Source of the DNA: Haloterrigena alkaliphila
GTDB taxonomy: Archaea > Halobacteriota > Halobacteria > Halobacteriales > Natrialbaceae
Assembly (NCBI RefSeq): GCF_017352155.2
Contig: NZ_CP071462.1
Coordinates: forward strand, 186,001-250,000
Direction of reading: 5' to 3'
Length of the DNA stretch: 64,000 nucleotides
Part shown: in pieces, positions 1-64,000 of the stretch
Layout: each line of letters begins with the position of its first letter
Numbering within the stretch: the first letter of the stretch is position 1
Made by a program: the position numbers and the translations under genes
Notes under the pieces: model-generated
Told to the model about the DNA's origin: nothing
Database searches by the model: none
What the model saw: the letters and a program-made list of their open reading frames with translations, nothing else

Positions 1-356
1 ACGGTGTCGAACGTCGCCATCTCGGGGAGATACTCGTCGCGCTGGGCCTCGGTTCCGAACCGGTCGATGACGGTCGCCGTGCCGAGGTGGAGCGCGAGCG
101 AACTCGCGACGGACATCAGCGCCGCCGCGAGTTCCTCGATCACGATCGCTAACTCGACGAGCCCCTCGCCGCGGCCGCCGTGAGATTCCGGGAGGGTCAG
201 CCCGGTGAGCCGGCGGTCGCCGAGTTCCGCGAGGATCTCGCTCGGGTACTCCTCCGCCCGATCGAGTTCGATTGCGTTCGGTCGGATCTCCTCGGCCGCG
301 AACGTTCTGCTCTCGTCCCGCAGCGCTTCCTGCTCGTCGGTCAGTTCGAACTCCAT
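1..356 (-). CDS. acyl-CoA dehydrogenase, N-terminal part (runs off left edge)
   Basis: Translation of the minus strand from an ATG at 354-356 begins MEFELTDEQEALRDE and continues for 118 residues to the window edge. The visible part has the helical N-terminal domain typical of acyl-CoA dehydrogenases (FAD flavoproteins that oxidise acyl-CoA to enoyl-CoA), including a segment resembling the family's GL.LPE..GG region. The FAD-binding middle domain and the catalytic glutamate lie outside the window. It is divergent from the DUF655 gene, with about 165 bp between the starts. Substrate chain length cannot be judged. Other fatty-acid genes occur in the window but none is adjacent. Confidence 0.85.
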   Translation of the reverse strand, partial: MEFELTDEQEALRDESRTFAAEEIRPNAIELDRAEEYPSEILAELGDRRLTGLTLPESHGGRGEGLVELAIVIEELAAALMSVASSLALHLGTATVIDRFGTEAQRDEYLPEMATFDT

Positions 357-522
357 ACCGACCGTCCGACCGTTCGCGGGTTAAGTGTACGTGCGGCGAA
401 CGGTATTCGAACGACCGGACCGCGACGAGGGCGCGAACGCTGCGTCGGCCGTCGATCGCCGTCGAGATCGGGCTGCAACCGAGCCGACTCTTTAAGTGCG
501 CTGTTGCCGTATGGTTATCGCA

Positions 523-1119
523 ATGACTGAATCCGACGGCGACGAGAGGGACGTCCGTCGCGCGGTCGTATTGGACTACCTCGCACACGGGCTCTCGGAC
601 GATAGCCGCCCGCAGTACGAGAAGTCACCGGCCGGCTACGCCCTCGAGACCGACGATTTCGAGCTCTATCAGGTCGCCTTCGACGAGGACGAACGGCTCA
701 CCATCGGAAGCGACGTCGTTCTCGAGCCACGCGACGCGCGCGAGATCGTCACCGAGGCCCGGCGCGTCGAGTACGACGACCTCTCCTCGGGCGCCCAGTC
801 GGAACTCGAGTACGTCGTCGCCGACCTCGTCGAGGAGGAGGAACAGCGGTTCGTCGACTTCTACAACGACGCCCAGCCGATCACGCTGCGGCTCCACCAG
901 TTGAACCTCCTGCCGGGGATCGGGAAGAAGCTCCGCAACAGCATCCTCGACGAGCGCAAGCGCAAACCCTTCGAGAGCTTCGAGGAGCTGTCCGAACGCG
1001 TCTCCGGCCTCCACGACCCCGACGAGATCCTCGTCGAGCGCATTCTCGAGGAACTGCGCGACGACGACCTCAAGTACCAGACGTTCGTCGGCCGGCGCGA
1101 ACAGGAACAGAACCAGTAG
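523..1119 (+). CDS. DUF655 family RNA/DNA-binding-like protein
   Basis: This 198-residue acidic protein matches the archaeal DUF655 family. The start at 523 (MTESDGDERD) is preferred over upstream in-frame ATGs because it follows a TTTAAGTG box about 32 bp upstream, as expected for a nearly leaderless haloarchaeal transcript. The N-terminal half is a beta-rich, OB-like region. Residues 129-136 (LLPGIGKK) form a helix-hairpin-helix motif, which normally contacts nucleic acid backbone. In archaea this gene normally sits directly before ksgA in a ribosome-related cluster, so a role in RNA or ribosome metabolism is usually inferred; the function is not established. Here gvpA separates it from ksgA. 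Confidence 0.9.
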   Translation: MTESDGDERDVRRAVVLDYLAHGLSDDSRPQYEKSPAGYALETDDFELYQVAFDEDERLTIGSDVVLEPRDAREIVTEARRVEYDDLSSGAQSELEYVVADLVEEEEQRFVDFYNDAQPITLRLHQLNLLPGIGKKLRNSILDERKRKPFESFEELSERVSGLHDPDEILVERILEELRDDDLKYQTFVGRREQEQNQ

Positions 1120-1304
1120 CGCGGCTCGCTCGAGTGCGCGGTCTCGAGGATTCTGCCGAAACCATCTCCCGGGAGATACGTCTGCGATCCTGCGAGCAGT
1201 GCGCGTACGGCTGTCCGCGAACTGACGGCCGAGGCGCCGCGACGGGAGGCGGTCCCGGTTGTGCGACGGCTGTGGAGCCACTCCGATCCGGCTGATTTCG
1301 GGCG

Positions 1305-1592
1305 CTACTGGGCCGCAGACTTTGGCGACGATTCCGGACGCGGTTCGACCTCGAGTTCCTCCAGATCCTCGAGGTCGCCCTCCGCCGTCGCTTGTTCGAT
1401 TTTCGCGATCTCCTCCGCGTAGTGGAGGAAGGTGTCGACCGAGGCGACGACGACGCGAGCCTCGATCGTCAGCAGTTCGATTCCGACGACGGAAACGCGC
1501 GCCCAGACGTCGATGACGACGCCCTTGTCGAGGATCCGATCGAGCACCTCGGCGAGGCTCGACGCGTCCGGTCGGCGTTGTGGGGATGCCAT
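1305..1592 (-). CDS. gvpA: gas vesicle structural protein GvpA, solitary copy
   Basis: A 95-residue protein starting [12 protein letters not shown]. Residues of the core ([18 protein letters not shown], then [11 protein letters not shown] and [14 protein letters not shown]) match the GvpA shell protein that assembles the ribbed wall of gas vesicles. Haloarchaeal GvpA is usually shorter, near 76-78 residues; this copy carries an extra acidic, proline/serine-rich C-terminal tail of roughly 20 residues. No gvpF-O, gvpC, gvpD or gvpE is visible nearby, and the gene lies antisense between DUF655 and ksgA. GvpJ and GvpM are related, but the [15 protein letters not shown] segment favours GvpA. Whether it is expressed or complements a gvp cluster elsewhere is unknown. 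Confidence 0.9.
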
Positions 1593-1779
1593 GTGAACTC
1601 TACTCGAGACTCGGACACGAGTCCTGTTCATCACACGGGCTGCGTCAGCAAGCATCGTGGGTGATACTGACACTACGGAGTACTCGCGGTTCGGCGATTG
1701 CTCGAAGCGAGCGCTCGAGCGCCCCCGTCCGAGCCGGTGAGACGGTGCGTTTACACCAGTGCCCGCCCAAGCGCCGGCA

Positions 1780-2628
1780 ATGAGAGACCCAGACGGACTG
1801 ATCGCGCGGGCGGGCGTCCGCGGCGATCCGAACCGCGACCAGCACTTCCTCGTCGACGACCGGGTGCTGGATCGGCTCCCGACCTACCTCGAAGAGATCG
1901 ACGCCGATACCTCACACCTGCTCGAGATCGGTGGCGGAACTGGGGCGCTGACCGACCGCCTGCTGGCGATGGGCGACGAGGGCGACCACGTGACCGTCGT
2001 CGAGCGCGACCGCGACCTCGCCGAATTCCTGCGCGAGGAGTTCGCGGCCGAAATCGACGCCGGCGATCTGACTGTGATCGAAGGCGACGCCCTCGAGGTC
2101 GACCTCCCCGCGTTCACGGCCTCCCTCTCGAATCTCCCCTACGGCGTCTCGAGCGAGATCACCTTCCGGCTGCTGCCCGAGAAACGCTCCCTCGTGCTCA
2201 TGTTCCAGCGGGAGTTCGCCGAGCGGATGGTCGCCGAGCCCGGCACCTCGGAGTACGGCCGCCTTTCCGTCTCGACCCAGCACTACGCCGAGCCCGAGAT
2301 CGTCGAGACGATCCCGAAGGAAGCGTTTTCGCCGCCGCCCGCCGTCGAGAGCGCGGTCGTTCGCCTCCGGCCTCGCAACCCCGACTACGAGGTCGACGAA
2401 GAGGAGTTCTTCCTACGGTTCGTGAAGGCGCTGTTCACCCAGCGCCGGAAGACGATCCGGAACGCGATCCGCAACACGGCCCACATCTCGGGGCTCGAGG
2501 CGCCCGAGGCGGTCGTCGACGCGGCCGACGAGGACGTGCTTCGAAAGCGAGCCGACGCGATGGCGCCGACGGAGTTCGCCGCGCTGGCGAAACTTGCCGT
2601 CGACGTGGGTGAGCCGTGCGAGGACTGA
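1780..2628 (+). CDS. ksgA: 16S rRNA dimethyladenosine transferase KsgA/RsmA
   Basis: A 282-residue SAM-dependent methyltransferase that dimethylates two adjacent adenines in the 3' terminal helix of 16S rRNA during small-subunit maturation. Residues 48-55 (LEIGGGTG) form the SAM-binding loop and residues 118-121 (NLPY) are the catalytic motif IV of N6-adenine methyltransferases. The C-terminal helical domain with [12 protein letters not shown] is typical of the family. The ATG at 1780 is chosen over the in-frame one at 1759 because orthologues begin with MRDPDGLI. The gene belongs to the conserved archaeal DUF655-ksgA cluster. Two perfect hairpins follow the stop codon. Confidence 0.97.
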
Positions 2629-2632
2629 ATAG

Positions 2633-2653
2633 TGCGAGACCGACGGTCTCGCA
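2633..2653 (+). terminator. perfect 9-bp hairpin after ksgA
   Basis: TGCGAGACC, a three-base loop GAC, then GGTCTCGCA. It starts 4 bp after the ksgA stop codon. There is no T-run, so it may act as an RNA 3'-end structure rather than a classical intrinsic terminator. Confidence 0.55.
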
Positions 2654-2659
2654 GACCGT

Positions 2660-2680
2660 TCGCGCGGAATCGCCGCGCGA
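2660..2680 (+). terminator. second perfect hairpin after ksgA
   Basis: TCGCGCGG, loop AATCG, CCGCGCGA: eight pairs, six bases downstream of the first hairpin. The two make a tandem hairpin pair in the ksgA-mscS spacer. Confidence 0.55.
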
Positions 2681-2871
2681 AGACGCAGTGAGGGCCTCGA
2701 GCTGTGAGCGGCGACCAGCGGGAGCCGTGAGCGGGCGAGGGACAGTGACGACAGGGGTTGCGGGAGGGAAGGCGGCGGTGAACGGCCCCGGCTCGAGCTT
2801 GGAACTCACGTCCAACCGACGGATACTCAAGCCTGCACGAACCATTCGCTCGAGAGACGAAGCGTGATCCC

Positions 2872-4047
2872 ATGTCCGTGCCACTGACCGTTCTCGATCG
2901 GCTCGTCGACGCGTTCGGAGCGGAATTTCAGATCGCGGCGACGGTCGCGGCGGTCGCCGTCCTGCTGGCCGTCCTGCTCTCCTATCGACGACTGCAGGGG
3001 TGGCTCAGCGAGCGGACCAGTCCGCTGTACAGCGATATCGTCACGACGACCGTCCTCATCGGCTCCTGCGCGCTCTCCCTCAGCGTCGTCCTCGAGGTGT
3101 GGGGCCTGACCGATAGCGTCTCCACCCTCCGGAACAACGTCGGTCTCGGCGAAGCCGCGTTCGTAGACGCGGCCGTCACGGTGATCTTCGTCGTCGGGAC
3201 GCTCATCGTCACGCGGTTCGTCAGGCGGGTCATCGACGAGGTGCTCGGCTCGGCGACGGCCGTGACGGATCACCAGCGGGAGATCACGCACCGCATTTCG
3301 CAGGTCGTCATCTGGTCGGTGTCGCTGGTCATCGTGCTGAGCGTCTGGGTCGACGACCTCGGCGGCCTGCTCGTCGGGGCCGGGTTCTTCGGTATCGTCG
3401 TCGGTATGGCCGCCCGCCAGACCCTCGGGACGATCCTCGCCGGTTTCGTCCTGATGTTCGATCGTCCCTTCGAGATCGGCGACTGGATCGAAGTCGAGGA
3501 CCACGAGGGGATCGTCACCGACATCTCCATCGTCAACACCCGCATTCGCTCGTTCGACGGCGAGTACGTCATGGTCCCCAACGACGTCATCTCCTCGAGC
3601 GTGGTCACGAACCGCTCGAGGCGGGGCCGCCTGCGGATCGAGGTCGACGTCGGCGTCGACTACGCGACCGACGTCGAGACGGCCGCGGAGATCGCGAAGA
3701 CGACGGTCGAGAACCTCGATCGCCCGCTGGCGGCGCCGTCGCCGCAGGTCGTCACGAAGTCCTTCGGCGACTCGTCGGTCGTCCTCGGCGTGCGGTTCTG
3801 GATCGACAAGCCGACCGCCCGCCGCCGCTGGAAGGCCCGAACGGACGCGATCAACGCGATCAAACGGGCCTTCGAGGACGAGCAGATTAAGATCCCGTAC
3901 CCGCAGCGCGAACTCTCCGGCCGGGCCGAGACCGACGGCTTCCGGATCGCCGACGGCGAGTCTCGAGCGTCCAGGGACGGGCGAGCGACGGAGACAGCGG
4001 CGGAGACGGAAGCCAAAACCGAGATGCGGCACACGGAGGACGACTGA
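2872..4047 (+). CDS. mechanosensitive ion channel, MscS family
   Basis: A 391-residue membrane protein. Hydrophobic segments lie at about residues 20-40, 57-78, 98-120 and 143-165, followed by the pore-lining glycine/alanine-rich helix (VGAGFFGIVVGMAARQ, about 168-185) and the cytoplasmic beta domain beginning near RPFEIGDWIEV. These are hallmarks of MscS channels, which open under membrane tension to release osmolytes in hypo-osmotic shock. The acidic C-terminal tail ends in RHTEDD; this last stretch is the first unit of a 27-bp tandem repeat that runs on to the next gene. MscS commonly sits in this ksgA cluster in haloarchaea. Confidence 0.95.
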   Translation: MSVPLTVLDRLVDAFGAEFQIAATVAAVAVLLAVLLSYRRLQGWLSERTSPLYSDIVTTTVLIGSCALSLSVVLEVWGLTDSVSTLRNNVGLGEAAFVDAAVTVIFVVGTLIVTRFVRRVIDEVLGSATAVTDHQREITHRISQVVIWSVSLVIVLSVWVDDLGGLLVGAGFFGIVVGMAARQTLGTILAGFVLMFDRPFEIGDWIEVEDHEGIVTDISIVNTRIRSFDGEYVMVPNDVISSSVVTNRSRRGRLRIEVDVGVDYATDVETAAEIAKTTVENLDRPLAAPSPQVVTKSFGDSSVVLGVRFWIDKPTARRRWKARTDAINAIKRAFEDEQIKIPYPQRELSGRAETDGFRIADGESRASRDGRATETAAETEAKTEMRHTEDD

Positions 4048-4050
4048 GCG

Positions 4051-4074
4051 ATGAAACGCACGGAGGGCGACTGA
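4051..4074 (+). other. mini-ORF MKRTEGD
   Basis: An ATG-to-TGA frame of seven codons lies 3 bp after the MscS stop, preceded by GGAGG inside the MscS 3' end. It is a duplicated copy of the MscS tail. Whether it is translated is unknown; re-initiation coupling is an inference from the layout. Confidence 0.4.
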
Positions 4075-4077
4075 CGG

Positions 4078-4101
4078 ATGACGCGGACGGAGGGCCACTG
4101 A
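4078..4101 (+). other. mini-ORF MTRTEGH
   Basis: The second seven-codon frame of the same repeat. It ends one base before the ATG of the HemK-like gene at 4103 and carries the GGAGG that would serve that gene. Confidence 0.4.
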
Positions 4102-4102
4102 G

Positions 4103-4684
4103 ATGGGACTCGAGGACCGCCGCGACGCCGAACCGGAGGTCTACCAGCCGGCCGAGGACTCCCACCTCCTCGCGGACGCGGCCTGCGACGGCCTCGCCGA
4201 CGCCGACGAGAACGATCGCGTCCTCGAGGTCGGCACCGGCTCGGGGTACGTCGCCGGGCGGATCGACGCGGAGACGCCCGCCCGCGTGGTCGCCGCGGAT
4301 CTGAACCCCCACGCGGTCCGGCAGGCCCGCGAAGAGGGGCTCGAGACGGTCCGGGCCGACCTCGTCTCGCCGTTCGCCGACGCCGCGTTCGACGCCGTCG
4401 TCTTCAACCCGCCGTACCTGCCGACCGATCCCGACAACGAGTGGGACGACTGGATGGAACGCGCCCTCTCGGGCGGCGAGGACGGGCGCGCCGTCATCGA
4501 CCCCTTCCTCGAGCGCGTCCCTCGCGTGCTCGCGCCCGACGGCGTGGTCTATCTGCTCGTGAGCAGTTTAACGGGAGTCGACGACGTGGTCGAAGAAGCC
4601 GGCGAGCACGGCTTCAGCGCCGTCGCCGTCGCCGACGAGTCGTTCCCCTTCGAGACGCTGACGGTCCTCGAGTTGCTCCGGTAG
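4103..4684 (+). CDS. HemK/PrmC-type N5-glutamine methyltransferase
   Basis: A 193-residue Rossmann-fold SAM methyltransferase. Residues 43-48 (VGTGSG) bind SAM, and residues 102-105 (NPPY) are the signature that positions the glutamine amide. The EVYQPAEDSHLLA opening (residues 12-24) is typical of the archaeal/eukaryotic HemK2 (Mtq2) branch, which methylates the GGQ glutamine of translation termination factor aRF1. The gene starts immediately after a tandem repeat derived from the end of mscS, so translation is probably coupled to that operon. The exact substrate is inferred from the family. Confidence 0.9.
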   Translation: MGLEDRRDAEPEVYQPAEDSHLLADAACDGLADADENDRVLEVGTGSGYVAGRIDAETPARVVAADLNPHAVRQAREEGLETVRADLVSPFADAAFDAVVFNPPYLPTDPDNEWDDWMERALSGGEDGRAVIDPFLERVPRVLAPDGVVYLLVSSLTGVDDVVEEAGEHGFSAVAVADESFPFETLTVLELLR

Positions 4685-4716
4685 TCGGATCGTCACCCGT
4701 GGCGTCCTCGAGCGGC

Positions 4717-4736
4717 CCTACGACTCCCTACGACTC
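4717..4736 (-). repeat. exact 10-bp duplication across a stop codon
   Basis: CCTACGACTC occurs twice head to tail (4717-4726 and 4727-4736). The right-hand copy contains the stop codon of the enoyl-CoA hydratase gene, so the gene's end, including TAG, is duplicated. Confidence 0.8.
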
Positions 4737-5501
4737 GTATTCGGGCGGTCGATCCTCGCGAAACGCGGCGACGCTCTCGGCGAAGTCGGGGTGGCGAACG
4801 CACTGCTCGTTCAGCGCGTAGCGGTACGCCGCCGATCTGCGGATCGCCTCGGATCGGTGCGCGACCATCGCGCGCTTGGTCTGGGCGACCGCGTTCGGAC
4901 TGCGCGCTTCGACGCGACGAACGAACGCCTCGACGACCGCGTCGAGTTCGTCGGCGTCGACGACCCGACTGAACAGGTCCGTCTCGGCCGCGTCTTCGGC
5001 TCGGATGACGCCACCGGTGAAACACACCTCCCGCGCGAGGCCCTCGCCGAGTTCCAGCGCGAGCCGTTCGAACGGCGGCACGATCCCCATCCTGAGTTCG
5101 GCGGGACAGAGTTCGGCCGTCGTCGCCGCGAACCGGACGTCACACGCCATCGCGAGTTCGTAGCCGCCGCCGTAAGCGGCCCCGTTCACGCGGGCGACCA
5201 CGGGAACCGGAACGGCCTCGATCCGCTCGTACAGGTCCGTAAACGACTGCAGGTACTCGAGGACCGCGTCGGGATCGGTCGCTCTGTCGGCGAAGGCGTC
5301 GACGTCCGCGCCCGCCGAGAACGTCCCCTCGGCGCCGGTTACGACGATCGCTCGCGTCCCGGTCGATTCCGCGAGGTCTTCGATCGCGGCATCGAGTTCG
5401 GCGACGACCGTCGGCGACATGGCGTTGCCGGACGCGGGTCTGTCGATCGTGACGACCGCCTGATCGGGGTCCGTCGAGCGTTCGATGTCAACTGCTGCCA
5501 T
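4728..5501 (-). CDS. enoyl-CoA hydratase/isomerase (crotonase) family protein
   Basis: A 257-residue crotonase-fold protein starting MAAVDIERSTDP (the ATG at 5499-5501 is preferred over the one eight codons upstream). The first oxyanion-hole region is TFSAGADVDAF and the second is NGAAYGGGYELAMACD, where the backbone polarises the acyl-CoA thioester. Family members hydrate enoyl-CoA in beta-oxidation or catalyse related isomerase/hydrolase reactions. The usual catalytic glutamates are not unambiguous here, so the precise reaction is left open. It is convergent with the HemK-like gene and ends in a 10-bp duplication that includes its stop codon. Confidence 0.88.
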   Translation of the reverse strand: MAAVDIERSTDPDQAVVTIDRPASGNAMSPTVVAELDAAIEDLAESTGTRAIVVTGAEGTFSAGADVDAFADRATDPDAVLEYLQSFTDLYERIEAVPVPVVARVNGAAYGGGYELAMACDVRFAATTAELCPAELRMGIVPPFERLALELGEGLAREVCFTGGVIRAEDAAETDLFSRVVDADELDAVVEAFVRRVEARSPNAVAQTKRAMVAHRSEAIRRSAAYRYALNEQCVRHPDFAESVAAFREDRPPEYES

Positions 5502-5652
5502 ACGATTCCGTCCAGCGCCAGACACGTAAATATCAGCGTCTCTACGCCCCTCTACCTCGATATCGTCGATCGAACGCCGGACGGAAAATTACTATGGCGA
5601 ATTAATACAGATGGAAAATATTAAGCGTCGGTATAGCCTAGCCGCGTTCACG

Positions 5653-6660
5653 ATGACTGAGTACGTTTCGACCACGCCGGGGCTCTATCCGCTCCCGGAC
5701 TGGGCGAAAGACGACCTTTCGGATCTCAAGGGGCACCAGAAGCACGACCTCATCAGCGGCGACGAGAGCGAGGCGATCACGGCGGCCTACGAGGAGGCCC
5801 GCGAGGACGTGATCGAAGTGCAGCGCGACGCCGGACTCGACCGGATCGTCGAGGGCCAACTGCGCTGGGACGACATGCTCGCCCACCCGCTGGCGGTCCA
5901 CGACGCCGTCGAAACGCGCGGGATCGTCCGCTACTACGACAACAACAACTTCTACCGGGAGCCGGTCGTGCAGGACGACCTGGACTTCTCGGGCGACGTC
6001 GCGGGCGAACTCGAGGCCGCGGCCGAGCTAGTCGACGGTGACGACGGCCTGCAGGCCGTCCTCCCCGGCCCGTACTCGCTTGCCGATCTCGCGACCGACG
6101 AGCAGTACGGCGACGAGGCGGAGTTCCTCTCGGCCATCGCCGACTTCCTCGCGGGCGAGGCCGAGGCCTTCCGGGACGTCGAGACGCTGTTCCTGCTCGA
6201 GCCCTCGCTGGTCGAGAACGCGCCCGAAGACGGCCAGGACGAACGCGCGAGCGAGGCGATCGATCGGGTCGCGAGCGCGACGGACGCCGACGTCGTCGTC
6301 CAGCCCTACTGGGGCGCGCTCGAGGAGAAGGTCTACGCCCATCTGCTCGACGCAGATATCGACGCAGTCGGCTTCGACTTCGTCGCGAATCAGGACGACA
6401 ACCTCTACAACATCCAGGAGTACGGCGCGACCGACGACGTCGCGCTCGGCCTCGCCGACGGCCAGAATACGCTCGTCGAGGATCCCGAGGCGATCCGCGA
6501 CCGGGTCGACTGGGTCGAAGAACAGCTACAGGTCACCGAGTTCGAGACGGTGTACCTGACGACGAACACGGAGACGTTCTACCTGCCCTACGGCAAGTAC
6601 GTGGAGAAACTCGAGGTCCTCGCCGAGGCCGCGGACCTCGCGGAGGTGACCGCCGCATGA
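5653..6660 (+). CDS. MetE-like methionine synthase homologue, first gene of pair
   Basis: A 335-residue TIM-barrel protein of the UROD/MetE superfamily beginning MTEYVSTTPGLYPLPDWAK, as in haloarchaeal MetE-family proteins. The ATG at 5653 is preferred to the one at 5611. An A/T-rich stretch (ATTACTATGGCGAATTAATA) lies 40-65 bp upstream. It overlaps the next MetE gene by ATGA, indicating translational coupling. Long bacterial MetE is a fusion of two such barrels; here two separate polypeptides are made. This protein lacks the clear His-x-Cys and Cys zinc site of its partner, so it may play the substrate-binding or an auxiliary role. That division of labour is inferred. Confidence 0.88.
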   Translation: MTEYVSTTPGLYPLPDWAKDDLSDLKGHQKHDLISGDESEAITAAYEEAREDVIEVQRDAGLDRIVEGQLRWDDMLAHPLAVHDAVETRGIVRYYDNNNFYREPVVQDDLDFSGDVAGELEAAAELVDGDDGLQAVLPGPYSLADLATDEQYGDEAEFLSAIADFLAGEAEAFRDVETLFLLEPSLVENAPEDGQDERASEAIDRVASATDADVVVQPYWGALEEKVYAHLLDADIDAVGFDFVANQDDNLYNIQEYGATDDVALGLADGQNTLVEDPEAIRDRVDWVEEQLQVTEFETVYLTTNTETFYLPYGKYVEKLEVLAEAADLAEVTAA

Positions 6661-7733
6661 GCACGAACGAGAACAAAGATCAGTTCCGACCCGACGAGCA
6701 CGAGAACGACCACTTCCTGCTGACGACCGTCGTCGGCAGCTATCCCAAGCCCAAGTGGCTCAACCGCGCGAAGGAGCTCTACCAGGACGAGGACCACGGC
6801 TTCGACGCGGACGACTATCAGGAAGCCAAGGACGACGCCGCCCGCCTCATCACGAACGAACACGAGCGGGCCGGCCTCGACGTCGTCGTCGACGGCGAGA
6901 TGCGGCGCAACGAGATGGTCGAGTTCTTCGCCCACCGCATCGAGGGCTACGAGTTCAACGGCCCCGTCAAGGTGTGGGGCCACAACTACTTCGACAAGCC
7001 CTCCGTCGTCTCGGAAGTCGAGTACGACGAGAACTGGCTCGTCGACGAGTACGAGTTCACCGCCGCCGCGTCGAACCGCCCCGTCAAGGTGCCGATCACG
7101 GGTCCCTACACGCTGGCCAACTGGTCCTTTAACGAGGCCTACGACGACGACGAGGAACTCGCCTACGACCTCGCGGATCTGGTCAACGAGGAGATCGAGA
7201 AGCTCGTCGAGGCCGGCGCGCGCTACATCCAGATCGACGAGCCCGCGCTCGCGACCACGCCCGACGACCACGCCATCGTCGGCGAAGCCCTCGAGCGAAT
7301 CGTCGCCGACATCGACGACGAGGTCCGTATCGGCCTCCACGTCTGTTACGGCGATTACTCCCGGATCTACCCCGAAATTCTGGAGTTCCCCGTCGACGAG
7401 TTCGACCTCGAGCTCGCCAACGGCGACTACGAACAGCTGGACGTCTTCAAGGACCCCGAGTTCACGAAGGACCTCGCGCTCGGCGTCACCGACGCCCACG
7501 TCGCCGAGGTCGAGTCCGTCGAGCAGATCGAGGCGAACATCAAGAAAGGCCTCGAGGTCGTCCCGCCGGAACAACTGGTCGTCTCGCCGGACTGCGGCGT
7601 GAAGCTGCTGCCCCGCGAGGTCGCCTACGGCAAGATGGCGAACATGGTCGAGGCCGCCCGCAACGTCGAGGCGGATCTCGACGAGGGCAACGTCGATATC
7701 GAGCGCGGTGCGCCGACCCCGGCCGACGACTGA
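6657..7733 (+). CDS. metE: cobalamin-independent methionine synthase (MetE C-terminal-type)
   Basis: A 358-residue protein with the zinc-binding catalytic half of MetE. LHVCYGDY supplies a His and a Cys ligand, and SPDCGVK supplies the second Cys that bind the zinc activating homocysteine; TTVVGSYPKP and DEPAL are further family motifs. The enzyme transfers a methyl group from a methylated folate-like (possibly methyl-tetrahydropterin) donor to homocysteine, giving methionine in the cytoplasm. Archaeal MetE homologues are single-barrel and their natural methyl donor is often uncertain. It overlaps the upstream homologue by 4 bp, forming a two-gene operon. Confidence 0.93.
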   Translation: MSTNENKDQFRPDEHENDHFLLTTVVGSYPKPKWLNRAKELYQDEDHGFDADDYQEAKDDAARLITNEHERAGLDVVVDGEMRRNEMVEFFAHRIEGYEFNGPVKVWGHNYFDKPSVVSEVEYDENWLVDEYEFTAAASNRPVKVPITGPYTLANWSFNEAYDDDEELAYDLADLVNEEIEKLVEAGARYIQIDEPALATTPDDHAIVGEALERIVADIDDEVRIGLHVCYGDYSRIYPEILEFPVDEFDLELANGDYEQLDVFKDPEFTKDLALGVTDAHVAEVESVEQIEANIKKGLEVVPPEQLVVSPDCGVKLLPREVAYGKMANMVEAARNVEADLDEGNVDIERGAPTPADD

Positions 7734-7961
7734 CGCGCCCGCGAATCGCGGCTCGGTTTCGCTCTCATCTGTTCTCTCTCACTTCCGGTTTTCCGGTGAC
7801 TCCCGCATCCCATCGGCCGTCGACTCCCGGTTCGTTCGTCGACCCAGTGCACGACGAGGGATCCAGTCGACGAGCTGCCCGCGGTCACTCGGCTCGCTCG
7901 AGCAACCCGGGCAGACCCGGGCAGGCTCAATCGCTTTTCGTCCGGCCGGCGAACGATCGGT

Positions 7962-8990
7962 ATGGACGACCCGCTCTCGAGCGACACGCTCCGCGGGCGA
8001 ACCGGAGAGAACCGGATCGCCCACTGGCTCCTGCTCGACGTCGACCGATGGCTGCTCGCGGGCATCCTGTCGGTCGCGACATTCGCCACGTTCGTGGGAC
8101 TCGGCGCGATCGCCCTGCCGTTCCGCGAGGCGGTGGAGAACGGGACGCCGATCGATACGGCGTTCCAGGCGCTGATCGCCGCTATCCTCACCGGCGTCAC
8201 GCTCGTCGTCTCGATCAATCAACTGGTGCTCTCGCAGGAACTCGGGCGGCTGGGCGACCAGTACACGTGGATGGACGAGGCGATGACCTACCGCAGCGAC
8301 GCCGAGGAGCTGTTCGGACGGGTCGGACCGCCCGACCCCGCGCAGTTCCTGCAGGAACTCGTGAAGACCAGCAGCGATCGAGCGGAGGCGCTTCGCGAAG
8401 CCGTCGCCGACACCGACGACGACGCGCTCCGCGAACGAGCCGAGCGACTCGTCGAGAACGTCTGTCGGAACTCCGACGAGATCCGCTCGCAGCTCGAGAC
8501 CTCCCAGTTCGGCGAGTTCGGCGTCCTCCGCTCGGGATTGAACTACAACTACTCCTGGAAGATCTACGCGGTCCGGCGACTGCGCGACGAACACGGGGAG
8601 ACCCTCGACGAGGAGCAGTTGGCGGCGTTCGACGGGCTGATCGACAGCCTGACGATGTTCGGTCCGGCGCTCGAGCACTTCAAGTCGCTGTACTTCCAGT
8701 GGGAACTCGTCCACCTCACGCGGTCGATCCTGTACGCCGGCCTGCCGGGCGTGATCGCCGCGACGGCGACGGTGCTGTACCTCGATCCCGAACTGGTCCC
8801 GGGCGCGACCCTCGGCGTCGACAATATCGTGTGGGTCGTCAGCGCCAGCGGAACGATCGCGCTCCTCCCGTTCTTCCTGCTCGCGGTCTACGTGCTGCGA
8901 ATCGCCACGGTCTCGAAGCGAACCGGCTCCCTCGGACCGTTCATCCTCCGCCGCGCGGAGCGGACGGAGGCGATCGACTGGGACGAGTGA
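7962..8990 (+). CDS. haloarchaeal multi-spanning membrane protein of unknown function
   Basis: A 342-residue protein with two hydrophobic segments near the N-terminus (about residues 30-55 and 68-90), a long soluble, strongly charged middle part, and two more hydrophobic segments (about 246-266 and 280-310) near the C-terminus. No catalytic or transport motif is recognisable. The arrangement of two helix pairs flanking a cytoplasmic domain loosely recalls bestrophin-like or YbjM-like membrane proteins, but I cannot assign a family. It stands alone, about 50 bp before a methyltransferase gene on the same strand. Confidence 0.7.
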   Translation: MDDPLSSDTLRGRTGENRIAHWLLLDVDRWLLAGILSVATFATFVGLGAIALPFREAVENGTPIDTAFQALIAAILTGVTLVVSINQLVLSQELGRLGDQYTWMDEAMTYRSDAEELFGRVGPPDPAQFLQELVKTSSDRAEALREAVADTDDDALRERAERLVENVCRNSDEIRSQLETSQFGEFGVLRSGLNYNYSWKIYAVRRLRDEHGETLDEEQLAAFDGLIDSLTMFGPALEHFKSLYFQWELVHLTRSILYAGLPGVIAATATVLYLDPELVPGATLGVDNIVWVVSASGTIALLPFFLLAVYVLRIATVSKRTGSLGPFILRRAERTEAIDWDE

Positions 8991-9041
8991 GTCGGGTCCG
9001 GAACCAGCCACGTTCAAGTGGCTCGTACGGATCTACCCCGT

Positions 9042-9911
9042 ATGGTCGACGAAGAGGAGGAGTCGAACCGCTGGGACGCCGACGACTACGACGACGACCA
9101 CTCGTTCGTCTACGAGTACGGGTCGGACGTCCTCGAACTCCTCGACCCCGAACCGGGCGAACGGATTCTCGACCTCGGCTGCGGGACGGGCCACCTGACG
9201 GCCCGGATCGCGGACGCCGGCGCGACCACCATCGGCGTCGACAGCGCGCCCGAGATGATCGAGCGCGCCCGTGAGGAACACGCGGTTCCGACGATCGACT
9301 CGACGCCGACGGAGCCGGCGGACGAGGGCTCGGCAGACCACTCGGTGCCGACGGACCGGGCGGACGACTCGGCGCCGAGGTTCGTCCGCGCGGACGCCCG
9401 CACGTTGTCGTTCGAGGAGTCGTTCGACGCCGTCTTCTCGAACGCGGCGCTGCACTGGATTCCCGACGACGACCAGGACGCCGTCCTCTCCCGCGTCCGG
9501 GACGCGCTCCGTCCCGGGGGCCGGTTCGTCGCCGAACTCGGCGGAACGGGCAACGTCCAGCAGATAGTCGACGCGACGCTGGCGGCACTCGAGGCCCGGG
9601 GATACGAGGCCGAGACGCCGTGGTACTTCCCGAGCGTCGGCGAGTACGCGAGCCGACTCGAGGCCCACGGATTCGAGGTCCGGTACGCGCGACTGTTCGA
9701 CCGGCCGACCGAACTCGAGGGCGGCCCGTCGGGGATGGAAAACTGGCTCGAGATGTTCGGCGATAGCCTCTTCGAGGGGCTGTCGGCCGCTGAGCGCGCG
9801 GCGGTGATCGACGACGTCGAAACGCGACTCGAGCCGGAACTGTACGACGAGACATCGGCGACCTGGACCGCCGACTACCGGCGGCTCCGGTTCGAGGCCG
9901 TCAGGGCCTGA
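9042..9911 (+). CDS. class I SAM-dependent methyltransferase
   Basis: A 289-residue protein; the ATG at 9042 (MVDEEEESNRW) is chosen because it sits about 30 bp after an A/T-poor but plausible promoter and avoids an unusual N-terminal extension. LDLGCGTGHLTARI is SAM motif I, and FDAVFSNAALHWI is the motif IV region typical of trans-aconitate/ubiquinone-type small-molecule methyltransferases. An unusual Ser/Thr/Asp-rich stretch of about 35 residues interrupts the fold after the second strand (around residues 85-115). The methyl acceptor is unknown. Confidence 0.85.
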   Translation: MVDEEEESNRWDADDYDDDHSFVYEYGSDVLELLDPEPGERILDLGCGTGHLTARIADAGATTIGVDSAPEMIERAREEHAVPTIDSTPTEPADEGSADHSVPTDRADDSAPRFVRADARTLSFEESFDAVFSNAALHWIPDDDQDAVLSRVRDALRPGGRFVAELGGTGNVQQIVDATLAALEARGYEAETPWYFPSVGEYASRLEAHGFEVRYARLFDRPTELEGGPSGMENWLEMFGDSLFEGLSAAERAAVIDDVETRLEPELYDETSATWTADYRRLRFEAVRA

Positions 9912-9937
9912 GGCCTCACCGAACCCGACCCCGGCGC

Positions 9938-10537
9938 TCAAGGAAGATCGATACTGTCCAGCGGACCGTCGGTACCGACGACGATCGACCCGTCGCGGCG
10001 AACGACGATCCCGTAGCCGAGCAGCGTGAGTTCGAAAACAACGTTGTCGTCGTCCGATCCGCCGTCGCTCCGGAGCGACTCCTCGACGGCGAACGTGAGC
10101 GATTCCAGTTCCGGCGCGTCGTTCCCGACCGCCTCGAGCGTCGCCGTCGGGACGTCCCGAAGGACCCCGTCGACGGAAAACGAGATCACGCCGGGGGGCG
10201 AGTCGACCGATCCGCCGTTACCGGTCGCCGTCGAGGCGACTGCCCCCAACCCCTCCGCGACGTCTTCCCCGTCCGGCGTCGCCACGCCGACGTCGACGGT
10301 CTCGAGGCGCAGCGTCGCCGCATCGGTCAGGTCGATCGCCACGGGATCGGCGTCGCCGGACGACACCGTGACCTGAACGGGGTCCAGCGTCGCGCCCTCG
10401 AAGTTCGCGAGCAGGTCGGGAGTCACCGTCAGACTCCCCTCGACTGCGAACTCGAGCCGATCGGGCGGTCGTCGCTCGACGTCGGTTTCGGTCAGTTGGA
10501 TGCTCTCGGTGTCGTCGAGATCGATTGTCACGCTCAT
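9938..10537 (-). CDS. conserved haloarchaeal hypothetical protein
   Basis: A 199-residue, acidic, apparently all-beta protein beginning MSVTIDLDDTESIQL. It contains several similar strand-rich blocks, and no signal peptide, membrane segment or catalytic motif. The ATG at 10535-10537 is chosen over an upstream in-frame ATG because the extension is non-acidic and low in coding character. It is convergent with the methyltransferase gene and divergent from the Gfo/Idh-type oxidoreductase gene. The function is unknown. Confidence 0.6.
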   Translation of the reverse strand: MSVTIDLDDTESIQLTETDVERRPPDRLEFAVEGSLTVTPDLLANFEGATLDPVQVTVSSGDADPVAIDLTDAATLRLETVDVGVATPDGEDVAEGLGAVASTATGNGGSVDSPPGVISFSVDGVLRDVPTATLEAVGNDAPELESLTFAVEESLRSDGGSDDDNVVFELTLLGYGIVVRRDGSIVVGTDGPLDSIDLP

Positions 10538-10673
10538 GTGTCCACCCCTCGGTGCGTAACCGTACGCTCCGCGTACGTGAAACGGTATCGACCCACACGA
10601 AAAACCGATCGCGGAACCGGACCGCACCGCCGGACGGCAAAGCGCTAACTGTCGGGACGGTGAACGGCAGCGT

Positions 10674-11798
10674 ATGACCCTCGAGGTCGGCGTTCTCGGC
10701 TATCGATTCATGGGCAAAGCACACGCAAACGCGATGGCGCGGCTGCCGATGTTCTTTCCGGACGCGCCCGACGTCGAACGCGCCGTCTTGATCGGTCGCG
10801 ACGAGGAGGCGTTGACCGACGCCGCCGAGCGACTCGGCTTCGACGCCATCGCCACCGACTGGACCGACGTCGTCGCCGACGCCGACGTCTTCTACAACCT
10901 CGGGCCGAATCACGTCCACGCCGAGCCCTCGATCGCCGCGCTCGAGGCCGGGACGCCCGTCTTCTGCGAGAAACCGCTGGCGCCCACGCTCGAGGACGCC
11001 CGGAAGATGGCCGACGCGGCCCGCGAGGCCGACGTCCCCGCCGGCTGCGCCTTCAACTACCGGTTCGTGCCCGCGATCCGGTACGCGAAGGGGCTGCTCG
11101 AGGCGGGCGAACTCGGCGAGATCCGCCACGTCCGGGGGCGGTACCTGCAGGACTGGCTGGTCGACCCCGCGGAACCGTGGTCGTGGCGCCTCGACGAGGA
11201 GCTGGCCGGGTCGGGCGTGCTGGGTGACCTCGGCGCGCACACGGTGGACCTGCTCCGGTTCCTCGTGGGTGACGACGACCTCGCTGGCGACATCGAACGC
11301 GTCAGCGGGCACCTGCAGACGTTCGTCGACGAGCGACCAGTCGACGAGGACGACGGCGAAACGAGACCCGTGACGGTCGACGACGCCTACTCCGCGCAAC
11401 TCGCGTTCGCGAACGGCGCGATGGGGACGCTCGAGGCCTCCCGGTTCGCGACGGGCCACAAGAACGACCACACGATCGAGATCCACGGCTCCGAGGGCAG
11501 CCTGCGGTTCTCCCTCGAGCGCCTGAACGAACTCGAGGTGCTCCGCCGGGACGAGAACCGCGGCTACGAGACGATTCTGGTGACCGACGCGGACGACCCC
11601 TACGTCGACCACTGGTGGCCGCCGGGCCACGTGCTGGGCTGGGAGCACACCTTCGTCCACGAGAACTACGAGTTCCTGAGCGCAATCGATTCGGGAAGCG
11701 AGTTCGAACCGAGTTTCGAGGACGGTCTCGAGGCCCAGCGCATCCTCGCGGCGATCGAGGACGGCGACGAGCGCGGCGAGTGGGTGACGTTGGACTAG
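10674..11798 (+). CDS. Gfo/Idh/MocA family NAD(P)-dependent oxidoreductase
   Basis: A 374-residue enzyme with an N-terminal Rossmann fold (GVLGYRFMGKAHANA) and the family signature EKPLAPTLEDA near residue 100, where the lysine contributes to catalysis. The C-terminal alpha/beta domain follows (SGVLGDLGAHTVDLLRFL). Members oxidise or reduce sugars, inositols or related polyols. The specific substrate cannot be told; no sugar genes are adjacent. Its 3' side is a noncoding region with an inverted-repeat element. Confidence 0.9.
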   Translation: MTLEVGVLGYRFMGKAHANAMARLPMFFPDAPDVERAVLIGRDEEALTDAAERLGFDAIATDWTDVVADADVFYNLGPNHVHAEPSIAALEAGTPVFCEKPLAPTLEDARKMADAAREADVPAGCAFNYRFVPAIRYAKGLLEAGELGEIRHVRGRYLQDWLVDPAEPWSWRLDEELAGSGVLGDLGAHTVDLLRFLVGDDDLAGDIERVSGHLQTFVDERPVDEDDGETRPVTVDDAYSAQLAFANGAMGTLEASRFATGHKNDHTIEIHGSEGSLRFSLERLNELEVLRRDENRGYETILVTDADDPYVDHWWPPGHVLGWEHTFVHENYEFLSAIDSGSEFEPSFEDGLEAQRILAAIEDGDERGEWVTLD

Positions 11799-11848
11799 CA
11801 CGAGCGCCTGAGAGAGTCGGTCTGAGTTCGTGTGGGCGGACAATCGCT

Positions 11849-12075
11849 CCGCGGTGGCGTGCGCTGTCGGCTGACCGAACGAATGTGAGGGCAGCCGATG
11901 ACAACGCGCGAGGGATGAGCGAGTGCAACGAGCGAATCGGCTGGGGAGGTCGTGGCAATTCCCTGTTGCCAGCATGACTGCTGACCCGAGACAGTCCACC
12001 GGCCGTCCTCTCGTGCTGGCAACGAGGAGAACCACACCCTCCCCAGCCGATTCGCTCACTCCCTGCGGTCGCTCG
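11849..12075. repeat. inverted pair of a dispersed noncoding repeat
   Basis: One arm on the plus strand contains AATCGGCTGGGGAGG (11935-11949) and GTTGCCAGCA (965-974 within 11.9 kb, i.e. 11965-11974). The mirror arm contains TGCTGGCAAC (12014-12023) and CCTCCCCAGCCGATT (12038-12052). A related copy with the same order of blocks (GCGGTGGCG, GAGGGATGAGCGAGTG, AATCGGCTGGGGAGG, GTTGCCA) lies at 54350-54590. The 566-bp spacer 11799-12364 holds no convincing gene. Confidence 0.75.
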
Positions 12076-12364
12076 TGAAACTCGCGAAGACCCCGCACGG
12101 CTTCGTCCCGCGATTCACTTTCGTTCATCGCGGAACAGCGCGCACCACTGCACAAGACTGGCATCTACTGTGTAACAGGGCGTCGGCGGACAGGAGAACC
12201 GTATCTCGATGTCGAGTTCGTAGCGGTCGAATCCGAGGGGTCGTTCGCTGGGAACGGGAACGACCGCCGCGTTGGAACTGGACGTACCCAACCCGCTCAC
12301 TCGAGGAGAAGCGACGATCACCTGACAGAACTTTTGTAGTCTCGCTGAAAACCCTTACGCAGGA

Positions 12365-12934
12365 ATGGACGACCGAATTCGTGAGTTCGTCGCCGACGAT
12401 GCCTGGCTCTTCGTGGCGGTCGTGACGCTCGGACTGACCAGTATCGTGGGGGTCGCCGGCCTCGAGGCGCTCGCAGGCGCGGTCGCGGTTGCGGGGTGGT
12501 TCCTGCTGACGCCGATCCTGCTGTTCTGGGGCGAGGAGGTCGCCGTCCTGTTGGCCGGCGACGGCGAGAACGAATCGACCGCGCCGTCCCACCAGACCGA
12601 ACCGGACGTCGACGCGGACCCGCTCGAGGAACTCAAGCGTCGCTACGCGGCGGGAGAGATCGACGACGCGGAGTTCGAACGACGCCTCGAGCGCCTCGTG
12701 GCGGTCGACGAGTTACCCGACGACGCGTTCGCCACCGGGTCGGCCGACGGAACGGCGGGAACGGATGCCGATCCCGGGACTGACTCGCTCGAGCGCGAAC
12801 GGAAACGGGACCGAACCCTCGAGGACGACAGCGAAAACCTCGAGGACAATCGCGACCGAAATCGCAGTCGCGACGCTGACCAAAACCGCGAGCGCGAGGC
12901 CGACCGAAACCGCGAACGAGAACGGGAGCGCTAA
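12365..12934 (+). CDS. SHOCT-domain membrane-anchored protein
   Basis: A 189-residue protein with two hydrophobic segments (about residues 14-35 and 38-60), then a SHOCT domain at about 81-110 (DPLEELKRRYAAGEIDDAEFERRLERLV). This short C-terminal oligomerisation-type helix pair is common in haloarchaeal membrane proteins. The last 60 residues are a repetitive run of Arg, Glu, Asp and Asn (NRERE-type), probably unstructured or coiled. The function is unknown. The gene starts just after the repeat-bearing spacer, with a TTTTGTAG box about 35 bp upstream. Confidence 0.82.
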   Translation: MDDRIREFVADDAWLFVAVVTLGLTSIVGVAGLEALAGAVAVAGWFLLTPILLFWGEEVAVLLAGDGENESTAPSHQTEPDVDADPLEELKRRYAAGEIDDAEFERRLERLVAVDELPDDAFATGSADGTAGTDADPGTDSLERERKRDRTLEDDSENLEDNRDRNRSRDADQNREREADRNRERERER

Positions 12935-12981
12935 CCGCCGACTCCGTAACGTACACGCCACCCCGTCGTCTCCACGGGGAT

Positions 12982-13380
12982 ATGGCAGCCTACGAGACGT
13001 CGATCGACGTCCGGACCGACGACCTCGGGCGGAGCGGCCACGTCAACAACTCGAAGTTCGTCGCCTACACCGATCTCGCCCGCGACCGGTACCTCGCGGC
13101 CCGCGGCTACGATCCCGATGATCTCGAGCACCTGGTCGTCCACCTCGAGATCGACTACGAGCGGGGACTGGGGACGCTCGCGCCGGTCGCCGTCGGCGTC
13201 GACGTCGCCGATATCGGCGAGACGAGTTTTACCCTCGAGTACGAACTCCGGGACCGCGAGAACGCGGTGGTCGCCACCGTCACGACCGTCGCCGTGGTCG
13301 TGGACGACGACGGGCCGACGCCGCTCCCGGCCCCGCTTCGGGAGGGATTGGTGGCGGACCGCGAGTCGGCCGCGGAGTGA
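12982..13380 (+). CDS. acyl-CoA thioesterase, 4HBT hotdog family
   Basis: A 132-residue single hotdog-fold protein. The DDLGRSGHVNNSKFVAYTDLAR region is the typical active-site segment of 4-hydroxybenzoyl-CoA thioesterase-type enzymes, where Asp/His-Val-Asn-Asn positions water to hydrolyse acyl-CoA. It would release CoA and a free acid in the cytoplasm. It is followed closely by a quinone reductase-like gene on the same strand; a functional link is not evident. Confidence 0.88.
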   Translation: MAAYETSIDVRTDDLGRSGHVNNSKFVAYTDLARDRYLAARGYDPDDLEHLVVHLEIDYERGLGTLAPVAVGVDVADIGETSFTLEYELRDRENAVVATVTTVAVVVDDDGPTPLPAPLREGLVADRESAAE

Positions 13381-13440
13381 CCAGCAGGGTTCTCCGAAAG
13401 CCTCGAGTTTTCCCGCCCGGCGACCCAACCGTCGACCGTT

Positions 13441-14445
13441 ATGGCTTCGGAGATGACCGCCCACGTGATCGAGGAGTTCGGCGATCCGGACGTCTTCGAG
13501 CGGACGACCGTCGACGTCCCCGACCCGGGTCCCGAGGAGATCCGGGTCGAGGTCGTCGCGACGAGCCTCAACCCCGTCGACTACAAGATCCGGCAGGGGG
13601 CGATTCCGGACTTCGCCCCCGAGTTCCCCGCGACGCTGCACTGCGACGTCGCGGGCGTCGTCGACGCCGTGGGGGAAGCGGTCGACGACTTCGCGGAAGG
13701 CGACGAGGTCTACGGGATGCCCGGCGGCGCGGGACGACAGGGCGCGCTGGCCGAGTACGTCGTCGGCCACGCTGGCACGTTCGCCCGCGCCCCCGAGACG
13801 CTCCCGCTGGCCGACGCCGCGGCCCTCCCGGTCGTCGCGCTGACCGCCTGGGAACTGCTCACCGACAAGGCCAGCGTCGCCGACGGCGACGAGGTACTCG
13901 TCTACGGCGCGAGCGGCGGCGTCGGCCACATCGCCGTTCAGCTGGCCGATCACTTCGGGGCGACCGTCACCGGGACCGGCTCGAGCGAGGAGAAACGCGC
14001 CCTCGCGGAGGAACTCGGCGCGGACGCGACGGTCGACTACACCGAGACGGACGTCACAACTTACGTCGACGAGCACGCCGGCGGCGCGGGGTTCGACCTC
14101 GTCGTGGATCCGATCGGGGACGACCACCTCGAGACGGCCTTCGAGGCGGTTCGTCCCTACGGCAGCGTCGTGACGACCGAGTCGAGCGCGGCCCAGGACG
14201 TGGACCTCGCGCCGATGCACGAGAACTCGCTCGAACTCGGCGTCGTACTGGTCATCCTGCCCGTTCTACTCGGCGATCGACAGGAGCGTATCGGCGAGGA
14301 ACTCGCGGAGATCGCGGCGCTCGTCGACGACGGCGCCGTCGAACCCTACATCGAGGATCGGTTCGCGTTCGACGAGGTCGCGGACGTTCACCGCCGCGGC
14401 GAGGAGGGGAACTTCCTCGGCAAACTCCTGCTGGTCAACGAGTGA
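13441..14445 (+). CDS. NADPH:quinone reductase-like MDR oxidoreductase
   Basis: A 334-residue zinc-free medium-chain dehydrogenase/reductase. The N-terminal GroES-like domain includes SLNPVDYKIRQG, and the nucleotide-binding Rossmann fold includes VYGASGGVGHIAVQLA near residues 155-170, both typical of zeta-crystallin-type quinone oxidoreductases. No zinc-binding cysteines are present. It reduces a quinone or an activated double bond with NADPH; the substrate is unknown. Start MASEMTAH at 13441 is used; 13453 is a possible alternative. The stop codon region is tandemly duplicated (21 bp). Confidence 0.88.
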   Translation: MASEMTAHVIEEFGDPDVFERTTVDVPDPGPEEIRVEVVATSLNPVDYKIRQGAIPDFAPEFPATLHCDVAGVVDAVGEAVDDFAEGDEVYGMPGGAGRQGALAEYVVGHAGTFARAPETLPLADAAALPVVALTAWELLTDKASVADGDEVLVYGASGGVGHIAVQLADHFGATVTGTGSSEEKRALAEELGADATVDYTETDVTTYVDEHAGGAGFDLVVDPIGDDHLETAFEAVRPYGSVVTTESSAAQDVDLAPMHENSLELGVVLVILPVLLGDRQERIGEELAEIAALVDDGAVEPYIEDRFAFDEVADVHRRGEEGNFLGKLLLVNE

Positions 14446-14466
14446 GGCATCCTCGTCCGCGAGTGA
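14434..14466 (+). repeat. 21-bp tandem duplication spanning a stop codon
   Basis: GTCAACGAGTGA (14434-14445, end of the oxidoreductase gene) is repeated as GTCCGCGAGTGA (14455-14466) exactly 21 bp on, so a second in-frame stop of the same context follows the first. Confidence 0.6.
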
Positions 14467-14502
14467 TCGCCTCAGCTCCCGCGTATCGTCGGCGAGGCCG
14501 CG

Positions 14503-14757
14503 TCACTCTCCGGCCGGCTCGACCTTGACGACCGTCCCGATCTCGTCGTAGCGGATGCTCCCGCCCTCGAGCGACTGGTCGTCGAGTTCGAGATAGCCCG
14601 GCTCGATACCGGTCACTTCACCGATGTACTCCGGATCGTCGGCGCCGGTCCGGTCGCGCTCCCAGACTTCGACCAGCTCGCCGACGGTTACGTGTTCGCG
14701 AACGAGCGTCGCGGCGCGCTCCTCGGTGGCGTCCGGCGGAATCGTGAGTTCGGTCAT
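14503..14757 (-). CDS. small conserved haloarchaeal protein (84 aa)
   Basis: An 84-residue acidic protein, MTELTIPPDATEERAATL..., predicted to be mixed helix then beta strands. The second half (YIGEVTGIEPGYLELDD) resembles a small SH3-like/PRC-like beta fold, but I cannot name a family. The codon use and acidic composition are those of real haloarchaeal genes. It is convergent with the MDR oxidoreductase and divergent from the HD-domain gene. Confidence 0.7.
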   Translation of the reverse strand: MTELTIPPDATEERAATLVREHVTVGELVEVWERDRTGADDPEYIGEVTGIEPGYLELDDQSLEGGSIRYDEIGTVVKVEPAGE

Positions 14758-14886
14758 ATCGATACGGGAGAACGGCGGCCACGCCGGTAAGCACCCCCGC
14801 GTCAGGTGACGGGGGCTTTTACGTGGTCGCGTATCGATCCCCCATTCTCACGACAGTTTTTGTATACGAGCGCCCAAGCGGTGCGT

Positions 14887-16119
14887 ATGAAGACCATCAA
14901 GGACAGCGTCCACGACCACATTCGGATCGACGGGGTCGCTCGCGACCTCCTCGATACGCCCGCGGTACAGCGACTCCGGAACATCCGCCAGCTCGGGACC
15001 GTCTCGCTGGTCTATCCGTCGGCCAATCACACCCGCTTCGAACACAGCCTCGGCGTGTACCACCTCGCCTGTGAAGCCCTCGATCACCTCAACGTGGAGG
15101 GGAAACGGGCCGAACGGGTCCACGCCGCGGCGCTGTTGCACGACGTCGGTCACGGTCCCTTCAGCCACAACCTGGAGCCGATCACGCACCGCCGAACTGG
15201 CCGGTACCACGACGACGTCCACGACCTGCTGGCCGACGGCGCCGTCGGCGACGTCCTCCGCGAGCACGACCTCGAGCCGTCGGCCGTCGCGGACCTGGTG
15301 GCCGGCGAGGGCCGGTTCGGCCAGCTCGTCTCGGGCGAACTCGACGTCGACCGGATGGACTACCTCGTGCGCGACGCCCACCACACCGGCGTTCCCTACG
15401 GGACGATCGACCACGGCCGCCTCGTCCGCGAACTGACGTTCGCCGACGGCGAACTCGTCCTCGACGAGGGGAACGTCCAGACCGCCGAGAGCCTGCTGGT
15501 CGCGCGAGCGCTGATGAACCCCGCCGTCTACAGCCACAGCGTCGCGCGGATCGGCAAGGCGATGCTCCGCCGGGCGTCCGAACGGCTCCTCGACTCGCCG
15601 GAGACCGACGTCGACGCGGCCCGCCTCCAGCGGATGGACGACCACGACCTGATCGCCGCCCTCCGGTCCTGCCCCGAGACGTCGGAGTTCTCGCGACGAC
15701 TGGATCACCGGGACCTGTACAAGCGGGCCGTCTGGGCGGAGATCGACGACGTGCCCGGCGGCATCATCGAGGCCGACCACGAGGCGCTGCTGGAGTTCGA
15801 GCGGGAAATCGCCGACGACGCGGGGATCGATCCGGAGTGCGTGATCCTCGACGTCCCGAGCCGTCCGTCGATGAAGGAGTCGACCACGAGCGTGGTCGTC
15901 AACGGCGACATCCGTCGGCTCGAGCAACAGTCGCCGTTAGTCGAGGCGCTGCGCGCGAGCCAGTACTCCCAGTGGCGCCTCGGCGTCTACTCGCCGCCCG
16001 AGATGCGCGACCAGGTCGGCCGGTCGGCGGTCGAAACGCTCGGACTGGACATCGACGGGGCGCTGGTCAGCGAGGTCCGGGACGGACTGGACGCGACGCT
16101 GGATCAGTTCGTCGACTGA
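14887..16119 (+). CDS. HD-domain phosphohydrolase (SAMHD1/dGTPase-like)
   Basis: A 410-residue protein starting MKTIKDSVHDHIRI at 14887, which lies about 26 bp after the TATA-like TTTTTGTATAC. Residues around 30-60 (RLRNIRQLGTVSLVYPSANHTRFEHSLGV) and 75-90 (LLHDVGHGPFSH) match HD hydrolases of the dNTPase/SAMHD1 group. The second His-Asp pair binds the metal, and DRMDYLVRDAHHTG carries a further metal-ligand aspartate. Such enzymes hydrolyse nucleotides or other phosphoesters; the substrate is not determined. Weak 20-24-bp repeats containing CGACCG follow from the stop codon. Confidence 0.92.
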   Translation: MKTIKDSVHDHIRIDGVARDLLDTPAVQRLRNIRQLGTVSLVYPSANHTRFEHSLGVYHLACEALDHLNVEGKRAERVHAAALLHDVGHGPFSHNLEPITHRRTGRYHDDVHDLLADGAVGDVLREHDLEPSAVADLVAGEGRFGQLVSGELDVDRMDYLVRDAHHTGVPYGTIDHGRLVRELTFADGELVLDEGNVQTAESLLVARALMNPAVYSHSVARIGKAMLRRASERLLDSPETDVDAARLQRMDDHDLIAALRSCPETSEFSRRLDHRDLYKRAVWAEIDDVPGGIIEADHEALLEFEREIADDAGIDPECVILDVPSRPSMKESTTSVVVNGDIRRLEQQSPLVEALRASQYSQWRLGVYSPPEMRDQVGRSAVETLGLDIDGALVSEVRDGLDATLDQFVD

Positions 16120-16412
16120 TCGCACCCCGCTCGAGCCGACCGCAACCTCCTCGAGTCGACCGCGTCCCCGCAGTTCGAACCGGTGGGCGAGTCGTTGATG
16201 CAGTTCGCGTCTGGACTCACCACGGGAAAAGCAATCGGACTGATAGGACCGCCCCGTATCGGATCGTTAATATCGTCCTACCTCGCGCTTCAGCCCCGTA
16301 TACCCCCGATTCAGGGTCAACGGATCCGTCATCCGACGTGAGATATCGACGCGGCTCCGCACTGTTATCGGAACATAACTTAACACGATCGTCCAATTTC
16401 TACGAATCACGA

Positions 16413-17525
16413 ATGGTCCAGACGACCGCGGTACCTTCCGCATCGGACGGGGGGGAGGACGGTGCTACCGCTACCAGCGAGTCGATCAGGACGCTGACCG
16501 AGTCGGCGTCCGGTCTCGAGGTACGGGTTCTCGAAACGATTCGAGCGATCCCGGCGGCCCAGTGGAACGACGTCGTCGAGCAAACGACGTGTGGCAGCGT
16601 CTTCCATCGCCACGAGTGGCTCGACGCGATCGAAATCGGACTCGAGTACACGCCGCGACATCTCGTCGTCGAAAAAGACGGCAATCTGATCGGGTTGCTC
16701 CCAAATTTCGTCGTCGACATCGAAAAGACGCCGTTTCGCCGGCTCTCGTCGTCGTATCCCGGATTCGGCGGCCCGCTGGTCACCACCGACGTCCCCGAGT
16801 CGCTCTCGCTGCTCACCGAGGCCGCCACCGACCTCTGTTCGGGACGGACGGTCGTTCACCAGATCCGTGGACTCGATACGAACTATCTCCGGTACAATAA
16901 TTTCCTGCAGGCGGAGGGGTACGAACCCTACCGGCGGGAGTGTCGGTTCGTCCTCGATCTCACGCAGGGGTACGAGGAGATCCGCGAGGGGATGAGCAAG
17001 AGCAGGCAGAAGGGGATCGACCGCGGCCGCGACGGCGACTACGAAATCGTCGAAGAACCGCTCACACGATCGAACATCGCGCGATTCCACGAGGTGTACG
17101 AACGGGTTATGCACCGCGTCGACGGCGACGTCTATCCGCTCTCGTTTTTCGAACGGTTGCTGGCGATGGACTCGCGGTTGCTGCTCGTCACGATCCGAAT
17201 CGACGGCGAGTACGCGGGCGGGTTTCTGGAACTCATCGACGAGGAGCGCTCCTCCATCCACGGCTTCTTCGCCGCGGTTCCACAGGAATACTTCGGCGAT
17301 CACGCGTCGGAACTGCTCTACGACCACGTGATCAAGTGGGGGATCGACAACGGGTTCGACAGCTACGACTTCGGGAGTTCGAACGCGGACTTCGAGGACG
17401 GCGTCTTCCGGTTCAAGGAAGGGTTCGGCGCCACGCCGATGCCCATTCTCGTCTGGGAACGCGGCTGTAGTCCGCTCTGGAGAGTGCTCAAAACGGGCCG
17501 TTCGCTGTACTGGCCGCACAAATGA
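16413..17525 (+). CDS. FemAB/GNAT-fold acyltransferase-like protein
   Basis: A 370-residue protein starting MVQTTAVPSA at 16413, behind an A/T-rich stretch. It resembles the FemAB/peptidoglycan-bridge or CelD-type acetyltransferase group: the FHRHEWLDAIE segment near residue 70, then a C-terminal GNAT-like part with HGFFAAVPQEYFGDHASELLYDHVIKW and a terminal YDFGSSNADFEDGVFRFKEGFG motif. In bacteria these attach amino acids to lipid II or act in polysaccharide export systems; haloarchaea lack peptidoglycan, so a surface glycan or lipid modification is more likely (inference). It is monocistronic, with 290 bp of upstream spacer. Confidence 0.85.
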   Translation: MVQTTAVPSASDGGEDGATATSESIRTLTESASGLEVRVLETIRAIPAAQWNDVVEQTTCGSVFHRHEWLDAIEIGLEYTPRHLVVEKDGNLIGLLPNFVVDIEKTPFRRLSSSYPGFGGPLVTTDVPESLSLLTEAATDLCSGRTVVHQIRGLDTNYLRYNNFLQAEGYEPYRRECRFVLDLTQGYEEIREGMSKSRQKGIDRGRDGDYEIVEEPLTRSNIARFHEVYERVMHRVDGDVYPLSFFERLLAMDSRLLLVTIRIDGEYAGGFLELIDEERSSIHGFFAAVPQEYFGDHASELLYDHVIKWGIDNGFDSYDFGSSNADFEDGVFRFKEGFGATPMPILVWERGCSPLWRVLKTGRSLYWPHK

Positions 17526-17578
17526 GTCTGGATCTTCGACTCGAGATCAAGTGAACGGTCGGCAATAGTATCCGTGAG

Positions 17579-17651
17579 GTCCGGGTGCGAGAATCGAACT
17601 ACGCGTCTCAGTCGAAACGGACTGAAGGATTACCACTACCCCAACCCGGAC
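17579..17651 (-). tRNA. aberrant tRNA-like sequence, probable pseudo-tRNA
   Basis: The minus strand reads GTCCGGGT at the 5' end and ACCCGGAC at the 3' end, an 8-bp acceptor of the tRNA-His type (G-1 opposite C73). The D arm is normal (GGGT and ATCC with AGTGGTAA loop) and TTCGATT is a good T loop. The anticodon arm TCAGT/ACTGA, however, encloses an eight-base loop, CCGTTTCG, with no U33-anticodon-R37 arrangement, and the T stem GCGTAG/CTCGC needs a bulged T. It is therefore either a degenerate tRNA or an unusual tRNA-like RNA. It is convergent with the FemAB-like gene. Confidence 0.5.
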
Positions 17652-17959
17652 ACGAGTGCATTCGGAACGACGGTAGCGCACCGAAAATAGCTTGTGTCCC
17701 GTTGCCCACTGTGAAAACTATAAACATTAATCATCGTTGTTCCGCTCTGCGCGGGAGATCGGAGTCGGCCGCGTACCCCTCTGTGCGGTACTCGAGAACG
17801 GAACCCGAGTCACGGATACGATGACAGTACGACGGCCTTCAGCGGACGCTGCAGTCCGCGTCGACCGTCCTTCTTCGCGAAATATCGTCGAGAACTCCCG
17901 CGGAACTCGACCCACGGGTCGCGCTGTTCGAACCGAGTCGCTACTGACCGGCGAGCGCG
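17652..17959. other. spacer without recognised gene
   Basis: About 300 bp between the tRNA-like sequence and spt5. The only visible feature is an A/T-rich box (AACTATAAACATTAA, 17717-17730) that could serve as a TATA element on either strand, about 70 bp from the tRNA-like 5' end. No ORF with haloarchaeal coding character was seen. Confidence 0.5.
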
Positions 17960-18397
17960 TTAGCGCTCGTCACTGTCCAGCACGCGGATCTGGTCCCCGC
18001 GAACCGTCACGGGAATCGGGACCGTCGCCTCGTAGAGTTCGACGGTCACCTGATCCTTGCCCTCGTCGATGCGCTGTACCTGGGCCTTCTCGCCCTTGAA
18101 CGGACCGGCGATGAGTTCGACGATGTCGCCCTCGGCGATCCCCTCGACGTCCGGTTTGGGCGAGAGGAAGTGCTCGACCTCCGAGATGTCTGACGTTCCC
18201 GGCACGATGCTCCGGGCGTGGGGGATGTCCTCGAGGACGCGCTCGAGGACGGCGTTGCCCTCGGACTCGACCATCACGTAGGAGGTCAGCGAGTCGGGCG
18301 CGAGCGCCGCGTGGATCTCGGGCTCCTCGCGGTTGATGATCATGTCCGCGACGGTGCGCTCCTGACTGGCCGTAGTTTTGACGGCGTAGATGCCCAT
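17960..18397 (-). CDS. spt5: transcription elongation factor Spt5 (NusG)
   Basis: A 145-residue protein with an N-terminal NGN domain (residues 1-82, [17 protein letters not shown] to PKPDVEGI) and a C-terminal KOW domain (about 88-140, [19 protein letters not shown]). It clamps RNA polymerase on DNA together with Spt4 to promote processive elongation. It overlaps secE by ATGA (18394-18399 region), the conserved archaeal secE-spt5 arrangement, so the two are co-translated. Confidence 0.97.
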
Positions 18398-18579
18398 CAG
18401 AAGACACCCACCTGTCCGGTCAGGACGAGCATGATTGCGCCGATGAGAAAGCCCATCAACCCGATGAGCAGGATTCCTGCACCGGCGATCTTCGATACCT
18501 GGAGGAACTCCTCGGTCGTGGGCGTCGTCGCCATCTTCAACACCCGAACGTACGAGGTGAGGTCGTAGGGAACGTCCAT
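18397..18579 (-). CDS. secE: preprotein translocase subunit SecE (Sec61 gamma)
   Basis: A 60-residue protein: an amphipathic N-terminal helix ([13 protein letters not shown]...[11 protein letters not shown]) followed by one transmembrane helix (about residues 33-55, [21 protein letters not shown]). It is the clamp subunit that embraces SecY in the archaeal translocon. Length and gene order (secE then spt5, overlapping by one codon region) are as expected. An ftsZ gene often precedes it in archaea; here a divergent small acidic gene does. Confidence 0.96.
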
Positions 18580-18718
18580 GTATATCCGTTCACAACGCGG
18601 CGCCTTTTATCTGTCTTTCGTGTCGCTAGTCGTTTCGGATGGAAAACACGTCGATCGAGGCCGACGTTGCACTCGATGGCCTGCCGACCAAACCGCTCGA
18701 GGCCGAATTCCCTCTGCT

Positions 18719-18910
18719 ATGGCCGAAGATGACGCCGACCGCGCGAACGAGTACGAGGCGGAACGGGAAGCCGAGATCGAAGACGAGATGGAGCGCGTCG
18801 ATCAGGACCCCGATCAGATCGACGCCGGCGACGACGACCTCGGAACGCAGAACGCGCCCCGCGAGGACGCGGAGGACCTGGAGGACCTCGAGGAGGCCGA
18901 AGAGGCCTGA
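18719..18910 (+). CDS. small highly acidic protein
   Basis: A 63-residue protein starting MAEDDADRANEYEAE, almost entirely Asp, Glu, Ala and Arg, ending in a LEDLEEAEEA helix. No domain is recognised. The start is chosen at 18719 because the acidic coding signature begins there; the in-frame upstream part is not acidic. Divergent from secE. It may be a genuine haloarchaeal small protein, but the low complexity limits confidence. Confidence 0.5.
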   Translation: MAEDDADRANEYEAEREAEIEDEMERVDQDPDQIDAGDDDLGTQNAPREDAEDLEDLEEAEEA

Positions 18911-19055
18911 CGACGCGGGCCGCATCCGCAATCGACCCGCGTTCGAATCGGGGCCGTGGCCGTTCGAGTCACCGCTGAGAGAACGCAGTCGTCGCTCGAG
19001 CGAATCGAGTCCTCGACGGGCGACGGGACGATTTCTTCGGACCCCCTCCCGAGCA

Positions 19056-19328
19056 TCACGCGATCGGCTCGACCGCGTACTCGCCGACCAGATACGCGCG
19101 GCCGCGGTCGGAGAGTTCGTACCGCAGTCCGTCTCTCCGGACGAGCGCCGCCCGCTCGAGTAACTCGAGTCGCTTGTCGATGTACCGCGGCTGGAGCGCG
19201 ATCGCCGCGTCGCTCAGTTCGGTCCGGATCTCGTGGGGTCGCTTCCCGGGATTCGACGCGAGATACTCGAGAATCCGATCGTCGTTCTTCGACATCCACT
19301 CCGCGTGCTTGCGGACCTCGACTCTCAT
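19056..19328 (-). CDS. small winged-helix DNA-binding protein
   Basis: A 90-residue protein starting MRVEVRKHAEWMSKNDDRIL. The region of residues 14-85 (ILEYLASNPGKRPHEIRTEL...RYIDKRLELLERAALVRRDGLRYELSDRGRAYLVG) folds as a winged helix of the MarR/PhiH1-repressor-like type common in haloarchaea. Its ATG overlaps the stop codon of the zinc-ribbon gene upstream (ATGA), so both come from one mRNA. It probably regulates its own operon or a neighbouring gene; the target is unknown. Confidence 0.8.
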   Translation of the reverse strand: MRVEVRKHAEWMSKNDDRILEYLASNPGKRPHEIRTELSDAAIALQPRYIDKRLELLERAALVRRDGLRYELSDRGRAYLVGEYAVEPIA

Positions 19329-19663
19329 CGTTTCACCGATCGAAGCCGCTCGTCGCCCTCGATCAGTTCGTGGAAGTGTTCGTCGCAGAGGCAGGGAACC
19401 GCCTCGTCGTCCTCGATCGACGACGTGACGACGAGATCGCCGTCCGACGACGTGAGCTCGGGAACGTACCGCGGAAAGCGTATCTGGCCGTCCCGCTTGC
19501 AGAACGCACAGCGGCGCTCCGATCCGGACGCCCAGTAGCGAACGCTGCGTCCGAGTTCGTCCTTTTCGCAGTTCATACAGAGCCCCCCGATCGTGGTTCC
19601 GCTGAACAGTTCGATCACCGCTCGATTGTATCCGGCGTCTCGCCCACAGTTCACGCATTGCAT
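19325..19663 (-). CDS. zinc-ribbon protein with four Cys pairs
   Basis: A 112-residue protein starting MQCVNCGRDAGYN. Cysteine pairs occur in CVNC (residues 3-6), CMNC (29-32), CAFC (52-55) and CLCDEH (about 90-95), enough for two treble-clef or ribbon zinc sites. It is translationally coupled to the winged-helix gene downstream. A regulator, RNA-binding or protein-interaction role is possible; I do not recognise a named family. Confidence 0.75.
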   Translation of the reverse strand: MQCVNCGRDAGYNRAVIELFSGTTIGGLCMNCEKDELGRSVRYWASGSERRCAFCKRDGQIRFPRYVPELTSSDGDLVVTSSIEDDEAVPCLCDEHFHELIEGDERLRSVKR

Positions 19664-20123
19664 CGGTAATCCTCCCCGTTGGAACCGGGGATTGGAATCG
19701 ACACGTCATAAAAACGGACTGCCAGGTGAAATTGAACGAACGTATAAGATCACGGAGGTGCAGTCCGAGTGCCGCTACCCGGACTCCGAACGTCGGTTTC
19801 TCGGATCGGTTCGCGTGGATCACGTCCACCGACGAACACGAGCGATTTATGGGTCAAACGGCGTCTCGAGACGGCAACTAGTACCGCGTCAGGATCCCGT
19901 CGGGCGGTTTTCGCAAATCAGTTCACACGAAACGGACGTTCAATCGCAATACGCGTTCGCGATTTCTCGGAGTGCGACCGTCGTCGTCTTCGACTGGACG
20001 GCCGTCGATTCGTGCGTCGAGCACTTTCACGTGACACTCGACTGCCCACGGCGCGCGACCGTGCTCGTCTCGAGGCTGCCACAGAGGTACCGGCGGGAGA
20101 GACCGGGCGTCCGTGACGGACCG
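19664..20123. other. 460-bp spacer without recognised gene
   Basis: Right next to the zinc-ribbon start is an imperfect hairpin (AATCCTCCCCG ... CCGGGGATT, about 19672-19698) that resembles the right-end hairpin of haloarchaeal IS200/605 elements but lacks any transposase. An A/T-rich run (GAACGTATAAGATC, 19738-19751) lies further out. The rest shows no coding signature on either strand. Confidence 0.5.
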
Positions 20124-21272
20124 TCAGGGTCCGACGTCGTCCGGCCGCTCCTCGAGCGTCAACGCCACGGTTTGGCGCTCGCCGTCCCGGACGATCTCGA
20201 GTTCGATCTCGTCTCCGGGGGCGGTCTCGAGCGCGAGGTACGACGAGAGCTGAGCCTGCGTCGAGATCTCCGCTCCGTCGATGGCGACGATCACGTCACC
20301 GCTGCCCGGACGGCCGCGGCGGACCGGCTCGAGTACCCCGTCAGCGGGTCCGTCCCGGACGACCTGCGCGACCAGGACGCCGGCCGCTTCCTCGAGGCCG
20401 ACCGCGTCGGCGATTTCGGGGCCGACGGGCAGGACGCCGACGCCCATGTAGGCGTGTTCGTACGCGCCGTCCTCGATGAGCGCGGGCACGACACGGTTCG
20501 CGAGCCGTGCCGAGATGGCGAAGCCGATCGTCTGGCTGGCCCCGGCGAAGACGACCCCAAGCACCTCGCCGTCGAGGTTCACGAGCGGCCCGCCGCTGTT
20601 CCCGGGGTTGACCGACGCGTCGGTCTGGATGGCCGCCGGAATCGCGAACCCCGTCGGACTCGGCAGCGAGCGGTTGACGCCGCTGACGATTCCCTGCGAG
20701 ATCGAGGCGTTGAAGCCGAGCGGATTGCCGAGCGTGAGTACCTCCTGTCCGATCGCCGGCTGGGACTCGACGAACGAGAGTCCGCCGGCGACGTCGGGCA
20801 TCTCGTCGACGCGCAGGACGGCGAGGTCGCTGTAAACGTCCGTGCCGACGATCGACGCGGTCCGCCACTCTTGATTGCTGAACTGGATCTCGATACCGTC
20901 CTCGCTCGCGGCCGCTACGACGTGGTTGTTCGTCACGATGTGCTGATCGTCGATGACGAATCCGGAACCGAGTCCGCCACCGCCGCCACCACCGCCGCCG
21001 GGGCCGGGGCCCGGACCGGGACCGCCCGTCCCGGAGACGGTGACGAGGACGACGGAGTCGATGGTGTTGCGATACACCGCCGTGTACGGACTGTCGACGC
21101 CGTCGCCCTGTCCCTCCTGGGCCGTCGTGTTCGCGCTCTCGGTCTCGTTCTGTGCGACGCCGCCCCCGACGCCTCCGACGCCCAGCGCCGCGGTGGCCCC
21201 GATCGCGCCGAGGAGTCGCCGCCGCGTGCAGTAATCTCGACTCACGCGGGGTTCCACCCCGAGGAACGGCAT
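20124..21272 (-). CDS. exported HtrA/DegP-like serine protease with PDZ domain
   Basis: A 382-residue protein. A twin-arginine signal (TRRRLLGAIGATAALGVGG, residues 17-35) predicts Tat export. A Pro/Gly-rich linker with an almost pure glycine run (about residues 84-100) precedes a trypsin-like domain with the catalytic triad His117 (TNNHVV), Asp149 (YSDLAVL) and Ser226 (PGNSGGP). A PDZ domain follows (about 285-370, GDVIVAIDGAEISTQAQL). Such proteases degrade or refold damaged proteins outside the cytoplasmic membrane. The gene is monocistronic, followed on its 5' side by a hairpin-bearing spacer shared with the dehydratase 3' end. Confidence 0.95.
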   Translation of the reverse strand: MPFLGVEPRVSRDYCTRRRLLGAIGATAALGVGGVGGGVAQNETESANTTAQEGQGDGVDSPYTAVYRNTIDSVVLVTVSGTGGPGPGPGPGGGGGGGGGLGSGFVIDDQHIVTNNHVVAAASEDGIEIQFSNQEWRTASIVGTDVYSDLAVLRVDEMPDVAGGLSFVESQPAIGQEVLTLGNPLGFNASISQGIVSGVNRSLPSPTGFAIPAAIQTDASVNPGNSGGPLVNLDGEVLGVVFAGASQTIGFAISARLANRVVPALIEDGAYEHAYMGVGVLPVGPEIADAVGLEEAAGVLVAQVVRDGPADGVLEPVRRGRPGSGDVIVAIDGAEISTQAQLSSYLALETAPGDEIELEIVRDGERQTVALTLEERPDDVGP

Positions 21273-21404
21273 AAAACGATGACCAGCAGAAGCAGCGGGC
21301 GATTCTGGGGGCTGAGCGACACCCGGTAACCGTGCGAGTTCGGTCGAACTCGGCCGGTCGCGAGCGTCCCCCGTCGACTCGAGCGGCTATTCTTCGTCGA
21401 ACAA

Positions 21405-21423
21405 CGCTGAGCTCCGCTCAGCG
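21405..21423 (-). terminator. 8-bp triloop hairpin
   Basis: CGCTGAGC, loop TCC, GCTCAGCG; perfect pairing. It lies about 60-80 bp downstream of the first dehydratase gene's stop codon. Confidence 0.5.
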
Positions 21424-21429
21424 AGTCCA

Positions 21430-21447
21430 ACACGGCTCACGCCGTGT
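21430..21447 (-). terminator. 7-bp hairpin
   Basis: ACACGGC, loop TCAC, GCCGTGT; perfect pairing, between the gene end and the triloop hairpin. Confidence 0.5.
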
Positions 21448-21485
21448 CGAACGGCGCAAATCGAAGAGTTACTGGCTCGACGACG

Positions 21486-22724
21486 CTACGCTTCGTCGAA
21501 GAGTTCCTCCCCGTCGACCGTGTGCTCGGCGACGGCGTCCATGTCGAGGGTGACGCCGAGGCCGGGCTCCTCGGGAATCTCGATGTAGCCGCCCTCGATG
21601 ACGTCCTCTTCGACCAGATCCTCCCACCAGCCGAGTTCGTAGGAGTGGTACTCGACGGCCAGCGAGTTCGGAATCGCCGCGCCGACGTGAGCGCTGGCCA
21701 CCGTCGCGACCGGCGAGGCGACGTTGTGCATCGCGACCGGCACGTAGTACATGTCCGCCAGATCTGCGATCTTCCGGGTCTCGCGCATCCCGCCGACCTT
21801 CGGCATGTCGGGCGCGATGATGTCGACGGCCTGCTCCTCGATGAGGCGGCGCTGACCGTGCTTTCGGTAGACGTTCTCGCCGACGGTGATCGGCGTCGTC
21901 GTGCTCTGGGTGACCTCCCGCTGAACGTCGTGGTTCTCCGGCGGGACGGGGTCCTCGAGCCACCAGACGTCGTACTCCTCCAAGCGCTTCGCGAGGCGTT
22001 TCGCGCTGCCGCCGGAGAACGTCCAGTGGCAGTCGAAGGCGACGTCGGCCCGCGAACCCACGCGTTCGGTGATCGCCTCGACGATGCTGGCCTTGTGCTC
22101 GATCTCGGGGCCCCGGAGGTGGCGGTTCGCGCGGTCCTTCTCGTGGCCCGAGGGGACGTCGAGGTCGAACTTCAGGGCGTCGTACCCCAGGTCCTCGACG
22201 ACGCGTTCGGCCTCGTCGGCGCAAGCGATCGGGTCCGCCTCCTCTTCAGTGTGGCAGTCGCAGTAGACCCGGACCTCGTCTCGGTACTTCCCGCCCAGCA
22301 ACTGGTAGGCCGGCACCTCGAGGATCTTCCCCGCTAGATCGTGGAGGGCGACTTCGATGCCCGAAATCGCGGTCACCGTTACGCCGCCGAGCGAGCCCTC
22401 GCCGGACATCTTCTGGACGAGATGTTCGGTCAGCCGGTCGATGTCCAGCGGGTTCTCGCCCTGCAGGAAGGGCTTCATGCGTTCGATCAACTCCGGCGCG
22501 CCGGCGCCCCAGTAGGCCTCGCCGGTCCCGACGATTCCCGCGTCGGTGTAGACCCGAACGAGCGTCCACGGAAAGTTGCCGTCGACCATCGTCGTCTGTA
22601 CGTCGGTGATCTCGACGTCCCGGCCGCCCCCGCGCTCCCGGGTGACCTGCATGGTCTCCGCCGAGAGGTCGCGCATCGTGTACTCGGCGTTCGGGTCGTG
22701 CAACCGTGAGTAATCGACTCCCAT
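21486..22724 (-). CDS. gnaD: gluconate/galactonate dehydratase (enolase superfamily), copy 1
   Basis: A 412-residue mandelate racemase/muconate lactonizing enzyme-type dehydratase, colinear with haloarchaeal GnaD. The metal and catalytic segments include KFDLDVPSGHE, FDCHWTFSGG, LEDPVPPENHD, VGENVYRKHG and AMHNVASPV. It dehydrates an aldonic acid (gluconate and/or galactonate) to the 2-keto-3-deoxy sugar acid, the entry step of the semi-phosphorylative Entner-Doudoroff pathway. The aldolase gene lies about 100 bp upstream on the same strand. The promoter has a TACT-N7-GAGTA dyad, indicating TrmB control. It is paralogous over its full length to the gene at 33826-35064. Confidence 0.9.
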   Translation of the reverse strand: MGVDYSRLHDPNAEYTMRDLSAETMQVTRERGGGRDVEITDVQTTMVDGNFPWTLVRVYTDAGIVGTGEAYWGAGAPELIERMKPFLQGENPLDIDRLTEHLVQKMSGEGSLGGVTVTAISGIEVALHDLAGKILEVPAYQLLGGKYRDEVRVYCDCHTEEEADPIACADEAERVVEDLGYDALKFDLDVPSGHEKDRANRHLRGPEIEHKASIVEAITERVGSRADVAFDCHWTFSGGSAKRLAKRLEEYDVWWLEDPVPPENHDVQREVTQSTTTPITVGENVYRKHGQRRLIEEQAVDIIAPDMPKVGGMRETRKIADLADMYYVPVAMHNVASPVATVASAHVGAAIPNSLAVEYHSYELGWWEDLVEEDVIEGGYIEIPEEPGLGVTLDMDAVAEHTVDGEELFDEA

Positions 22725-22734
22725 GGTGATAATA

Positions 22735-22754
22735 ATTACTCCAGAAATAGTAAT
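22735..22754 (-). promoter_or_regulatory. TrmB-type operator overlapping the gnaD copy 1 promoter
   Basis: On the minus strand the sequence is ATTACT, ATTTCTGG, AGTAAT: a perfect 6-bp inverted repeat. It reads TACT-N7-GAGTA, the consensus described for the haloarchaeal sugar regulator TrmB. It lies 11-30 bp before the start codon, where the TATA box and transcription start of a leaderless mRNA would be. The trmB gene is less than 2 kb away. Confidence 0.7.
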
Positions 22755-22827
22755 AGTTTCCGTTCAGTGGCGCGGCCGACCGAGCGGCTCCGTTCGAGCG
22801 GCCTGCGAGCGGTGGCCGCGTCCGCAC

Positions 22828-23481
22828 TCAGTCGCCGCGCGCGGCGTCCACGGCGTCGACGAAGTCGGCGGCGGATTCGCGAACGCGATCCATATCGTCG
22901 GCGTCGATCGCCCCGTAGTCGACGAGCGCGCTGCCGGCGCCGACGGCGACGGCGCCCGCGTCGAAGAACTCGGAGACGTTGTCCGGCGAGACGCCGCCGG
23001 TCGGGATCACGTCAACATCGCCCAGCGGGCCGCGGATCGCGCCGATGTGGCTCGGCCCGACCGTCGAGGCGGGGAAGAGTTTGAGGACGTCGGCACCGGC
23101 CTCGAGCGCCGTGACGGCCTCCGTCGGCGTCATGACTCCGGGCGCCGCCAGGACGCTCTGCCGGTTACAGAGTTCGACGGTCTCGACGTCGGTGTGCGGC
23201 GAGACGACGAACTCCGCCCCCGCGTCGATCATCGACTGAGCCGTCGGCGCGTCGAGGACGGTCCCCGCGCCGACGATCGCGTCGGTGTCCGCTAGTTCGC
23301 GGTCGACGGCGGCGATCTGCTCGCTCGCGCGCGTCCCGTCCGCGGTGATTTCGAGGGCGTCGACGCCCGCCTCGTGGATCGCTCGCGCGACGGGAACGAT
23401 CCGGTCCTCGTCGATTCCGCGGAGGACGGCGATCACGCCGCTCTCGACGATCCGGTCCCTGATCGCTCGGGCGTCAGTCAT
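22828..23481 (-). CDS. eda: KDPG/KHG aldolase, bacterial Eda type
   Basis: A 217-residue class I aldolase. LEITADG near residue 42 holds the catalytic glutamate region, VLKLFPAST the Schiff-base lysine, and VIPTGGVSPDN the phosphate-binding loop. It cleaves 2-keto-3-deoxy-6-phosphogluconate (or the galactonate analogue) to pyruvate and glyceraldehyde-3-phosphate. The usual LRT after the glutamate is replaced by ADGT, so substrate preference may differ. It lies just upstream of gnaD on the same strand and is downstream of trmB. A 2-keto-3-deoxygluconate kinase is not in the window and must be encoded elsewhere. Confidence 0.88.
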   Translation of the reverse strand: MTDARAIRDRIVESGVIAVLRGIDEDRIVPVARAIHEAGVDALEITADGTRASEQIAAVDRELADTDAIVGAGTVLDAPTAQSMIDAGAEFVVSPHTDVETVELCNRQSVLAAPGVMTPTEAVTALEAGADVLKLFPASTVGPSHIGAIRGPLGDVDVIPTGGVSPDNVSEFFDAGAVAVGAGSALVDYGAIDADDMDRVRESAADFVDAVDAARGD

Positions 23482-23587
23482 TCGGCGATCCCTCCGGACG
23501 CGCGGTGGTGACGACTCATCACGGGGACCGTTCGCTCCCCCGGATCAAGAAATTAACTCACAGATGAAAAAACACGATAGCCTCCGT

Positions 23588-24646
23588 TCACTCCTCGAGC
23601 CGTTCGACGGTGACCGATTCCGCCTCGAAGTCCTCGAGGAAGGCCCCGGGACCGCCGATCGTGTATCGCTCGCCGTCGACCTCGATCTCGACGGCGTTCT
23701 CGATGGGCAACGTCGACGTGACGGGTCGGACGAGGCTCTGCCGGACGGCGACGACTTCGCCGGTGAGCGTCGAGTCGAGTTCCCGATCGCCGACCGCCGA
23801 ACCGGTCACGGTGGCCTGGATGCGGGTGTCGGTCGCTCGATGCAGGGCGATCTGGAAGACCGCGTTTCGGAACCCGTCGTACGTCCGCGGAAGTTCGGCG
23901 GGGGTCGTGACGTAGCGTTCTTCGGCGGTCGGCCAGTAGTTCGCCAGGAACGAGCCGACGAAGACGGGAGCGAGCTGGGGCTGGGAGATGGCGATCGCGC
24001 GCGTCTCGCTCGTCGAACTCGTGAGCATCTTGCTGGGCGCGAGCAGCCCGTGGCGGCTATCGACGGTGAGCATCGTGGGGACGAGCGCGTCCCAGGTGCG
24101 GACCGTACTCGCCGTCCCGGCCAACGAGGCGATGTCCTGCTCTTCGTCCGCTCCGCCCAGGAGGAGCAAGACGAGTACGCCCCGGTCGACCGTCGCCTGG
24201 AGCGTCGAGCGGATCCGCGGCAGGACCGCCGCGGGGAGCGAGAGGGTGACCTCCGTCTCGGCGCTGGCCAGCAGACTCTCGATGCGTTTGAGCACCGTCT
24301 GGCGGGCCTTGATCACCTCGAACTCTTCCCCGCCGCGTTCGCTGGTCGTGTACCGCGATCGCAGCTCGGGTTCGATCGCTTCGACGCTCCTCGTGAGTTG
24401 ATCGACGACGGTTTCGGGATCGACGGGACGGATCACGGTCGGAACCGCGTGATCGTCGACCTCGACGAACCCTCGTTCCTCGAGTTCCTCGCTGATGCTG
24501 TAGACGTACCGCTTCGATACGTCGGCGGCGTTGGCGATCGTGCTGGCCTTCGACTCCCCGTGCTCGAGAATCGCGAGATAGGTGTCGATCTCCTTCTCGG
24601 AGAGGCCGAACCGTTCGAGCAGATCGCCGAGCTCCTCTGACTCCAT
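23588..24646 (-). CDS. trmB: TrmB-family sugar-responsive transcription regulator
   Basis: A 352-residue protein with an N-terminal winged helix (about residues 1-75; FGLSEKEIDTYLAILEHGESKASTIANAADVSKRYVYSI) and a long C-terminal sugar-binding/oligomerisation domain typical of TrmB. Haloarchaeal TrmB represses sugar-catabolic and activates gluconeogenic genes, releasing DNA on sugar binding. Its own start region contains TACTGAGTATAC just upstream of the ATG, which fuses the two half-sites of the TrmB box and suggests autoregulation. It lies among a dehydratase, aldolase, amylases and a sugar ABC transporter. Confidence 0.92.
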   Translation of the reverse strand: MESEELGDLLERFGLSEKEIDTYLAILEHGESKASTIANAADVSKRYVYSISEELEERGFVEVDDHAVPTVIRPVDPETVVDQLTRSVEAIEPELRSRYTTSERGGEEFEVIKARQTVLKRIESLLASAETEVTLSLPAAVLPRIRSTLQATVDRGVLVLLLLGGADEEQDIASLAGTASTVRTWDALVPTMLTVDSRHGLLAPSKMLTSSTSETRAIAISQPQLAPVFVGSFLANYWPTAEERYVTTPAELPRTYDGFRNAVFQIALHRATDTRIQATVTGSAVGDRELDSTLTGEVVAVRQSLVRPVTSTLPIENAVEIEVDGERYTIGGPGAFLEDFEAESVTVERLEE

Positions 24647-24649
24647 GTA

Positions 24650-24660
24650 TACTCAGTATT
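24650..24660 (-). promoter_or_regulatory. fused TrmB half-sites before trmB
   Basis: On the minus strand TACTGAGTATAC ends directly at the trmB ATG. TACT and GAGTA of the TrmB consensus are joined with no spacer. It may be an autoregulatory site or a coincidence. Confidence 0.35.
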
Positions 24661-24867
24661 TCACAGATCGATCGGTCGATGTAAAAGATTCCCGATGAGA
24701 CCGTCTCGACTTCGTCGACGTCGCGGTAACGCGGCGACCCCCACCGATCTCCTCGGCGAGACGCGAAACGAGATCCGTCTCGTCGCGAACGGCGCTCGCC
24801 CCGGTCCGAAAAGTGGGAATACATTTTTCAACAAGATTTAATGGCCCGGGCACGAACCGAGTGAACG

Positions 24868-26913
24868 ATGGAATTACACGGGGCCCTCAACGATTTCAAG
24901 CGCTCACGCGGCGATCCCCGCCGGTTCCCCGGGGAGCGGCGGTCGACGACGGGACTGTTCTCCGGTCTCGACGACAGGCTCGTTCACGTCGCGCCCGACG
25001 GATCGATCAGAGATTACTCCTATCCGCTCTCCGGCGTTGCCGGTATCGAACGCTCCCGATTCGGACTCGCGATAGACGGCGAGTGCCACTGGTTCGACGG
25101 CGGCAGCCAGCGATACGTCGACGACACCGCCGTCGTCGAAACCGTCCACGACGTCGGCGGCTACACCTGCACCCAGTACGACCTCGCGTTCGATCGACTC
25201 CACGTGACGCACTTCGCGCTCGAGGGAGCCGACTCCGGCGACGTCGACGTCTCGATCCGAGCGTGTTTCGGGTTCGCCCCAGAACGGCAGTCCAGCCGGA
25301 TCGGGCAGCTCCGGCACGACGACGCCGTCGAGGTCCACCACGACAGCGAACGGGACTTCGTCACCGCCTCGACCGACGTCTCGATCACCGGACGGATTCC
25401 CGAACGGTTCGAGGAGTTGCTCGCGCCGGAGCCGGCGGAGTTCCCGCGGTCCGGCGACGACGACCGCTACGAGGAGGCCAAGCTCAGTCCGATCACGCTG
25501 CTCGAGTTCGACGTCGCGGGTGCGTCGCCGAGCGCGACCGTCGCGACGCTGTTGACCAACGATACGGATCGAATCGACGCGCTGGAGCGCGTCCGAACGG
25601 CCGCCCGCGCCCACGACGATCGGGAGGCGATCCTCGAGACGGGGCGCCGTCAGGCTCGCGAACGGCTCACGACCGACGCTACCGGGATCGAACGGGGGTT
25701 CGCGGATCTGCGAGCGCTCTGCCTGCTGCGGTCGTCGACGGGAGCGCGGATCGCCGGCCCCGAGTTCGACCCGTTCTACCGGTACTCCGGCGGCTACGGC
25801 TACACCTGGTTCCGCGACGACGCCGAAATCGCCAAATTCCTGCTCGAGGCCGATCGGCGGGCGGAACTCGGACTCGAGTCGTGGCACGCCGCGAGCGCGC
25901 GCTTCTACGCGGAGACGCAACTCGACGACGGGACGTGGCCCCATCGCGTCTGGCCGTCGAACGGTCGGCTGGCACCCGGCTGGGCCAACGGTCGCCTCGA
26001 GGGCGACGACTCCGCGGAGTATCAGGCGGATCAGACCGCGAGCGTCGCGGCGTTTCTCGCCACCTACCTCCGCCGGATCGACCCCGACCACGAACGAGTC
26101 CGCGAGTCCCTGACGGCCGCCCTCGAGGGGATGGACGCGACGCTGGCCGCCGACGGACTGCCCGAGCGCGTCCAGAACGCCTGGGAGAACATGACCGGCC
26201 GATTCACCCACACGGCGGCGACGTTCCTCGAGGCTTACGCCGCGATCGCACGCGCACCGGTCGACGAGGACGTCGCGGCCCACGCGAGAGCGCAGTCCCA
26301 CCGCGTCTACGACGCGCTCGACGACCTGTGGATCTCCGAGCGCGGGTGCTACGCGATGCGACGCCACGAGGGCGAGCTCGACGACCGGCTCGACGGGAGC
26401 ACGCTCGCGCTCGCGTCGGCTCACGGGGAGTACGACGCGATCGGCACGATCGACGACGATCGGTTCGAACGGCTCGTCTCTCACCTCGAGACGACGCTCG
26501 ACGGCCTCTACCGCGACCCCGAGGGACCGATCGAGGGGCTGGCGCGGTTCGAAGGGGACCCCTGGCGCCGCCGCGATCAGGACGACGCGAAGATCTGGAC
26601 GGTGACGACGGCGTGGGGAGCCCACGCGGCCGTCGAGTGCCGCGACCTGCTGGCCGCGAACGACCGGGATCGCAAGCTGATCGACGAGTTCGACGACCGC
26701 GCGCGAGCGCTGCTGGCGCTGGTTGCGCCCGACGGTCCGCTCCGACGGGCCGGCGACTACCTCCCCGAGCAGTTCTTCGACGACGGGACGCCCGACAGCG
26801 CGACGCCGCTGGGATGGCCCCACGCGATCCGGCTCGTCACCGCCAGCGCGCTCGAGCGGACGGAGTCGTCTCGGTCCGTAGCGCAGTCGAACGAACCGGC
26901 CCTTCGAGAATAG
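24868..26913 (+). CDS. glucoamylase-type glycoside hydrolase, GH15 family
   Basis: A 681-residue cytoplasmic enzyme (no signal peptide). The N-terminal beta-sandwich domain spans about residues 1-255. The (alpha/alpha)6 barrel follows, with YRYSGGYGYTWFRDDAE at 303-320 and QADQTAS near 386-392 lining the active site; ENMTG near residue 425 and LPEQFF near 625 hold the likely catalytic glutamates. GH15 glucoamylases and glucodextranases release glucose from the non-reducing end of alpha-glucans. It follows a TTTAAT box about 25-30 bp from the start and is divergent from trmB, 3' to 3' with the GH13 gene. Confidence 0.93.
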   Translation: MELHGALNDFKRSRGDPRRFPGERRSTTGLFSGLDDRLVHVAPDGSIRDYSYPLSGVAGIERSRFGLAIDGECHWFDGGSQRYVDDTAVVETVHDVGGYTCTQYDLAFDRLHVTHFALEGADSGDVDVSIRACFGFAPERQSSRIGQLRHDDAVEVHHDSERDFVTASTDVSITGRIPERFEELLAPEPAEFPRSGDDDRYEEAKLSPITLLEFDVAGASPSATVATLLTNDTDRIDALERVRTAARAHDDREAILETGRRQARERLTTDATGIERGFADLRALCLLRSSTGARIAGPEFDPFYRYSGGYGYTWFRDDAEIAKFLLEADRRAELGLESWHAASARFYAETQLDDGTWPHRVWPSNGRLAPGWANGRLEGDDSAEYQADQTASVAAFLATYLRRIDPDHERVRESLTAALEGMDATLAADGLPERVQNAWENMTGRFTHTAATFLEAYAAIARAPVDEDVAAHARAQSHRVYDALDDLWISERGCYAMRRHEGELDDRLDGSTLALASAHGEYDAIGTIDDDRFERLVSHLETTLDGLYRDPEGPIEGLARFEGDPWRRRDQDDAKIWTVTTAWGAHAAVECRDLLAANDRDRKLIDEFDDRARALLALVAPDGPLRRAGDYLPEQFFDDGTPDSATPLGWPHAIRLVTASALERTESSRSVAQSNEPALRE

Positions 26914-26989
26914 TCGCCCGATCGCCGGCGTCGACGTTCGGCGGCGCCGACTCTCCTCTCCCCTCCTCTCGAATCGATTCCAGCGCGGC

Positions 26990-29110
26990 TCAGTCTCGAG
27001 CGACGCGCACGACGACCGCGTCGCTGACCTCGAGGACGGTCGATCCCCCGTCGCGCTCGAGTTCGAGTTCGTCACCGGTGACGAGATCGACCGGTTCGAG
27101 CGGGCGATCGAGTCGGACGCGCTCCGAGCCGCCGCCGAAGTTCAGGACGACGGCGACCCGCTCGGTATCGGTCTCGCGCACGTAGCCGACGACCGCGTCC
27201 GAGTCGGCCGCGCACTCGAGCGGCGAGAGGTCGCCGCGGGAGAGCGCTTCGCTGTCGTGACGGGCGGCGACGAGTCGGCGGTGGAACGTCGTCGCCTCGC
27301 CGTCGCCCTCCCAGGGCATCGGCTGTCGGTACCCGGTCGCGCCGCGCTCCTGCCCGTAGTAGATCATCGGCACGCCCGGCAGCGTGAGCACGGCCGTCAC
27401 GGCCGCGCGCTGTGCCTCCGGACCGCACTCCTCGAGGTACCGCGTCTCGTCGTGGTTCTCGACGTACCGCATGTGCAGCGACCAGTCGGGGAACCCCTCC
27501 CGTTCGGGCGCGGTCGCCGCCTCGAGGAGGTCCTCGGCCGGCCGCTCGCCGTTCCCGACGTCCCGCAGCGCGTAGTAGAGGGTCGTGTCGTAGTGGACAT
27601 CGAACTCGGACTCGGCGTACTCCGGTTCGCGCGGGACCGTCTCGTCGAGCAGCAGGAACGCCGCGTCCCGCGCCCGCACGCGCTCGGAGATCTCCTTCCA
27701 GAAGCCGTGAGGGACGCCCCAGGCGACGTCACAGCGGAAGCCGTCGACGACGTCGACCCACTCGTCGACGACGTCGAGGAAGAACGAGCGGACGGAAAGC
27801 GAGTCGTAGTCGACGTTCGGGATCCCGCGCCAGTTGAAGTAGTACTGCGCGACTTCGGTCTCCCCCTCGGGCGTCGTCCGCACCGGCGGCGCGTAGTCGT
27901 CGCGCGGGTCCTCGGCCTCGAGCGCGGCGGCGTCGGTCGGCGTCTCCGCGATCGGTTCCCAGACGTACCAGTCCTCGTACTCCGGAACGCAGGCCGCGCT
28001 CATGTCGAACGCGGCGTGTTCGCGCGCCGTGTGGTTGATCACGAGGTCGAAGACGACCCGGATGTCGCTCTCGTGACAGTGGTCGACGAACGACTGGAAC
28101 TCCTCGCGCGTGCCCAGATCAGAGGCCGTGTCGAAGTAGTCCGTGATGTGGTAGCCGTGCTCGGTCGGGCTCTCGAGCACCGGCGTCAGCCAGAGGCAGT
28201 CGACGCCCAGCGACTCGAGGTATGGCACTCGGCGCTCGAGCGACTCGAACGTCGCCTCGTCGGTGAACGAGCGGACGAAGATCTCGTAGACGACGGCGTC
28301 GCGGGCCCACTCCGGCGGATCGTTGCGGCGCTCGACGCGACCGTCCGGGTGGACGAGAACGCAGTCGGCGATGCTGTGCCGTTCGCCGACGGCGACGGCG
28401 TGGACGCGGACCGGCTCCTCGAGCTCGCCGAGCGGGACGCGAGTTTCCCGACCGTCGACGACCAGGGAATCGTCGGTCAGCGGATCTCGATCGTCGACGT
28501 AGAACTCGACGTCCAGTTCGTCGGCCGCGTACTCGCTGTCGGTTCCCGGCTTCGCGTCGGCCGTAATCGTCGTCTCGGCGCCGTCGACGGCGTCACCCGG
28601 CCCCTCGAGGAAGACTCGAGGCTTGCCCGGCCCGGGGACCTTCTTCTCCTCCCAGACGGCGTTCTCGAAGTCGTCACCCGGAACGTAGCCGTAGCGGTGG
28701 GTGCCCGGTTCGGCGTCGATCTCGTACTGGTAAGTGCCGTCCTCGAGCGTCGGATGCTCTCGATCGAACAGGTGTTCGTTGAACGGCCCCATGATCGATA
28801 CCTCCTCGGGGTCGTGCGCCGGGAGTCGATCGCGCTCGAGATCGAAGCTCGTCGCTCGGCGGACGTCCGGGAACGCGCGAACGCGCTGTTCGTACCGTCC
28901 CGCCGGCGTCTCGAGCGCGAACCGATAGATCCCGGGTTCGTCGGGCTCGAACCGCCAGACCGGATCGGTCGGCGCGGCGACGTCGCTCTCGGCGGGAGAC
29001 TCGAGGATCGACCACTCGTAACTCGACTCGCGCTCGGGATCCGGATCCCGAGGCGCGAGTTCGACCGATTCGCCGACGGCACAGAAGCGCGGCGGACCCG
29101 GCTGGTGCAT
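26990..29110 (-). CDS. alpha-amylase/neopullulanase-type GH13 enzyme
   Basis: A 706-residue protein with N-terminal beta-rich modules (about 1-265, including immunoglobulin-like carbohydrate-module folds) and a (beta/alpha)8 barrel from about 270. The GH13 regions are complete: DLVINH (355-360), FRCD with the nucleophile Asp461, LLLDE with the acid/base Glu490, and ENHD with the transition-state stabiliser Asp554. No signal peptide is seen, so it probably acts inside the cell on imported maltodextrins, like cyclomaltodextrinases. Convergent with the GH15 gene and next to the sugar ABC transporter. Confidence 0.93.
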   Translation of the reverse strand: MHQPGPPRFCAVGESVELAPRDPDPERESSYEWSILESPAESDVAAPTDPVWRFEPDEPGIYRFALETPAGRYEQRVRAFPDVRRATSFDLERDRLPAHDPEEVSIMGPFNEHLFDREHPTLEDGTYQYEIDAEPGTHRYGYVPGDDFENAVWEEKKVPGPGKPRVFLEGPGDAVDGAETTITADAKPGTDSEYAADELDVEFYVDDRDPLTDDSLVVDGRETRVPLGELEEPVRVHAVAVGERHSIADCVLVHPDGRVERRNDPPEWARDAVVYEIFVRSFTDEATFESLERRVPYLESLGVDCLWLTPVLESPTEHGYHITDYFDTASDLGTREEFQSFVDHCHESDIRVVFDLVINHTAREHAAFDMSAACVPEYEDWYVWEPIAETPTDAAALEAEDPRDDYAPPVRTTPEGETEVAQYYFNWRGIPNVDYDSLSVRSFFLDVVDEWVDVVDGFRCDVAWGVPHGFWKEISERVRARDAAFLLLDETVPREPEYAESEFDVHYDTTLYYALRDVGNGERPAEDLLEAATAPEREGFPDWSLHMRYVENHDETRYLEECGPEAQRAAVTAVLTLPGVPMIYYGQERGATGYRQPMPWEGDGEATTFHRRLVAARHDSEALSRGDLSPLECAADSDAVVGYVRETDTERVAVVLNFGGGSERVRLDRPLEPVDLVTGDELELERDGGSTVLEVSDAVVVRVARD

Positions 29111-29196
29111 ACGGGCCCGAACGGGTGGCGTCGATTTATCGTTTATGGATGAAGAACTATTACAACACTACTTAGAAACGGAGCGGTTCGCCGGCG

Positions 29197-30330
<1,134 letters not shown>

Positions 30331-30348
30331 TTGCCAGCAGTTCGTCCC

Positions 30349-30358
30349 GATATCATAA
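30349..30358 (-). promoter_or_regulatory. TATA box of the ABC ATPase gene
   Basis: Minus-strand CTTTATGATA, centred about 25 bp before the ATG at 30330. Confidence 0.55.
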
Positions 30359-30488
30359 AGTCTTTCCCAAAATCGACAATACGAGAAGTAATATTTCACC
30401 ACTAATTTCCGGAATTCGGTCCAGTCCGAATTTTCCCCACGGTGAATCGGCTCTTCCAGGCGAAACGGGTCGTGAGGGGCCGACCCTA

Positions 30489-30501
30489 ACGATTAAATAT
30501 A
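30489..30501 (+). promoter_or_regulatory. TATA box of the sugar-binding protein gene
   Basis: CGATTAAATATAT, centred about 32 bp before the ATG at 30528. The divergent intergenic region 30331-30527 therefore carries two back-to-back promoters. Confidence 0.55.
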
Positions 30502-30527
30502 TGAAGACATAATTCGTAACTACTTTC

Positions 30528-31730
30528 ATGGCACTGCAACGCAGGAAGCTCTTGGCGGGGATCGGCGGGATGGCCACGCTGACCGCGGCCGGCTGTCTCG
30601 GGAACGAAGACGAGGGGACGACCCTCTGGCACGACTTCAACGACGGCGAGCAGGAGACCCTCGAGGAACAGGTCGCGGCGTTCAACGAGGACCGCGAGGA
30701 GGAACTGAACGTCGAACAGGTACCCGAAATCGTCGATCAGCTCGACACGGCGATCCCCTCGGGGGAAGGGCCCGAGACGTTCGCCTGGGCCCACGACTGG
30801 GTCGGCACCTACTACGATCGCGACTTCGTCTACGACGCGTCCGACGACCTCTCGATCGACCTCGACGAGACGTTCACCGAGGCCGCGGCCGACGCCGCGC
30901 GGTGGGAGGGCGGCGTCTACGGCCTCCCCTACGCCGCCGAGACGACGACGCTGATGTACAACGAAGATCTCGTCGACGAACCGCCGGAGACCCTCGACGA
31001 GATGGTCGATATCATGGAGGAGCACCACGATCCGGAGAACAACACGTACGGACTCTCCTGCCCGCCGGCCGATCCGTACTTCATCAGCGCGTTCACGCAG
31101 GCGTTCGGCGGCCGCTTCTTCGACTCCGAGACGGAGGACACCCGCATCGACGACGACGAGTTCATCGAAGGCGTCGAACTGCTCCGAGACCGGATCTGGC
31201 CGTACGTCCCGGAGGATCCGAACTACGACGTCCAGGTACCGGTCTTCGCCGACGGAAACGCCCCGTTCGCGATCAACGGCCCGTGGGAGGTCGGCGGCTT
31301 CCGAGACGGCGGCGTCGACGTCACCGTCACCTCGTTCCCGGAGATCGACGGCGGCGACCCGACGCCGTACACGGGCATTCAGCTGTGGTACTTCACCTCG
31401 AACCTCGCGGACGCGCCCGACGAGGAACTCGAAACGGCCGTCGAGTGGGCCGAGTACCACTCGACCAGCGAGGACGCGATCCTCTCGAACGCGGAGGACC
31501 ACGGCTTCATCCCCGTCCACCAGAAGTACGCCGACGACGACGACCTCGGCGAGGACGTCGCCGCGTTCGCCGAGACGGTCGGCATGGGGGTCCAGATGCC
31601 CGCCCACGAACGGATGGATCAGGTCTGGAACCCGGTCGAGGACGGTCTCGAGCAGGCGTTCAACGGCCAGGCGAGTCCGGCGGAGGCGATGGAGACGGCC
31701 GCCGAAGAGATTCGCGGCCGCTGGGACTAA
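30528..31730 (+). CDS. sugar ABC transporter substrate-binding lipoprotein
   Basis: A 400-residue family 1 solute-binding protein. The N-terminus MALQRRKLLAGIGG has a twin-arginine motif, and the lipobox AAGC with Cys23 predicts a Tat-exported lipoprotein, the usual haloarchaeal arrangement. The mature part has the two-lobed maltose-binding-protein fold (AINGPWEVGGFRDGGV; YTGIQLWYFT). It captures an oligosaccharide outside the cell and delivers it to the two permeases encoded immediately downstream. Neighbouring GH13 and GH15 genes make maltodextrin the likely ligand (inference). Confidence 0.94.
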   Translation: MALQRRKLLAGIGGMATLTAAGCLGNEDEGTTLWHDFNDGEQETLEEQVAAFNEDREEELNVEQVPEIVDQLDTAIPSGEGPETFAWAHDWVGTYYDRDFVYDASDDLSIDLDETFTEAAADAARWEGGVYGLPYAAETTTLMYNEDLVDEPPETLDEMVDIMEEHHDPENNTYGLSCPPADPYFISAFTQAFGGRFFDSETEDTRIDDDEFIEGVELLRDRIWPYVPEDPNYDVQVPVFADGNAPFAINGPWEVGGFRDGGVDVTVTSFPEIDGGDPTPYTGIQLWYFTSNLADAPDEELETAVEWAEYHSTSEDAILSNAEDHGFIPVHQKYADDDDLGEDVAAFAETVGMGVQMPAHERMDQVWNPVEDGLEQAFNGQASPAEAMETAAEEIRGRWD

Positions 31731-31760
31731 CTCAGCACGGTTCGAGCACCCACTCACAGT

Positions 31761-32795
31761 ATGTCCACGTCATTCTTCGAGCGGTTTTCGCGACGCAGTC
31801 AGCGACGGCTCCCGGACCGGTTGGAAGAACGCGACTGGGTAGCGTTTCTCCTCGTCGCACCGGGGATCGCGCTGTTCCTGTCGTTCATGCTGTTCCCGAT
31901 CGCGTTCCTCATCTACCTCTCGTTTACGGACGCGACCCACACCGGGACCGTCATCGGAGGCGGTGCGAGCTTCACCGGGTTGGACAACTACGTGTCCCTG
32001 TTTTCGGACTCGAATTTCTGGAACTCGCTCGGGATCACCTGGCTGTTCATGGCGGTGAGCGTCAGTGCGAAGATCGTCGTCGGGATCTCTATCGCGGTCG
32101 TCCTTACACACGCCCGCGTCCGCGGGAAGCGGTACATGCGCGCGCTGGTGATCGTTCCGCTCGGATTCCCGGAGATCTTCTCGATCACGGTCTGGCGCGG
32201 GATGTTCAGCAGCGCCCGATTCGGACCGTTCAACGAGCTCCTCTCGATCTACAACGGGGCCGTGACGACCGTCTTCGGTGCGATCGATTCCGCGCTGTTC
32301 TTCGCGTCGATCACCGCCCCGGAACTCCTGCTCGCCGACGTCCCGATCGCGTGGCTGGGCAGTCGCTGGAGCGCCTTCGGCTCGTACGTCGTGACCGAAG
32401 TCTGGCTGGCGTACCCGTTCATGGTGATCATCATCGTCAGCGCCCTCCAGGACGTGCCCATGGAGCTCCACGACGCGGCGAAAGTCGACGGTGCGGGCTA
32501 CCTCCAGCGGTTCAGACACGTCACGCTGCCGGCGATCAAGCGCCCGGTGATGTTCGCCTCGATCCTCACCGCGGCGGCCTCGTTCCAGCAGTTCCTGGTC
32601 CCGTGGGTGTTCAACCGCGGCGGCCCCGCGCGGGACAACGAACTCATCCTCGTCTACGGGTTCCGCGAGGCGATCGAACTCAACCAGTACGGGCTCTCGT
32701 CGGCAATCATGGTCACGGCGCTGGCGTTCGTCGGCGCGTTCATGTGGCTCGCGGTGAAGAAAGGCGATCTCGCTGACGGGGTGAGCAACGAATGA
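31761..32795 (+). CDS. sugar ABC transporter permease (MalF type)
   Basis: A 344-residue integral membrane protein with about six hydrophobic segments. The EAA loop that docks on the ATPase is DVPMELHDAAKVDGAGYLQRFRHVTLP (about residues 232-258). It lies 30 bp downstream of the binding-protein gene and overlaps the next permease gene by ATGA. Confidence 0.94.
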   Translation: MSTSFFERFSRRSQRRLPDRLEERDWVAFLLVAPGIALFLSFMLFPIAFLIYLSFTDATHTGTVIGGGASFTGLDNYVSLFSDSNFWNSLGITWLFMAVSVSAKIVVGISIAVVLTHARVRGKRYMRALVIVPLGFPEIFSITVWRGMFSSARFGPFNELLSIYNGAVTTVFGAIDSALFFASITAPELLLADVPIAWLGSRWSAFGSYVVTEVWLAYPFMVIIIVSALQDVPMELHDAAKVDGAGYLQRFRHVTLPAIKRPVMFASILTAAASFQQFLVPWVFNRGGPARDNELILVYGFREAIELNQYGLSSAIMVTALAFVGAFMWLAVKKGDLADGVSNE

Positions 32796-33709
32796 TCGAC
32801 GCGATCAGAAAGACGGTCGAACAGGTGCGCACCGGGCGACGAACGATCCGCGACGTCGGCAAGACGGTCGCCGGAAGCGGCGGCGCCGCGTTGCTCGTCG
32901 TGCTGTTGATGTTCCCGGTGTACTGGATCGTCACGGCCTCGTTCTCGCAGGGCGCGGGCCTGCTGAGTTCCGAGGGCCTGTTCGCGGATCCCTCGACGTA
33001 CAACCTCGACGCCTACCGATGGGTGCTGTTCGAATCGAACTTCGTCTTCGAGAACGGCGAGGTCGGCAAGCCGGGCGCGCTGTTCAACAGCCTGATCGTC
33101 GTCTTCGTCACCGTCAGCGTCTCGCTGTCGGTCGTCATTCCCGGCGCGTACGCGCTCTCGAGGCGACAGTTCGCGGGCCGGGAGAAGGTCCTCTACGGCT
33201 ACGTGCTCTTCACCCAAGTCGGCGCGGGGCTCTCGATCGCGACCCTAGTCGCGCTGTACGCCCTGTTCGTCAACCTCGGACTGAGCAACAACCTGCTCGT
33301 GCTCGGCCTGTTCTACGCCGCGGGAGCGATTCCGTTCAACACCTGGCTGCTGAAGACGTTCATGGACAACATCCCCGTCTCCTACGAGGAGGCGGCGATC
33401 GTCGACGGCGCGAGCCAGTGGCAGGTCATCCGCGAGGTGATCCTCCCGCTGTCGAAGCCGGGCATCGCCGTCGTGCTCATCTTCACGTTCCTGGCCGGCT
33501 GGAACGAGTTCATCATCGCACAGACGCTCCTGCAGCCGGAGAACTACACGCTCTCGGTCGAACTGTACGCGCTGGTCGACGACTACGAGACGCCGTGGAC
33601 CGAGTTCGCGGCCTTCGCGATCCTGTTCGCGCTCCCGGTCGCGATCATCTACTTCGCCGCGCAGAACTACGTCGAGAGCGGGCTCTCCTTCGGCGGCATG
33701 GAGGGCTGA
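32792..33709 (+). CDS. sugar ABC transporter permease (MalG type)
   Basis: A 305-residue permease with six predicted membrane segments and the EAA motif NIPVSYEEAAIVDGASQWQVIREVILP (about residues 190-216). It is the second transmembrane subunit of the importer, translationally coupled to the first. Together with the binding protein and the divergent ATPase it completes a carbohydrate-uptake system of the CUT1 type. Confidence 0.94.
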   Translation: MIDAIRKTVEQVRTGRRTIRDVGKTVAGSGGAALLVVLLMFPVYWIVTASFSQGAGLLSSEGLFADPSTYNLDAYRWVLFESNFVFENGEVGKPGALFNSLIVVFVTVSVSLSVVIPGAYALSRRQFAGREKVLYGYVLFTQVGAGLSIATLVALYALFVNLGLSNNLLVLGLFYAAGAIPFNTWLLKTFMDNIPVSYEEAAIVDGASQWQVIREVILPLSKPGIAVVLIFTFLAGWNEFIIAQTLLQPENYTLSVELYALVDDYETPWTEFAAFAILFALPVAIIYFAAQNYVESGLSFGGMEG

Positions 33710-33726
33710 TCGCCGCCGCTCCCGCC

Positions 33727-33842
33727 TACGCTTCGTCGAACACCGCTGAGCAGACCTCACCGAGCTTGACTTCGGCTTACGCCTCGTCAAACAGCGCAAA
33801 TCGAAGATTTGCTGGCTCGACGAAGCTACGCTTCGTCGAACA
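33727..33842 (-). repeat. three ~50-bp repeats of the dehydratase gene end
   Basis: TACGCTTCGTCGAACA (33727), TACGCCTCGTCAAACA (33778) and TACGCTTCGTCGAACA (33827) are spaced 51 and 49 bp apart. The third is the actual end of the second gnaD gene (...LFDEA, stop); the other two are noncoding echoes, each with its own stop triplet. Confidence 0.8.
33796..33812 (-). terminator. 7-bp triloop hairpin downstream of gnaD copy 2
   Basis: GCAAATC, loop GAA, GATTTGC; perfect pairing, 14 bp past the stop codon. Confidence 0.5.
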
Positions 33843-35064
33843 ACTCCTCGCCGTCGACCATGTGCTCTTCGACGGCGTCCAGATCGAGCGTGACGCCGAG
33901 CCCGGGCTCTTCGGGGACCTCGATGTAGCCGTCCTCGATGACGTCCTCCTCGACGAGATCCTCCCACCAGCCGAGTTCGTAGGAGTGGTACTCGACGGCC
34001 AGCGAGTTCGGAATGGCGGCGCCGACGTGAGCGCTGGCCACCGTCGCGACCGGCGAGGAGACGTTGTGCATCGCGACCGGCACGTAGTACATGTCGGCTT
34101 TGTCCGCAATCTTCGCCGTCTCGCGCATCCCGCCGACCTTCGGCATGTCGGGGGCGATGATGTCGACCGCCTGGTCCTCCAGCAGTCGGCGATGGCCGTG
34201 CTTGCGGTAGACGTTCTCACCGGCCGCGATCGGCGTGGTCGACGACTGGGTCACCTCCCGCTGGACGTCGTGATTTTCGGGCGGCACCGGATCCTCGAGC
34301 CACCAGACGTCGTACGGCTCGAGGGCGCTCGCGAGTCGCTTCGCGCTGCCGCCGGAGAACGTCCAGTGACAGTCGAAGGCGACGTCTGCTCGCGAACCGA
34401 CGGCCTCGGTGACCGCCTCGACGATACTCACCTTGTGATCGATCTCGGGCTCGCGGAGGTGGCGGTTCGCCCGGTCCTTCTCGTGACCCGACGGGACGTC
34501 GAGGTCGAACTTGAGCGCGTCGTAGCCGAGCTCTTCGACGACGCGTTCGGCCTCGTCGGCGCAGGCGATCGGATCGGCCTCCTCCTCGGTGTGACAGTCG
34601 CAGTAGACCCGCACCTCGTCGCGGTACTTCCCGCCCATCAGTTGATACGCTGGGAGCTCGAGGATCTTGCCCGCCAGATCGTGGAGGGCGACTTCGATGC
34701 CCGAAATCGCGGTCACCGTTACGCCGCCGAGCGAGCCCTCGCCGGACATCTTCTGGACGAGATGCTCGGTGAGCCGGTCGATGTCCAGCGGGTTCTCGCC
34801 CCGCAGGAAGGGTTCCATCCGCTCGATGAGTTCCGGCGCGCCGGCGCCCCAGTAGGCCTCGCCGGTGCCGACGATCCCGGCGTCGGTGTAGATCCGTACC
34901 AGTGTCCACGGGAAGTTGCCGTCGACCATCGTCGTCTGTACGTCCGTGATCTCGACGTCTCGACCGCCGCCGCGCTCGCGCCTGACGCCCATCGTCTCCG
35001 CCGAGAGCTCACGCATCGTGTACTCGGCGTTCGGGTCGTGCAGCCGTGAGTAATCGACTCCCAT
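33826..35064 (-). CDS. gnaD: gluconate/galactonate dehydratase (enolase superfamily), copy 2
   Basis: A 412-residue paralogue of the gene at 21486-22724, identical in length and nearly identical in sequence. All active-site segments are kept (KFDLDVPSGHE, FDCHWTFSGG, LEDPVPPEN). Differences include AAGENVY for VGENVY before the metal-proximal glutamate and ALEPYD for RLEEYD. Both copies are offset by exactly 12,340 bp. The promoter has a TATA-like TTATTACT about 25-30 bp upstream but only one TACT half-site, so regulation may differ from copy 1. The two may have split gluconate and galactonate (or xylonate-like) specificity. Confidence 0.9.
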   Translation of the reverse strand: MGVDYSRLHDPNAEYTMRELSAETMGVRRERGGGRDVEITDVQTTMVDGNFPWTLVRIYTDAGIVGTGEAYWGAGAPELIERMEPFLRGENPLDIDRLTEHLVQKMSGEGSLGGVTVTAISGIEVALHDLAGKILELPAYQLMGGKYRDEVRVYCDCHTEEEADPIACADEAERVVEELGYDALKFDLDVPSGHEKDRANRHLREPEIDHKVSIVEAVTEAVGSRADVAFDCHWTFSGGSAKRLASALEPYDVWWLEDPVPPENHDVQREVTQSSTTPIAAGENVYRKHGHRRLLEDQAVDIIAPDMPKVGGMRETAKIADKADMYYVPVAMHNVSSPVATVASAHVGAAIPNSLAVEYHSYELGWWEDLVEEDVIEDGYIEVPEEPGLGVTLDLDAVEEHMVDGEELFDEA

Positions 35065-35162
35065 ACCGAACGGTCACCGGCGGAGCAGTAATAACACGGG
35101 ACTGCGACTGATGGGAGCGGGCCGTCGAGGCGGTCCCGGCGACGGTACCGTCCCGAGCGTCG

Positions 35163-36410
35163 TCAGTCGTCCAGTACCGCGAGGATCTCCGCCGGCGTCG
35201 CGTCGAAGCCGCCGGCCTGCGCCAGCGTCGCCGACCCGCCGCCACCGCCGCCGAACTCGTCGGTCAACTCGGCGACCACGTCTTCGGCCGAGACGGCGCC
35301 GTCCGTCGCCACGACCGCGTACGGCGAGTTCGCATCGCCCGCGAGCACGACGACGTCAGCGAGCTCCCCCGCGGCGTCGCTCGCGACGTCACCGGCCTCG
35401 TTCGCGTCGACGTCCTCGAGGGTCGTCGCGACCCACTCGAACCCGTCTCGCTCGAACGGCGCCGCGCCCTCGAGTCGCGTCTCGGCGAGTTCCCGTCGAA
35501 GCGATCGCACCTCGTCGGTGAGTTCCTCGCGCTCGGCGGTCAGTCGATCGAGTTCGCCCTCGACCTCCTCGAGCGGCGCCCCGAGCGTCCGACGGGACGC
35601 GAGCGCGACGCGTTTCTCCGCCTCGCGGCGGTCGATCGCGCGCGGCCCGACGGCGAGTTCGACGCGCGTCAGTCCCTCGCCGGGGTTCGAGCGCCCGAGG
35701 ACGGTCACCGGGCCGACCTCCCGCGTGTTGCGGACGTGCGTGCCGCCGCAGGCCGCGACGTCCCACCGGTCTCGGGCGCCGCCGTCCCGGCGAACGAGCC
35801 CGTTCGCGTTACCATTGGCGTCGTCGCTCCCGATCGTGACGAGGCGGACCCGACCCTTTCGGAAGGCGCCCTCCTCGGTCGCCTCGTTGAACGCGACGTC
35901 GTCGCGCTCGCGTGCGTCCGCGACCGGGACGTCCTCCCACGTCACCGGCCGGGACTCCCAGACTACCCGATTGACCAGCGTGTCCAGTTCCAGCAGCGTC
36001 TCGTCGTCGATCTCCGTGCTCGTCTCGAGGTCCACGCGGACCTTCTCCTCGCTGATGTCGAAGCCGCCGTAGCCCAGGTCCTCGAGGAGCCGCCTTCCGG
36101 CGCCGTAGAGGACGTGACTGGCGGTGTGGGCCCGCATACAGTACATGCGGAACGACCAGTCGATCGAGCAGAGCACGCGCTGGCCGACCCGGAACGACGG
36201 CTCCGCGGCGAGGACGTGGACGTGCTCGCCGTCGACGTACCGGACGTCCGCGACCTCGACGCCGCCGATCGTTCCCCGGTCGGCCGGCTGCCCGCCGCTC
36301 TCCCCGTAGAAGTAGCTGGTCTCGAGCCAGACCCTGCAGCCGTCGATGGACGTCACCTCGGTTTCGAACCGCGTGGTGTACGGCTCCGCCGCCGCCCGTT
36401 GTCCGGTCAT
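35163..36410 (-). CDS. AlaX-like alanyl-tRNA editing protein
   Basis: A 415-residue stand-alone trans-editing protein. The zinc-binding motifs HTASH (residues 95-99) and CGGTH (221-225) mark the editing site that hydrolyses Ser- or Gly-tRNA-Ala. A coiled-coil stretch and a DHHA1-like tail with the glycine run FGGGGGGSATLAQAGG resemble the C-terminal domain of alanyl-tRNA synthetase. The ATG at 36408-36410 is preferred: a minus-strand TTTTCA box centred near 36438 is 28 bp upstream, and the more distal ATG (36432-36434) falls inside it. Confidence 0.92.
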   Translation of the reverse strand: MTGQRAAAEPYTTRFETEVTSIDGCRVWLETSYFYGESGGQPADRGTIGGVEVADVRYVDGEHVHVLAAEPSFRVGQRVLCSIDWSFRMYCMRAHTASHVLYGAGRRLLEDLGYGGFDISEEKVRVDLETSTEIDDETLLELDTLVNRVVWESRPVTWEDVPVADARERDDVAFNEATEEGAFRKGRVRLVTIGSDDANGNANGLVRRDGGARDRWDVAACGGTHVRNTREVGPVTVLGRSNPGEGLTRVELAVGPRAIDRREAEKRVALASRRTLGAPLEEVEGELDRLTAEREELTDEVRSLRRELAETRLEGAAPFERDGFEWVATTLEDVDANEAGDVASDAAGELADVVVLAGDANSPYAVVATDGAVSAEDVVAELTDEFGGGGGGSATLAQAGGFDATPAEILAVLDD

Positions 36411-36497
36411 TGGACTCACTCTATCGTCCGCCATGAAAAGTCTGCTTGCCGCGCATCGCCAGCGGGCGCCGCTGTCGACCGCGGGCGCTCGGCGTCG

Positions 36498-37034
36498 TCA
36501 CTCCGACAGCGTCACGTCGAGTCGCTCCTCGAGGGCCGTGATCAGCCCGCCGCCGACGCCGGCCTGCGTCGCCCGACCCTGTTCGACCGCGAGGAGGTCC
36601 TTCTCGCGCGCACCGAGTTCCTCGGCGAGTTCCGAGCGCTGGAGGCCGGCCTCCTGACGGGCCGCTTCCAGTTTCTCCCCGTAACTCGAGACGAGGTACG
36701 GGAGCGGATCGTCGTCGTAGTTCGTCCCCTCTTTCTCCCAGTGTTCGGAGTCGCCGTCCCAGACGGGATTAGCCTTGGCGACGTTCTGGGCCGCCTTCTG
36801 TTTGCGACTCGGTTCGTCGCTCGAGCCGCCTCCACCTCCGCCGCCGGAGCCGGAACCCGACCCACCCCGGGACCGCGAGCGCTTCTGCGTGTCGTCGTGG
36901 GGCGCGCAGTCCGGACAGACCTCGAGTTCGGCGCCGGCGACGGTGGCGAGTCGAAGCGAGTTGCTCTCGGCACCGCAGAGTTCGCAGTTCGTCCCGCCGC
37001 CGCCGGACGACGAACCCGTCGAATACTTAGCCAT
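36498..37034 (-). CDS. multiprotein bridging factor MBF1-type HTH protein
   Basis: A 178-residue protein: an N-terminal zinc ribbon (CELC near residue 17, CPDC near 40), a long Ser/Gly/Arg linker with a run of glycines, and a C-terminal XRE-type helix-turn-helix (YGEKLEAARQEAGLQRSELAEELGAREKDLLAVEQG). This is the archaeal MBF1 layout; the protein bridges TBP and regulators or associates with ribosomes. The start MAKYSTGSS is used rather than the ATG eight codons upstream. Confidence 0.93.
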   Translation of the reverse strand: MAKYSTGSSSGGGGTNCELCGAESNSLRLATVAGAELEVCPDCAPHDDTQKRSRSRGGSGSGSGGGGGGGSSDEPSRKQKAAQNVAKANPVWDGDSEHWEKEGTNYDDDPLPYLVSSYGEKLEAARQEAGLQRSELAEELGAREKDLLAVEQGRATQAGVGGGLITALEERLDVTLSE

Positions 37035-37180
37035 GGTACCTTTTGGCAACTCGAGCATTTCAAATCACCGCCTCGAATCCGGTCAGTCCCCTGTGACCCC
37101 GCCGCAGGACCCGACCGAAAAGAAAGTGTTTTGTAATGCCGTTGGCTACGAAGGAGTGCAGTAAGACAAAGACACCGCGA

Positions 37181-37265
<85 letters not shown>

Positions 37266-37349
37266 TCGCATGGGTGGGCGATCTCCACCAAACGTGAGGC
37301 GGTTTTACCGTTGAGCGAAACGATGCAGGTAATTTTCCTTCGTAGACAT

Positions 37350-37440
37350 CACCCACGCTTGAGCTTCCCTCCGCTTTAGCGGTGGGATTCAGCGTGGACT
37401 CCCGTTCTGGCCACTATTAGTGGCAGGAGAATAGCCTCCG
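37350..37440 (-). ncRNA. candidate TnpB guide (omega) RNA 3' part
   Basis: By analogy with known TnpB elements, the guide RNA covers the tnpB 3' end and the right end, finishing at GCTCAAG; bases immediately beyond (CGTGGGTGATGTCTACG, reading leftward) would be the guide. Only the terminal hairpin can be recognised here; the 5' boundary is unknown. Confidence 0.4.
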
Positions 37441-38667
37441 TTCACGTTCACCGTCCCGCTGTTCAAGCGCACGCCCAAGAGTGCGCCTCCGTCGCCCCCA
37501 GTTTGGTTGCGACGGAGATACCGCAAACCGATGTTCTTTGCGGCGTTGTAATCCGCGTGATTCACATACCCACACTTCCGACATTCGAAGTCCTCGCTGT
37601 CTCGATTGTCAGGGTGTGTGAACCCACAGTGTGAGCAACGCCGCGACGTGTTCTCAGGGTCGACTTGTTCGACCGCGATTCCATATTCCTCTGCCTTGTA
37701 CTCGACGTACTCGTAGAGACGGTCGAACGCCCACTTATGTCCCCACGATGCGCCAGTGCGTTCTCGAATATCGGTTAAGTCCTCGAACGCGATAACCGAA
37801 CACCCGTTCTCACGGGCTTCAGCGACGAGTTCGTTGCTGATGTGGTGTAACATCAACTTGAACCGACCTTCCTCTTTCTGTCCAACAGATTGGCTGTTTT
37901 CGTGCGCCCAGCGTGTCCCACACTGTTGTAGCGAGCCACGTCGTTTTTCGTACTCTCGTCGCCAATGGTCGAACTCGTCACCCGTCCAGAACGTGCCCGT
38001 TGAGGTGACGGCAAGGTTATTCACGCCGAGGTCAATCCCGAGAACCGTTCCGTTCTCGGTGGTTGCCTGTTCCGACGTGTCGGACTCCACGTCCGTCTTG
38101 CAGTTGACGTGAAGCACCCAGTTACCGTCTCGAGAGTGCAGTTCCGCACCCGTGGTTTCGTATTCGTCCGAAAACAGGTATTCGGAGTGCGGCGTGTCGC
38201 TGTTCTCGTCGGGTAGCACGTAATCAGCTTCGACGCGGCCTTCGGTCGTGGCAAGGCTCACGTAGTCCTCGTGGAAGGTGGCGGTGCGTTTGTCATAGAC
38301 GACATGTGGACTGGTGAAGTGTGGTTTCGACGCTTGCTTCCCGTTCTTCCAGCGAGCAACAACGCTCTTGCAGGCTTCAGCAGCCTTGTTCCGAGCGGCT
38401 TGGACGAGACCGCCATTGAAACCGTCTGTCTTCTCGCGCACGTTGTTGTAGGTTTCGTTGTCCAGTGTGGTTTTGCTGGTAGTGACGTATTCGCCTTTGA
38501 AAGCGTAGTCCACAACGTATTGCGCTGACCAGAGGAACGTATCTACAGTGTCTTCGAGGAGTGCAGCGTCGTCGCTGTCCACGTTGAGTGCAACAGGGAC
38601 AGTACGCTGTACTCCCATATGAAATATGTGGCTGCTATGATATTTAATAATTTCTAAATGAAAGCGC
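37358..38667 (-). mobile_element. IS200/IS605-family element carrying only tnpB (IS1341 type)
   Basis: A lower-G+C island of about 1.3 kb next to tRNA-Leu. The right end just after the tnpB stop has the hairpin CCGCT-AA-AGCGG flanked by GAATCCC and GGGAAGCTCAAG, the arrangement seen at the ends of TnpB-associated guide RNAs. The left end is placed by inference before a TTGAT (38668-38672, minus strand). No tnpA is present, so mobility would need a transposase in trans. The exact ends are uncertain by several bases. Confidence 0.7.
37389..38618 (-). CDS. tnpB: TnpB RNA-guided nuclease, apparently intact
   Basis: A 409-residue protein starting [11 protein letters not shown]. The RuvC catalytic residues are present: Asp196 (GIDLGVNN), Glu279 (IAFEDL) and Asp356 (HADYNAAKN). 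The zinc ribbon has Cys328, Cys331, Cys346 and Cys349. TnpB cleaves DNA specified by a guide RNA made from the element's right end, which promotes retention of the element. The start at 38618 is chosen because the sequence upstream is A/T-rich and not coding. Codon and amino acid use are less acidic than in the neighbours, as expected for a transferred element. Confidence 0.95.
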
Positions 38668-38800
38668 ATCAAACAGCAACAGCACTGTTCGGATCCGTCG
38701 ATATTCAAGTCTTCGAGCGATGGCTCCATTAGTATCGTTGATGCGATGCGCAATCGACCAGGACAGTAACCACTTTCCTGCCGGGGCCGAACTGCGAACT

Positions 38801-39364
38801 ATGGAGCACGTCCCTCGAGAGCGCGTCACCCTCCTCACCGCCGTTCTGAGCGTCGTGTCGCTCGCGATCGTCTTCGCGGCTGCGGGCGGCCGCATTCCGC
38901 AGTCGACGGTACCGGCCGCGCCCGAATGGATTCTCGACGCGATTCCCCTCCTCAACGCCCTCATCAGCGCGACGGCGATCGGAACGATCACGGTCGGCTG
39001 GCGGGCGATCCGCCGCGGCGACGTCGACAGGCATCGGGCCGCGATGGTCGCCTCGTTCGTCCTGTTCGCGGCCTTCCTGACGTTCTACCTCTACCGGCTG
39101 GTCGCCATGGGCGGCCCCCAGCCGTTCCCCGGTCCCGACGCGATCAGGCAGTTCGTCTACCTGCCGATCCTCGCGGTGCACATCTTCCTCGCGATCGTCT
39201 GCGTGCCGCTGGTCTACTACGCGCTGCTGCTCGCGGGCGCCTACCCCGTTTCCGAACTCCGCCGGACCGCCCACGCCCGCGTTGGCCGGGTCGCGGCGAG
39301 CCTCTGGCTGATCTCGTTCTCGCTTGGGATCGTCGTCTACGTCCTCTTGCACGTCGTCTACTGA
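38801..39364 (+). CDS. DUF420 family membrane protein
   Basis: A 187-residue protein with about five membrane segments ([111 protein letters not shown]). Conserved His residues near the third and fourth helices are typical of DUF420. The family is associated with cytochrome oxidase assembly (CtaM in some bacteria), so a role in heme-copper oxidase maturation is likely but no oxidase gene is next to it here. Start MEHVPRERV at 38801. Confidence 0.88.
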
Positions 39365-39428
39365 GCGACCGCGAGCGACCGTCACCGGGATCGCAGCCCA
39401 CTTACCGCCACCCCGCAAAGCCACGCCC

Positions 39429-40496
39429 ATGCAGATCAAAGACCGGGAACAGGTCGAGGGCGGGCGCGAACGGGTGACCGTCGTCCCCGAGAGCGTCGAC
39501 GACCTCTGGCATTTGCAGTACGTCCTCGAGCCCGGCGATCGGGTCGCGGGAGACACGACCCGGCGGATCCAGCGCAACGACGACCAGATGCGGGATACGG
39601 GCGGCGAGCGAGAGCACATGTGGGTCGCCATCGCCGTCGAGGACGTCGAGTTCCACAAGTTCGCCAATCGGCTACGGGTCGGCGGCGAGATCGTCGCCTG
39701 CTCGCGCGAGGATCAACTGGGCTTTCACCACACGCTGAACGTCGAGGAGCGCGACGAACTCTCGATCGAGAAGTGGTTCAAGCCGGATCAGGAGGCCCGC
39801 CTCGAGGAGGCCGAGGAGGCCACCGAGAACCCGGACGTCGCCATCGCGACCGTCGAGGAGGGGCAGGCCCACGTCCACTCGGTCGCCCAGTACGGCACCG
39901 AGGAGCGGGCGACGATCACCGGCACGACCGGAAAGGGCGAGTACGCCCGCGGACGCTCGGAGCTGTTCGACGAACTCGCGACGGTCCTGAAACGCCAGGA
40001 CGCGGACGCGATCATTCTCGCCGGACCCGGCTTCACGAAGCAGGACGCCTACAAGTACATCGAGCAGAACGAACCCGAACTCACCGAGACGATCACGATG
40101 GTCGACACGGCCAGCGTCGGCGACCGCGGCGTCCACGAGGTGCTCAAGCGCGGCGCCGTCGCCGACGTCCAGCAGGAGACCCGCATCGAGAGCGAAGCCG
40201 AGTACATCGACGAACTCACCCGCCGGATGGCCGAGGGCGCGAAAGCGGCCTACGGCCCCGAGCAGGTCCAGCAGGCCGCCGAGTTCGGCGCGATCGAACG
40301 CCTGCTCGTCCTCGACGACCGATTACAGAAGGAACGCGGCCCCGACGGCGAGTGGGCCATCAGCGTCGACGACATCGTCCGCACGACCGAGCAGAAGGGC
40401 GGCGACGTGACGGTCTTCTCGAGCGAGTTCCCGCCGGGCCAGCAGCTCTCGAACCTCGGCGGAATCGCCGCCCTGTTGCGGTATCGACTCGAGTGA
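39429..40496 (+). CDS. pelA: mRNA surveillance protein pelota
   Basis: A 355-residue protein homologous to aRF1 but lacking the GGQ tripeptide. It has an N-terminal Sm-like domain ([16 protein letters not shown] and following), a central eRF1_2-like domain ([14 protein letters not shown] to [21 protein letters not shown]) and a C-terminal eRF1_3-like domain ([10 protein letters not shown] to [10 protein letters not shown]). Pelota enters stalled ribosomes and, with aABCE1, splits them. The start [12 protein letters not shown] follows a CCCGCAAAG region. Monocistronic. Confidence 0.95.
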
Positions 40497-40530
40497 CGGG
40501 GGGCGGGACGACGGGACCGGTCGAGGCCTG

Positions 40531-40610
40531 GTCACCCTAATCGGGACCCCGTCACTCCGACCGAGATCTCGTCACCCCGACCGAAACCGCGTCACTCCGA
40601 CCCGGGCTGC
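40531..40610 (-). repeat. 20-bp tandem repeats covering a gene end
   Basis: GTCAC begins each unit at 40531, 40551, 40571 and 40591; the middle units share CCGACCGA. The rightmost unit holds the stop codon of the TrmB-like gene (40592-40594), so the last codons and stop of this gene are repeated three times into the spacer, with decreasing similarity. Confidence 0.8.
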
Positions 40611-41353
40611 AGTTCGTCGCTGGCCTCGATCAGTTCGATCAGCACGGACGCGAACAGCGATCCCGAACTCCAGATCGCCGTCTCGCTGCCGTCGTCGTCG
40701 AGGACGCTCAGCAAGATCCCGTCGTCGTCGACGATGACGATCCGTCCCGATCGCTGGTCGCCCTCGCGGTAGGGCGGCGGCGTCTCGACGGTGGCGCCGT
40801 CGATGGCGCCGAGTCGCTCCCGGATCCCGTCGTCCCGGCTGATCGCGAGCACGGAGACGCCGGCCGCGGCCCGTTCCTCGAGCGTCCGTTCGATCGACTC
40901 CGTGAGCAGTTCCGGAAGCCGCGCTCCGATGACGATCTTGTCGGTCGCTTGCGAGAGGAGATCGACGACCCGATCGTCGACGCGGTCGCGGCTCCGGACG
41001 GTCCAGATGTCTTCCTGCGTTTCTTCGGTCGTCGCCTCCTGTTTGACCGCGTCCACGTAGTCGAACGCCCGCTCGCGTTCGCGTTCGAACCGCTCCTCGA
41101 GTATTCGCTGGCCCTCCTCGAGGCTCACCGGCCGGTATCGGATCGGATTCGACTGCTGGGTCTCGACGAGGCCGCGCTCCTCGAGGCTCTCGGCGACGCT
41201 GTAGACCTGCGAGCGCGGGACGTCGGTGACGTCGGCGACGTCTCTGGCCGTTCCCGCGCCCAGCCGGTGGAGCGCGATGAACACCTTCGCCTCGTAGCTG
41301 GTCAGCCCCAGCCGTTCGAAGGCCTCGACGGCCTCGCCCTCGCTCTCGGTCAC
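40592..41353 (-). CDS. TrmB-like winged-helix regulator next to RND exporter
   Basis: A 253-residue protein starting with GTG at 41353 (VTESEGEAVEAFERLG). The GTGA overlap with the stop codon of the RND gene decides this start. The N-terminal winged helix (LGLTSYEAKVFIALHRLGAGTARDVADVTDVPRSQVYSVAESLEERGLV) is TrmB-like; the shorter C-terminal domain (KIVIGARLPELLTESIERTLEERAAAGVSVLAIS) resembles the phospholipase D-like sensor part. It likely senses the exporter's substrate or a membrane signal and controls that operon. Its 3' end is repeated in 20-bp units. Confidence 0.88.
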   Translation of the reverse strand: MTESEGEAVEAFERLGLTSYEAKVFIALHRLGAGTARDVADVTDVPRSQVYSVAESLEERGLVETQQSNPIRYRPVSLEEGQRILEERFERERERAFDYVDAVKQEATTEETQEDIWTVRSRDRVDDRVVDLLSQATDKIVIGARLPELLTESIERTLEERAAAGVSVLAISRDDGIRERLGAIDGATVETPPPYREGDQRSGRIVIVDDDGILLSVLDDDGSETAIWSSGSLFASVLIELIEASDELQPGSE

Positions 41354-44136
41354 TCGTCGCCACCTCCGCGGGACGCGTCGTCGGTCTCGGTCCCGCCGTC
41401 GCTCGCGGTGGCCGCACCGGCCCGTGCACTCGGGACGTCGAACGAGACGTCCGGGCCGAAGTAGCGGGTCCACAGCACCAGCAGCGACGGCAGGACGATG
41501 ACGCTGGCGAGGAACGCGTAGGTGATCGTCAGCCCGGTGATGATGCCGAACTGCCGAAGCGCGGGGAGGATCGCGAAGGCGAGCGTCCCGAAGCCGCCGA
41601 CGGTCGTCGCCGCGCTGCCCAGCAGGGCGCCGCCGGTCCCGGTGACGGTCGTCTGTAGCGCCGACCAGACGTTGCCCTGACGCTCGAGTTCGAGCGTGTA
41701 GCGATCGCTGACGTGGATGCTGTAGGCCACGCCGAGCCCGATGGTGAGGCTCGTGATCATCCCCGTGAGCACGTTGAACGGCATCCCGATGAGATACATC
41801 GTGCCGAGGATCCAGCTGACGGTGAACGCGACGGGCAACAGGGTGACGGCACCCAGCGTGGCGGTGTCGCCGGTCAGGTAGTACGCGCCCGAGAGGAAGA
41901 CGAACACGGCCACGAGCGTGATCAGCAGGCTCTCGAGGACGGTGTTCAGCAGGTCCTGTTCGACGATGTGGTTGACGATCGGACTGCCGGTGGCGATGGC
42001 GCTCCAGCGACCGTCGCCGCCGTCCTCGATGTTCTCGGCGAGCGTCCGCATCTCCTCGGTCGTCTCGCTGGCGGTGGCGCCGCCCTGAATGCCGACCACC
42101 ATTCGGGCCGCGTCGTACTCGCCGCCGTCGGTCCGATGGAGGACCTGGCTGGCGGCCTCCCCGTCGAGTTCGAACAGCTGATCGTACAGCGCCGTCACGT
42201 TCTCGTCGGGGACGCCGTCGCCGTCGGTGTCGACCGCTCTGAACGACTCGTTGAAGCTCTCGTTCTGCGCGGCGACCGATTCCATCGTCGACAGCGGGTC
42301 CTGGACGTCGGCGTCGCCGTTCGCCATCTCGTAGGCGACGTCGCTCGCCGCGGCGTCGTTGCGCGTCTCGTTGATCTCCGCAAGTAGGTCGGGGTCGTCG
42401 ACGCCGCCCCCGTCGCTCTCGACGAGGATCTGCGCCTGACTGTCCTGGCGCTGGAAGTGTTGGTTGACGAACTCCAGATCGTCCTTCGCGTGGTACTCGC
42501 CGGGGCTCATTCCGCCCGGCAGCTTCTCGGTCCAGGCCGGCGGACTCTCCGCGAGGAAGTCCTCCTCCTGGAAGCTGGTGTCGACCTGCGTCGCGCCGTA
42601 GGCGCCACCCGCCGAGAGCAGGAGGACGAGGACGAGGACGACCATCGGCGCCTTTCGGGCGGCCGTCGAGCCGACCGTCAGGATCTGACTGAAGCGACCG
42701 CCCCCGGTCCCGAACGCGCGTTTGCGGCGATCGAGGCCGCGCCCCTCGAGGAACTCGTCGATCTCGACCTTCAGCGCGGGGATCAGGGCGCCGAAGACGA
42801 TCAGCGCGGCGACGATCCCGACGGAGCTGACGATCCCGAACTCGCGGATCGGGCCGATCGGACTGACGAGGTTCGAGAGGAAGCCGATGACGGTCGTCGC
42901 CGTCACCCAGACGAGCGCGGCGCCGACGCCGGCCAGCGCGATACTCATCGAGCCGCGGACGGTACTGGTTTTGCCGTCCTCCTCACGCTGTTCACGGTGA
43001 CGCATGAAGACGTGGATCGCGTAGTCGATCGAGAGCCCGATCAAGAGGACGGGCACCGCGACGAACATCTGGTTGAACGCGATGCCCGCCCAGCCCATGA
43101 AGCCGAACGTCCAAATGAGCACCGCGGCGATGCCGACGACGCCCAGCACGATGTCCAGCAGGTCGCGGTAGGCGACCAGCAGGGCGATAACGACGAACAC
43201 CAGCGCGAGCGGGCCGACGATGGCGAGACTGTCGCCCATCGAACGGTCGATCTCGTCGGTGATGATACCGCCGCCGAAGACGATGTAGTCCTCGTCCTGC
43301 GCGTTCGCGAGGTCGCGGATCTCGAGTTGACTCTCGACGATCTGCTCGCTAACGGCCCCACCGCCCATCCCGCCCGTGGCGTCGCTGGTGGTGGACTGGG
43401 TCACCGCGGTCATCCGCGTCTCGGCCTCGGTGCTCCCCGGATCGTAGGAACTGGGCATCAGCGCGAGCGCGGGGTTCTGCCCGCCGTCGGTCTCCGAGAG
43501 CGTCTGCTCGAGGACCTGCTCGTACTCCTCGTCGTCGAGGTCCTCGAGGGCGGCGATCTGTTCCTCGAGCGTCGGCTGGTCACCGCCGCCCGCTCCGGGC
43601 GCCTGTTGGCCCGCTTGGGTCTGCTGGCCGTCCTGCGTTTGCTGCGTCTGCTGACCGTCCTGTGCCTGCTGGCCATCCTGTGGCTGCTGACTATTGGCAC
43701 CTTGCGCTTGGCCGTCAGCCATCTGCTGGTTCATGATCGCCGCGTTCGCGACGAGGTTCTCGATGCCGAAGATCGACTGATTCTCGACCAGCGTCGAATT
43801 GATCGACTCGTCGTCTCGAAGTTCCTGCTGGAACTCGAGGGAGGCGATCAGCGACTCCTTGGTGAGCACGTTGTCGCCGCGGACGATCACCTGTACGCTG
43901 GTGGTGTTCTCGTCGCCCTCGGTCGCGAAGTAGGGTTCGATGCCGCCCTCGGAGTTGCCCTGAATTCGCTCGAGAGCCTTCGCCTCCTCGGATTCGCTCT
44001 CGAACTGGTCGAGCGAGGAGTCGTCGTCGACCATCGGCATCCCGGCGCCGACCAGCGCCGTGAATACCAGCAAGACGACGATGACGATCCGGGAGTGGCC
44101 CGTCACCGCGTCCGCGAGCCGATCCGGCACGCTCAT
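41350..44136 (-). CDS. RND/MMPL family exporter
   Basis: A 928-residue membrane protein with two repeats, each one helix, a large outside loop and about five helices (for example VLLIGLSIDYAIHVFMRHREQ in the first and TSLTIGLGVAYSIHVSDRY in the second, the typical RND signatures with Asp). The first outside loop holds a low-complexity Gln/Gly/Asp stretch (about residues 140-190, DGQQAQ-like). Such proteins export lipids, hydrophobic drugs or membrane intermediates using the proton or sodium gradient. It overlaps the TrmB-like regulator gene, which suggests control from within the same operon. Confidence 0.92.
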   Translation of the reverse strand: MSVPDRLADAVTGHSRIVIVVLLVFTALVGAGMPMVDDDSSLDQFESESEEAKALERIQGNSEGGIEPYFATEGDENTTSVQVIVRGDNVLTKESLIASLEFQQELRDDESINSTLVENQSIFGIENLVANAAIMNQQMADGQAQGANSQQPQDGQQAQDGQQTQQTQDGQQTQAGQQAPGAGGGDQPTLEEQIAALEDLDDEEYEQVLEQTLSETDGGQNPALALMPSSYDPGSTEAETRMTAVTQSTTSDATGGMGGGAVSEQIVESQLEIRDLANAQDEDYIVFGGGIITDEIDRSMGDSLAIVGPLALVFVVIALLVAYRDLLDIVLGVVGIAAVLIWTFGFMGWAGIAFNQMFVAVPVLLIGLSIDYAIHVFMRHREQREEDGKTSTVRGSMSIALAGVGAALVWVTATTVIGFLSNLVSPIGPIREFGIVSSVGIVAALIVFGALIPALKVEIDEFLEGRGLDRRKRAFGTGGGRFSQILTVGSTAARKAPMVVLVLVLLLSAGGAYGATQVDTSFQEEDFLAESPPAWTEKLPGGMSPGEYHAKDDLEFVNQHFQRQDSQAQILVESDGGGVDDPDLLAEINETRNDAAASDVAYEMANGDADVQDPLSTMESVAAQNESFNESFRAVDTDGDGVPDENVTALYDQLFELDGEAASQVLHRTDGGEYDAARMVVGIQGGATASETTEEMRTLAENIEDGGDGRWSAIATGSPIVNHIVEQDLLNTVLESLLITLVAVFVFLSGAYYLTGDTATLGAVTLLPVAFTVSWILGTMYLIGMPFNVLTGMITSLTIGLGVAYSIHVSDRYTLELERQGNVWSALQTTVTGTGGALLGSAATTVGGFGTLAFAILPALRQFGIITGLTITYAFLASVIVLPSLLVLWTRYFGPDVSFDVPSARAGAATASDGGTETDDASRGGGDE

Positions 44137-44383
44137 CCGATTATGCCTCCGAAATTCGTCGATTCCGTCCTGAAGACCATTCTGTTGTTACGATCCTACA
44201 AACTCGGGGCATATACCTGTTCGGATACGGACATCAGTATGCGCGACATTCGCAAGAGAGGGCAGGGTTCGACTGCGATGGAGCGACCGCTCGATCGGGT
44301 CGCTTTCGCATCGCGTGACTACTTCCGCGAGAAGTCGCCGGCTTCCGTCACAGACGGTGATCGGCGTCGACCGGTACCCCACC

Positions 44384-45118
44384 TCACTCGATCGAGACCG
44401 TCTTCAGGTCCTCGGCGAATCGAACGTCGCCGTCGTAGTGGGCCCCGATTGACTCGAGCATCTCCTCGTGGCGGCCGTCGGTGTGCGGATAGAGGTGGGT
44501 CAGGTAGATCCGACCGATCTCCCGCCCGGCCAGTTCCCGACCGAGCGCGTCGGGCGTCGGATGGTTCGAGACGTCGACGTCGTCGGGGAAGGAACAGTCG
44601 TGGGCCACCACCGCCGATCCCTCGGCGAAGTTCGCCAGGCCGGCGAAGGCCTCGCTGTCGCCGCTGAACGTGAACAGGTCGCCGAAGCGATACGCGAGAC
44701 ACGGCAGCGAGTGACGGGTCTCGTACGCGGTGACGTCGAACCCCGCGACCGAGAACTCGCCGGGGACGACCTCGCGCACCTGCAGATCGATTTTCCCCTG
44801 CATGTACTCGTGGACCTCGAGCAGTTCGTCGAGCAGGGACTTCGTTCCCTGCGGGCCGACGACCTCGAGGTGCTCCTCGCCGGCGAGCCAGCGGGCCTTT
44901 ATCAGCGGGAGCAGGTCGGCGACGTGGTCGAGGTGGTGGTGCGTGAGAAGGACCGTCGAGACGTTCTCGTAGCCGACGCCGGACTGCTGCAACCGGTGGA
45001 GGACGCCGGACCCGCAGTCGATCAGCACCGTCCGACCGTCGTCCTGGACGAGAATTCCCGTCTGGAACCGCTCGCCGGTCGGCATCGCACTGCCGCTTCC
45101 GAGGAAGGTGACGCGCAT
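44384..45118 (-). CDS. MBL-fold hydrolase, RNase Z-like
   Basis: A 244-residue metallo-beta-lactamase fold protein starting MRVTFLGSGSAMPTGERF. The metal motif THHHLDHVADL (about residues 70-80), a His near FSGDSEAFAG, and the late HLYPHTDGRHEE complete the two-metal site. It resembles RNase Z and arylsulfatase-like MBL proteins (the GSGSAMP opening), but lacks the long flexible arm that RNase Z uses to bind tRNA, so it may instead hydrolyse a small ester or phosphodiester. Confidence 0.88.
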   Translation of the reverse strand: MRVTFLGSGSAMPTGERFQTGILVQDDGRTVLIDCGSGVLHRLQQSGVGYENVSTVLLTHHHLDHVADLLPLIKARWLAGEEHLEVVGPQGTKSLLDELLEVHEYMQGKIDLQVREVVPGEFSVAGFDVTAYETRHSLPCLAYRFGDLFTFSGDSEAFAGLANFAEGSAVVAHDCSFPDDVDVSNHPTPDALGRELAGREIGRIYLTHLYPHTDGRHEEMLESIGAHYDGDVRFAEDLKTVSIE

Positions 45119-45239
45119 ACGTACCGCTCGTACGGCCGCTCCGATAAGGCTAGCTTCTCGCGACCGACTCGAGGCGCTGCGGTGGGACTCGCTCACGGGA
45201 GCCGGAGCCGTTACCACGTCGGCGCGCGATGACGACGGT

Positions 45240-46310
45240 ATGCGCGCTGCAGTACTCGAGGGCTACGGGGAACCGCTGTCGATCGAGTCGGTCGTCGACC
45301 CGGAACTCGCGCCCCACGGCGTCGTCGTCGACGTCGAGGCCTGCGGGATCTGCCGGAGCGACTGGCACGCCTGGCGGGGCCACGGCGAGTGGGCCGACGA
45401 TCGGGTTCCCCTCGGCCAGATCCTGGGTCACGAGCCCGCAGGCCGCGTCGCGCGGGTGGGCGAACGGGTCGAGACGGTCGAAGCGGGCGACCGCGTCGCC
45501 GTCCCGTTCAACCTGGGCGAGGGGTCGTGCTACCAGTGTCGAAACGGCCACGGGAACGTCTGCGAGGACGGCTACGCGCTCGGATTCGAGTCCGACGTCC
45601 CCGGCGCGTTCGCCGAACGGGTCCACGTGCCCCACGCCGATTTCAACGCGGCGACGCTGCCCGACGGGGTCTCCCCGGAAGCGGTCGCCGCGCTGGGGTG
45701 TCGGTACGTCACGGCGTTCCACGCGCTCGCGCACCGGGCCGACCTCGAGGCGGGCGACTGGGTGGCCGTCCACGGCTGCGGGGGCCTCGGGCTCGCTGCG
45801 GTCCAGATCGCGACCGCTCTCGGCGGCCGCGCGATCGCCGTCGACGTCCGGGAAGCGCCGCTCGAGATGGCAGCCGATCTGGGCGCCGAAGCGACGGTGA
45901 ACGCCGCGAAACTCGCGGACGGCGACGACGTTCCGAGCGAAATCGAGCGACTCACCGAGAAGGGGGCCCACGTCTCCGTCGACGCGCTCGGGCGCGCCGA
46001 GACCTGTCGTAACAGTCTCGACTGCCTGCGCATCCGCGGGACGCACGTCCAGATCGGGCTGACGACCGCCGCCGAACGGGGGGAGGTCCCCCTTCCGATC
46101 GACGAACTGACCCGCTGGGACGTCACCGTCGTCGGCTCGCGGGGCATGCCGCCCTCGCGGTACGACGAACTCCTCGGGATGATCGAGGGCAGCCGACTCG
46201 AGCCCGAGAAACTCGTCACGCGGCGCGTCGGACTCGAGGACGTTTCGGACCGGCTCGCGGCGATGACCGACTACGAGACGCGGGGGATCGAAGTCGTCAC
46301 CGAGTTCTGA
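45240..46310 (+). CDS. zinc-dependent alcohol dehydrogenase
   Basis: A 356-residue medium-chain dehydrogenase starting MRAAVLEGYGEPLS. The catalytic zinc site includes Cys38 (ACGICRSDW) and His64-Glu65 (GHEPAG). Structural zinc residues Cys97, Cys100 and Cys108 are present but the usual third Cys is replaced by the RNGHG segment. The Rossmann fold has VHGCGGLGLAAVQIA. It oxidises an alcohol with NAD(P)+; the substrate is not known. Divergent from the MBL hydrolase gene, with little spacer. Confidence 0.93.
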   Translation: MRAAVLEGYGEPLSIESVVDPELAPHGVVVDVEACGICRSDWHAWRGHGEWADDRVPLGQILGHEPAGRVARVGERVETVEAGDRVAVPFNLGEGSCYQCRNGHGNVCEDGYALGFESDVPGAFAERVHVPHADFNAATLPDGVSPEAVAALGCRYVTAFHALAHRADLEAGDWVAVHGCGGLGLAAVQIATALGGRAIAVDVREAPLEMAADLGAEATVNAAKLADGDDVPSEIERLTEKGAHVSVDALGRAETCRNSLDCLRIRGTHVQIGLTTAAERGEVPLPIDELTRWDVTVVGSRGMPPSRYDELLGMIEGSRLEPEKLVTRRVGLEDVSDRLAAMTDYETRGIEVVTEF

Positions 46311-46435
46311 CGATGGCGTGGTTGGCGGTGTCGTCGTCGAACTCCGGCCCCGTAAGTGGTCGGACCGATTCCCACCGAAACGTAATCGGGCGGGAATTTT
46401 CGCGGACGGACCGCGTCTCTCCAACTAGAACGCCA

Positions 46436-46690
46436 GTGCCACACCTCGACTACTACGACAAACTCCTGTTCGCCATCGTCGGGAGCCTCGGCCTCGGGGC
46501 GGCGCTCGGACTCGCCACGTCGATCGCGTTCCCGGCAGGGCTGGCCGGCGGCGCCCTGATCGTCACGCTGTTCGTCTACGACGCGATGTTTCGCCACCCG
46601 CCGATCCCGACGAAGTCGACGCGCGTCAGAACGGCGGCCATCGGCTGGCACGCATTCGTCGCAGTGACGATCGCTGCCGCCGTCATCTGA
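46436..46690 (+). CDS. small two-helix membrane protein
   Basis: An 84-residue protein starting with GTG at 46436 (VPHLDYYDKLLF), about 36 bp after a GGAATTTT box, as for a leaderless gene. It has three hydrophobic stretches (KLLFAIVGSLGLGAALGLA; AFPAGLAGGALIVTLFVYDAMF; AAIGWHAFVAVTIAAAVI). Conserved small haloarchaeal membrane protein in appearance; the function is unknown. Upstream in-frame ATG at 46313 lies in the previous gene's stop region and is not favoured. Confidence 0.65.
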   Translation: MPHLDYYDKLLFAIVGSLGLGAALGLATSIAFPAGLAGGALIVTLFVYDAMFRHPPIPTKSTRVRTAAIGWHAFVAVTIAAAVI

Positions 46691-46773
46691 CGGCGCTGGG
46701 CCACTCGGTGCCGGCGTTCACTTTCGCTCCGCTGACCAAACCCTCTTACATACCCGCCCCGGAGACGACGACA

Positions 46774-49554
46774 ATGAGCGGGAACGACCGCCTCGAGTTG
46801 CCGGTCGCCGACGACGCCCTCCCCTTCGATCCGGACGCGACGTCGATCGAGGATCGCGACGTCTTCGACCTCCTCGAGCCGGCGGTCCAGGAGTGGTGGC
46901 TCGAGGCGTTCGGCGAGTACGTTCCCGAGAACGAGGGCTTCTTCACGCCGCCCCAGCGGGGCGCGATCCCGAAGATCCACGAGGGGACGAACACGCTGAT
47001 CTGTGCGCCGACCGGGAGCGGCAAAACGCTCGCGTCGTTCACGTCGATCATCAACTATCTGTACCAGAAAGATCGGGAGCGCGCCGACGGCCTCGAGAAC
47101 TCCGTCTACTGCCTCTACGTCTCGCCGCTCAAATCGCTGGCCAACGACATCCACCGGAATCTCGAGGTCCCCCTCGAGGGAATCGAAAGAATCGTCGACG
47201 AACGGGACGACGGGGCGGAGATGGGCGAGATCCGCCACGCCATCCGCCACGGCGACACCTCCTCGAGCGACCGTCAGAAGATGCTCGAGGAGACGCCCCA
47301 CATTCTGAACACGACACCCGAGACGCTCGCAATTTTGTTGAACTCGCCGAAGTTCCGCGAGAAACTGCGGACCGTCGAGTACGTCATCGTCGACGAGATC
47401 CACTCGCTGGCGGCTGGCAAGCGCGGAACCCACCTCTCAGTGAGCCTCGAGCGACTCGAGGCGATGGTCGAGGACGAGATCACGCGAATCGGCTGTTCGG
47501 CGACGATCGAACCGCTCGAGGGGGTCGCGGAGTTTCTGGTCGGCCGAGAAGAGCCGGGTGGACCGTCTCGAAACTACGAAATCGTCGACGCGCGCTTCGC
47601 CCGCGAGTTCGACATCGAACTCGAGTGTCCGACCGACGACCTGATCAACACGCCCCGCGAGATCGTCCAGCAGCGGTTCTACCGGATGCTCCACGAGCAC
47701 ATCCAGGACCACACGAACACGCTCGTCTTCACGAACACCCGGTCGGGCGCCGAGCGGGTCCTGCACAACCTCCGTGAGACGTTCGACGCCTACGACGAGA
47801 AGAACTCGGGCTGTCACCACGGCAGCCTCTCGAAGGACGTCCGCCACGACGTCGAGCGGCGACTCAAGGAGGGCGGTCTCGACGTGGTGACGTCCTCGAC
47901 GAGCCTCGAACTGGGGATCGACATGCCCCACGTCGACCTCGTGGTGCAAGTGGGGTCTCCCAAATCCGTCGCCGCGCTGCTCCAGCGCGTCGGCCGCGCG
48001 GGCCACCGCGTCGGCCAGACGGTGACGGGTCGGGTGATCGCCCTCGATCGGGACGAACTCCTCGAGTGTGCGGTCATGCTCAAGAAGGCCGAAGAGGGGT
48101 TCGTCGACTCCGTCTCCATCCCCGAGAACGCCCAGGACGTCGCCGCCCAGCAGGTCTACGGGATGGCCATCGCCGAGATCCGCCCCGAGTCGGAGGTGAC
48201 GGGTATCCTCCGGCGCGCGTACCCCTACCGAAACTACGGCGACGCGGAGTGGGAGTCCCTCGTGCGGTATCTCACCGCCGAGTACGCCGGCTTAGAGGAC
48301 CGCAACGTCTACGCGAAGATCTGGCGCGACGAGAACGATCCGCCGGAGGGCGAACACCACCACGAGGCGTACCCCGTCGGCGAACGGCTGATCGGCAAGC
48401 GCGGCCGCCTGGCGCGGGTCATCTACATGACCAACATCGGAACCATTCCGGACTCGTTCACCTGCGACGTCAAGACGCGCGCGGGCGACGAGTGGGTCGG
48501 CCAGTTAGACGAGAGCTACCTCGACACCCTCGAGAAGGGCGACGTCTTCGTGCTGGGCGGCGACCACTTCGAGTACCGCTACCGGCGGGGCTCGAAGGTC
48601 TACGTCGATCGCACGAGCGCGCGCCCGACCGTCCCATCGTGGTACTCCGAGCGCCTGCCCCTCTCCTACGACCTCGGCCGAGAGATCCTCGACTTTCAGG
48701 GCGCCCTCCTCGAGCGCTACGACGAGGGCGGCCCCCCGCAGGTCCGCGCGTGGCTGCGGGAGTTTCCGCTGGACGACGACAGCGTGCGCGCGATCGCCCG
48801 GCTGTTCGAGTACCAGTTCCGGTACGCCGGAACCGAGAGCGTCAGCACCCGCGACCGCCTCGCGATCGAAGTGGTTCGGGACCGCGACGAGTACGAGCGC
48901 CACTACTACGTCCACTCCACGTACGGGCGGAAGTTCAACGACGGCCTCTCGCGGCTGCTGGCCTACCGCTGCGCCCAGGAGGCGACCGCCAACGTCCAGG
49001 TCGCCGTCGCCGACAACGGCTTCGTCCTCTCGATGCCCCTGAACCGGAAGGTCGACATCGAGGGTATCGTCGACGACCTCGCTCCCGACGACGTTCGCGA
49101 CGACCTGCGCGCGGCGCTCGCCGGCACCGACCTCCTCCAGCGGTACTTCCGGATCAACGCGACCCGCTCGCTGATGATCCTCAAGCGGTACAAGGGCTAC
49201 GAGAAGTCCGCCAGCGAACAGCAAGTCTCCAGCGAGATGCTGCTTGGCTTCGCGGAGGACTTAGAGGAGTTCGCCGTCATCGAGGAGACCTACCGCGAGA
49301 TCCTCGAGGACAAACTCAACGTCGACGAGATCGAGGCGATCGTCGGCGACCTCGAGAGCGGCGAGCTAACCGTCGCACGTCACCTCCTCGACTCGCCGAC
49401 GCCGCGCGCGTTCGGGCTCGCGACCCTCTCGGCCAGCGACGTCGTCCTCGCGGAAGACGAGAGCGCCGCACTGCAGGCGTTTCACGACCACGTCCTCGAG
49501 GAGATCGGCGAAGAGTCGCTACAGGGGCTCTCGGCCGGGGCCACGGACGAATAG
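46774..49554 (+). CDS. lhr: ATP-dependent helicase, Lhr family
   Basis: A 926-residue superfamily 2 helicase. Walker A APTGSGKT at 78-85, the DEIH box at 207-210, GCSATIEPL (motif III), LVFTNTRSGAERV (motif IV) and HRVGQ/QRVGRAGHR (motif VI) are in order. Past the two RecA domains is the long Lhr C-terminal region (winged helix and beta-barrel, about 430-900). Lhr unwinds DNA and RNA:DNA hybrids, probably in repair. Start MSGNDRLEL at 46774 follows a CTCTTACATA box. Confidence 0.95.
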   Translation: MSGNDRLELPVADDALPFDPDATSIEDRDVFDLLEPAVQEWWLEAFGEYVPENEGFFTPPQRGAIPKIHEGTNTLICAPTGSGKTLASFTSIINYLYQKDRERADGLENSVYCLYVSPLKSLANDIHRNLEVPLEGIERIVDERDDGAEMGEIRHAIRHGDTSSSDRQKMLEETPHILNTTPETLAILLNSPKFREKLRTVEYVIVDEIHSLAAGKRGTHLSVSLERLEAMVEDEITRIGCSATIEPLEGVAEFLVGREEPGGPSRNYEIVDARFAREFDIELECPTDDLINTPREIVQQRFYRMLHEHIQDHTNTLVFTNTRSGAERVLHNLRETFDAYDEKNSGCHHGSLSKDVRHDVERRLKEGGLDVVTSSTSLELGIDMPHVDLVVQVGSPKSVAALLQRVGRAGHRVGQTVTGRVIALDRDELLECAVMLKKAEEGFVDSVSIPENAQDVAAQQVYGMAIAEIRPESEVTGILRRAYPYRNYGDAEWESLVRYLTAEYAGLEDRNVYAKIWRDENDPPEGEHHHEAYPVGERLIGKRGRLARVIYMTNIGTIPDSFTCDVKTRAGDEWVGQLDESYLDTLEKGDVFVLGGDHFEYRYRRGSKVYVDRTSARPTVPSWYSERLPLSYDLGREILDFQGALLERYDEGGPPQVRAWLREFPLDDDSVRAIARLFEYQFRYAGTESVSTRDRLAIEVVRDRDEYERHYYVHSTYGRKFNDGLSRLLAYRCAQEATANVQVAVADNGFVLSMPLNRKVDIEGIVDDLAPDDVRDDLRAALAGTDLLQRYFRINATRSLMILKRYKGYEKSASEQQVSSEMLLGFAEDLEEFAVIEETYREILEDKLNVDEIEAIVGDLESGELTVARHLLDSPTPRAFGLATLSASDVVLAEDESAALQAFHDHVLEEIGEESLQGLSAGATDE

Positions 49555-49788
49555 CGCTCCGTTTCCCCGCCCCGTCGCGCCGGTTAACAGCGGTAGCCGT
49601 CGCCCAAACTGACTTTATGTTGGAAACTGAACTGTGACGCGTTAGCGCTACCAATGCGAGAGTTAGTCACACCGATCGGAACGGCGGAATCACGAGTCGA
49701 ATCGACCGCACGCGCGACGGAAGCCGGCGGGGCGCGTCCCCCTCGTCAGTCCCCTTCGACCACGAGGCCCGCCTCGGGGGGTGCCTAG

Positions 49789-50640
49789 ATGGCCGACCAC
49801 GAGTCCTGGAGCGACGACCAGGCGACGACGACGGTCACCGTCGACGGCCACGACCTCGAGGTCGCCTACCACGAGGACGGCCCGGACGCGGCGGACGGGG
49901 GCGACGAACCGCCCGTGGTCTTCGTCCACGGCATCCCGACCTGGTCGTTCCTCTGGCGCGACGTCGTTCCGGCGGTCGCCGAGGAGCGCCGGACCATCGC
50001 CCCGGACATGGTCGGCTACGGCAACTCCGCCGTGTCGGACGACTTCGACCGCTCGATCCGCGCCCAGGAGGCGATGCTCGAGGGACTGCTCGAGGACCTC
50101 GGTATCGACCGGATCGTCCTCGTCGCTCACGACATCGGCGGCGGGGTCGCCCTGCGCTTCGCCGCGCACAACCCCGACGTCGTCGACCAGTTGGTCCTCT
50201 CGAACGCCGTCTGCTACGACTCCTGGCCCGTCGAGTTCGTCTCGAACCTCGGCCTGCCGTCGACGGCCGACCTCGAGCGCGAGGAACTCGAGGGCCGCCT
50301 CGACTCGGCGTTCGTCGACGGCGCCTACGGCGATGCCGACCCCGAATTCGTCGAGGGAATGAAGGCGCCGTGGCTGACCGACGAGGGCCACCTGTCGCTG
50401 GTGCGAAACGCGGTCGCGACGAACACCAACCACACGACCGAGATCGACTACGACGCGATCGACGCCGAGACGCTGCTACTGTGGGGCGAAGACGACGTCA
50501 TGCAGCCCTACGACTACGCCGAGCGGCTGGCGGACGACCTCGCCGACGCCGAACTCGCGCCGCTCTCGGACGCCTACCACTGGGTCCCCGAGGACCGCCC
50601 CGACGCCTACGCCGACCGGCTACTCGACTTCCTCGAATGA
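49789..50640 (+). CDS. alpha/beta hydrolase, haloalkane dehalogenase/epoxide hydrolase-like
   Basis: A 283-residue alpha/beta hydrolase. The oxyanion motif is HGIPTWSFLWRD (about residues 47-58). The nucleophile elbow is VAHDIGGG, with Asp rather than Ser as nucleophile, as in dehalogenases and epoxide hydrolases. The C-terminal WGEDDVMQP holds the acid, and DAYHWVPEDRPD the catalytic His. The residue after the nucleophile is Ile, not the Trp usual in haloalkane dehalogenases, so dehalogenation is not certain. A regulator gene follows 40 bp downstream on the same strand. Confidence 0.88.
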   Translation: MADHESWSDDQATTTVTVDGHDLEVAYHEDGPDAADGGDEPPVVFVHGIPTWSFLWRDVVPAVAEERRTIAPDMVGYGNSAVSDDFDRSIRAQEAMLEGLLEDLGIDRIVLVAHDIGGGVALRFAAHNPDVVDQLVLSNAVCYDSWPVEFVSNLGLPSTADLEREELEGRLDSAFVDGAYGDADPEFVEGMKAPWLTDEGHLSLVRNAVATNTNHTTEIDYDAIDAETLLLWGEDDVMQPYDYAERLADDLADAELAPLSDAYHWVPEDRPDAYADRLLDFLE

Positions 50641-50679
50641 ATGGACACATAACGATGCAGGAGAAAACAATCCGAGTAT

Positions 50680-51204
50680 ATGACTGACGGCGGCGAACCA
50701 CCGAACTGGGACTTCAAGGATCGCGACATCGCGATCCTCTGTGAGCTATCGAACGACCCGCAGCTCTCCTCCCGGGAGCTGACGAGCGTCCTCGAGTCCG
50801 ACTACGGCATCGACGTTTCCCACGTCACCGTCAGCGAGTCGATCCGCCGGATGCGCGACGAGGGCGTCTTCCGCGAGGCGATCATCCCGAACGAGGAGTA
50901 CTACACCTTCGCGCTGTTCGAGTTCAGGTTCAATACCGAACACTTCGACGAGGGGTGGCGCGACGCCATGGAGTACATCCAGGGGAACAAACACACCCTG
51001 TTCTTCTTCCTCTCGGACGGCGAGTACCAGTGGAAGACCGTCATGATGTTCCGGGACCGCCAGGACATCTCGAAGTGGATCCACGACTGTTACAAGAAAC
51101 ACGGCGACGTCATCGATAACATCAGGAACTCGGCGGTCCACAACGTCCTCAAGTTCCGGACGGACCCGCAGATCTACGAGGACCTACACAGGGAGACAGA
51201 GTAG
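50680..51204 (+). CDS. winged-helix regulator, Lrp/AsnC-like N-terminus
   Basis: A 174-residue protein. The N-terminal helix-turn-helix (DRDIAILCELSNDPQLSSRELTSVLESDYGIDVSHVTVSESIRRMRDEGVFREAI) resembles Lrp/AsnC readers. The C-terminal part is not the usual RAM effector domain but a haloarchaeal domain rich in Phe/Trp/Tyr (EYYTFALFEFRFNTEHF; LFFFLSDGEYQWKTVMMF). It likely regulates the neighbouring hydrolase or a distant target in response to an aromatic or lipophilic ligand (inference). Confidence 0.82.
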   Translation: MTDGGEPPNWDFKDRDIAILCELSNDPQLSSRELTSVLESDYGIDVSHVTVSESIRRMRDEGVFREAIIPNEEYYTFALFEFRFNTEHFDEGWRDAMEYIQGNKHTLFFFLSDGEYQWKTVMMFRDRQDISKWIHDCYKKHGDVIDNIRNSAVHNVLKFRTDPQIYEDLHRETE

Positions 51205-51258
51205 CACGCACACGCGGTTCCGATTTCTAGTCTTCTATCGAGTGTCGACCGCCGGCGA

Positions 51259-51750
51259 TCAGCGTTCGTCGTCGCCGGTCGGCCGGAAGAGGCGATAGGT
51301 CGTTCGTCCGACGGCCGCTTCGCCGTCGGCGCCGATGACCGACACCTGCGTGACGCCGGACGTGTTGCCGGCTCGAACGACCTCCGCTTCGGCGCGGAGG
51401 TCGCCCGTCGCCGGACGGAGATACGAGACGTTGAGGTCGGTCGTCGTCAGGCCGGCCTCGGTCGGCTCGTCGAACGTCGCGCGGAGCGCGAACGCGCTCG
51501 CGGTATCGATCAGGCTGGCGACGATGCCGCCGTGAATCGGATCGTACCCGTCGTTGCCGACCGGGTTCTCGAACTCCTCGTCGTGGTCGATCGCGAGAAC
51601 CGCGCGACCCGGCTCGAGGGACTCGACGCGGACGTCGAGCCACGACAGGTAGCCGTGGCTGTCGACGAACGACTGCCACTCGGGCCAGCCGGTAGCGTCG
51701 TCCGCGCGGTCCGAATCGGACGAGTCGGCCGAATCCTCCGGGTCCCGCAT
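51259..51750 (-). CDS. PaaI-family acyl-CoA thioesterase
   Basis: A 163-residue hotdog-fold thioesterase. The helix-strand block NDGYDPIHGGIVASLIDTASAFAL carries the conserved HGG with the catalytic Asp on the following helix (SLIDTASA). An acidic, low-complexity N-terminus of about 20 residues precedes it. It would hydrolyse acyl-CoA thioesters. Its stop codon is 4 bp from the end region of the fused beta-oxidation gene, and both are on the same strand, which suggests co-function in acyl-CoA metabolism. Confidence 0.88.
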   Translation of the reverse strand: MRDPEDSADSSDSDRADDATGWPEWQSFVDSHGYLSWLDVRVESLEPGRAVLAIDHDEEFENPVGNDGYDPIHGGIVASLIDTASAFALRATFDEPTEAGLTTTDLNVSYLRPATGDLRAEAEVVRAGNTSGVTQVSVIGADGEAAVGRTTYRLFRPTGDDER

Positions 51751-51754
51751 TCCG

Positions 51755-53707
51755 TTACTCGCCTTCGAACTCGGGTTCGCGGTCCTCGGCGAAGGCGGCG
51801 GTGCCCTCGATGACGTCGTCGGTGCTGGTCAGGAGGCCGAAGCCCTGGCTCTCCATCGCGAGGGCGGCTTCCATGCTCGCGTCCTCGCCCTCGTTCATGA
51901 CCTTCTTGGCGATCTTGAGGCCGATCGGCGGACCGCCGGCGAGGTCGGAGACGAACTCCTCGACGGTGTCGTCGAACTCGTCGAGATCCACCGAGCGGTT
52001 GATCAGGCCCCACTCCTCGGCGCGGTCGGCGTCGATGTGCTCGCCGCGGAAGACGAGTTCCTTGGCGCGCGCCTCCCCGAGGGTACGGAGGAGGCGCTGC
52101 GTGCCGCCGCCGCCGGGGATCAGGCCGAGGTTGATCTCGGGGGCGCCGAACGACGAGCGCTCGGTCGCGACGCGCAGGTCACAGGCCAGCGCGAGCTCGA
52201 GGCCGCCGCCGAGACAGAAGCCGTCGATCTTCGCGACGACGGGGCGCTCGAAGTCGTTGACCGTCTCGAAGGCGGGCGTGACGTCCATCAGGTCGGTCGG
52301 CGAGGCGTCGCTGAAGCCGGAGACGTCCGCGCCGGCACAGAACGCGCGGTCGCCCGCGCCCTCGATCGTCGCACACCGGACCTCGTCGGTGTCGACCGAC
52401 GAGAACAGGTCGTCGATCTCCCCCAGCAGATCCTCGGAGAGCGCGTTCATTCGGGACGGGCGGTCGAGTTCGACGGACAGGACGCCGTCCTCGAGTTCGT
52501 AGTTCAGGTCGTGGTAGGGGCCGAGGCTGTCGTCGTCGTAGCTGTAGAAGCCTTCGCCGGCGTCCTCGCCGGTCTTGCCCTCCGCGACGAGCTCCTCGAG
52601 GTACGGGTGGGGCTCGAAGCGGTCCGAGCCGGTCTCCTCGTAGAGGGTCTCGAGCTTCTCGAGAACCGTATCGAGGCCGATCTTGTCGCCGCGTCGGCAG
52701 ATGCCCTCGGGGAAGCCGAGCCCGAGCTGGACGCCCGTGTCGACCTCCTCGGGGGTGGCGACGTCCTCGCCGACGAGGAATGCCGCGCGGTTGACCATGC
52801 GAGCCTCGACGCGGAGCCAGTCGAAGTTGCCCGCCTCCTCTGGCTCGTAGTCGGCGCCGTCGCCGTCCTCGTAGTCGTAGAAGCCCTTGCCCGTCTTCTG
52901 CCCGAGTTCATCGGCCTCGACCTTCTCCTCCGTGATCGGCGGGATCGGACTGCCGCCCTCCTTGCGGACGTGGTAACCGACGTCGATGCCGGTGAGGTCG
53001 GCGAGTTCGAACGGTCCCATCGGGTAGCCGCGCTCGTGGACCATCGTCGCGTCGGCCTCGCGGATCGTCGCCTCGCCCTCCGAGATCATGAACGCGGGTT
53101 CGCCGCCGAACGGACCGACGATGGTGTTGACGACGAAGCCGCGGACGTCCTTGCGGACGTAGATCGGCGTCTTGCCGATCGACTCGACCCACTCGTAGCC
53201 CGCTTCGGCGGCCTCGTCGCTGGTATCCTGCCCGTAGATCACCTCGACGAGGTCCATCTTGACCGGCGGGTTGAAGAAGTGCAGGCCGAGCACGCGCTCG
53301 GGCGTGTCGACTGCCTCCGCGATGTCCGTGATCGGCAGGCTCGAGGTGTTCGTCGCCAGCAGCGTGTCGCCGCTGGTGTACTCCTCGAGGTCCGAGAAGA
53401 TGTCGTGTTTGAGGTCCAGATCCTCGGGCGCGGCCTCGATCACGAGGTCGGCCTCGGCGACGGCCTCCTCCAAGTCCGTCGTCGTGTCGATCCGCGAGAG
53501 GATCTCGTCGGCTGACTCCTCGATCAACTCCTTCTCCTCGAGCTTCCGGAGGCTCCACTCGATGGAGTCGTAGCCGTCCTCGACGAACTCGTCTTTGATG
53601 TCACGCATCGTGACATCGTAGCCGGCCATCGCGGTTACTTCGGTGATTCCGTGCCCCATGTTGCCCGCGCCCAGCACGGCGACGCGGTCGATGCTGTCCA
53701 GTGACAT
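51755..53707 (-). CDS. fused 3-hydroxyacyl-CoA dehydrogenase/enoyl-CoA hydratase
   Basis: A 650-residue two-domain protein. Residues 1-390 form 3-hydroxyacyl-CoA dehydrogenase: VLGAGNMGHG (11-20) binds NAD, and the helical C-terminal part contains ETPLHFFNP-type and NTIVGPFGGEPAFM segments. Residues from about 405 form an enoyl-CoA hydratase: AFCAGADVSGF and CLGGGLELALACD are the oxyanion loops, followed by PEINLGLIPGGGGTQRL. It hydrates enoyl-CoA and oxidises the product, catalysing two consecutive steps of beta-oxidation (order reversed from bacterial FadB). Promoter has 20-bp direct repeats. Confidence 0.95.
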   Translation of the reverse strand: MSLDSIDRVAVLGAGNMGHGITEVTAMAGYDVTMRDIKDEFVEDGYDSIEWSLRKLEEKELIEESADEILSRIDTTTDLEEAVAEADLVIEAAPEDLDLKHDIFSDLEEYTSGDTLLATNTSSLPITDIAEAVDTPERVLGLHFFNPPVKMDLVEVIYGQDTSDEAAEAGYEWVESIGKTPIYVRKDVRGFVVNTIVGPFGGEPAFMISEGEATIREADATMVHERGYPMGPFELADLTGIDVGYHVRKEGGSPIPPITEEKVEADELGQKTGKGFYDYEDGDGADYEPEEAGNFDWLRVEARMVNRAAFLVGEDVATPEEVDTGVQLGLGFPEGICRRGDKIGLDTVLEKLETLYEETGSDRFEPHPYLEELVAEGKTGEDAGEGFYSYDDDSLGPYHDLNYELEDGVLSVELDRPSRMNALSEDLLGEIDDLFSSVDTDEVRCATIEGAGDRAFCAGADVSGFSDASPTDLMDVTPAFETVNDFERPVVAKIDGFCLGGGLELALACDLRVATERSSFGAPEINLGLIPGGGGTQRLLRTLGEARAKELVFRGEHIDADRAEEWGLINRSVDLDEFDDTVEEFVSDLAGGPPIGLKIAKKVMNEGEDASMEAALAMESQGFGLLTSTDDVIEGTAAFAEDREPEFEGE

Positions 53708-53726
53708 GGTCGAGTGGTCTATCGGG

Positions 53727-53755
53727 ACCGTCTTAATACCACCGACACCGTCTTA
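53727..53755 (-). promoter_or_regulatory. 20-bp direct repeats over the beta-oxidation gene promoter
   Basis: Plus-strand ACCGTCTTA at 53727-53735 and again at 53747-53755. On the minus strand the near copy is TAAGACGGT and includes the TATTAAG TATA box (about 53733-53739), 26-33 bp before the start codon. The repeats bracket it, as expected for an operator. Confidence 0.5.
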
Positions 53756-53898
53756 GCAATGTTAAGCGCGTTGTCTTCGGTTGTTCCGCGCGTACGTCGA
53801 TTCGGAGCTTCGGTGAACTACGGTAACGGTGGCTCGAGTTTATTTCGGCGAGGTGTGACTACGGTCCGACGTCGACTCGTTCGAGGCAGCCCCACCCG

Positions 53899-54231
53899 TC
53901 AGCCGTCGATCAATTCCAGAATCCGACCCCGAACGTCGTCGGCGGAGTCGTACGATTCGTCGTCGACCGGCGCGAACACGTCCTCGAGGGGTTCCGATCC
54001 GTCGCTCGTGTCGACCTCGTGGTCGCCGTGGGCGCCGACGAGTTCGTCGGCCGTCGTCGGGTACTCGTGGTCCTCGAGTTCCTCGTTCAGGTCGCCGAGT
54101 TCGTCCTCGAGCGCGGGGGCTTCCGGTTCGGCTTCGTCGTTGCGCTCGCGCGCCTCCTGAAGTTCTCGTTCCCGCTGGCGTCGCTCCTCGTCGTCGGCTT
54201 GCTTGTTTCGGCCCTTTTTGTCGTCTGCCAT
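53899..54231 (-). CDS. acidic haloarchaeal protein, DUF5789-like C-terminus
   Basis: A 110-residue protein starting MADDKKGRNKQADDEE. The first half is a charged helix with RQRERELQEARERND-type repeats; the second half (LEDHEYPTTADELVGAHGDHEVDTSDG and EPLEDVFAPVDDESYDSADDVRGRILELI) is the conserved part and resembles haloarchaeal DUF5789 proteins. An upstream ATG would add a hydrophobic extension with poor haloarchaeal signature and is not used. Function unknown. Confidence 0.65.
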   Translation of the reverse strand: MADDKKGRNKQADDEERRQRERELQEARERNDEAEPEAPALEDELGDLNEELEDHEYPTTADELVGAHGDHEVDTSDGSEPLEDVFAPVDDESYDSADDVRGRILELIDG

Positions 54232-54445
54232 CCCCGGAAGTACGACAGCGAGCGGGATAACGCTGTGCCCGTCCGTCGCACGCACGGATAAACGTTCGAT
54301 TTGTTCAGTATCGTCGACAAGCATCCCGCTTCGGCCCGACCGTCCGACCTGCGGTGGCGCGCGCTGGCGGCTGGGCGAGTGACAACGAGGCCAGCCGACG
54401 GAGCCGTGCGAGGGATGAGCGAGTGAGCCTGCGAACGAGCGTTAG

Positions 54446-54466
54446 CGCGGAACCTCCGGTTCCGCG
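54446..54466 (+). ncRNA. 9-bp triloop hairpin A
   Basis: CGCGGAACC, loop TCC, GGTTCCGCG; perfect pairing. First of three tandem hairpins. Confidence 0.45.
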
Positions 54467-54476
54467 AACCATGCGA

Positions 54477-54541
54477 ACGGGCAGAGCGCGGCGCTACGCG
54501 CCGCGACTGCCGGGACGGCTTTGCCGTCCCGCAGCGCCCGT
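54477..54541 (+). ncRNA. possible three-way-junction RNA from hairpins B and C
   Basis: The outer stem ACGGGC (54477-54482) / GCCCGT (54536-54541) encloses hairpin B (CGCGGCGC, TAC, GCGCCGCG; 54487-54505) and hairpin C (CGGGACGGC, TTT, GCCGTCCCG; 54511-54531). All three stems are perfectly paired, which predicts a compact three-way junction if transcribed. Expression is not known. Confidence 0.4.
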
Positions 54542-54822
54542 GAGCAGAAATCGGCTGGGGAGGGTGTGGCGACTCACTGTTGCCACGATAGCAGGACACT
54601 TCGCTTCACCCACTTCGTCAGTCGAAGCACCGTTTTTGTCGATCGAAGCGTCGTCCCATCCGCAGTTCTACTGATTGGCTGACTCAACGCATACTTTCCG
54701 GAATAAACGGAGTTAGTATGCCGAATCCGTTCTCTATTCACACGGCCCCAGACGAACGCTGGACGGGTTGCGCTCGAGAAGCGCCCCGCGCCGAAAACAC
54801 GAACCCGCCGTTCGAGGCCCGA

Positions 54823-55884
54823 TTACAGCGGCTCGTCGCCTTCGATGATCCGCTTGGCGCGCGCGGCCAGCGCCGGCACGCGCTCTCGCATCTTCGGGTA
54901 CAGCGGGTTGTCCGCGTTGCCCTCGAGGTGCCGGCGGAAGAACATCTCGCCGAGGCCGGCGAGTTTGTAGACCGCCAGCGTCCGGTAGAACCGCTCGTGC
55001 TCGAACTCGAGGCCGGTCAGCTCCTCCCACCGCTCGACAAGTTCGACGCGGGTGGGGTAGCCCTCGCGCTCCATAAATCGAGTCGCGAGTTCCGGTAGTT
55101 CCGGGTCGGGGTCCTTCGCGTCGCGCCAGTAGGAGAGCATCCAGCCCAGATCGGCCCGCGGGTCGCCCAGGGTCGCCATCTCCCAGTCGAAGACGGCGTT
55201 GAGCGCCGGCGGCGTGCCGGGGGCGAACATGACGTTGTCCAGCTTGTAGTCGCCGTGGACCAGCGAGTGGGGGTGATCCTCGGGCGTGTTCTCCTCGAGC
55301 CAGTCTCCGACCTCGTGGAGGTCGGGCACCTCGCGTTCGTCTTCGGTGACCTCGAACGCCCACGCCAGCTGTTTCCCCCAGCGGTCGACCTGTCGCTGGG
55401 TGTAGCCGGCGGGGCGCCCGAACTCGCCGAGACCGAGTTCCTCGTAGTCCAGCCGGTGGATCTTCGCCAGCGTGTCGACGAGTTCCTCGCCGATCCGCGT
55501 GCGGTGGTCGGGATCGGCGAACCGCTCCGGTTCGTCCTCCCGGAGCACGTCGCCCTCGAGGCGCTCCATCACGTAGAAGTCGCTGCCGATGACGTCGTGG
55601 TCGTCGCAGGCGACCTTGGTCTCGGGGACGGGCACGTCGGTGTCGGCGAGCGCCTTCGTCACCCGGTGTTCCCGGAGGACGTCGTGGGCCGTGTCGGCGG
55701 TCTCGCCCGGCGGCGGTCGGCGAATGACCAGGTTCTCGCCGCCCCAGGTGACGAACAGCGTCTCGTTCGAGTGCCCCTCCTGGTGGCGCTCGATCGCGTA
55801 GTCGTCGACGTCCCCGAGGTGCTCCTCGAGGTAGTCGACCAGGTTCTCTTCGTCGACGAGTCGGTCGTAGTACTCGTCGCTCAT
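54823..55884 (-). CDS. ACAD10/11-type phosphotransferase family protein
   Basis: A 353-residue protein of the aminoglycoside phosphotransferase/choline kinase fold. HGDYKLDNVM and DWEMATLGDPRADLGW are the catalytic and metal-binding motifs of the family. These kinases, often next to acyl-CoA dehydrogenases, phosphorylate 4-hydroxyacyl-CoA in fatty-acid degradation (human ACAD10/11). The fused beta-oxidation gene and PaaI thioesterase in the same region fit such a role, though no acyl-CoA dehydrogenase is adjacent. Upstream is an AGTTTC dyad. Confidence 0.9.
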   Translation of the reverse strand: MSDEYYDRLVDEENLVDYLEEHLGDVDDYAIERHQEGHSNETLFVTWGGENLVIRRPPPGETADTAHDVLREHRVTKALADTDVPVPETKVACDDHDVIGSDFYVMERLEGDVLREDEPERFADPDHRTRIGEELVDTLAKIHRLDYEELGLGEFGRPAGYTQRQVDRWGKQLAWAFEVTEDEREVPDLHEVGDWLEENTPEDHPHSLVHGDYKLDNVMFAPGTPPALNAVFDWEMATLGDPRADLGWMLSYWRDAKDPDPELPELATRFMEREGYPTRVELVERWEELTGLEFEHERFYRTLAVYKLAGLGEMFFRRHLEGNADNPLYPKMRERVPALAARAKRIIEGDEPL

Positions 55885-55981
55885 GGGTTGCTGAGGGGTT
55901 GTGATGCGGTGAACTCCGTCGGATCGCGATGCGTGCTCGGCATGTGTGTACGGTACTAACGCGTCTCCCCTTTACGAAAAT

Positions 55982-56004
55982 AGTTTCGCTGGAAACTCTT
56001 TTTT
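55982..56004 (+). terminator. dyad with T-run
   Basis: AGTTTC, loop GCTG, GAAACT, then C and six T on the plus strand, the form of an intrinsic terminator. But no plus-strand gene precedes it, so it may instead be an operator of the divergent phosphotransferase gene about 100 bp to the left. Confidence 0.4.
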
Positions 56005-56334
56005 ACATTGTTTCCGTGATGAGAGTTACCAGTCCGCTCGATCCCGCCGCTGTCGTGCGATCTGTTGGGGCCGTCCCTCGGGAGTCGTCGCGTCAGTCGG
56101 GCCCCGCAGTCGGAGTCGTCGGGGCCGCGTCCTGTTAGACGACGCCCGCCGCGAGAGCGTCTCGGCGCTCGAGGAACCCGGCATCCAGAACGAAAGAATC
56201 GTGAGCACCGGCCCCGTCGCTCCGGACAAGACGTGACAACAGTAGTGATAGTCCCGGCCGTCCGGATGCCACGTGGGGCAAGCGCCGCCGCCGGCGCCGG
56301 CCGTCACGACCGCCGGGCGACGACCGACCGATCT

Positions 56335-56382
56335 GCGACCGACCGAGGCAAGCGAGGACTAGCGACCGACCGAGGCGAGCGA
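56335..56382 (+). repeat. 27-bp tandem repeat upstream of flippase-like gene
   Basis: GCGACCGACCGAGGCAAGCGA at 56335 and GCGACCGACCGAGGCGAGCGA at 56362: 27-bp spacing, one difference, with a further partial copy to the left (GCGACGACCGACCG). Noncoding. Confidence 0.7.
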
Positions 56383-56450
56383 CGACCGCCGATCGGCCGC
56401 TCGCCGTCCAGCGAGCGAGAACCGACGCCGAGCGCCCGCATCGAATCGTA

Positions 56451-57476
56451 ATGGCCGACCGCCATCGAACACTGTGGCTCGCCTCGCGGTCGCAACTGCT
56501 TCGCATCGGCGCCGGCTTCGCCGTCGCGGTCACCCTGTTAGCGGTGCTGGCCGCCGGAACCGGCCTCGCGGAGCTCCGGGCGACGCTCGCGACCGCGCGC
56601 CTCGAGTGGCTCGTCCTCGCCTGCTGCTCGACGGTGTGCTGTTTCGCGGCCTGGACCCGGGGCTGGCAGCTCGTGCTCGGCATCGCCGACGTCGAGGCGC
56701 CGTTTCCGCGGCTGTACGTGACCTACGTGACGGCGATGTTCGCCAACGCCGTGACGCCGATGGGCCAGGCCGGCGGCGAGCCGTTCATCGCCTACGTGCT
56801 CTCGCGGGACACGGGTGCGAGCTACGAGGAGAGTCTCGCCAGCGTCGTCACCGGGGATCTGCTGAACCTGATCGCGTCGTTCAGTCTGGCGACGACCAGC
56901 CTCGCCCTGCTCGTCTGGCGGGTCGATCTGCCCGACTCGATCGAGCCGCTGGCCGGCGCAGTTCCAGTCGTCGCCCTCTGCGTGCTCGTCGGCACGCTGG
57001 TCGGGTGGCGGTACCAGATCGCCTTCGGGCGATCCCTCGAGCGCCTCGTGGCGCCGATCGTTCGGCGGCTCCCCGTCGTGACGCTCGAGGGCCTGCGAGA
57101 ACGACTTTTCGACCTGCGCGCGGCGTTCGGGCGGATCGCCGACGAGCCGCGGCTGCTGGCCAGCGTGCTCGGCTACTCCTATCTCGGCTGGGTGCTGTAC
57201 GTCCTGCCGCTGTACTTCGCGGGCCGCGCGTTCGGCGTCGCCATCGACCCGCTGGTCCTCTTTATTGCCGTCTCGGCCAGCATGCTCGCGGGCTACGTCC
57301 CGTCGCCGGGCGGCCTCGGCGGCGTCGAGGCCGCGCTGACCGGTCTGTTGGTCGCACTGGTGGCCGTCAGCTCCGCCGAAGCCTACGCAATCACCCTGAC
57401 CTACCGCGTCGCGACGTACTGGCTCGTCATCGCGGGGGGCGGTCTCGCGGCGCTCGCGGTGCTGCGTCGAGAATAG
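56451..57476 (+). CDS. flippase-like integral membrane protein (LPG synthase TM/UPF0104)
   Basis: A 341-residue membrane protein with about eight hydrophobic segments and the signature VPSPGGLGGVEAALTGL near residues 282-298, characteristic of the lysylphosphatidylglycerol synthetase membrane domain/UPF0104 family. Archaeal members are thought to flip lipids or polyprenyl-linked sugars. The short upstream charged N-terminus and GGG...RREE ends face the cytoplasm by charge. Convergent with the HAD hydrolase gene. Confidence 0.9.
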   Translation: MADRHRTLWLASRSQLLRIGAGFAVAVTLLAVLAAGTGLAELRATLATARLEWLVLACCSTVCCFAAWTRGWQLVLGIADVEAPFPRLYVTYVTAMFANAVTPMGQAGGEPFIAYVLSRDTGASYEESLASVVTGDLLNLIASFSLATTSLALLVWRVDLPDSIEPLAGAVPVVALCVLVGTLVGWRYQIAFGRSLERLVAPIVRRLPVVTLEGLRERLFDLRAAFGRIADEPRLLASVLGYSYLGWVLYVLPLYFAGRAFGVAIDPLVLFIAVSASMLAGYVPSPGGLGGVEAALTGLLVALVAVSSAEAYAITLTYRVATYWLVIAGGGLAALAVLRRE

Positions 57477-57497
57477 TCCGGCGCCGGCCCGCGACCG

Positions 57498-58217
57498 CTA
57501 CTCCTCGTCGACGATCTCGAGCACTTCCTCGAGCGACTCGATCCGATACGAGACGGCCGGCCCGTCCTCGGCGCCGAAGGCGACGCCGTGCAGCCCCATC
57601 TCGTCGGCGCCCTTCACGTCGTGGTCGTACCGGTCGCCGATCATCAGCGAGCGCTCGGGGGCGACGCCGGCCTTCTCGAGGGCGGTCTCGAACATCGCGG
57701 GATCGGGTTTGGTCCGGCCGACCTCCTCCGAGGTGGTGATCGAGTCGAAGTGCTCGCGGACGCCGAACGCCTCGAGCATCTCCTTGCCGGCCGCGTCGTC
57801 GACGTCGCTGATGACGCCGACGTGGAGGTCCCGCTCGGCGAGCGCCGCGATGGTCTCGGGCGCGCCCGGCTCGGGTTCGACGGACGAATTGACGATCTCT
57901 TCGAACTCGGGTTCCCACTGCTCGCGCGGGAGGTCGTCACCGACGATGGCCTCGACGCCTTTCGCGTACCCCTCGCGGGCCGATCGGAACGCCGTGCCGT
58001 CGCGCTCGCGGAAGTAGTCCCCGACGGCCGTCCGCCAGACGTCGATGGCCTCCTCGACGCTCATCTCGAGGCCCTGTTCCTCGACCAGCCCTTCGACGAA
58101 CGCCGCGTGGGCGCCCTGCACCGACTCGAGTTCGAGGACGACGCCGCCGATGTCCCAGAAGACGGCCTCCCACTCGGTGGCGTCGGAGGCGTCCGCTCCT
58201 CGATCTCGCTCGCTCAT
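57498..58217 (-). CDS. HAD-superfamily hydrolase
   Basis: A 239-residue HAD phosphatase-like enzyme. FWDIGGVVLE (motif I; first Asp as nucleophile, with Gly in place of the second Asp), VISDVDDAAGK (motif II) and GRTKPDPAMF plus GDRYDHDVKGA (motifs III and IV) are clear. The replaced acid/base Asp resembles the epoxide-hydrolase N-domain or haloacid-like members, so the reaction may be dephosphorylation or dehalogenation. The ATG overlaps the stop codon of the lactate oxidase-like gene (ATGA), so it is the second gene of that operon. Confidence 0.9.
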   Translation of the reverse strand: MSERDRGADASDATEWEAVFWDIGGVVLELESVQGAHAAFVEGLVEEQGLEMSVEEAIDVWRTAVGDYFRERDGTAFRSAREGYAKGVEAIVGDDLPREQWEPEFEEIVNSSVEPEPGAPETIAALAERDLHVGVISDVDDAAGKEMLEAFGVREHFDSITTSEEVGRTKPDPAMFETALEKAGVAPERSLMIGDRYDHDVKGADEMGLHGVAFGAEDGPAVSYRIESLEEVLEIVDEE

Positions 58218-59455
58218 CGCTCTGCCCTCCGCAGTTTCGAGCGATCGACCTCGTCGACGCTCGCACACCCCGAGAGCCCCACCGTCAGGTCGACGTCGGC
58301 CAGCAGGTTCGCGAGGACCGCGCGGACGCCGTCCTCGCCGCCGATACCGAGTCCCAGCGCGTAGGGGCGGCCCAGCAGGACCGCGTCGGCACCCAGTGCG
58401 ACCGCCCGAAAGACGTCGCTCCCGCGGCGGATGCCGCTGTCGAAGAGCACGGGAAACGCTGCGTCGGCGTCGGTGGCGTCGTCGACCGCGTCGACCACGT
58501 CGGGCAGCGCGTCGAGGGCCGGAATCGCGCCGTCGACCTGTCGGCCGCCGTGGTTCGAGACGATCAGCCCGTCGACGCCCCGATCGACCGCCTCGCGGGC
58601 GTCGTCCGGGTGGAGCACGCCCTTGAGGAGGATCGGCAGGTCGGTCTGCTCGCGGAGCCACTCGAGGTCGTCCCACGTCAGCGAGGCGTCGCCGAAGCAC
58701 TGCTTCCACGAGAGGATCGCCGCCTCGGGGTCGTCCTCCGGATCGGCCTCGAGTCGGTCCCGGAACGCGGGGTCCGCGAAGTAGTTCTGCAGGCCCTGCG
58801 TCTCGAGGAACGGCAGGTAACCGAGTTCGATGTCGCGCTCGCGCCACCCCATCTTCGGCGTGTCGAGGGTGACCACGACGGCCTCGTAGCCCGCGTCTTC
58901 GGCGCGCTGGAGGAAGCTCGCGGCGACGTCCCGGTCGGCGCTCCAGTAGAGCTGGAACCAGCCGGGGCTGTCGCCGAGTTCGTCCGCGACGTCCTCGAAC
59001 GTGTGCGAGGAGACGGAACTGAGGATCATCGGCACCTCGAACTCGCTCGCGGCGCGGGCGACGGCGAGTTCGGCCTCGTCGTGGAGGATCTCCTGCACGC
59101 CGATCGGCGCGAGCAGGACGGGCGCGGGGTACTCGTTGCCGAAGAGTTCGACCGAGAGATCGCGGCTCGAGACGTCCCGCATCATCCGCGGCACGATCTG
59201 CCACTTCTCGAAGGCCCGGTCGTTCGCTTCGACCGTCGACTCGGAGCCGGCGCCGCCGGCGACGTAGGCGAAGGCCTCCGCGTCGAGTTCCTCGCGGGCG
59301 CGTTCGACGAGGTCCTCGTAGGAGACGGGGAACTCGGGGAGTTCGTCCTCGAGCATCCCGCGCATGTAGACCTCCTGCTGGCGGTTCGGCCCGTACTCGG
59401 GGGTGGTTCGGGGCGCGTCGTCCGACGGATCGGGCTGTGGCGTATCGTCTGTCAT
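58214..59455 (-). CDS. FMN-dependent alpha-hydroxy acid oxidase/dehydrogenase
   Basis: A 413-residue (beta/alpha)8 flavoprotein of the lactate oxidase/glycolate oxidase group. SNHGGRQVDG near residue 290 carries the catalytic His and FMN-binding Arg, and DSGIRRGSDVFRAVALGADAVLLGRPY is the phosphate-binding region. It oxidises L-2-hydroxy acids such as lactate to 2-oxo acids; electrons go to O2 or the respiratory chain depending on the subtype. It overlaps the HAD gene. Ten-bp repeats occupy the 95 bp before the start codon. A LarA-type lactate racemase lies in the same 5-kb region. Confidence 0.92.
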   Translation of the reverse strand: MTDDTPQPDPSDDAPRTTPEYGPNRQQEVYMRGMLEDELPEFPVSYEDLVERAREELDAEAFAYVAGGAGSESTVEANDRAFEKWQIVPRMMRDVSSRDLSVELFGNEYPAPVLLAPIGVQEILHDEAELAVARAASEFEVPMILSSVSSHTFEDVADELGDSPGWFQLYWSADRDVAASFLQRAEDAGYEAVVVTLDTPKMGWRERDIELGYLPFLETQGLQNYFADPAFRDRLEADPEDDPEAAILSWKQCFGDASLTWDDLEWLREQTDLPILLKGVLHPDDAREAVDRGVDGLIVSNHGGRQVDGAIPALDALPDVVDAVDDATDADAAFPVLFDSGIRRGSDVFRAVALGADAVLLGRPYALGLGIGGEDGVRAVLANLLADVDLTVGLSGCASVDEVDRSKLRRAER

Positions 59456-59470
59456 GGGTCGTCCTGTGGA

Positions 59471-59550
59471 GTAGTGTCGTCGATCGCTGTCGATCGCTGT
59501 CGATCGTCGTCGATCGTCGTGGTTCGGCGTGGTTTAGCGTGGATCGACGG
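59471..59550 (-). repeat. eight 10-bp phased repeats before the lactate oxidase-like gene
   Basis: Consecutive decamers at 59471, 59481, 59491, 59501, 59511, 59521, 59531 and 59541: GTAGTGTCGT, CGATCGCTGT (twice), CGATCGTCGT (twice), GGTTCGGCGT, GGTTTAGCGT, GGATCGACGG. The period equals one DNA turn. They lie 16-95 bp upstream of the start codon, over the expected promoter. Confidence 0.85.
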
Positions 59551-59733
59551 TACCGAGCCGTCACTGCGTAGATCCGGGCCCGGCCCGCCGTCGGCTGCGT
59601 GTCTGTGCCAGCGATTGCCACTCACTTAACGATACGGTATACGGTGGCGATACCCACCTTTATTAACAATTGCTCCATATGTGCGACTGGATCTAACAAT
59701 GGAAACGCCACAGCGGTTTACGGGTGTTCGCGG

Positions 59734-60510
59734 ATGAGTACCGACCAGTTCAGCGTCGACGGCGACGTCGCCATCGTCACCGGGTCCTCGAGCGGCATCG
59801 GCCGGGGAATCGCGGAACGCTTCGCCGAAGACGGCGTCGACGTCGTCGTCTGTTCCCGAGAGCAGGAGAACGTCGACCCCGTCGCCGAGGAGATCAACGA
59901 GGGAGACGCGCCCGGCGAGGCGCTGGCCGTCGAGTGCGACGTGACCGACCGCGAGGCCGTCGAGGCGCTGGTCGAGGCCACCGTCGAGGGGTTCGGCGGG
60001 CTGGACGTGCTGGTCAACAACGCCGGCGCCTCCTTCATGGCCCAGTTCGACGAGATTTCGGAGAACGGCTGGAAGACCATCGTCGACATCAACCTCCACG
60101 GCACCTACCACTGCACCCACGCCGCCGCGGAGCACCTCAAGGACGGCGGCGGCACGGTCGTCAACTTCGCCAGCGTGGCGGGTCAGCGCGGCTCGCCGCT
60201 GATGAGCCCCTACGGCGCCGCCAAGGCGGCGGTCATCAACCTCACGACGACGCTCTCCTACGAGTGGGCCGAACACGACGTCCGCGTCAACTGCATCGCG
60301 CCCGGCTTCGTCGCCACGCCGGGCGTCGAGAGCCAGATGGGCGTCTCCGCGGACAACATCGACCGGGAGGAGGTCGCCCGCCGGATCGGCACCGTCGACG
60401 AGATCGCCGACGTCACGCAGTTCCTCGCGAGTCCGGCCTCGTCGTACCTCGTCGGGGAGACGATCACGGCGCAGGGCGTCCCGCAGATCAGCGAAGAGCA
60501 CGACGTCTAA
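59734..60510 (+). CDS. short-chain dehydrogenase/reductase (SDR)
   Basis: A 258-residue classical SDR starting MSTDQFSVDGDV. TGSSSGIG (residues 16-23) binds the cofactor, NNAG is at 95-98, and the catalytic Ser147, Tyr160 and Lys164 are in SVAGQ/SPYGAAK. It oxidises or reduces a hydroxyl/keto group with NAD(P); glucose dehydrogenase-like and fatty-acid-type substrates are both possible. It is divergent from the lactate oxidase-like gene across a 278-bp repeat-bearing spacer. Confidence 0.93.
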   Translation: MSTDQFSVDGDVAIVTGSSSGIGRGIAERFAEDGVDVVVCSREQENVDPVAEEINEGDAPGEALAVECDVTDREAVEALVEATVEGFGGLDVLVNNAGASFMAQFDEISENGWKTIVDINLHGTYHCTHAAAEHLKDGGGTVVNFASVAGQRGSPLMSPYGAAKAAVINLTTTLSYEWAEHDVRVNCIAPGFVATPGVESQMGVSADNIDREEVARRIGTVDEIADVTQFLASPASSYLVGETITAQGVPQISEEHDV

Positions 60511-60704
60511 GCGTCGTTCGTCGCCTCCGTCGACGCATCGTTGGCCGTGCGTGCCGGAGAATCGACTCACCGAGCGCTTCGCGTGTTCTCTTCACTGAAC
60601 TGCGAGTCCGGCGTCCCCTCGAGTCCGCACGCCAGAGTAAACCCGAGTTCTCACGTCACCGATTCCCATACACCCAAAAGGCCGGCGATTCTCTGTGAAC
60701 AACG

Positions 60705-61706
60705 ATGACAGACAGAGACGTTCACCTGCCGGTGGCGGCACAGCCGACGATCGACTCGATCGCCGAGTACGCCCAGCGCGCCGAGGAGGGCGGCTACGAC
60801 TGCGCGTGGCTCCCCGAGACGTGGGGACGAGACGGCGTCACCGTCCTGACGGCGATGGCCGAACGCACCGATTCGATCGATATCGGCTCGAGCATCCTCA
60901 ACACCTACTCGCGCTCGCCGGCCCTGCTCGGCCAGACGGCGGCGACGCTCCAGGAGGTCTCCGAGGGTCGGTTCCGACTCGGCCTCGGCCCGAGCGGCCC
61001 CGTCGTGATCGAGAACTGGCACGGGATGGAGTACGGGAATCCGCTTCGACGGACCCGCGAGACCGTCGATATCGTCCGAGAGGTGCTCTCGGGCGAGACC
61101 GTCGACTACGACGGCGACGACTTCGACCTGTCCGGTTTCCGCCTGCGCTGTGAGCCGCCGGAGACGCAGCCGCCGATCGAAGTCACCGGCATGGGCCCCA
61201 AGGCCGTCGAACTCGCGGGCCGGTTCGCCGACGGCTGGCACGGCATCATGCTCACCCCCGAGGGGACGAAAGACCGCATCGAAGACATCGAGCGCGGCGC
61301 CGAACTCGGCGACCGCGACCCGTCGGAGGTGCAGGTCACCGCCGGCGTCACCTGCTGCGCCCTCGAGGACGCCGAGCGCGCCCGCGAACTCACCCGCCAG
61401 CACCTCGCCTTCTACGTCGGCGGGATGGGCACGTTCTACCGCGATGCGCTGGAGCGACAGGGCTACGACGAGGCCGTAGACGTCCACGAAGCCTGGCAGG
61501 ACGGCGACCGCGAGCGAGCCATCCAGATCGTCGACGAGGACATCCTCGAGGACCTCTGCGCGTTCGGCGATCCCGAGACCGCACGCGAGAAACTCGAGCG
61601 CTACGAGGCCGTCGACGGCATCGACGCCGTCGCGGTCAGCTTCCCGCGGGGCGCCGACGAGAACGAGATCCGACAGACGATGGACGCGATGGCGCCGGAC
61701 GCCTGA
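60705..61706 (+). CDS. F420-dependent LLM-class oxidoreductase
   Basis: A 333-residue luciferase-like TIM-barrel protein (MTDRDVHLPVAAQPT). The internal SSILNTYSRSPALLGQTAATLQEVSEGRFRLGLG region is typical of the archaeal F420-dependent LLM oxidoreductases (TIGR04024-like). The substrate is unknown; related enzymes reduce alcohol/ketone or imine groups with coenzyme F420. Monocistronic, about 190 bp after the SDR gene. Confidence 0.92.
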   Translation: MTDRDVHLPVAAQPTIDSIAEYAQRAEEGGYDCAWLPETWGRDGVTVLTAMAERTDSIDIGSSILNTYSRSPALLGQTAATLQEVSEGRFRLGLGPSGPVVIENWHGMEYGNPLRRTRETVDIVREVLSGETVDYDGDDFDLSGFRLRCEPPETQPPIEVTGMGPKAVELAGRFADGWHGIMLTPEGTKDRIEDIERGAELGDRDPSEVQVTAGVTCCALEDAERARELTRQHLAFYVGGMGTFYRDALERQGYDEAVDVHEAWQDGDRERAIQIVDEDILEDLCAFGDPETAREKLERYEAVDGIDAVAVSFPRGADENEIRQTMDAMAPDA

Positions 61707-61775
61707 TCGAGGCGCCCGCTCCGTCGAACTGCTTCCTTCGACAGCTACAAACCGCGGATCCACGGAGTTCGTGGT

Positions 61776-62759
61776 ATGCCCGGCAAAGTGAGTCCGGACG
61801 ACCTGCTCGCGCACGTCTTCGAGCGCACGGGAACGGCCGCCGACGAGACGGTCCTGCAGGGGCCCGCCGACGGCGAGGACGCCGCCGCCATCGCCCCGTT
61901 CGGCGGCGACGAGACGCTCGTCGTCAGCTCCGACCCCATCTCGCTGGCCGCCGAGGGGGTCGGGACGCTCGCCGTCCCGGTCGCCTGCAACGACGTCGCC
62001 GCCTCCGGCGCCGACCCGCGCTGGCTGACGGTCGTCATCATGCTCCCAGACGAGGAGACGGACCTCGAGGCGATCACCCGAGACCTCGACGCGGCCGCGC
62101 GCGACGTCGGCGCGACGATCGTCGGCGGCCACTCGGAGTACGTCGACCAGCTCGAGCGCCCCCTTCTCTCGCTGACCGCGATGGGGGCCGCCGACTCGTT
62201 CGTCCCCACCGGCGGCGCCGAACCCGGCGACAGCGTCGTGCTCACGAAGGCGGCGGGACTCGAGGGAACCGCGATCCTCGCGACCGACTTCGGCGACGTC
62301 TTCGCGGTCGACGACGCGGTCCGCGAGCGCGCCGAGGCGTTCGTCGACGAGATCAGCGTCGTCCCCGACGCCCGGATCGTCCGCGAGTACGCGACCGCGA
62401 TGCACGATCCGACGGAGGGCGGCGTCGCGGCCGGCCTGTTAGAGATCGCCCGCGCCTCCGGCGTCCGACTCGCCGTCGACCGCGAGGCCGTGCCGATCCG
62501 CGAGGAGACCCGGCGGCTCTGCGAGGCCGCCGGCGTGGATCCGCTGCGGATCTTCGGCTCCGGGGCGCTGCTAGCGACCGTTCCCGGCGACGCGGTCGAG
62601 GACTGCCTCGCGGCGCTCGCTGACGCGGGACTCGAGTGCGCCGAGATCGGGACGGTCGAGGCGGGCGACCCCGCGCTCGTGCTCGGCGGCGAGTCGATCA
62701 CGGAGCCGATCGAGGACGATCTGTACCCTCTCTGGGAGCGGGCCGACGGCGAGGCGTGA
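61776..62759 (+). CDS. AIR synthase-related protein, HypE-like
   Basis: A 327-residue protein of the PurM/AIR synthase fold. ADGEDAAAI and VACNDVAASGADPRW are the ATP/metal-binding segments; MHDPTEGGVAAGLLEIARAS near residue 210 is the second conserved region shared with HypE. HypE proteins convert a carbamoyl group to cyanide for NiFe hydrogenase; no hydrogenase genes are near, so in haloarchaea the protein likely phosphorylates or dehydrates another metabolite. The C-terminal Cys motif of true HypE is absent. Confidence 0.85.
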   Translation: MPGKVSPDDLLAHVFERTGTAADETVLQGPADGEDAAAIAPFGGDETLVVSSDPISLAAEGVGTLAVPVACNDVAASGADPRWLTVVIMLPDEETDLEAITRDLDAAARDVGATIVGGHSEYVDQLERPLLSLTAMGAADSFVPTGGAEPGDSVVLTKAAGLEGTAILATDFGDVFAVDDAVRERAEAFVDEISVVPDARIVREYATAMHDPTEGGVAAGLLEIARASGVRLAVDREAVPIREETRRLCEAAGVDPLRIFGSGALLATVPGDAVEDCLAALADAGLECAEIGTVEAGDPALVLGGESITEPIEDDLYPLWERADGEA

Positions 62760-62832
62760 CGAGCCGTCGGACGCGGCCGCGAGGGCGGATCGCGGCGGAC
62801 CGTCGGCACACCGGGATCAGACCGTACCGTGC

Positions 62833-62998
62833 GAGCGGATCGTCGAGCGCCATGGCGTCCGGCCGAACATCGTTGAGGCCGGGCTCGACAGACGAGCGAA
62901 GCGAGTCTGTCGGCGGCGAGATCACCGTCGACTCCGAACCCGGCGACGGAACGACGTTTGTCGTTACGCTGCCCGCGGCCGACGATCGGACGGCGTGA
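62833..62998 (+). pseudogene. remnant of a histidine kinase ATPase domain
   Basis: GERIVERHG (62833-62856 region) and GGEITVDSEPGDGTTFVVTLPA (62912 to stop at 62998) are the last helix and strands of a HATPase_c domain. They are in different frames and are separated by about 58 extra bases that contain the hairpin CGACAGAC/GTCTGTCG (62886-62912). The rest of the kinase is missing, so this is a relic with an insertion between HG and GE. Confidence 0.65.
62886..62912 (+). repeat. 8-bp hairpin inside the kinase relic
   Basis: CGACAGAC ... GTCTGTCG around an eleven-base loop GAGCGAAGCGA. It is part of the 58-bp stretch that interrupts the HATPase relic. Confidence 0.55.
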
Positions 62999-63013
62999 GA
63001 ATCCAGTTCAGCG

Positions 63014-64000
63014 TCAGCCCTGCGACCGCCCGCCGCCGTCGACGAGCAGGGTGTTCAGCGCGTCCGGCACGACGAGGACCTCGCTGCCGGCCTCGAGCGC
63101 GTCCGAGACATCGGATTCGGCGTGCATAAGACACTCTTCGACAACGCCGGGCGCCCCGCTGTTCGTCACGTACAGGTCGTGATCGCGGAGGACCCGCGCG
63201 ACGACGAACGCGCGCTGGGCGCCGGGTTCGTACCCCTCGCGCATCGCCGCGTAGAGCGTCTCGGCGTCGGCGGTCTCGCTCAATCGGCGGTAGAAGCGCC
63301 GCTCACCGGTGCCGTCGCCGGCCCCCTCCGGCAGCGCGGCGGGAACGACGAGTCGACCGCTCTCGCGGAGCGGATTGCGGTCACCGAGCGCGACGTACGT
63401 CGCCCCGCGGGTCGCCTGATAGAGGTTCGCGTCCTTCGGCGCGCCGACGCCGCAGACGACGGCGTCGAACGTGCGGTCGATCGGCACCGAGAGCGCGTCT
63501 CGAGCGACCGCGGCGAGTTCGCGGACGACCCCACGGCTCTCGCCGGCGCGGACGCCGAGCACGCCCGACGGTCCGTAGCTCAGGTTGATCGAGAAGTCCA
63601 GCCCCGCGAGATCGCCCGCCCGATCGATGGTCTCCCGGAAGGGGTTGTCCGCGACGCGGCCGAGACGGACGCCCTCGCGGGCGAGCATCTCGGGGCCGTG
63701 CGTGTACCGGATGATCGACTCGCTGCCGGCGCCGACGACGACGGTCTTCGCGCCGCCGCTGAACCCGGCGTACTGGTGGGGTTCGACGACGCCCGTGGAC
63801 AGTACCGCGTCCGCCTCGGCGACCGGTCGACCGATCTCGACCGGCACGTCGTCGTCCGGTCCGACCGCGCCGACGTCCACCACCGATTCCGGGTCGTGGT
63901 TGACCGCCAGATCGGCGTGCGGTCCCAGCATCGCCTCGATCTCGTCGTCGGTCATCGGCCGGTGGAGCCCCAGACCGATGACGACGGTCACCTGGTCGCG
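63014..64000 (-). CDS. larA: LarA-type nickel-dependent lactate racemase, C-terminal part
   Basis: The minus-strand frame is open from beyond the right edge; about 329 residues are visible, ending LVDGGGRSQG. Nickel-pincer ligand residues fit LarA: His in GLHRPMTD, and in EPHQYAGFSGGAKTVVV a His and, ten residues later, Lys (the residue that carries the nickel-pincer nucleotide), followed sixteen residues on by His (RYTHG). It racemises L- and D-lactate or a related 2-hydroxy acid. The cofactor needs LarB, LarC and LarE, none of which is in view. The ATG seen at 63989-63991 is internal. Confidence 0.88.
   Translation of the reverse strand, partial: RDQVTVVIGLGLHRPMTDDEIEAMLGPHADLAVNHDPESVVDVGAVGPDDDVPVEIGRPVAEADAVLSTGVVEPHQYAGFSGGAKTVVVGAGSESIIRYTHGPEMLAREGVRLGRVADNPFRETIDRAGDLAGLDFSINLSYGPSGVLGVRAGESRGVVRELAAVARDALSVPIDRTFDAVVCGVGAPKDANLYQATRGATYVALGDRNPLRESGRLVVPAALPEGAGDGTGERRFYRRLSETADAETLYAAMREGYEPGAQRAFVVARVLRDHDLYVTNSGAPGVVEECLMHAESDVSDALEAGSEVLVVPDALNTLLVDGGGRSQG

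Follow-up and report, generated by a model that had tools for sequence, protein, structure and literature searches.

The host locus and the extent of the insert

The window analysed in this work is a stretch of 64,000 nt of Haloterrigena alkaliphila (GCF_017352155.2, NZ_CP071462.1, positions 186,001-250,000 of the forward strand), a species with a genome of three contigs that total 4.27 Mb. Between a DUF5789 gene and a gene encoding an APH-type phosphotransferase, both on the minus strand, the window carries one copy of a dispersed repeat, and inside this copy there is an extra segment of 107 bp on the plus strand. We refer to the repeat as the backbone and to the extra segment as the cassette. 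The features described below are the following.

54350-54600 (+), host three-stem repeat (backbone), one copy, split by the cassette; consensus blocks and covariance-model match.
54358-54410 (+), stem P1 of the backbone, CGCGCG/CGTGCG around CGGCTGG/CCAGCCG, with a tandem G.A step; consensus structure, 10 P1 pairs with changes on both sides.
54414-54552 (+), stem P2, GAT-GA-GC-GA-GT-GA-GC .. GC-GA-AC-GA-GC / GA-ATC, interrupted in its 3' arm by the cassette; uninterrupted in congeners G001 and G004, consensus.
54555-54594 (+), stem P3, CTG/CAG and TGTGGC/GCCACG; consensus structure.
54442-54548 (+), inserted cassette, probably a mobile element of the double-hairpin type whose second loop is enlarged; empty site in congeners and match of covariance model R2.
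54446-54466 (+), hairpin A, 9 bp, loop TCC, with TTAG in front (GTAG or ATAG in other copies); shuffles and folding, stem covaries.
54473-54545 (+), second hairpin, GC-GA-ACGGGC / GCCCGT-GA-GC, outer stem of a three-way junction; folding, stem covaries in two-hairpin copies.
54487-54505 (+), hairpin B, 8 bp, loop TAC; shuffles and folding, stem invariant in 12 copies with a variable loop.
54507-54534 (+), hairpin C extended by CTGC/GCAG; shuffles and folding, differing paired stems at loci L051 and L054.
11850-11985 (+) and 12011-12152 (-), two more backbone copies, tail to tail, without cassette; consensus and covariance-model matches.
2629-2683 (+), second double-hairpin element of the window, 55 nt; R2 match, E 2.7e-8.

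The orthologous locus was found by means of the phosphotransferase gene in all five congeners (G001 to G005), six species being compared in total. In G001 and G004 the repeat is present without the cassette and P2 is uninterrupted, which sets the ends of the insert between GAGCG and AATCGG; covariance model R2, whose training set did not contain the window cassette, matched exactly 54442-54548. The first-pass annotation of this DNA had proposed about 105 extra bases at 54440-54546 inserted into the repeat; the insertion is borne out by the two congeners, but the segment is 107 nt long and is displaced by two bases. The 11.9-kb copy used in that annotation for comparison is indeed cassette-free, but it consists of the two tail-to-tail copies listed above, so the window contains three backbone copies. 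Among the other congeners, G002 has the repeat without P2, G005 an inverted repeat pair in which one copy bears a hairpin cassette of its own, and G003 only a remnant of the repeat. The P1 stems at the orthologous locus (L189, L191, L192, L194) are wholly different yet fully paired, as in CGGCTGG/CCAGCCG, GTCGACCG/CGGTCGAC and GTCGGTGA/TCACCGAC, with flanks that can be aligned.

The backbone repeat

The backbone consensus includes the blocks TGCGGTGGCGCGCGCTG, GCGAGGGATGAGCGA, ATCGGCTGGGGAGG and GTTGCCACGATAGCAGGAC. Its stems P1, P2 and P3 emerged unguided from an alignment of 27 cassette-free copies; changes on both sides were observed at 13 of 34 pairs (86 cells), and no shuffle reached this cell count or the covariation score. 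In P2, steps of two base pairs alternate with tandem GA/GA steps in a pyrimidine-GA-purine context, and many copies are closed by GNA triloops, e.g. GAT-GA-GC-GA-AC-GGA-GT-GA-GC-GA-ATC. Tandem GA/GA steps in this context form sheared G.A pairs in DNA and in RNA. G.T pairs outnumber A.C mismatches by 391 to 40 in 97 model matches and by 116 to 7 in the 27-copy set, ratios that are inflated because structure prediction and model fitting favour G.T; at those pairs of the 27-copy set that show double Watson-Crick changes, a hand count gave about 23 G.T and no A.C. This excess indicates that the molecule that folds is the element strand, as single-stranded RNA or DNA.

With the covariance model of the backbone, 147 copies were found in H. 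alkaliphila, all of them on the main contig; the remaining two, smaller contigs, which together span about 450 kb, have none, although backbone copies do occur on some plasmids of relatives. Among the 194 Halobacteria genomes sampled, 69 have matches, and these represent 31 of 65 genera. Natrinema is the commonest genus among the named matches of the repeat, and phage records contained none. Adjacent copies form 23 convergent pairs (tail to tail, as at 11850-12152), 2 divergent pairs and 4 tandem pairs, and this prevalence of tail-to-tail over head-to-head pairing (23 vs 2) recalls the BIMEs of bacteria. Using heuristic gene calls, no clear bias was detected in the orientation of the copies relative to neighbouring genes; a promoter-like AT peak upstream of the copies was absent, as were clear promoter or terminator signals around them. 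No tnpB motif was found near the backbone in 78 haloarchaeal loci (622 kb) outside the window; within the window, a TnpB-type zinc-finger motif (CSHCG..CRKCG..DYNAA) near 37637 on the minus strand belongs to an IS605/TnpB-like reading frame.

Another insert module was observed at a fixed point of the backbone other than that of the cassette, between GCGAGG and GATGAG (L008, L021, L036, L066, L068, L245). It consists of TCTTCGCGAG..GCGAAGG, GGAAGACGC..GCGTCTTCC and GTG, and itself hosts cassettes.

Fold of the window cassette

Hairpins A, B and C of the cassette are perfectly paired; the core of hairpin C (54512-54530) is an 8-bp stem, GGGACGGC TTT GCCGTCCC, and the outer stem, ACGGGC/GCCCGT (54477-54482/54536-54541), continues with GC/GC on the far side of a tandem G.A step. 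The three triloop hairpins (TCC, TAC, TTT) and the 6-bp outer stem around B and C were thus found as they had been described from the letters, and the accompanying claim of a pairing density far above chance agrees with the shuffles. Of 5000 dinucleotide shuffles of the cassette, 4871 contained no such hairpin, 127 contained one, 2 contained two, and none contained three; the fold of the cassette alone has a z of -6.2 with RNA parameters and -6.3 with DNA parameters, and none of 200 shuffles was equally stable.

Folded on its own, the cassette has the three-way junction as its minimum-energy structure under both sets of parameters. When the flanks are included (151 nt) the signal is weaker (z = -2.8), and in the minimum-energy fold GGCAG pairs with CTGCC and the outer stem is lost; the centroid retains the junction. 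The junction predicted in the first-pass annotation is real, but it is composite: the element has two hairpins, and two more hairpins fill the loop of the second one, from which the three-way junction arises.

The cassette family

The unit of the family comprises TAG, a perfect 9-bp hairpin with a 3-nt loop, RACCRT and GCGAACGG(..)CCGTGAGCAGA, with a minimum length of about 60 nt; its second hairpin can also be written as GCGAACGG-(loop)-CCGTGAGC, followed by AGA. In the 107-nt form the second loop contains hairpins B and C. Hairpin A is preceded by TTAG, GTAG or ATAG in most copies, and the cassette ends, TTAGCGCGG and GTGAGCAGA, are not complementary, i.e. they form no terminal inverted repeat.

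A search for this plan in other haloarchaea, which had been proposed together with the original description, was productive: model R2 found the unit in 149 of the 194 Halobacteria genomes (55 of 65 genera), and in 89 of these 149 the host repeat was not found at the thresholds applied. The exact cassette pattern had no match in the viral contigs searched. In H. alkaliphila 37 cassettes were found; its two smaller contigs have none, although cassettes too occur on some plasmids of relatives. Twelve of the 37 lie in a backbone repeat or abut one, and their orientation is the same in all 12 cases. The copy at 1510161-1510267 of this genome is the same cassette in the same backbone site, with 93% identity.

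In regard to compensatory changes, which had also been put forward as a check, the stems covary: 17 two-hairpin copies show changes on both sides at 7 of 19 pairs (26 cells vs 5.3 expected from shuffles). This covariation, as well as that of the backbone, fits RNA and single-stranded DNA alike and does not separate them, and the two-hairpin alignments (A5, A6) show no strand asymmetry in the form of a G.T excess over A.C. In 12 long-form copies the stem of B never varies and that of C scarcely does, for which reason no covariation is seen for B and C alone in this set; their triloops vary and occur in both orientations. Hairpin B accompanied by different, yet paired, C stems was found at L051 and L054, which come from two other families, and in the cassette of G005 (L193) the inner hairpins are in inverted order. 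It was also observed that columns 14-16, 54-56 and 79-81 of the long-form alignment (A3) are hypervariable triloops, with the stems of B and C unchanged, and that these loops form reverse-complement pairs (TCC/GGA, TTC/GAA, TAC/GTA), as if the hairpins flip.

The second double-hairpin element of the window (2629-2683) has a variant second hairpin, TTCGCGCGG..CCGCGCGAA, and starts immediately downstream of the gene at 1759-2628, after its stop codon; elsewhere in the H. alkaliphila genome there are several more copies of this kind and length (55 nt).

Insertion sites outside the backbone

In several genera IS605-type elements carry the cassette in their right-end palindrome, always at the same point. 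It lies at the 3' end of tnpB (identified by Pfam OrfB_IS605 and Cas12f1-like_TNB) and is antisense to this gene. When the filled right end of Halostagnicola larsenii (NZ_CP007059) was aligned with the empty right ends of ISHma12 of Haloarcula marismortui and of Haloterrigena turkmenica pHTUR01, a clean 60-bp insertion was observed with no target duplication, and the empty state restores a perfect 9-bp palindrome. Of 100 plasmid records that match the filled right end, 5 reach a query coverage of at least 80%; most of the 40 plasmid matches listed are in two pieces with about 61-63% coverage, as expected for empty right ends.

Inspection by eye located further cassettes nested in other cassettes (L047, L065), in or near T-run hairpins, in a second backbone hairpin module (L245, L214) and in GGGACTGAAAGGGG-type elements. 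Two of those in T-run hairpins (L244, L250) lie beside opposite-strand sequence that by eye resembles tRNA 3' ends. A generic pairing test did not find the reconstructed insertion points enclosed by palindromes above the control level; GC-rich controls pair to the same extent, and at the two best-known sites the insertion falls within a stem arm.

The second hairpin of the cassette resembles the right-end hairpin of ISHma12, GCGAACGGCGTCAGCCGTGAGC. Tandem G.A steps of the kind seen in backbone and cassette also occur in both end hairpins of ISHma12 (L256, Haloarcula marismortui pNG500), and it is possible that these steps are a shared recognition feature.

A probable mobile element and its proposed processing as single-stranded DNA

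By comparison of loci, the cassette is an insertion with defined ends and a fixed orientation relative to its host, and it is a member of a family that nests; by comparison of its copies, the stems are conserved through compensatory changes. The first reading of this DNA had offered two alternatives, a mobile palindromic module or a structured noncoding RNA not described before. The former agrees with the empty site at the orthologous locus, the filled and empty IS605 ends, the host-independent distribution and the nested copies; this support comes from sequence comparison. We consider it reasonably probable that the cassette of 107 bp is a double-hairpin element that moves non-autonomously and whose single-stranded DNA form is processed in trans. 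According to this proposal, the cassette would have entered the 3' arm of P2 in the three-stem repeat with no duplication of the target, and the loop of the second hairpin of a unit of about 60 nt would have been filled by two more hairpins. The mobile form would be a folded single DNA strand, processed in trans by a putative hairpin-recognising enzyme (HUH/Y1-like), and hairpins exposed as single strands would be the preferred targets. We infer the single-stranded DNA intermediate from the GTAG-type tag, the ISHma12-like second hairpin, the G.A steps of the ISHma12 left end, the fixed orientation and the lack of target duplication.

An IS200-type Y1 transposase was considered as the partner and found no support. 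None of the cassettes lies at the Y1 loci of the H. alkaliphila genome, and cassette and Y1 numbers do not correlate over the 194 genomes (rho 0.03, where a count of 28 means at least 28); 14 genomes have at least 7 cassettes and no Y1 match. No transposase for the cassette was recognised at the Y1 loci of its own genome or from the Y1 counts of the 194 genomes.

The lack of correlation with Y1 numbers would also suit a different explanation, in which no transposase is involved and the cassette passes between hairpin-rich repeats, chiefly through ectopic gene conversion or through template switching during replication, and reaches new sites rarely, through stalling of forks at the hairpins. 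The 147 backbone copies offer ample homology for such exchange, the copy at 1510161-1510267 is what it would leave, and P1 stems that differ entirely at orthologous loci and remain paired are what conversion or hairpin correction would give. The unit is present, however, at unrelated sites with no flanking homology (IS605 right ends, T-run hairpins, other modules), and as the main route of spread we regard conversion as rather unlikely. Locally, conversion between repeats probably adds to the spread, and the window cassette may have come by this means from another repeat.

A role as functional structured RNA, encoded by a gene of its own or acting as a UTR element and selected for its folding, seems improbable for either the cassette or the repeat as a whole. 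The strong covariation of cassette and backbone stems, the excess of G.T over A.C that implies that one strand of the backbone folds, and the z of about -6 of the cassette fold are in its favour; nonetheless, all of these fit single-stranded DNA too. At the gathering score, Rfam 15 gave no match, only chance-level matches were found, and none of them lay over the repeat. Together with the lack of a promoter-like AT peak upstream of the backbone and of a preferred orientation to genes, this leaves the proposed noncoding RNA not supported, and the patchy presence, even at one orthologous locus, also argues against it. A dedicated RNA gene is unsupported by present evidence, and mobile DNA is the most likely reading. 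It is hardly credible that the ancestor was the long form, from which cassette-free copies arose by deletion, since, even if only six species were compared at the window locus, P2 is uninterrupted in G001 and G004, empty IS605 right ends are far commoner among the plasmid matches listed, and the empty state is a perfect 9-bp palindrome.

In a broader and more tentative proposal, haloarchaea might harbour a system of nested single-stranded hairpin elements, formed by the three-stem repeat, the cassette and further modules, with tandem G.A steps of the Y-GA-R type and GNA-type loops. In archaea the cassette could then correspond to REP and double-hairpin elements, and a putative enzyme acting on folded single-stranded DNA would move it into other hairpins, the TnpB right end included. 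If this is true, a cassette in the right end would break up the hairpin with which the TnpB guide RNA presumably terminates on its 3' side. The presence of cassettes in right-end hairpins of TnpB elements bears on possible ways of silencing these RNA-guided elements. What appeared as an isolated oddity is now seen as a probably mobile element spread across the class: its ends are exact, it is described by a covariance model, both occupied and empty sites are available for it, and it tends to nest. The structure of the tandem-G.A stems as a single strand is unusual and open to testing.

Comparison with known systems

Among open-licence papers no published description of the cassette family was found, the closest being those of the SMR and PATE elements. 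SMR-A of Haloquadratum walsbyi (HqIRS42, 43, 55; Dyall-Smith et al. 2011, PMC3119063) is a non-coding element of about 110 bp with prominent terminal inverted repeats, which is inserted in near-terminal palindromes of IS605-type/PATE elements with no target duplication, and whose mobilisation was considered enigmatic. The cassette has 107 bp, too short for a transposase gene, it does not duplicate its target, and other members of its family target IS605 right-end palindromes, although the window copy has the three-stem repeat as its host. Compared by description, it differs in its minimal unit of about 60 nt, its class-wide distribution and the absence of terminal inverted repeats; since the latter define SMR-A, the cassette is not filed as such. 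By analogy, it would work like an SMR-A element, and the mobility of haloarchaeal short repeats, enigmatic in 2011, gains a definable substrate.

In common with PATE (palindrome-associated transposable elements, PMC3119063) the cassette has hairpins near both ends, no terminal inverted repeat and no target duplication. Its second hairpin resembles the right-end hairpin of an IS605-type element (ISHma12); the cassette is far shorter, and no flanking target oligonucleotide was found. The backbone shares tandem G.A hairpins with the ISHma12 ends and has no tnpB motif nearby in the 78 loci mentioned above. In bacteria, GTAG-tagged REP elements occur with RAYT transposases (PMC3733652), and archaea have been reported to have only ordinary IS200-type Y1 proteins (PMC6006769). 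The cassette is similar to REP elements in the TAG/GTAG directly before a perfect hairpin and in its many intergenic copies; in contrast, its unit has a second, different hairpin, and no RAYT (Y1) gene is associated with it.

Mitochondrial double-hairpin elements and yeast GC clusters insert into one another, as cassettes do. Double-hairpin elements of fungal mitochondrial DNA are described by Paquin et al. 2000, as cited in PMC5910586; there is no sequence relation between these elements and the cassette, and the plan alone is alike: in them and in yeast GC clusters, as in the cassette, two hairpins constitute the mobile unit.
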